A stretch of DNA of 21,249 bases from a virus, in the IMG/VR virus record IMGVR_UViG_3300033233_000180, positions 1-21,249 of that record; one strand, written 5' to 3'. The notes beneath the pieces are model-generated. The model saw only the letters and a list, made by a program, of their open reading frames with translations, made no database searches and had not been told where the DNA came from. Within the stretch, counting starts at the first letter, position 1. Every line of letters begins with the position of its first letter. Below, piece after piece: positions 1-21,249 of this stretch. Position numbers and translations under genes: made by a program.

Positions 1-114
1 CTCCCATTGTATTGATCCGCCGCGCCGCGCACCACTGCTATATGCCCTGTTGAGCAGCGTACAGGCTACCATAGCTGTCTCTAACGCTTCCTTTTCTGCC
101 TTGTTCATCGCCAT
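1..114 (-). CDS. Small hypothetical phage protein (3' end beyond window)
   Basis: The reading frame starts at the ATG ending at 114 and stays open for 38 codons to the window edge, so the C-terminus is not seen. The visible protein begins MAMNKAEKEALETAMVAC and reads as a short charged helix followed by a Gly/Arg-rich stretch. It lies 7 bases after the stop of the upstream gene (122-352) and forms the last visible member of the leftward operon. A modest AAAGGA ribosome binding site overlaps the end of the upstream gene. The second Met (MNKAEKE) is an alternative start. Similar starts recur in small phage proteins, but I assign no function. Confidence 0.6.
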   Translation of the reverse strand, partial: MAMNKAEKEALETAMVACTLLNRAYSSGARRGGSIQWE

Positions 115-121
115 TGGTATA

Positions 122-352
122 TCATCCTTTCGTTTCCGCCTCGAAGTGCATTGTTGCAGATTCGAGCACGGCATAAAATTCTATCCCTTCCTGCTTGCAC
201 AGGTGCAGCAGGTCCGCGATAAGGTCCACGATCTCGTCCCGGTAGTCGTCTAAGTCTTCTCGTTTCGCTTCCCTGTAGCCCAACAATGCGGCTTTCGCCC
301 ATTCCGTTCGTGTCTCTATGCTGATATCGTCGTCAATCCCGTCGTTTGCCAT
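122..352 (-). CDS. Small acidic hypothetical phage protein
   Basis: This is a 76-residue acidic, helical protein starting MANDGIDDDISIETRTEW. The start is set by a strong AGGAGG ribosome binding site 8 bases upstream of the ATG at 352; an in-frame GTG three codons earlier lies within the spacer and is less likely. The sequence has alternating Asp/Glu and hydrophobic residues (YRDEIVDLIADLLHLCKQEG), suggesting a short helical bundle or coiled coil. There is no recognisable catalytic motif. It is separated from the upstream gene 424-651 by a 71-bp spacer holding a perfect inverted repeat, and lies just before the partial gene at 1-114. Function unknown. Confidence 0.75.
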   Translation of the reverse strand: MANDGIDDDISIETRTEWAKAALLGYREAKREDLDDYRDEIVDLIADLLHLCKQEGIEFYAVLESATMHFEAETKG

Positions 353-389
353 AATCCACACCTCCTTTTGATTTAACTCCTTGCCGATT

Positions 390-410
390 GACAGGACGTT
401 CTATCCTGTC
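390..410. repeat. 7-bp inverted repeat between two operon genes
   Basis: GACAGGA and TCCTGTC form perfect 7-bp arms around a 7-base loop, in the spacer between the stop at 424 and the start at 352. No T-run follows on the minus strand, so it is unlikely to be a strong intrinsic terminator. It could be an RNA processing or stabilising hairpin, or an operator. Confidence 0.5.
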
Positions 411-423
411 TCACGGTAAAGCG

Positions 424-651
424 TTAATTCTGGTTCTGTGCTCTGAGTCCGCGCCGGACAGTGTAAGCCGATACCCCGGCGATGCCGCACCAGATATCAA
501 GGTCATCGCAAGACAAAAATCGACGGGCTGATTCTCGTATCGTTTCAGCCTCTTCTTTCCCTCCGCACATAGTAGGCTTTTTCAGGTCATTGACAGCCTG
601 TTCTATCACGGCACAGGCCAAAGCGGTGATGGGGTCGCCTATTGGATTCAT
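424..651 (-). CDS. Small phage protein of unknown function
   Basis: The protein has 75 residues and starts MNPIGDPITALACAVIEQAV. Its layout matches, from memory, a recurrent family of small phage proteins: an N-terminal Ile-Glu-Gln-Ala-Val-x-Asp-Leu helix, a variable middle, then an Arg/Phe-Leu-Ser segment and a C-terminal Cys-Gly-Ile-Ala-Gly-Val segment (residues about 55-61). The C-terminal part (CGIAGVSAYTVRRGL) looks like a minimal helix-turn-helix, so DNA or nucleoprotein binding is possible but unproven. The start ATG overlaps the stop of the upstream gene (ATGA, 648-651), which implies translational coupling. Confidence 0.75.
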   Translation of the reverse strand: MNPIGDPITALACAVIEQAVNDLKKPTMCGGKEEAETIRESARRFLSCDDLDIWCGIAGVSAYTVRRGLRAQNQN

Positions 652-941
652 GCGGCCACCTCCCGAGTGATGTCCAGATGCGCATAGACTTCCTCGGGCG
701 TGGTTTCCTTGACGCCCAACAAGCGGACACAGGTGCCGGTAACGACAAACGTGATGTCAATAACATCCTCGTTTTTTTCGATTGCGCAATCCTCGCCCTT
801 GCGGACTGATTGCAGGTATGCCATGATCTTGCTGCTTGCATCCTGTACGCTGTCCGCCGTGCATGTCGATGATATGGCCGGTACAATGTCCATGTCTGAA
901 CTGTCTCCGAAAATCTGATACTCGAATAGATACAACGGCAT
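648..941 (-). CDS. Hypothetical phage protein
   Basis: This is a 97-residue protein starting MPLYLFEYQIFGDSSD. A very strong AAGGAGGTG ribosome binding site precedes the ATG at 941, inside the 3' end of the upstream 44-codon gene. The protein alternates beta-like segments (DVIDITFVVTGTCVRLLGV) with a central helix (DASSKIMAYLQSVRKGE), suggesting a small alpha/beta fold. It ends TTPEEVYAHLDITREVAA and overlaps the next gene by ATGA. I do not recognise the family. It is co-transcribed with its neighbours. Confidence 0.75.
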   Translation of the reverse strand: MPLYLFEYQIFGDSSDMDIVPAISSTCTADSVQDASSKIMAYLQSVRKGEDCAIEKNEDVIDITFVVTGTCVRLLGVKETTPEEVYAHLDITREVAA

Positions 942-943
942 TA

Positions 944-1078
944 TTATTCACCTCCTTTCGCGTTATGAAGTACCTCGTGTGCCTTGTCCCATGCGATGAA
1001 GTTTTTAGCGCCGGTCATGACGGTAAATTTTCTCCCGCCAAGCTGTTCAAGGATCGTTTTGGCTATTTCCGTGCTCAT
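944..1078 (-). CDS. 44-residue small phage protein
   Basis: This short gene encodes a protein starting MSTEIAKTILEQLGGRKF and ending at the TAA at 944-946. Support comes from a GGAGG ribosome binding site at 1086-1090, an ATGA overlap with the stop of the upstream gene (1075-1078), and its position exactly filling the space before the next gene. From memory, the N-terminal pattern Ile-Leu-Glu-Gln-Leu-Gly-Gly-x-Lys-Phe followed by Met-Thr-Gly-Ala-Lys-Asn is common in longer phage proteins of unknown function. Here the C-terminal part (AWDKAHEVLHNAKGGE) is short and differs, so this may be a reduced or truncated member. Confidence 0.7.
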   Translation of the reverse strand: MSTEIAKTILEQLGGRKFTVMTGAKNFIAWDKAHEVLHNAKGGE

Positions 1079-1413
1079 GATGCCACCTCCTGCAAACCCG
1101 AATGAGATAAGACGATAGGGGGGGAATAAGCATCACGTTCATATTCTGGTAGTCGCGTGTTTAGCAGCGCTTCGCGGTGTCCGTTTTGCATTTTCACCAT
1201 TCCGTATGAATAGAACCATGCCCAAGGGTCCATTTTGCACAGGTTGCGCAAGGAGCCGCATTTGACGGGGTTTCCGCCGTCTTCCGGCGCCCGGTATGCC
1301 CATTGTCTGCAAGCGGCCTCAGTGTTGAACGGACCAAGCAGCAGGGCAGTGCGGCCAGCGTCTATCACGGACACATACCAGCACGGATCATCAGTCCAGT
1401 TTCCTCGTTTCAT
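1075..1413 (-). CDS. Hypothetical phage protein with CWYVSV...LLLGPF motif
   Basis: The protein has 112 residues and starts MKRGNWTDDPCWYVSV. The segment CWYVSVIDAGRTALLLGPF, a Cys-rich middle (Cys35, Cys52, Cys59) and WAWFYSYGMVKM near residues 64-75 match, from memory, a recurrent small phage protein seen next to replication or recombination genes. Its biochemical role is not established. Both ends overlap their neighbours by ATGA (1410-1413 and 1075-1078), making it the tightly coupled second gene of the leftward operon. Confidence 0.8.
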   Translation of the reverse strand: MKRGNWTDDPCWYVSVIDAGRTALLLGPFNTEAACRQWAYRAPEDGGNPVKCGSLRNLCKMDPWAWFYSYGMVKMQNGHREALLNTRLPEYERDAYSPPIVLSHSGLQEVAS

Positions 1414-1667
1414 GCTTTCACCTCCTCGGGATTGTCAAGACAGCCGCAAGAAATAATTTGTCCGCCACACTTCGGACACCTCTCTATGTCACAGCCCGGA
1501 TGATGAAATGCGCCGGGAACGACATTACAGTCATGGCACCGGCTTTTTCCGTCTTCTGGAGTGTGTGCCAGTGCGAGGAGAGAGGAACCGTCGTGGTATT
1601 CGATGGTGTTCTCCAAGCAGGTACTCGCGGACAACATGTTTTCGTTACATTCTTTACAAATAGCCAT
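1410..1667 (-). CDS. Small Cys-rich (zinc-ribbon-like) phage protein
   Basis: This 85-residue protein starts MAICKECNENMLSAS. The start is set by AAGGAG about 9 bases upstream of the ATG at 1667; a TTG six codons earlier is unlikely because the ribosome binding site lies inside that extension. It has four Cys pairs: CKEC near the N-terminus, CHDC in the middle, CPKC, and CGC near the C-terminus. This suits one or two zinc-binding knuckles. The order CHDC...PGAFHHPGCD...CPKCGGQIISCGC is familiar from small phage proteins of unknown function. It is the promoter-proximal gene of the leftward operon, about 350 bases downstream of the likely promoter at 2022-2051. Confidence 0.8.
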   Translation of the reverse strand: MAICKECNENMLSASTCLENTIEYHDGSSLLALAHTPEDGKSRCHDCNVVPGAFHHPGCDIERCPKCGGQIISCGCLDNPEEVKA

Positions 1668-2021
1668 TTTTATATCTCCTTTCAATAAGTTATAGGCTCT
1701 CTACAAAATTCCCAAATGAGGAAATGCTGTAGATAACACATACAGGATTATCACGTAACGCAGTAGGTGTTATGCGTGTCGTGGGTGCTGATCCTGATTC
1801 ATACTACAGAATTGATTCTGCGAGCATCGCTTTACGCTTACGCAACCGACCGCCGGTGTTCGTGCTCTGGCGGGGTTTTATCAGGCCCCCACGTCGTTCG
1901 CCTATTTCACGCCTGCTATTCGATTTGTCAGGATGGACAATCAAAAATGTGAATTATGATGAAAGAACTTGAACCGGCGAAAGTTCAGTTGTTTAATGCC
2001 TGTCTAACTCGCCTTGAAGGA

Positions 2022-2051
2022 ATCGTATCACAATAGTATACCATTTGTCAA
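2022..2051 (-). promoter_or_regulatory. Candidate sigma70-type promoter for the leftward operon
   Basis: On the minus strand a perfect -35 TTGACA (2046-2051) is followed after 18 bases by TACGAT (2022-2027), which matches TATAAT at 4 of 6 positions. The spacer contains the dyad-like GTATCACAATAGTATAC on the plus strand (GTAT/ATAC arms), similar in size to lambdoid repressor operators, so the promoter may be repressed. It points at the operon starting at 1667. The -10 is weak, so confidence is moderate. Confidence 0.45.
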
Positions 2052-2103
2052 GAATTATTTATACCTTTCGTAAAAAAATGAGACAAACGGAAATGAGTGT
2101 GGT

Positions 2104-2158
2104 AAAAATGACACAGGGGGGAGGATTAGGTCGCTCTTTGCAGGCGGTTTTCCCCCCC
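2104..2158 (-). terminator. Terminator-like hairpin at the end of the leftward cassette
   Basis: Read leftward, a run of seven G (2152-2158) can pair with the C-run opposite 2116-2121, with a loop of about 30 bases. After the C-run comes TGTGTCATTTTT, so a T-tract begins some 8 bases past the stem. It lies about 90 bases beyond the stop of the gene at 2249. The long loop and displaced T-tract make this an imperfect intrinsic terminator. Confidence 0.35.
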
Positions 2159-2205
2159 TTCGCCCTAGTCAAAGAATTTCCTTGCATTTGCAAAGGCTTA
2201 TTGAT

Positions 2206-2236
2206 ATAGTTTGCGCCAGATGGGGTAACTCATCCC
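2206..2236. repeat. 31-bp direct repeat, copy 1 (left side of cassette)
   Basis: All 31 bases match 3128-3158 in the same orientation. The core contains TTTGCGCCAGATGGGG. On the minus strand the repeat reads ATGAGTTACCCC after a G-run and can form a small hairpin with the ATG in its loop. Here it lies directly beyond the stop of gene 2249-2719. Confidence 0.9.
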
Positions 2237-2248
2237 ACTTCCTCCTTT

Positions 2249-2719
2249 TTATTTGCCCTGTCGATCTCGCTCAGGATCGATGGGGCGCTCTGGGGTTTTA
2301 CGAGGACGGCCACCAAGCGCACCGTTAATTCGAGAGGCAGCAGATTTTCTTTTTGATTTGATTGAACCGAGGGCAGCAGCGGCAACAGCCGGATCGTATC
2401 CGGGATTAGAGATGCCGTTTGACATCCCGATATGCGGCGGCAAACCAGCAGCAGCCATACGTTTATTAACCTCGATGTGATATTTATGCAGGAGAGAATA
2501 GTAATCATGCCCGTCTATAGCATCAAATATTTTGTCCGACGATTTCATGTGATGCTCACTCTCACGACCCGAATGATGCGCCGCAGCGCGGGCGTGAGAG
2601 TTGGCAATTCTGGTTCTCTCCGAGAGGTCGGAATACGCGGATTGGATCGCGTCTCTCATTGGTTTCAGATCGGTCAGAATTTCCGCTATGCGTTTTCGTT
2701 GTCCCTGTGTACGTTCCAT
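2249..2719 (-). CDS. Basic hypothetical protein with GGRPRK tail
   Basis: The protein has 156 residues and starts MERTQGQRKRIAEILTDL. An AGGAG ribosome binding site sits 7 bases before the ATG at 2719. The N-terminal half is charged and helical. The middle has a His-rich stretch (HARAAAHHSGRESEHH). The C-terminal 40 residues are strongly basic, with KSKRKSAASRINGALGGRPRK, an AT-hook-like tail common in small plasmid and phage proteins and consistent with nucleic acid contact. It is the second gene of a two-gene leftward cassette with its own promoter. The function is unknown; a regulator or accessory (moron) role is an inference from context. Confidence 0.7.
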   Translation of the reverse strand: MERTQGQRKRIAEILTDLKPMRDAIQSAYSDLSERTRIANSHARAAAHHSGRESEHHMKSSDKIFDAIDGHDYYSLLHKYHIEVNKRMAAAGLPPHIGMSNGISNPGYDPAVAAAALGSIKSKRKSAASRINGALGGRPRKTPERPIDPERDRQGK

Positions 2720-2773
2720 GGTTTTCTCCTGGGAAGCATTGCCCGGTTTACCCGCCGGGTTCGGGAGATTGTT

Positions 2774-3025
2774 TTAGATCGAGGTTCCTGCGAGGATCAT
2801 TGCCCGTCCAGCCAGTTCATCGGCTGTCATCTGGAACGATTGATCGGTCATGGGGTTGACGCGGTGTGTGGCGGTATAGGCTACGTAATACCGATTTTCT
2901 GGCATTTGTTTTTTGAGTTCGTTTACGGCGTTGATAGCATCGGATTCAACGGCAAACATTTGATGGAAAATCGGATTGCTCCAATTCGTGTTCATGATTG
3001 CTACTACGTATCCTGTGGGTTTCAT
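2774..3025 (-). CDS. Small hypothetical protein, first gene of the cassette
   Basis: This 83-residue protein starts MKPTGYVVAIMNTNWSN. The start at 3025 is chosen because GGAGG lies 5 bases upstream. An in-frame ATG at 3058 would sit only a few bases after the predicted transcription start and has no ribosome binding site. The protein looks like a compact alpha/beta domain: a YVVAIMN strand, a helix at VESDAINAVNELKKQM, and a YYVAYTATHRV strand, then TADELAGRAMIL. I do not recognise the family. It is transcribed from the promoter at 3069-3097 and followed 54 bases later by gene 2249-2719. Confidence 0.7.
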   Translation of the reverse strand: MKPTGYVVAIMNTNWSNPIFHQMFAVESDAINAVNELKKQMPENRYYVAYTATHRVNPMTDQSFQMTADELAGRAMILAGTSI

Positions 3026-3068
3026 GGCGTCCTCCGTGTGGTTTGATTTGTGTTTCATCGTTAGTACA

Positions 3069-3097
3069 ATAATAACCTAACGCTGGGTATTTGTCAA
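3069..3097 (-). promoter_or_regulatory. Near-consensus sigma70 promoter driving the cassette
   Basis: On the minus strand TTGACA (3092-3097) is followed by exactly 17 bases and TATTAT (3069-3074), which matches TATAAT at 5 of 6. The expected transcription start is near 3062, just before gene 2774-3025. On the plus strand the same bases read TTGTCA (3091-3096), followed after 16 bases by TATTTT (3113-3118). A weak divergent promoter toward the packaging genes could therefore share this -35 area. Confidence 0.75.
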
Positions 3098-3127
3098 GGG
3101 TAAAATAAAATATATTTTCGAGTTGCA

Positions 3128-3158
3128 ATAGTTTGCGCCAGATGGGGTAACTCATCCC
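3128..3158. repeat. 31-bp direct repeat, copy 2 (right side of cassette)
   Basis: This copy is identical over 31 bases to 2206-2236 and lies in the same orientation. It sits upstream of the leftward cassette promoter and 24 bases before the first rightward gene. In this copy the flank extends the hairpin to TGGGG/CCCCA (5 bp, 8-base loop). Confidence 0.9.
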
Positions 3159-3181
3159 CACCAAACGCCACGGAGCTCCGA

Positions 3182-4144
3182 ATGCCTGATGAAACGCCAA
3201 AAGAAGATGCTCAGGATTCGATTACAGCCCTTCCCGTCGATGAGTCCATATCCCAGCACCTCCCAAAACATGCCCGAATAAAAGGCAGAGGGCGAAAATA
3301 CGTTTTATCAATACCTGCCGTCGTTGATGCCCTGATCCAGGGTCATCACACTCAGAACCAAGCGTCTCGTATTCTCGGTGTCACCGCTGCGTCGATAGGC
3401 AAGTTTATGAAGAAGCATTGTATCGACAAGTTCGGGAACGTGAATGGTAAAAGGTTTAGGCCGATTAAGATTGCAGGGCGATCACTAGCTCAACTGCGTC
3501 AGGATGAGCATGATGCCACGATGCGCAGGGCAGCAGAACGTGACATCAGTGGCAAAGCGATGGGAATGGAAAACCAAAAAGACCCCCCCCATACACCCGA
3601 TCCGAAAGCGAACGCCACCCCCCCTCCCCCCTCCAATCTTGTTACCGAGGACATTTCAAGTATCTGCCGGTACATGTTGGAGAAAGAGGTTGGACTATTG
3701 GCCGCGTGTCGTGAATTGGGTCATAAACCGACGCAGGTACATTTGTTCCTGGCGAAGAAGGGAAATGAGGCGATCAGGGAGGAATACTATGCGATTCGTG
3801 CGGCGCTTGTGGATATGTCTGTGGATAAGATGGACGAGGTTGCCGATGATTGTACGGCGATAAATTACAATGCTCAGAGAGTGCGGTTGCTGGCAATGCA
3901 GTGGAAGGCCCAGGCATTGCGGTCGGATTTGTATGGCGGGTTCAAGAAGGACAAGGATCGGATACCTCCGGGGTCTGAGAGATCCCTGACTGATGAGGAG
4001 TTGGACAGGAAGATCAATCAGCGGTTGGCTGCTTTGGATGCGATAGAAGGGCGAACCCCGAGGACAAGAACCAAGGCAGTGACTGAGGCTCCTGCTTCGC
4101 AGATATCCGGGTTGGAGACTGAGGAGGGGATAAATGATGAGTGA
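3182..4144 (+). CDS. Terminase small subunit-like protein with extra N-terminal HTH
   Basis: The protein has 320 residues and is probably the DNA-recognition subunit of the packaging motor. Residues about 155-255 (ISSICRYMLEKEVGLLAACRELGH, ending WKAQALRSDLYGG) follow the Sf6-type small terminase pattern: a short HTH, then YYAIRAALVDMSVDKMDEVADD, then Arg-Leu-x-Ala-x-x-Trp-Lys and a terminal Tyr-Gly. It also has an N-terminal segment at about 43-80 that reads as a second HTH (QNQASRILGVTAASIGKFMK). A low-complexity linker at 133-152 (DPPHTPDPKANATPPPPS), encoded by long C-tracts, joins the two halves. Sf6-type small terminases are usually under 200 residues, so this one is long. Start: GGAG 6 bases upstream, inside the palindrome CGGAGCTCCG. 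It precedes terL with two small genes between. Confidence 0.7.
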   Translation: MPDETPKEDAQDSITALPVDESISQHLPKHARIKGRGRKYVLSIPAVVDALIQGHHTQNQASRILGVTAASIGKFMKKHCIDKFGNVNGKRFRPIKIAGRSLAQLRQDEHDATMRRAAERDISGKAMGMENQKDPPHTPDPKANATPPPPSNLVTEDISSICRYMLEKEVGLLAACRELGHKPTQVHLFLAKKGNEAIREEYYAIRAALVDMSVDKMDEVADDCTAINYNAQRVRLLAMQWKAQALRSDLYGGFKKDKDRIPPGSERSLTDEELDRKINQRLAALDAIEGRTPRTRTKAVTEAPASQISGLETEEGINDE

Positions 4145-4295
4145 TACGGGAGATTTGGCGAAGATGAAGGAAGACCGCGGACTGCCGGCGTTGTTTGTAC
4201 CGACGGGGTTGTATGGGATCCCGCCTCAGTGGGCCGAGACGTACTTCGAGTTGTTCGATCAGGTCGGTGTATGTCTGGTATGGGGGCATGCGTGA
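4134..4295 (+). CDS. 53-residue hypothetical protein between terminase genes
   Basis: This short frame starts at ATGATG (4134; the second ATG at 4137 is equally possible) and overlaps the end of the small terminase gene by 11 bases. AGGAGG lies 6 to 9 bases upstream. The product starts MMSDTGDLAKMKEDRGLPAL and continues with a Pro/Trp-containing segment (GIPPQWAETYFELFDQ) that looks folded rather than random. Its stop overlaps the GTG start of the next gene (GTGA, 4292-4295). This chain of coupled overlaps is the main evidence that it is real. Function unknown; its location suggests a packaging accessory role. Confidence 0.65.
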   Translation: MMSDTGDLAKMKEDRGLPALFVPTGLYGIPPQWAETYFELFDQVGVCLVWGHA

Positions 4296-4462
4296 GCAAG
4301 GAGAAGGTCAGGATTGATACCCGATGCGAGTGGTTCAAGTTCCATCACTGCCTTGCGACGATGGCGGAAAATCATTCTAAGTTGGTTAAGTTCTGTGACC
4401 AGGACGCGGATTATTGTGCGAAGAAGTCTGGCAAGAAGGTGTTCCACGTGGAACATTCTTGA
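4292..4462 (+). CDS. Small Cys/His-containing protein upstream of terL
   Basis: This 56-residue protein uses GTG at 4292, overlapping the previous stop as GTGA, with a G-run ribosome binding site. It reads VSKEKVRIDTRCEWFKFHHC and continues with Cys44 and Cys51 upstream-numbered equivalents in KFCDQDADYCAKK. Four Cys and several His residues suggest a small metal-binding fold. An in-frame ATG at 4271 is an alternative start. The last codons (VFHVEH) are dictated by the perfect 16-bp palindrome at 4440-4455. It ends 18 bases before terL. Function unknown. Confidence 0.6.
   Translation: MSKEKVRIDTRCEWFKFHHCLATMAENHSKLVKFCDQDADYCAKKSGKKVFHVEHS
4440..4455. other. parS-like: Perfect palindrome identical to a chromosomal-type parS site
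   Basis: TGTTCCACGTGGAACA is a perfect 16-bp palindrome. It equals the bacterial parS sequence form (TGTT-N-CACGTG-N-AACA) bound by ParB/Spo0J, with the GTTCCAC half-sites known from Pseudomonas. It lies in the last codons of the small gene before terL and is the only copy I found in the window. The sequence match is direct; that ParB binds it is an inference. Alternatives are a coincidental coding palindrome or an operator for a phage regulator. Confidence 0.6.
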
Positions 4463-4480
4463 CGGTTTGTAAAGGATTCC

Positions 4481-6019
4481 ATGACAGTACGTCTTTCAGA
4501 TAAGGATACGGCCGGGATGAGTCCGGCACAAGTCCGGGAGTTGAAGCGGGAACTGGAGGCGCTTCTTTCGGAGAAGGAGAACCGGGCGAAGTACCGTCAG
4601 TTCTTTTACACCTTCCCGGAGAGGGGTCCGTTCCGGCGCGAGTTGTACCGGAAACACATGAAATTCATGATGGCCGGCGCGGATTACCGGCAACGGTTGG
4701 CTTTGTGGGGTAACCGTATCGGGAAGACCCGCATGGCGGCGTATGAGAATACCTGTCACCTGACCGGGAAGTACCCTCCATGGTGGGAGGGGCATCGGTT
4801 CTATCGGCCGGTTGATATCTGGATGGTCGGCAATACCTCGATCTCTACCCGGGACATCTTGCAGAAAGAGATGTGCGGCGATCCGGCTTTGTTGCCGAGT
4901 TCGCTGGGTACCGGGATGATCCCGCTCGAATTCATCAAGAACAATCCGACCAAGAAACAGGGTGTCCCGAACGCCCTGGAAACGATCGTGGTGAAACACT
5001 TCGATGAGAATGGGGATTATGACGGCGATTCTGTCGTCACGTTCAAGTCATATGAGCAGGGCCGGAAGTCGTTCGAGGGTACCAAAAAAGACTTGATCGG
5101 ACTCGATGAAGAACCGCCGATGGACATTCATACTGAATGCCTTCTTCGTACCATGACGACCGGCGGGTTGCTGGTCCTGACTTTCACCCCACTTCAGGGA
5201 TTGACCGACGTTGTGCTCATGTACCTGCCGGGGGGCAAGATACCATCCGGACAGACCGAACTGAAGGGTTCGGTGTATGTCTCGATGGCGACCTGGGATG
5301 ATGCACCGCATCTGACAAAGAAAATGCAGGATGATCTGTGGGCGTCGATACCTCCGTTCCAGCGTGACGCTCGAAAGAAGGGTATCCCACAACTCGGGAG
5401 CGGGGCAATCTACCCGGTATCCGATGAATTGCTTGAGGTGGACCCATTCGAGATTCCCCCGCATTGGAAACGGGCGTATGCCCTCGACGTTGGTTGGAAT
5501 AAGACCGGAGCACTATGGGGCGCCCTGGACCCGGAGTCGGATATTCTCTACGTTTACTCGGAGCATTATCTCGGGGAGGCGCAGCCGGCTATTCATGCTG
5601 CGGCGATCAATGCCCGGGGGAAGTGGATCCCCGGCGTGATCGACCCAGCCGCGCGTGGCCGCTCTCAGGTAGACGGCGAACAACTCATACAGACGTACCG
5701 GGACTTAGGGATGAATATTATTCCCGCGGACAATGCGGTAGAGGCCGGACTGTATGCCGTATGGTCTCGCATGTCAACCGGAAGATTGCGGGTGTTCAAA
5801 TCACTGTCGCATTTTTGGGATGAAAAGCGCATCTATCGCCGTAATGAAAAGGGTGCGGTAGTCAAGGAATTCGATCATCTCATGGACCCGCTTAGATATC
5901 TCGTTATGACCGGGGTGAATGTCGCTTGTCAGAAACCACCGAGCGATATGATTTCCGAAGCCGGTAGGAGACTCAAATTAGTGGGAATGACTCGCCGTAC
6001 AAGCGCAATGAGCGCGTAA
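4481..6019 (+). CDS. terL: Terminase large subunit (ATPase and nuclease)
   Basis: The protein has 512 residues. It is the motor that pumps DNA into the prohead and cuts the concatemer. The N-terminal ATPase shows Walker A GNRIGKT (77-83), Walker B LIGLDEE (205-211, Asp209/Glu210) and the coupling motif TFTP (234-237). The C-terminal RNase H-like nuclease shows the three acidic positions Asp336 (ALDVGW), Asp388 (GVIDPA) and Asp469 (DHLMDPLRY). All key residues are present and the length is typical. The ATG at 4481 has AAAGGA just upstream. The protein should act with the small terminase (3182) and dock on the portal (6033). The parS-like palindrome lies 25 bases upstream. Confidence 0.95.
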   Translation: MTVRLSDKDTAGMSPAQVRELKRELEALLSEKENRAKYRQFFYTFPERGPFRRELYRKHMKFMMAGADYRQRLALWGNRIGKTRMAAYENTCHLTGKYPPWWEGHRFYRPVDIWMVGNTSISTRDILQKEMCGDPALLPSSLGTGMIPLEFIKNNPTKKQGVPNALETIVVKHFDENGDYDGDSVVTFKSYEQGRKSFEGTKKDLIGLDEEPPMDIHTECLLRTMTTGGLLVLTFTPLQGLTDVVLMYLPGGKIPSGQTELKGSVYVSMATWDDAPHLTKKMQDDLWASIPPFQRDARKKGIPQLGSGAIYPVSDELLEVDPFEIPPHWKRAYALDVGWNKTGALWGALDPESDILYVYSEHYLGEAQPAIHAAAINARGKWIPGVIDPAARGRSQVDGEQLIQTYRDLGMNIIPADNAVEAGLYAVWSRMSTGRLRVFKSLSHFWDEKRIYRRNEKGAVVKEFDHLMDPLRYLVMTGVNVACQKPPSDMISEAGRRLKLVGMTRRTSAMSA

Positions 6020-6032
6020 CAGGAGGAGTAGG

Positions 6033-8219
6033 ATGGCGGACAACACCGATTTATCAAGCGAAAACCCCAACATGGCCCTGGCCGGTGATACCCTGAGCGG
6101 AGAAATCAAGGATGAACGGGTTATTGCCGCGCATGAATGGGCAATCTATGAGGATGCCCGGGACCGAGGGCATCGTGATTATATCATCGAAGCCCGGAAA
6201 TGCCAGCGGTTCCGATGGGGCGGCGGTCGGCAGTGGGATGAAAATGATCGGATGGAGCTCGAAGCCGCGCGTCGTCCGGTGATCGAAGTCAATACCATCT
6301 TTCCCGCGATCAATGATGTGAACGGGGAACAGATCTCGACCCGTATGGACATCTCGTACCGGCCGAAGAAAAGCGGGGCGTCTCCTGAGACAGCCGACGC
6401 GCTCAAGAAATTCGCGCTTCATGTCCGGGATGACAACAACTATCCGTACAAGGAATCCACCGTTTTCGAGGACGGCATTGTCAAGCGCCGCGGGTTCTTC
6501 GAGATCAAGATGCGGTTCGATGAAAACCTGTTCGGAGAAATCGATATCAGGGACAAAGATCCGTTCGATATCATTCCGGACCCGGATGGTCAGGAATACG
6601 ATCCGAAGTCCTGGCGCTACGTAGGCGAAACGAAATGGATGTCCCTTGACGATATCGAAACTGAATTCGGCCGGGATGCCCGTCTCAAGGTGGAAGGCCG
6701 GATCATGGATCCCGGGTTCGGTCAGGATTCGGTAGCTTCGAGTGATGGTGAAGGCCGGGACAGTTTCGGCAAACAATCCATGGCGCATCGGTATTATGAC
6801 GCTACCATGGTATCCGAACATGGACAGAAGAGTGTTCGGGTTTTCTCCCGTCAGTTTTATCAACTCACCTCGCAGTGGCATTATTTCAATCCAACCACCG
6901 GGGATATCCGACCGGTGGAAGACAACAAGACCCAGGACGCGGCGCGTCTATTCGCACAGCAGAATGGCTGGACCCTCGCCCGAATACCCCGCAAGCGTAT
7001 CCGCTGGCGCGTGTCGTTCCGTGATGGTCTTCTGCATGATGAATGGAGTCCGTACAGCACCTATACAATCATCCCGTACTTTCCGTACTTCGATCGCGGT
7101 ATCACCGTCGGGCTCGTTGACAATGCGATTTCTCCCCAGGAACTTCTGAACAAGTCACTATCCTCTACGCTTCATATCGTGAACTCGACGGCGAACTCAG
7201 GCTGGCTCGTTCCGAAAGATGTCCTCACGAACATCGCCACAGGCGACTTGACCGATGTCGGAATGAAGACCGGCCTCGTGATTGAATATGACCCGAACAA
7301 GGCCGGCGGTGCTAAACCTGAGAAGATCAAGCCAAACGAAGTACCACAAGGTACCGACCGACTTATCGATCGGGCTCAGACCTATGTCGATATCGTGACC
7401 GGACGGGCGTCGACCGAGAGGGCGATGGAGGCCGGCGATTCTTCCGGTACCGCGATCGGCAAGAAGATGTTCCAGGCGAAACTTCAAATCGCCAAGCCGC
7501 TTGACAATCTTCAGCTCACTCGCAATCTGGTCGCCCGGAAATTTCTAGAATTGCTCCAACAGTATTATACGGCGGAGCGGACCATTCAGATCACACAGCC
7601 GAATGATGACGGAACCATGAACCATGTGCCTTATACGGCGAATCAGGTGACTCCGGAAGGACGTATTGTCAATGATTTGACTCTCGGGGAATATGAGATC
7701 GTAACCGAATCCGTCCCGACTCAGGCCACGTTCGATCAGAACCAGTTCACTCAGGCTCTCGAGATGAAACGCCTGAATGTCAGTATCCCGGATATGTATG
7801 TTCTGAAATATTCGACCCTTGCGGACAAGAACGATATTATCAAGGCCATTTCAGAACAGAAACCTGATCCGATGATCGAGGCGAAGATCAAGGAGATCGT
7901 AGCGAAAACGCTCCTCCTGCAATCCCAGGCAAAGGAATCAGACTCGAAGGGTACGGTCGCCGCGGTCCAGGCACAGTTCTCCGCGGTCCAGAGTGCTCAA
8001 CTCATCGCCACTATGCCGCAGATCGCCAACCTTGCCGACCAACTTCTGTTGAGCGCCGGGTTCACCGACCATGACGCGGCGCCGATCGTTCCCACTCCTT
8101 CCGGACCCGTTGCAGTCCCGGCACCGGTCGTTGCAAGGAACAACAACCCGGGGTATCCTCCGGTTCCTGCCTTGGCGGATTCAGGTTCAATGACGGGGAT
8201 TGAGGGTGGAACAGCATAA
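6033..8219 (+). CDS. Portal protein, P22 type
   Basis: The protein has 728 residues, close to the P22 portal (725). The portal forms the dodecameric ring at one capsid vertex through which DNA enters and leaves. Diagnostic parts are the N-terminal RFRWGGGRQWDENDR followed by RPVIEVNTIFPAINDVNGEQ (about 82-101), the DPFDIIPDPDG segment (about 180-190), and a long helical C-terminal region (MIEAKIKEIVAKTLLLQSQA) suited to the barrel. The extreme C-terminus is Pro/Ala/Gly-rich. AGGAGGAG precedes the ATG, 13 bases after terL, so both are surely co-transcribed. A 120-bp control region follows it. Confidence 0.93.
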   Translation: MADNTDLSSENPNMALAGDTLSGEIKDERVIAAHEWAIYEDARDRGHRDYIIEARKCQRFRWGGGRQWDENDRMELEAARRPVIEVNTIFPAINDVNGEQISTRMDISYRPKKSGASPETADALKKFALHVRDDNNYPYKESTVFEDGIVKRRGFFEIKMRFDENLFGEIDIRDKDPFDIIPDPDGQEYDPKSWRYVGETKWMSLDDIETEFGRDARLKVEGRIMDPGFGQDSVASSDGEGRDSFGKQSMAHRYYDATMVSEHGQKSVRVFSRQFYQLTSQWHYFNPTTGDIRPVEDNKTQDAARLFAQQNGWTLARIPRKRIRWRVSFRDGLLHDEWSPYSTYTIIPYFPYFDRGITVGLVDNAISPQELLNKSLSSTLHIVNSTANSGWLVPKDVLTNIATGDLTDVGMKTGLVIEYDPNKAGGAKPEKIKPNEVPQGTDRLIDRAQTYVDIVTGRASTERAMEAGDSSGTAIGKKMFQAKLQIAKPLDNLQLTRNLVARKFLELLQQYYTAERTIQITQPNDDGTMNHVPYTANQVTPEGRIVNDLTLGEYEIVTESVPTQATFDQNQFTQALEMKRLNVSIPDMYVLKYSTLADKNDIIKAISEQKPDPMIEAKIKEIVAKTLLLQSQAKESDSKGTVAAVQAQFSAVQSAQLIATMPQIANLADQLLLSAGFTDHDAAPIVPTPSGPVAVPAPVVARNNNPGYPPVPALADSGSMTGIEGGTA

Positions 8220-8224
8220 TTTTC

Positions 8225-8253
8225 TTGACAAAAGTTGTTTTTTATTATATTCA
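8225..8253 (+). promoter_or_regulatory. Candidate promoter before the scaffold/capsid genes
   Basis: A perfect TTGACA (8225-8230) is followed by an A/T-rich stretch with TATATT after 15 bases (8246-8251) or TATTCA after 17 bases (8248-8253). A second TTCTTGACAAAAG copy occurs 43 bases downstream (8266-8278), but no good -10 follows it. The location, in the only sizeable gap between portal and scaffold, suits a booster promoter for capsid genes. Spacing is not ideal. Confidence 0.45.
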
Positions 8254-8291
8254 TCTGTAAAAGGTTCTTGACAAAAGGTAAACAGACCTGA

Positions 8292-8309
8292 TCCCTGGGT
8301 TTTCAGGGA
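8292..8309 (+). repeat. Hairpin in the scaffold leader
   Basis: TCCCTG and CAGGGA form 6-bp arms around GGTTTT, 30 bases before the scaffold start. No T-run follows, so RNA stabilisation or processing is more likely than termination. Confidence 0.5.
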
Positions 8310-8339
8310 AATTATTCAACTCGTGAGGAGCATACGAAA

Positions 8340-9413
8340 ATGCCCGGTGAAATGACAGACAAGGAAAAAGAAGAACAGGAACGGATGGAGGCGGAAGAGA
8401 AGGCACAGGCAGAACAGGCCGCAAAGGAAAAGGCCACGAAGGAGCAGGAAGACCGAGGGGATGAATTTTCTCCTACGGTGGAAGACAAGGAGCTCGATGC
8501 CGCGGCACTCACCAAGATAGCAGTCGAAGACGATGACGATGCCAAGAAGAAAGCCTATGCGGATACGGCGGCAGCAGAGGCAAAAAAGAAGGAAGACGAC
8601 GCCAAGCAGGATGAGGATCTTACAGGCGTCGATGAAATTGATAAGAGAATCAAGATCCCGAAGTATCGTTTAGACCGGGAAGTCGAGAAACGTCAGAAGG
8701 TTGAAGAAGAAAATGCCCGGCTGAAAGCCTACCTCGAGGCTGTAAATAAAAGCCCGACTCCGGCGGCCAAGGACGACAAGCCCAAGGAAGAGGTAAAACC
8801 CTACGATTTCGAGGATGCCGAAAAGCGGTATGCCGATGCCTTGATCGAAGGCGACAAGGATGCGGCGGCCAAGATACGCACCGAGATCAGGAATGCGGAA
8901 GAAAAGACGAGAGAGACAAAGGACGGCGAGAAAAACGCCGAGATTGCTACCCGTCAGGCTCTCGAGAACGAGGCAGCCGCAATCGCCACGAAGATGTTCA
9001 AGGAATATCCGTTCTTTGACTCGACCGCTGCGAATCATAGCAAGCAGGCGCTGAAAGTTTTTCTCGCGGTTCGTAACGAAGCATTTAGGACGGGAGTGCC
9101 TTTCCCCCAGGCTGTTCAGCAGGCGTTCGATGAAGTGGGACCAGCATACGCGCATCTTATGGGAAAATCGGAAGATCAGGGCAAAACGCCCGAGGAGTTG
9201 GCGGCCGATAAGGAAAAGGCGAATGCGATCAAGGAAAAGCGCGCAACGGAAGAGAAGGCCAAAGCCGCGGATGCTTCCGGTAAACAGCCGGCCAATCTGA
9301 AAGGTTCTACCCCGGTTTCCGGAAAGAAGATCGAGGTCAAGGATCTTACCGACGAACAGTACGACAGTCTCCCGGCGGCAGAGAAGGCGAGACTTCGCGG
9401 GGATAACGTATGA
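8340..9413 (+). CDS. Scaffold-like coiled-coil protein
   Basis: The protein has 357 residues and is extremely rich in Lys, Glu, Ala and Asp, almost all predicted helical. Residues 1-45 (KEKEEQERMEAEEKAQAEQ) and about 115-130 (VEKRQKVEEENARLKAYLEA) are coiled-coil heptads. A more ordered part at about 218-265 contains MFKEYPFFDST and FLAVRNEAFRTGVPFPQAVQ. The end (VKDLTDEQYDSLPAAEKARL) is a charged helix, as in scaffolds whose C-terminus binds coat protein. Position between portal and coat, composition and size all fit an assembly scaffold, although no sequence family is decisive. GAGGAG lies 12 bases upstream. Its stop overlaps the next start (ATGA). Confidence 0.8.
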   Translation: MPGEMTDKEKEEQERMEAEEKAQAEQAAKEKATKEQEDRGDEFSPTVEDKELDAAALTKIAVEDDDDAKKKAYADTAAAEAKKKEDDAKQDEDLTGVDEIDKRIKIPKYRLDREVEKRQKVEEENARLKAYLEAVNKSPTPAAKDDKPKEEVKPYDFEDAEKRYADALIEGDKDAAAKIRTEIRNAEEKTRETKDGEKNAEIATRQALENEAAAIATKMFKEYPFFDSTAANHSKQALKVFLAVRNEAFRTGVPFPQAVQQAFDEVGPAYAHLMGKSEDQGKTPEELAADKEKANAIKEKRATEEKAKAADASGKQPANLKGSTPVSGKKIEVKDLTDEQYDSLPAAEKARLRGDNV

Positions 9414-9808
9414 AGATCATTCCCAAAAAAGAGGAATTGGACTTCAACAAGTATCCCGACGGGGTTCCTCCTCAAAGGAAACTCGTAATTAAGACCGATG
9501 TCAACAACGGTCTGCATAAAATTGAAGCACCCGGTCCATTCGTCCCGCCTGTCGGGATGCTCGTTGATCTGGCCGGGTTCAGATACAGGATTCAGGCACA
9601 CAGGACAAACAAGGGAGAAATTACACTCCGAGCCATTGGCAATGCCTCAAAACTGAAACGGTTCCCGCTGCATCAGGCGATACTGATGAGGTTTCAGGAT
9701 TTGAAGTCGCGTTGGTTCGGCAAGGATGAAGTCACAGAGACATCGGAAACAGTATCACCCGCGGATCTCGCACCGCCCGATTTTGTCGGTACGGATCCCA
9801 TCAGGTAG
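9410..9808 (+). CDS. Hypothetical protein between scaffold and coat genes
   Basis: This 132-residue protein starts MKIIPKKEELDFNKYPDGV and is coupled to the scaffold gene by ATGA. The central part (GMLVDLAGFRYRIQAHRTNKG followed by EITLRAIG) is a small all-beta segment. It resembles, from memory, short phage proteins encoded near the coat gene that have a Gly-x-x-Phe-Arg-Val core. A basic helix (LHQAILMRFQDLKSRWF) and an acidic, Pro-rich tail follow. Likely a minor head or assembly factor; not a proven assignment. Confidence 0.65.
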   Translation: MKIIPKKEELDFNKYPDGVPPQRKLVIKTDVNNGLHKIEAPGPFVPPVGMLVDLAGFRYRIQAHRTNKGEITLRAIGNASKLKRFPLHQAILMRFQDLKSRWFGKDEVTETSETVSPADLAPPDFVGTDPIR

Positions 9809-9975
9809 ACAGTAGAACCAAGTAACAAGTTCCGCAATACTCTTCGGCGCCATCCGATATTGGTCGTGGGAATCTCCCATGTAAGGGTTAGCGGTTCATC
9901 GCGGGGCGGCGAAAAGCCCGACAGGAAGTCAGGAAGAAATACGCGATCAACCAACTTACTTAAAGGAGAAATACC
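9809..9975 (+). other. 167-bp leader before the coat gene
   Basis: No gene is seen here. It holds a small hairpin TGGGA-ATC-TCCCA (9867-9879), a GGGC/GCCC-rich stretch and the short direct repeat CAGGAAGTCAGGAAG before the coat ribosome binding site AAAGGAG. A regulatory leader for high coat expression is possible. I see no convincing promoter. Confidence 0.35.
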
Positions 9976-11091
9976 ATGGCTTTAACAAACTTTGGCGCCC
10001 TCCAGGCCAATCAGAAAATGGTCTGGTCCCGGGATACCTGGAAGCAGGCCCGTGAAAATTCGTTTATCATGCAGAAGTTCGTAGGAACCGGCGAGAACAA
10101 CGCAATTCAGAAGATCACGGAATTGACCAAGACGGAAAAGGGCGATCGTTGCATTATTACGCTCGTCGCGGAACTCACGGGCGACGGCGGCACCGGCGAC
10201 AACAAGCGTGAAGGCAATGAAGAGGCGATGAAGCAGTACGATGAGGAAATCACCATCGACCTCATTTTCCACTCCGCCCGCAACGAAGGTAAACTTGCCG
10301 AACAGAAGTCCGTCGTGCGCTTCCGGGACAACGCCCGGGAAAAGCTCGGCAACTGGCTTGCAAACCGTATCGATCAGCTTGCGTTCCTGACGCTATCGGG
10401 CATCTCCTATTCGTACAACTGCGATGGGTCCTCCCGGACGAACAGCAACTTCCCGAACCTTTCCTTTGCAGCGGACGTTACCGCGCCCAGCACGAACCGT
10501 CATCGTCGGTGGGATGGTGTAAACGGTGTCCTCCTGGCCGGCAACACGGCGACCATGCTGGCAACTGATGTCATGTCCTACAAGGCAATCACGGCAATGA
10601 TGGCATTTGCCAAGGATCATTACATCAAGCCTCTCATGGCAGGTGGGAAAGAATACTACATCATCCTCATGAAGCCGGGTTCCTTGATGCAACTCAAGAA
10701 CGACGCCGATTACAAGAACTCAGTAGTCCAGGGTCTTCCTCGTGATCTCAAGAACCCGTTCTTTACCGGCGCTACGGTCACGGTAGATGGTGCGATACTG
10801 CATGAGCATCGTCTGGTGTACTCGACGAACGGTATTAGTTCCGGTTCAAAATGGGGCGCGGCTGGCACGGTAAACGGTACCAGGGTTCTTCTCCTCGGTC
10901 AGCAGGCGATGGGCCTTGCAGACCTCGGCGCTCCTGAGTGGGTGGAAAAGGGCTTCGAGTATGATAGTCAGCAGGGTATCAACGTCGACAAGATGTTCGG
11001 CCTTCTCAAACCTCGATTTTACTCAAACTATGACAAGTCGGTCGAGGACTTTGGCGTTCTGGCGGTCGATTTCGGGTTGCCTCAGTACTAA
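9976..11091 (+). CDS. Major capsid protein, N4-gp56/DUF4043 type
   Basis: The protein has 371 residues and forms the capsid shell (HK97-like fold in this family). The N-terminus has the family order: FGALQANQKMVWSRDTWKQA, then FVGTGENNAIQKITELTKTEKGD, then GDNKREGNEEAMKQYDEEIT, then LGNWLANRIDQLAFLTLSGI (about 121-140). A central region includes MAFAKDHYIKPLMAGGKEYY, as expected for the spine and A-domain. The start has a strong AAAGGAG ribosome binding site. It is preceded by scaffold and followed by a strong RNA hairpin and two decoration-like genes. No truncation is seen. Confidence 0.9.
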   Translation: MALTNFGALQANQKMVWSRDTWKQARENSFIMQKFVGTGENNAIQKITELTKTEKGDRCIITLVAELTGDGGTGDNKREGNEEAMKQYDEEITIDLIFHSARNEGKLAEQKSVVRFRDNAREKLGNWLANRIDQLAFLTLSGISYSYNCDGSSRTNSNFPNLSFAADVTAPSTNRHRRWDGVNGVLLAGNTATMLATDVMSYKAITAMMAFAKDHYIKPLMAGGKEYYIILMKPGSLMQLKNDADYKNSVVQGLPRDLKNPFFTGATVTVDGAILHEHRLVYSTNGISSGSKWGAAGTVNGTRVLLLGQQAMGLADLGAPEWVEKGFEYDSQQGINVDKMFGLLKPRFYSNYDKSVEDFGVLAVDFGLPQY

Positions 11092-11099
11092 ATAACCAA

Positions 11100-11150
11100 C
11101 GGACAGGCGCAAGGCTTTATGGGGTCGGCAATAACGCCGGCCCCTGTCCG
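11100..11150 (+). terminator. Strong two-part hairpin after the coat gene
   Basis: An inner 9-bp stem GGGGTCGGC / GCCGGCCCC (one G-U pair) with loop AATAAC sits inside an outer 6-bp stem CGGACA / TGTCCG, with a 15-base bulge on the 5' side. No T-run follows. It may act as a partial terminator or as a 3' RNA stabiliser that raises coat expression above the genes downstream. Confidence 0.5.
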
Positions 11151-11177
11151 ATCACCATTTAACCAAGGAGAATTACC

Positions 11178-11576
11178 ATGGCAATTACGAAAGACAACAG
11201 CAGACAGACGCCTGCGGTCGCCATCGTCGATTTTACGTTCGCTGATTTTGTGAGCGGAACGATTCAGGCCGCGGTTGACATCCCGCAGGATGCGGTATTA
11301 ATCGGTGGTGATCTCATCATCGACACCGTGTTCAATTCGGGTGGAAACGATACCCTCACAGTGGGAGACGTTACTGTCACGGATCGATATAAGGCAGGTA
11401 TCAACGGTCAGTCCCTCGGTCGCACGGCACTCGTTCCGACCGGGTTCGCCACCACGAACACGCAGAAGTACATCGGCGTCAAGTGGACCGGCACAAGCAC
11501 GGCACCGACTACGGGTGCCGGTCGCCTGATTGTCGAGTACATTCAGAACGGTCGCGCTGACTTCAGCCAGCGGTAA
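11178..11576 (+). CDS. Putative head decoration protein (short paralog)
   Basis: This 132-residue protein starts MAITKDNSRQTPAVAIVDFT and looks all-beta. It lies directly after the coat gene and shares the same AAGGAGAATTACC ribosome binding site layout, so high expression is expected. It is clearly homologous to the next gene: aligned parts include FTFADFV / FTFANMV, DTVFNS / DTLFNS, the pair TDRY / PDRY, ALVPTGF / ALVPTGL, WTGTSTAPTTGAGRLIVEY / WTGAGAAPSAGAGRLIVKY and the C-terminal QR. Small beta proteins next to coat genes are often head fibres or cement proteins; that role is inferred. Confidence 0.75.
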   Translation: MAITKDNSRQTPAVAIVDFTFADFVSGTIQAAVDIPQDAVLIGGDLIIDTVFNSGGNDTLTVGDVTVTDRYKAGINGQSLGRTALVPTGFATTNTQKYIGVKWTGTSTAPTTGAGRLIVEYIQNGRADFSQR

Positions 11577-11585
11577 GGGGGATCA

Positions 11586-12476
11586 ATGTCGATAACCAAG
11601 AAAGCCGGCAGGCGCGAACCGTCTGCCGCAATTCAGAGTTTCACGTTCGCAAACATGGTCACGGCGACCGGGGAAGACTCAGTAATCATGCCGGAAAACT
11701 CCGTTCTTGCCAACGGCCTTTTTGTGCTCGATACGTTGTTCAACTCGGCCACGTCTGATGCTTTTGTGATCGGTGATGCCGGAGAGCCTGATCGCTATGG
11801 TACCGTACTGGCATCCCAGGCGTTTACCGCAGCGAATACCGATCTTCTCACTACGACGGACGACTTTGCCGCGGTGAGGGCGGTCCAGGTTGCTTCCACA
11901 CCGGCAGCGCCGGGCGGTCTTGTCAGTGGAACAACGTACTACGCAATAAATATCGACTCGACGCATATCAAACTCTCAGCTACCCTGAGCGGCGCCGCAA
12001 TCGATATCACGAGCGCGGGTACGGGCAACTTCACGCTCAAGGATGTATCCACGGTACCCACATTCACGGATGAGACATTCATCAATACAGCAATCACGCC
12101 AACCGGCGGAACAGCAGATCAGATCCTTGTTGGACAGGACATCACCACGAACACGAAACTCCTGTTCACGGTATCCACAGATCTTCCGTCGCCCCTGGTG
12201 GCAGGCACCACGTACTACGTAAGCAGGCAGAGCACTACAACCATGAAGCTCTTGGATGCCCCGGGCGGTACGATCATCGACATTACGGACGCCGGTACGG
12301 GTACACATCATGTTTATCCGGTTCAGGTTGCCTTGGTTCCGACAGGTCTCAAGGTAACAGTTCCCACTTCAATTCAGATCACATGGACCGGAGCGGGAGC
12401 GGCACCGAGCGCAGGAGCCGGTCGTCTCATCGTCAAATACAACGAGGAGAACCGGGAAGACTACACCCAGCGGTAA
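11586..12476 (+). CDS. Paralog of 11178-11576 carrying a two-unit inserted domain
   Basis: The protein has 296 residues. Residues 1-78 and 247-296 align to the whole of the 132-residue neighbour. Between them sit about 168 extra residues (DNA about 11820-12323), made of two units of about 74 residues. Unit A contains LVSGTTYYAINIDSTHIKL and GAAIDITSAGTGNFT. Unit B contains LVAGTTYYVSRQSTTTMKL and GTIIDITDAGTGTHH. From memory, this Gly-Thr-Thr-Tyr-Tyr-Val module recurs in phage surface proteins. The likely role is a capsid decoration displaying extra beta domains. A UUCG hairpin follows the stop. Ribosome binding site: AAGGGGG. Confidence 0.8.
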   Translation: MSITKKAGRREPSAAIQSFTFANMVTATGEDSVIMPENSVLANGLFVLDTLFNSATSDAFVIGDAGEPDRYGTVLASQAFTAANTDLLTTTDDFAAVRAVQVASTPAAPGGLVSGTTYYAINIDSTHIKLSATLSGAAIDITSAGTGNFTLKDVSTVPTFTDETFINTAITPTGGTADQILVGQDITTNTKLLFTVSTDLPSPLVAGTTYYVSRQSTTTMKLLDAPGGTIIDITDAGTGTHHVYPVQVALVPTGLKVTVPTSIQITWTGAGAAPSAGAGRLIVKYNEENREDYTQR

Positions 12477-12482
12477 TATTGA

Positions 12483-12502
12483 CCCCCGGGTTCGCCCGGG
12501 GG
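12483..12502 (+). terminator. UUCG-capped 8-bp hairpin
   Basis: CCCCCGGG and CCCGGGGG form perfect arms closed by TTCG, the very stable tetraloop. It starts 6 bases after the stop of the decoration paralog. The following ATGACTTTTATC has a short T-run, 5 bases past the stem. An intrinsic terminator, possibly leaky, is likely because the connector genes downstream must still be expressed. Confidence 0.65.
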
Positions 12503-12528
12503 ATGACTTTTATCTGGAGGATATTGAT

Positions 12529-13050
12529 ATGGGTATAGAAATCGTACAGGTTTGTGCACAACCGTTCGACAAAAAGACACAGAAGTTTAAGAGCTTGACC
12601 GGGGAAACCGTTCGTCTCGCATTTACAACCGGACACGTCTTCATGGTTGGCGATGATTTCGTCGATATTCCCGCCGGTCCGAACGGCGACTTCTGGAAAA
12701 AGGCATTTTCCGCAGGTTGCATCTCCGAGGAGGCGCTTACCAGGGCTCTCGATCGCCAGAAGTCCGGCAAACCGAGTGCGATGTTGGGCGACAATACCGA
12801 GAAACCCGACCTGTCCAATCTGACGGCAGATCAGCGCAGGGTTATTGCCAAGGAAAAGATCGCATTGATGTACGCGACCAAGGATCTTGCGCACTTCACG
12901 GCCTCTGATATCCCGAAGGCGGACAAACTGTCCGAACTGTGCGGGTTCACGGTATCGGCCTTCGAGCGCGACGATTGGACGATGGAATACATGGCGGAAG
13001 ACGAAGCCCGCCAGAAACTCGCAGAGAGCGGCGGCGCATCCGCCGAGTAG
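12529..13050 (+). CDS. Hypothetical virion or assembly protein
   Basis: The protein has 173 residues and starts MGIEIVQVCAQPFDKKTQKF. The N-terminal third is beta-like with a GHVFMVGDDFVDIPAGPNG segment. The rest is helical, including ISEEALTRALDRQ and LTADQRRVIAKEKIALMYA. The C-terminus is acidic. Its position between decoration proteins and the connector candidate suggests a minor head protein. The ribosome binding site GGAGG lies 8 bases upstream, after the UUCG hairpin. The gene ends with consecutive TAG TAA stops. I do not recognise the family. Confidence 0.7.
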   Translation: MGIEIVQVCAQPFDKKTQKFKSLTGETVRLAFTTGHVFMVGDDFVDIPAGPNGDFWKKAFSAGCISEEALTRALDRQKSGKPSAMLGDNTEKPDLSNLTADQRRVIAKEKIALMYATKDLAHFTASDIPKADKLSELCGFTVSAFERDDWTMEYMAEDEARQKLAESGGASAE

Positions 13051-13066
13051 TAACCCGGGGGGATGA

Positions 13067-13963
13067 ATGGCGACGGTCGGTGAACTGGCAACCAGGATGC
13101 GCGAGGAATTCCTTGACGATGTAATCAAGGAAGATGAGTCAGACAATAAGTGGCGAACGTCGGCCATTGTATCCGCGATCAGCGCGACGCAAGATGAACT
13201 GTGTCGGCGCTTCATCAAGGATATCAAGGATGCCTCGTCCTCATTATGTCGTATCCGCATCGCGCCGATCACGTCCGGTTCTTTGGCACTCACCTTCTCG
13301 CAGGCAACCAAGAAGATTTCTAGGATTACCGGCAGTTTCATAACGGACGGGTTTGTTATCGGACTCCTGCCGACAGTCAATTCAACCCTGAATGCGGGAC
13401 CGTTCAATATCGCAAGTGTGACCGCGCTCGAGATCGAGGTCGAAGAAGACCTTCTTGATGAGACCATTACTGCCATAGTGAGCGCGTACCCGCAATCTTA
13501 TCCGCTCGACAATCGCATCATTAAGATCAACGAGATTTCCTATCCCGGATCACGTCAACCATTGATTCAAAAAGACCTGTCCTGGTTTAATCAGCATGAC
13601 GCGAACTGGTTGGGGCGGATAGGCACTCCGACACACTTCACCACGGATTACGAGACCGACCGCATTACGTTCAACCGTGTTCCGGATGCCACGGGTATCG
13701 CAAAGATGCAGGTCTCGCGTCTTCCGTTGAAACGACTGTCGGCAACAGCGGCCGGGCTTCAGGAGTCTCCGGAACTTGTGAACATCGACGATACACTCAT
13801 TCACGGCGCCCTAAAGTGGCTTTATATGCTTGACGATGACCATGTGAAAGAGGAGTCCACGGCGACGCACTGGTCCAGCGTATTTGAATCGGATATCCGG
13901 CTTCTTCAGCTCGGCAAGGCAAATCTCAATCCTCAGAAGTGGGTAACTCGGGGGAACCCGTGA
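13067..13963 (+). CDS. Putative head-tail connector with an inserted beta domain
   Basis: The protein has 298 residues. The N-terminal helices (MATVGELATRMREEFLDDVI, SAIVSAISATQDELCRRF) and the later PLDNRIIKINEISYPGSRQP resemble connector or tail-accessory proteins (P22 gp4-like position), but homology is not certain. Between them, residues about 68-138 (DNA about 13268-13480) form a separate beta domain. This domain is also present in gene 19814-20473; both copies share GSFITDGFV and end in ALEI plus an acidic Leu/Asp/Glu segment. The start at 13067 has a G-run 4 bases upstream; an ATG at 13063 stops after 6 codons. The stop overlaps the next gene as GTGA. Confidence 0.65.
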   Translation: MATVGELATRMREEFLDDVIKEDESDNKWRTSAIVSAISATQDELCRRFIKDIKDASSSLCRIRIAPITSGSLALTFSQATKKISRITGSFITDGFVIGLLPTVNSTLNAGPFNIASVTALEIEVEEDLLDETITAIVSAYPQSYPLDNRIIKINEISYPGSRQPLIQKDLSWFNQHDANWLGRIGTPTHFTTDYETDRITFNRVPDATGIAKMQVSRLPLKRLSATAAGLQESPELVNIDDTLIHGALKWLYMLDDDHVKEESTATHWSSVFESDIRLLQLGKANLNPQKWVTRGNP

Positions 13964-14865
13964 GCACGTCGGTACCGTTCAAAACTTTCCGCGGTTTCAA
14001 GGGTATCAACAACGTCGAGGATTCGCTCAGGCTGGCGGATACCGACCTTGCAGAAGCGGTCAATGTTGATATCGACGACACCGGCATGGTCACGACGAAA
14101 AAGGGCAAGACCCTGATTCTGGCCGGAGACTACCGATGGATATGGTCGAATGGGATTATCTGCCTTGGTATCCGGGGAGATGATCTTGTATCGATCGCAC
14201 CCGGATTCACGTCATACACGACCTTGATGACCGGAGTTGGTAAGTTCCGCATGGAGTATACCCAGGCAAAGAATCGGGTGTACTTCACGAACTCCGTGAT
14301 TATCGGCTACGTAGAGAACGCACAGGCTCATTTGCTTCCCGCGCCGACTGAGGCGTTCATGGTTCCTATGCCCCCCGGTGATTTCATCCGGTACGCTTTC
14401 GGGCGTTTGTGGGTAGCTTTGGGCCCGCGGTTGTACCCCTCAGATCCGCTTTCACTCAATGAGATGGATGCGCGACTTGCTCCCAAGCAGTTCGGCGGAT
14501 CCATTTCCATGCTCGAATTTGTCAAAAACGGCATGTACGCAGCGACCGACGATGCAACGTACTTCATATCAGGAACGAACCCGGATGAGATGATCGAGGA
14601 TGCCCGTAAGCTCCTGGCTCCCTACGGGGCGATTCCACGCCTTTCCTCGCAAGTGGCCGGTGAATTCATCGTCGAGGGTAAGAATATCAAGGGTACGGTG
14701 GTTTTTTGGGGATCTGACCATGGTATCTGTATGGGTACGGACGACGGGGAATTCATAAATTTGACAGCTCAACAGTACGAAATATCAGGGGGAGTCAGTG
14801 CAGGAGCCTCCCTGTTTCGGATAAATCACAAGGGTGCAGCCCAGGTAATCATGACGACCACTTAA
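13960..14865 (+). CDS. Putative tail hub / DNA-stabilisation protein (P22 gp10 position)
   Basis: The protein has 301 residues from the GTG at 13960, which overlaps the previous stop (GTGA); an upstream in-frame GTG at 13939 would extend it by 7 residues. The opening FKTFRGFKGINNVEDSLRLA, followed by VNVDIDDTGMVTTKKGKT, is typical of phage proteins that begin with a Gly-Ile-Asn-Asn motif and an Asp-Gly beta-turn. Repeated short beta units (WSNGIICLGIRGDDL; NRVYFTNSVIIGYV; GRLWVALGPRLYPSDPL) suggest a beta-propeller. Order after portal, coat and connector matches the P22 gp10 slot. The role is an inference from fold pattern and position. Confidence 0.55.
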   Translation: MSTSVPFKTFRGFKGINNVEDSLRLADTDLAEAVNVDIDDTGMVTTKKGKTLILAGDYRWIWSNGIICLGIRGDDLVSIAPGFTSYTTLMTGVGKFRMEYTQAKNRVYFTNSVIIGYVENAQAHLLPAPTEAFMVPMPPGDFIRYAFGRLWVALGPRLYPSDPLSLNEMDARLAPKQFGGSISMLEFVKNGMYAATDDATYFISGTNPDEMIEDARKLLAPYGAIPRLSSQVAGEFIVEGKNIKGTVVFWGSDHGICMGTDDGEFINLTAQQYEISGGVSAGASLFRINHKGAAQVIMTTT

Positions 14866-14879
14866 CAGGAGGTTTCACA

Positions 14880-15692
14880 ATGTCACTCATACAAAGTACA
14901 GGTCACGCAAAATATGTTCACGGCACGGGTTCAATCAAGGAATGTTATACCGGAGGCGCGATCGACGTATATGGCGGCCCTGTGCCGACCACGGCCGACG
15001 CCGCAACGACCGGGGCGACAAAGCTCTATACCATTACAAATGACGCGAAGACGGCAGCGGCAAAGCAGAAAATCACCTTTACCCCGACGCCGGGCAGCGC
15101 AAATGCGGCCGACTGGAATATCATTCTGAACGGTATTTCCTTCTCTTTCACGGATGGCGGTTCTCCCTCGGCTACGGAGATCTGCAACGGACTTCGAGTG
15201 ATTATTACGGCCGGCATGGGAGGGACGATCACCACTTCCGGGGGAATTATCGGTATCCCGAAAGTGGCGAGTGCGTTTACCTTGACCGGGACCGATACCC
15301 TCATCATCGAATCGGCCACGGCCGGCGTACCCTTCACCTATTCGGCCTCGGTCACGGGTGCCGGCGCAGGTTCAGGTTCATGGTCTACCGCCGAGACGGT
15401 TGCCGATGCTTTCGGTCTCCAGTTCGAGGATGCCGGCGATATTGCGTCCGGAAAACTGACCAAGTTGGCGTCTCAGAAATGGGCAGGCGATGCAGTCGCA
15501 GATGGAAACCCGAGTTTCTTCCGTCTCCGGCGGTCTGGTGCCGACAGCAGTACCCTGAGTACCAGCTCCGAACGACTTCAGGGTACGGTATCAACGGTCC
15601 CGGGCGCTGACATGCTGATTCGTCATGCCACGGTCTATACGGATGAGCGTCAGGACTGCACCGCTGCATCGTTCAATATTCCCCTGACGTGA
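14880..15692 (+). CDS. Beta-rich virion protein with an inserted domain
   Basis: The protein has 270 residues. The core reads GGAIDVYGGPVPTTADAATT, then LYTIT, and resumes at about residue 175 with DAFGLQFEDAGDIASGKL, AGDAVADGNPSFFRLRR and a RLQGTVSTVPGADMLI ending. This matches, from memory, a common phage structural protein with a Tyr-x-Gly-x-x-Pro-x-x-Ala-Asp signature. Residues about 62-174 (DNA about 15063-15401) interrupt it. They read as a separate module (KITFTPTPGSANAADWNIIL; ILNGISFSFTDGG; SATAGVPFTYSASVTG) of a type also seen inside other phage proteins. Ribosome binding site: AGGAGG 8 bases upstream. Confidence 0.7.
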   Translation: MSLIQSTGHAKYVHGTGSIKECYTGGAIDVYGGPVPTTADAATTGATKLYTITNDAKTAAAKQKITFTPTPGSANAADWNIILNGISFSFTDGGSPSATEICNGLRVIITAGMGGTITTSGGIIGIPKVASAFTLTGTDTLIIESATAGVPFTYSASVTGAGAGSGSWSTAETVADAFGLQFEDAGDIASGKLTKLASQKWAGDAVADGNPSFFRLRRSGADSSTLSTSSERLQGTVSTVPGADMLIRHATVYTDERQDCTAASFNIPLT

Positions 15693-17704
15693 TAGAGCCC
15701 AGGATCAAGATAGAGGGAGACAGCGAAAAGGCTACCCCCTGGATATCTTGGGCAAGAAAACGGCTTGCCTTGTTGAAGAGGTCCATAGGTCCGCGGAAAC
15801 AGATACGCGAAACCAAGAACATGCCAGATGCGGATGTGTTCATTTCATCAGTCTGCGGACATGATACGATCAGGATCATAGGAAAAGGGGGGGGAGAACT
15901 TATCGTCTGCCGCCTCGGAACCCTGACGAATGGAGTTGAGGCATACACAAAGAAGTATTTCGATATTCAGGGGAAGGAACTCACCTTGACCGATGTTCAG
16001 GCAAAGGGATGGGAACTGAAAGATGATGGCAAGTACGGTCTTATCTGGGATGGGTTCACCCATGAAGATCCGAACGACTACGCCTATTATGTCTCCGGCG
16101 ACGGACTCCTTGTTCCTGAATCGAACCACGTTCCTGAATCGAATCACGGGATTGACGCTAAAACGGGTGCTGCGCTGACTCGTCGGTTCATCACTTCTCA
16201 GACGAACGAAGCGGAGGCGTGGGATTTAGCGCTTGTCGATCTGTCCGGACACAAACAACTCATTCTTGCAACATCGCTCATTACCCATCCCTACTTCATG
16301 GATTGTCAACCGGGCCTTATGCGGTATACGAAAGACGGAGTGGTATCCATGAAGCCTCAATTCAAACAAGTTGACGGAGTCCTGATGCTCGATCAGGTGA
16401 ACTCTGATAATTTCGGAGACCATATTGGTAAGATCAACAAAATGGTTTTTACCCCACTTGATACGACTCTCCCTCAAACGCTGACCGACATATCAGGCGA
16501 TGCTACGATCATGGCGGTGGTTCAGCATTATGCAGACAAGCGTAGCTCTCAGGAGATTGTTCGCGGGAACACCTTTACATGGGGGGGCGGTTCGGATGGG
16601 GAAGCGCCCGGGCCTTTGGTGGGGATTGAACCTTCGATAGAAGAGTTTTATGGTGCGGGAACTTCGGAATCTGAATATAGACGTGGTAATAGAGGCGTAA
16701 ACAATTACGTCTGGATGATCGACGGGCATAGGATTTCCGGAAGAACTACCGCTCTCTCTGGAACGTATGAGGGAATGGTCACAGACACGGGTGAACGCAC
16801 GATCTCAAATGACTGCATGCGGATTGCAGGGATCAAGGAAGATGGTACGCTCACCGGCGTACGGATGCAGAAGAACACGCCGTTTCAGAGCCACCGAACA
16901 TCGGTAGTTGTAGCCGGGAAGGAAGTCGCTGACTCGGGCTGGCAGAATGTCATCACACTGTATGCGGATGATTACAACGCTGATCCGAAGGTTTGGGGAG
17001 ATGAAGGGGGAGTTCCTATTCTCATCAGGAGAACGGCTTTCCGGATTGTCCACGTGCATCATGGGTCAGAGTTCGACTCGGCGGTATTTCAGAAAACTAT
17101 TTACGCCTATCACAACAATAAGCAGTTGAACGATACTTACGTCAGAGATTATGGTAGTCCGGTGGGCTATCACAGCCACATGCGGAAGACGGAAGTGCGC
17201 TCGAAGACGACCTATCATATCGCCGTGAATGGTGTGGTATCGGACCTTCCGGCGACATTCAACGCCCGGGAGTATCAGCTTACGGTACAGCCTGATCTTG
17301 TGGGCGGCGCGTCGCATACGGTAAATACATTCGCGGACCGTCCATGGTCGGACATCGGCTATGATGAAAATGGGAACGTCCTGGTCGAGACGAATCAGCA
17401 AATCTCGCGCATTTTCACGACTGAGGACTCGGGGAACCTTCTCGTCTCCTTCGATGTGTACCCGGTTAAATGGCGACATGTCAAGGAAACTCTTTCCGGC
17501 ACGGCTCTCTATCCGGCGTTCGATGAAGGCATAACGGCATATCCTCCCTTCACGGATGCGGAGTATGTGACTCCGATCGACCGCAAGTGGTGGCTGTTCG
17601 ACATGGATGGGAAAATGACCAAGGAAATTCCCGCGCCAAAACTGGAAAGCGGCGCAATTGTGAACCGCGTGAACGGGCTATCGTTCATGCAGGCGAGGGC
17701 ATAA
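15689..17704 (+). CDS. Large tail or virion structural protein of unknown function
   Basis: The protein has 671 residues. The GTG start at 15689 overlaps the previous stop (GTGA) but has no clear ribosome binding site; an ATG at 15821 is the alternative. The first 45 residues include ATPWISWARKRLALLKR, a helix recalling the N-terminus of other phage structural proteins, which favours the GTG. The rest is beta-rich and aromatic, with no catalytic motif I can name. VPESNHVPESNH around residues 142-153 comes from an 18-bp tandem duplication at 16112-16147. It is followed by PKD- and NHL-bearing proteins, so it is probably part of the tail or fibre apparatus. Confidence 0.7.
   Translation: MIEPRIKIEGDSEKATPWISWARKRLALLKRSIGPRKQIRETKNMPDADVFISSVCGHDTIRIIGKGGGELIVCRLGTLTNGVEAYTKKYFDIQGKELTLTDVQAKGWELKDDGKYGLIWDGFTHEDPNDYAYYVSGDGLLVPESNHVPESNHGIDAKTGAALTRRFITSQTNEAEAWDLALVDLSGHKQLILATSLITHPYFMDCQPGLMRYTKDGVVSMKPQFKQVDGVLMLDQVNSDNFGDHIGKINKMVFTPLDTTLPQTLTDISGDATIMAVVQHYADKRSSQEIVRGNTFTWGGGSDGEAPGPLVGIEPSIEEFYGAGTSESEYRRGNRGVNNYVWMIDGHRISGRTTALSGTYEGMVTDTGERTISNDCMRIAGIKEDGTLTGVRMQKNTPFQSHRTSVVVAGKEVADSGWQNVITLYADDYNADPKVWGDEGGVPILIRRTAFRIVHVHHGSEFDSAVFQKTIYAYHNNKQLNDTYVRDYGSPVGYHSHMRKTEVRSKTTYHIAVNGVVSDLPATFNAREYQLTVQPDLVGGASHTVNTFADRPWSDIGYDENGNVLVETNQQISRIFTTEDSGNLLVSFDVYPVKWRHVKETLSGTALYPAFDEGITAYPPFTDAEYVTPIDRKWWLFDMDGKMTKEIPAPKLESGAIVNRVNGLSFMQARA
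16112..16147 (+). repeat. Tandem 18-bp duplication inside the 671-residue protein gene
   Basis: Two adjacent 18-bp units differ at one position (GAACCAC versus GAATCAC) and keep the frame, encoding VPESNH twice. This is a recent-looking slippage or duplication. Confidence 0.9.
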
Positions 17705-18603
17705 TGTCAGAACCGGGATACGGAAGAAACGATCGGGGATTTCTCCCGAGTTGGATACCCGTTTATGGTGATACCTCGATCTTCTACGGGTTAACCGGAA
17801 GTACCCCCGCGCCTCCTCCGGCACGTTCATCGGGTGGCGTTCAGACCCTCGGCTCAACGATAGGTTCAAACGGATCTGGCGGTCTATCCGTCAACACGGT
17901 TGTTCAAGCCAATGCCCGGGCGGATTTCCATTACAACGTACTTTCGGGGAATACCGTAGCTTTTCACAACAACAGCCTGAATGGTCCCTTCTGGTTCTGC
18001 TATTGGGATTTCATGGACGGTCAGACCTCGACCGATATGAATCCGACGCATCAGTTCGCATCTCCAGGGACTTATGCGGTTTCGCTTTCGATGAAGAACA
18101 GCAACGGAAGGATGAGCACGAAAGTCGTCTCTGTGACGATTGCATCGCAGCCGGTAAGTGCGGGGATTTCGGTTACTCAAAGCGCGTTCACCGTGGCGTT
18201 CGCGCCGGACTGTAATTTCATCGTAGGGTCTGCGTTCTGGCATTTCGGAGATGGGGAAACGTCGTCAGATATATTCCCGACTCACCGCTATGCGGCGAAC
18301 GGGACGTATACCGTCATCGGAAGTTTCAATGGCAATGTCGTGGCAACGGTTGACGTGACGATCAATGCCGATGTGGTTCTGTACTGGACGGACAATTCTT
18401 CCGATGAAACAGGATTCAACGTCTATCGGTCAAATGTGAGTTCGGAAGGTCCATGGGATTTACAGACAACGGTAGGGGCGGATGTCACAACGGCAGGAGT
18501 GAGTCTTGCTGAAGGTGCAGGGAATTGGTTCCTGGTTCGGGCGAATGATGATGGTGGCGAATCGGAAAGTAGCAACGTGATATTTGTACCGGGTGGGGCA
18601 TAG
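17704..18603 (+). CDS. Virion protein with two PKD domains and one FN3-like domain
   Basis: The protein has 299 residues from the ATG at 17704, overlapping the previous stop (TAATG). After a Pro/Ser/Gly-rich linker (residues 31-62), PKD domain 1 covers about 68-148 with the signature WDFMDGQTSTDMNPTH and PGTYAV. PKD domain 2 covers about 150-220 with WHFGDGETSSDIFPTH and NGTYTV. A fibronectin type III-like domain covers about 223-297 (VVLYWTDNSSDETGFNVYR; GNWFLVRAND). Such Ig-like domains on phage virions are thought to give weak binding to cell-surface or environmental glycans. No signal peptide is present. Likely a tail fibre or decoration protein. Confidence 0.85.
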   Translation: MSEPGYGRNDRGFLPSWIPVYGDTSIFYGLTGSTPAPPPARSSGGVQTLGSTIGSNGSGGLSVNTVVQANARADFHYNVLSGNTVAFHNNSLNGPFWFCYWDFMDGQTSTDMNPTHQFASPGTYAVSLSMKNSNGRMSTKVVSVTIASQPVSAGISVTQSAFTVAFAPDCNFIVGSAFWHFGDGETSSDIFPTHRYAANGTYTVIGSFNGNVVATVDVTINADVVLYWTDNSSDETGFNVYRSNVSSEGPWDLQTTVGADVTTAGVSLAEGAGNWFLVRANDDGGESESSNVIFVPGGA

Positions 18604-18604
18604 C

Positions 18605-19804
18605 ATGGCACTTATTGAACATTACCAAAGTACTCTGATAGCCGACGATTACTACACTTTTGTCCTGCCTCCTGAATCAGATATTCAGGTGGGCGATGTT
18701 GTTGTTGTGGGATGGACCGGGGTAGCCACGGAAGGTCCGGGCTTTGCTCCAGAGGTGACTTCTGATTGGCAAATGCTTGAGAGATATGGACAGTGGGACG
18801 GCATTTACTGCGGAGTATGGTACATACAAATTACTCCGGAAAATATCGGTTCAGTAACATATTACTTCACAGGCGGATGGTCGATGAACGCAATTATGCT
18901 GGTTTTTCGTGGCGTTCGCTTACCGCCGCAATATCTGTCTCATAGTCTGTCAAACAATGCAACAGATACAACTATAGTTGGATACATTGAAAACAAGAAC
19001 CCTGGCGACACCGTTGTAGATTTTGTTATTGGACAAGAACCTAATAGTGGCGCTGCCAGTCTCGATATCGAAACAGGACCGGGAAATGAATACGTCACAT
19101 TAACGGAAATAGACAAAAAAATTCAAGAACCCGATCAAAATTCTCACATGCCGCAAGTCATTGGAGCGTATTATAGCGACGAGCCACTCGGGTTATTCTT
19201 CATAAATACAAACGCTACTTTGTCCAGAACGGGACAAGATGCAGCATCAAATTCAATTACGTTTACGCTGTTTCCAGCGGAACCGCCCTCACCCCCAGCC
19301 GCCCCCACAGACCTGCGATATGAAATTGCTGAAACGACAGATCTCCCCGTCGCACGTTTCACCAACGCCCCCGAGAGCGCGGTACTGAACGATGCTGTTC
19401 CTACGGCGGACATTGTATTCTCGAACAGTTCCCTTCATGCGACCTCGTATGAATGGGATGGCGCAAACGGCCAAACTTCAACCGACACGAATCCGACCTT
19501 CACCTACACAGAACCCGGGTTCTACGTCGTGCGCCTGACCGCGACCAACGATCTCGGCTCAAGCGTTTACGAAAGGCCAGTCATTATTGAACGTGCCGGG
19601 GTGACGATAACGCCTCCCGATGGCCTCTGGACGCTCACGATAGCCGGAGACTATTTCTATATCTGCGATACAGACCACGACCAGGTAATAATGCTTCATC
19701 GCAATGACGGTACGCAGTACAAGACATTCGGAGCACACGGCCGCACAAACAGCTTTTTCGACAAGCCCACGACGCTCACGGTTTGCCGACCGAGAATAGG
19801 GTAA
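18605..19804 (+). CDS. Tail/fibre protein with PKD domain, ending inside an NHL repeat
   Basis: The protein has 399 residues from the ATG at 18605, one base after the previous stop. The N-terminal domain (about 1-225) has IQVGDVVVVGWTG, a Trp-x-Met-Leu segment, GVWYIQITPENIGSVTYYF and MLVFRGV. From memory, this is a jelly-roll-like module frequent in phage Ig-type proteins. After a Pro-rich linker (226-236), a PKD domain covers about 262-330 (YEWDGANGQTSTDTNPTF; PGFYVVRLTA). Residues 338-394 read as NHL repeat: LTIAGDYFYICDTDHDQVI, then HRNDGTQYKTFGAHGR, then FFDKPTTLTV. The propeller ends abruptly with CRPRIG. It is probably truncated relative to an ancestor. Confidence 0.8.
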   Translation: MALIEHYQSTLIADDYYTFVLPPESDIQVGDVVVVGWTGVATEGPGFAPEVTSDWQMLERYGQWDGIYCGVWYIQITPENIGSVTYYFTGGWSMNAIMLVFRGVRLPPQYLSHSLSNNATDTTIVGYIENKNPGDTVVDFVIGQEPNSGAASLDIETGPGNEYVTLTEIDKKIQEPDQNSHMPQVIGAYYSDEPLGLFFINTNATLSRTGQDAASNSITFTLFPAEPPSPPAAPTDLRYEIAETTDLPVARFTNAPESAVLNDAVPTADIVFSNSSLHATSYEWDGANGQTSTDTNPTFTYTEPGFYVVRLTATNDLGSSVYERPVIIERAGVTITPPDGLWTLTIAGDYFYICDTDHDQVIMLHRNDGTQYKTFGAHGRTNSFFDKPTTLTVCRPRIG

Positions 19805-19813
19805 GGGGGAACC

Positions 19814-20473
19814 ATGCCAGTAACCACGACATCGAATCACTATAAATACCAACTCCAAAACGGGGAAATTAACCTTTCCAGCGACACGTTGAAAAGAGTC
19901 TTGATGCGGAGCGGGTTTGTATTCAATCAGAAAGATCATGCAACGCTCAAGAATATTTCCACGAATACGGGTGCGATCAACCTGACATTCATTGCGGCAA
20001 CGAGCAAGATTACTCGGTCATCTGGAAGTTTCATCACTGATGGGTTCGTAGTAGGAAACCTATGCACCACAGATTCATCGAACAACCACGGACCCTTTAC
20101 TATTACCTACGTCTCTGCGCTTGAGATTGTGGTTGCGGAAGCATTGGTAGATGAAGGTCCGACTTCCTATACTCTTACCTCAGATGACAGCCTGTTCGCC
20201 GGTGAGTCTCTTCCGCACTTCGGATATAACGTAGAGACATTGGCCGCGCCCACGATTACGGAAGATGATACGCTGAATGTATCTGACGCGGTTTTCGCTA
20301 CGATCACCAGCACGGCGGCGGCGGGAGATATCGGACCTTCTGCCGGAGCAATCATCTACGATGACACGACCGCTGATAATACGATTGTCTGTTACATCGA
20401 CTTCCTGATCGACCAGACATCGGTTGACGGCGAGGATTTCAGCATGTTTGAGTTCACACTGAGAGAGGCATAA
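19814..20473 (+). CDS. Virion protein with the shared ~65-residue inserted domain
   Basis: The protein has 219 residues. The core (NHYKYQLQNGEINLSSDTLK; RVLMRSGFVFNQKDHATL; SAGAIIYDDTTADNTIVCYI) matches, from memory, a small phage virion protein family encoded near fibre genes. Residues about 51-117 (DNA about 19964-20164) interrupt it with INLTFIAATSKITRSSGSF, TDGFVVGN and SALEIVVAEALVDEG. Over about 65 aligned positions this domain matches the insert of gene 13067-13963 at more than half of the residues by eye. Ribosome binding site AAGGGGG, 9 bases after the previous stop. It lies between two NHL-containing genes and in the same frame as both. Confidence 0.75.
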   Translation: MPVTTTSNHYKYQLQNGEINLSSDTLKRVLMRSGFVFNQKDHATLKNISTNTGAINLTFIAATSKITRSSGSFITDGFVVGNLCTTDSSNNHGPFTITYVSALEIVVAEALVDEGPTSYTLTSDDSLFAGESLPHFGYNVETLAAPTITEDDTLNVSDAVFATITSTAAAGDIGPSAGAIIYDDTTADNTIVCYIDFLIDQTSVDGEDFSMFEFTLREA

Positions 20474-21249
20474 ATGGCCGTAGCGATTCATCTTTCAGGA
20501 GTACCCGCGACGAACTGGAGTGAAGGCGGCGCAACGCTCACGCCATACGTCTACGTTGTTGACTCGGGGAATAACCGGGTTCAAGCGTTCGACTATGACG
20601 GGATGTTCGTATTCTCGTTCGGCTCGGCAGGCTCGGGAAATGGACAATTCAACAATCCTTACGGGATCACCGATGACGGCGACCGGCTTTATGTGACCGA
20701 CCGGGGAAATAACCGGATTCAGATATTCGATATGTGGGGCAACTACATATCGCAGTTCGGGACTCCCGGTACCGGCCTCGGCCAGTTCAATTCCCCGATG
20801 GGCATAGCGGTTGACGACCGCTGGATCTGGATTGTTGACTCGGGGAATAATCGCTTTCAGGTCACGGACAAGGAAACGCTCACGACGTTCTTTGAGTTGG
20901 GTTCTTTCGGGTCCGGCACGGATCAGTTCAATGCGCCTACGGATTGTTCGGTTGATTCATTTTTCTTTTACATCACGGATTTAGGCAACGGTCGGGTGGT
21001 GGAGTACCCGAAGAACCTTTCTTCTGGAGTAGAGATTTACGCATCGTTCAAGCCGATGACCTCGGATATTTACGTCACAAGCAGCAGTTCGTCTATCGAT
21101 GCTTCATTAAAACCGATGACGGCGGAACTTGAAATAAAGCACTCAGTCATTGTCACGATCAACGCGGATCTTCCGAACATGGAATCGGAGATTACGACGG
21201 TTTCCAGTTCATCGGTATCCATCAACGCCTCGTTCAAGCCGATGACGAT
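20474..21249 (+). CDS. NHL beta-propeller tail/fibre protein (partial, 3' end beyond window)
   Basis: The ATG at 20474 follows the previous TAA directly, with GAGAGAGG upstream. The frame is open to the window edge, giving 258 visible residues. NHL repeats run from about 22 to 180: YVYVVDSGNNRVQAFDYDG, then FGSAGSGNGQFNNPYGI, then LYVTDRGNNRIQIFD, then WIWIVDSGNNRFQV, then a weaker YITDLGNGRVVEY. From residue 190 (21041) a 20-21-residue repeat starts, with consensus Ala-x-Phe/Leu-x-Pro-Met-Thr and a Ser-rich second half, as in fibrous phage tail repeats. NHL propellers usually bind protein, RNA or sugar ligands; a receptor-binding role is inferred. Confidence 0.85.
   Translation, partial: MAVAIHLSGVPATNWSEGGATLTPYVYVVDSGNNRVQAFDYDGMFVFSFGSAGSGNGQFNNPYGITDDGDRLYVTDRGNNRIQIFDMWGNYISQFGTPGTGLGQFNSPMGIAVDDRWIWIVDSGNNRFQVTDKETLTTFFELGSFGSGTDQFNAPTDCSVDSFFFYITDLGNGRVVEYPKNLSSGVEIYASFKPMTSDIYVTSSSSSIDASLKPMTAELEIKHSVIVTINADLPNMESEITTVSSSSVSINASFKPMT
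21041..21249 (+). repeat. 20-21-codon protein repeats at the window edge
   Basis: Units begin at 21041 (ASFKPMT), 21101 (ASLKPMT), 21164 (ADLPNME) and 21227 (ASFKPMT, cut by the edge). Spacing is 60, 63 and 63 bases. Each unit has a hydrophobic/Pro/Met start and a Ser/Val-rich end, typical of repetitive beta-strand fibre stalks. Confidence 0.8.

Follow-up and report, generated by a model that had tools for sequence, protein, structure and literature searches.

The question raised by this locus is why a virus contig carries a partition site of the bacterial chromosome directly ahead of its terminase large subunit gene (terL), and which protein would read it. The window, that is, the whole 21,249-base stretch analysed here, contains TGTTCCACGTGGAACA at positions 4440-4455 as its sole perfect 16-bp palindrome. 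This 16-mer matches the general chromosomal parS form TGTTNCACGTGNAACA perfectly and is identical to parS2 and parS3 of Pseudomonas aeruginosa (PMC4368675). Of ten sites, this exact sequence is the one for which the ParB of P. aeruginosa has the highest affinity in vitro, and a single high-affinity parS of the oriC-proximal cluster is enough for chromosome segregation in that species (PMC4368675). The initial annotation had described a perfect palindrome equal to chromosomal parS, expected by chance about five times in a million, within the final codons of a small gene and 25 bases before terL. These statements held: the recomputed expectation for an exact occurrence in the window ranged from 4.7e-6 (order-3 Markov) to 6.7e-6 (order-1), close to the first estimate, and the site encodes V-F-H-V-E-H, followed by S and a stop, at the end of a small open reading frame (ORF). 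Further copies, which had also been considered, are absent from the window even with up to three mismatches permitted.

The gene order around the site is a probable terminase small subunit gene (terS), two small ORFs of which the second bears parS, terL, the portal gene, a scaffold-like gene, and the major capsid gene (Table 1). The G+C content at the three codon positions of the parS-bearing ORF (0.46/0.33/0.68, rotated to its frame) resembles that of the other genes of the phage, and thus this ORF may be a real gene. Searches for a homologue of it were negative in IMG/VR and in phage records, and the sole match among the loci compared was at the level of chance (E=0.09). Where the junction was readable in relatives of the terminase large subunit (TerL), the upstream gene mostly overlaps or abuts terL; the stretch of about 340 bp that holds the two small ORFs and parS, for which no relatives were detectable, therefore has the appearance of a lineage-specific insert.

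Table 1. Features of the window around the parS site and the basis on which each was assigned.
Feature	Position	Strand	Basis
Probable terminase small subunit, Sf6-like	3182..4144	+	PF20901, E=5.8e-5, 23.5 bits; under the curated cut-off of 27
Second small ORF of the terS-terL insert, 53 aa	4134..4295	+	ORF call; no family match
Small ORF, 56 aa, GTG start, ending ...VFHVEHS*, last codons formed by parS	4292..4462 (about)	+	No homologue detected
Perfect host-type parS, TGTTCCACGTGGAACA	4440..4455	.	Sequence scan; identity to parS2/parS3 (PMC4368675)
Terminase large subunit, single ORF	4481..6019	+	phrog_2 / phrog_5653
Portal protein	6033..8219	+	phrog_156, E=1.1e-93
Scaffold-like gene, where relatives have scaffold	8340..9413	+	Weak tblastn similarity and synteny
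Major capsid protein	9976..11091	+	phrog_334, E=4.3e-81; 60% identity to Acidovorax phage AP1

The TerL of the window is undivided, whereas that of many relatives is split into an ATPase half and a nuclease half (positions 7846-8634 and 9992-10738 in contig L005; also contigs L007 and L018). The break falls at the same point, near residue 255/260 of the window TerL, and unrelated genes lie in between; a search of six of these split loci against Rfam gave no match. In L007 (8759-10537), the P-loop region of the ATPase half also appears to be interrupted by an intein-like insert (CITPWTYLETPDG ... VTHHNSGKT).

The frequency of such sites in phage isolates was assessed by a BLAST search of 50,697 phage records with the 18-mer A-parS-T (E up to 10, at least 16 contiguous bases). 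This C form was found in 108 records and the T form TGTTTCACGTGAAACA, which is the Bacillus/Actinobacteria form, in 315; these counts take in matches one base off parS (Pseudomonas phage Bitten, a shifted match, was counted without a full parS), and they are numbers of records and not of events. Many of the records are clonal relatives, and therefore the counts of 108 and 315 far exceed the numbers of independent lineages. Two control palindromes of equal length, scored identically, were found in 5 (core CAGCTG) and 0 of the 50,697 records. The occurrence of parS in phage genomes thus far exceeds what chance would produce. The variant also matches the host of the phage. The C form was led by phages of Mycobacterium (27) and Pseudomonas (20) and by Microviridae (15), and the T form by phages of Listeria (87), Microbacterium (62), Arthrobacter (34), and Gordonia (25), with further occurrences in Bacillus and Lactobacillus phages; the C form accordingly goes with Pseudomonas, and the T form with the latter six genera. 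Escherichia and Salmonella, which rank among the most numerous phage hosts, were not among the ten largest groups of C-form or T-form records. Enterobacterales are not known to have a chromosomal ParABS system. Klebsiella phages contributed 10 C-form records, in which the match mostly lies within a coding region of a giant phage. Between one and five parS-type sites are present in each of the Pseudomonas phages XD2, Lana, ventosus, SYP, UAVern, and KoPa-4, with up to five in SYP; in KoPa-4 (vB_PpuM-KoPa-4), they are located at positions 61012 and 66560. The initial annotation had regarded a host-type site as notable on the ground that phages use their own partition sites; such sites are indeed scarce per genome, but they recur in many phage lineages.

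The T form was also seen in multiple copies in small genomes (MN882551.2, PQ006097.1, and other T-form matches). In bajarodino virus 3, a 6-kb record, it occurs at 12 strand-wise places, which correspond to about six copies.

Environmental sequences gave a similar excess. In IMG/VR, whose contigs may contain host flanks, at least 120 stretches contained the 16-mer and at least 120 the 18-mer, and two control 16-mers gave 2 and 54 matches. Since 33 of the 120 listed stretches with the 16-mer contain the 18-mer, the number of stretches with the C-form 16-mer is estimated to be at least about 436. Against 2-54 for the controls, this number indicates that most phage parS instances are not due to chance. 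Among the matches listed, after removal of identical contexts and with genes called by a simple ORF caller, parS was intergenic in 36 of 94 cases (9.8 expected) and in 36 of 62 (7.7 expected), and a control palindrome in none of 35. The intergenic sites among these matches showed no bias toward divergent, promoter-containing gaps (14 observed, 15.7 expected), and many lay within 10 nt of the 3' end of a gene, which argues that the site is used for itself and not as a promoter operator.

Some IMG/VR contigs carry more elaborate arrangements. Five perfect copies of parS are spread over several kilobases in contig L136 (4324-10458) and three in contig L220 (2039-6196), and in contig L081 the palindrome is extended to 32 bp (9784-9815, TGCAAATATGTTCCACGTGGAACATATTTGCA).

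Comparison with relatives of the window gave a different picture of the individual site. With up to one mismatch permitted, parS was absent from 31 IMG/VR relatives of TerL in the sequence stretches compared, and from 11 whole records among them; of the window genes tested, these relatives share only terL. A first portal scan of IMG/VR yielded no relatives, whereas an alignment of the capsid protein did, and none of 80 further relatives of this head module contained a perfect parS. The portal and capsid proteins are related to those of Acidovorax phage AP1 (60% for the capsid), which lacks parS, of environmental phages, and of the Pseudomonas Kochitakasuvirus (35-49%). Kochitakasuvirus is the closest isolate clade to the window that has parS. 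Its members R18, KPP25, and CRPAP1904 each contain exactly one perfect TGTTCCACGTGGAACA, at a different place from that in the window, namely the gap between the scaffold and capsid genes. In R18 and KPP25, the site directly follows the scaffold stop codon and just precedes a terminator-like hairpin, after which the capsid gene begins. Contig L094 of IMG/VR, whose portal, scaffold, and capsid genes are likewise related, carries a single parS in a divergent intergenic region; this contig was found via parS and is therefore not independent evidence. Judged from these genomes, parS appears to have been gained and lost at varying places among the relatives of the window, which argues against a positional pac site or operator. 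A conserved element of either kind at terL was rejected, as the relatives have no parS at that position next to the terminase genes; the homologous position is thus not conserved, and the site is either absent or found elsewhere.

No match to ParB (TIGR00180) or to a ParA-type ATPase (PF13614), the pair that the initial annotation had proposed to look for, was found in the 21-kb window; the window is a genome fragment, and such a pair may lie elsewhere in the genome. The same search of 12 compared records (six Pseudomonas phages, the Kochitakasuvirus records, AP1, and L094) was likewise negative for these canonical families; the well-known genomes included as positive controls were positive. 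No ParB was found in the parS-bearing related phages with complete genomes. Where parS sites exist without par genes, the ParB of the host would be the obvious reader. P. aeruginosa ParB is the ParB of the Kochitakasuvirus host, and it may not be that of the host of the window phage. Around chromosomal parS, ParB can spread over up to about 20 kb (PMC5521831).

These results suggest that the window site is a functional host-type parS that would load host ParB in trans, a reading to which a probability of about 0.62 is assigned. After the phage DNA enters the cell, host ParB-CTP dimers would bind at the 16-mer, form closed clamps, and slide across the neighbouring kilobases, so that the phage genome would gain a partition complex and become a target for host ParA and SMC. 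The likeliest benefit would be that phage DNA is positioned, compacted, or made to persist on the nucleoid, for instance during slow infections or pseudolysogeny. CRPAP1904 has been described as lytic and without an integrase (PMC13340246); therefore, the stable segregation of a prophage can be at most a partial explanation. The reading is favoured by the excess over control palindromes, the match between variant and host, the copy elsewhere in Kochitakasuvirus, and the lack of ParA/ParB in the tested records. On the other hand, the window site is single, lies within a small ORF and not between genes, and is absent from most relatives. Recruitment of host ParB had been among the roles proposed in the initial annotation, and it is the one best supported by the enrichment, the host-matched variants, and the records without ParA/ParB; a packaging or local operator role, also proposed there, is less likely, given the non-conserved position by terL, the different location in head-gene relatives, and the missing bias toward promoter regions.

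The main rival for the window instance is chance, by which the 16-mer would have arisen by accident inside a small coding ORF and would have no function. It stays the main rival because the site lies inside an ORF and shows no conservation among relatives. Many windows were read, which inflates rare matches, and a control palindrome with the same half-sites accounted for the 54 IMG/VR matches, of which none of those evaluated was intergenic. However, an expectation of only 5e-6 in the window, the estimated C-form stretches that far outnumber the controls in IMG/VR, and the copy owned by the related Kochitakasuvirus clade make an accident unlikely. A decoy function, in which replicated phage sites would titrate host ParB and so disturb host segregation or SMC loading, would fit the several sites of phages such as SYP, the presence of parS in the reportedly lytic CRPAP1904, and the finding that ParB imbalance disturbs P. 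aeruginosa (PMC5521831). The single site carried by the window and by KPP25-like phages would nevertheless be a weak titrator before replication, and this function is improbable.

Regulation of terL or late-operon transcription by ParB or another factor bound at the site has still less probability, although the site lies just ahead of terL and an excess of ParB strengthens the repression of promoters beside parS3 and parS4 in P. aeruginosa (PMC5521831). There is no promoter-like match at the window parS on the + strand, a stop codon lies ahead of the KPP25 site and a terminator-like hairpin beyond it, and the intergenic phage sites show no bias toward divergent gaps, many of them being close to gene 3' ends. 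A packaging (pac) or terminator-hairpin role of the palindrome is highly improbable: the region between terS and terL holds pac in some phages and parS RNA can make a 7-bp stem, but in related phages parS is either missing or remote from the terminase genes, and an RNA hairpin or terminator was rejected since the fold is no better than that of shuffled sequences (z -1.19) and no U-run follows.

The parS site itself is already known, as are phages that encode partition systems of their own. Plasmid prophages such as P1 (parABS) and the extrachromosomal prophages of mycobacteriophages (PMC7157519) resemble the window in having a centromere-like site on phage DNA. The ParA/ParB of such prophages are phage-encoded and act on distinct sites, whereas the window site is of the host's type and no par gene was found in the contig. 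With chromosomal ParABS systems, the window shares the identical 16-bp sequence, but its copy lies on a phage contig between terminase genes, with no oriC or parAB operon anywhere near and without cognate genes on the contig. The hijacking of XerCD-dif by phages (PMC8987985) is similar in that a chromosome-maintenance site of the host is carried by the phage and served by a host protein in trans; that system acts by recombination and integration, whereas the mechanism proposed here is ParB loading. Among open-licence papers (bioRxiv was outside the search), none was found that describes enriched, host-matched copies of host-type parS in phages lacking par genes, which is weak evidence of absence.

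The window may be one instance of a widespread pattern. The chances are about even that host-type parS has been acquired convergently in phages of ParABS-bearing bacteria, and that those without par genes recruit host ParB in trans; this pattern would span tailed dsDNA phages, ssDNA Microviridae, and phages reported as lytic. If host ParB is indeed loaded in trans, a lone parS in metagenomic data would be no mark of a chromosome or plasmid origin, and phages would exploit the chromosome-segregation machinery of their hosts without encoding it, as some use XerCD.
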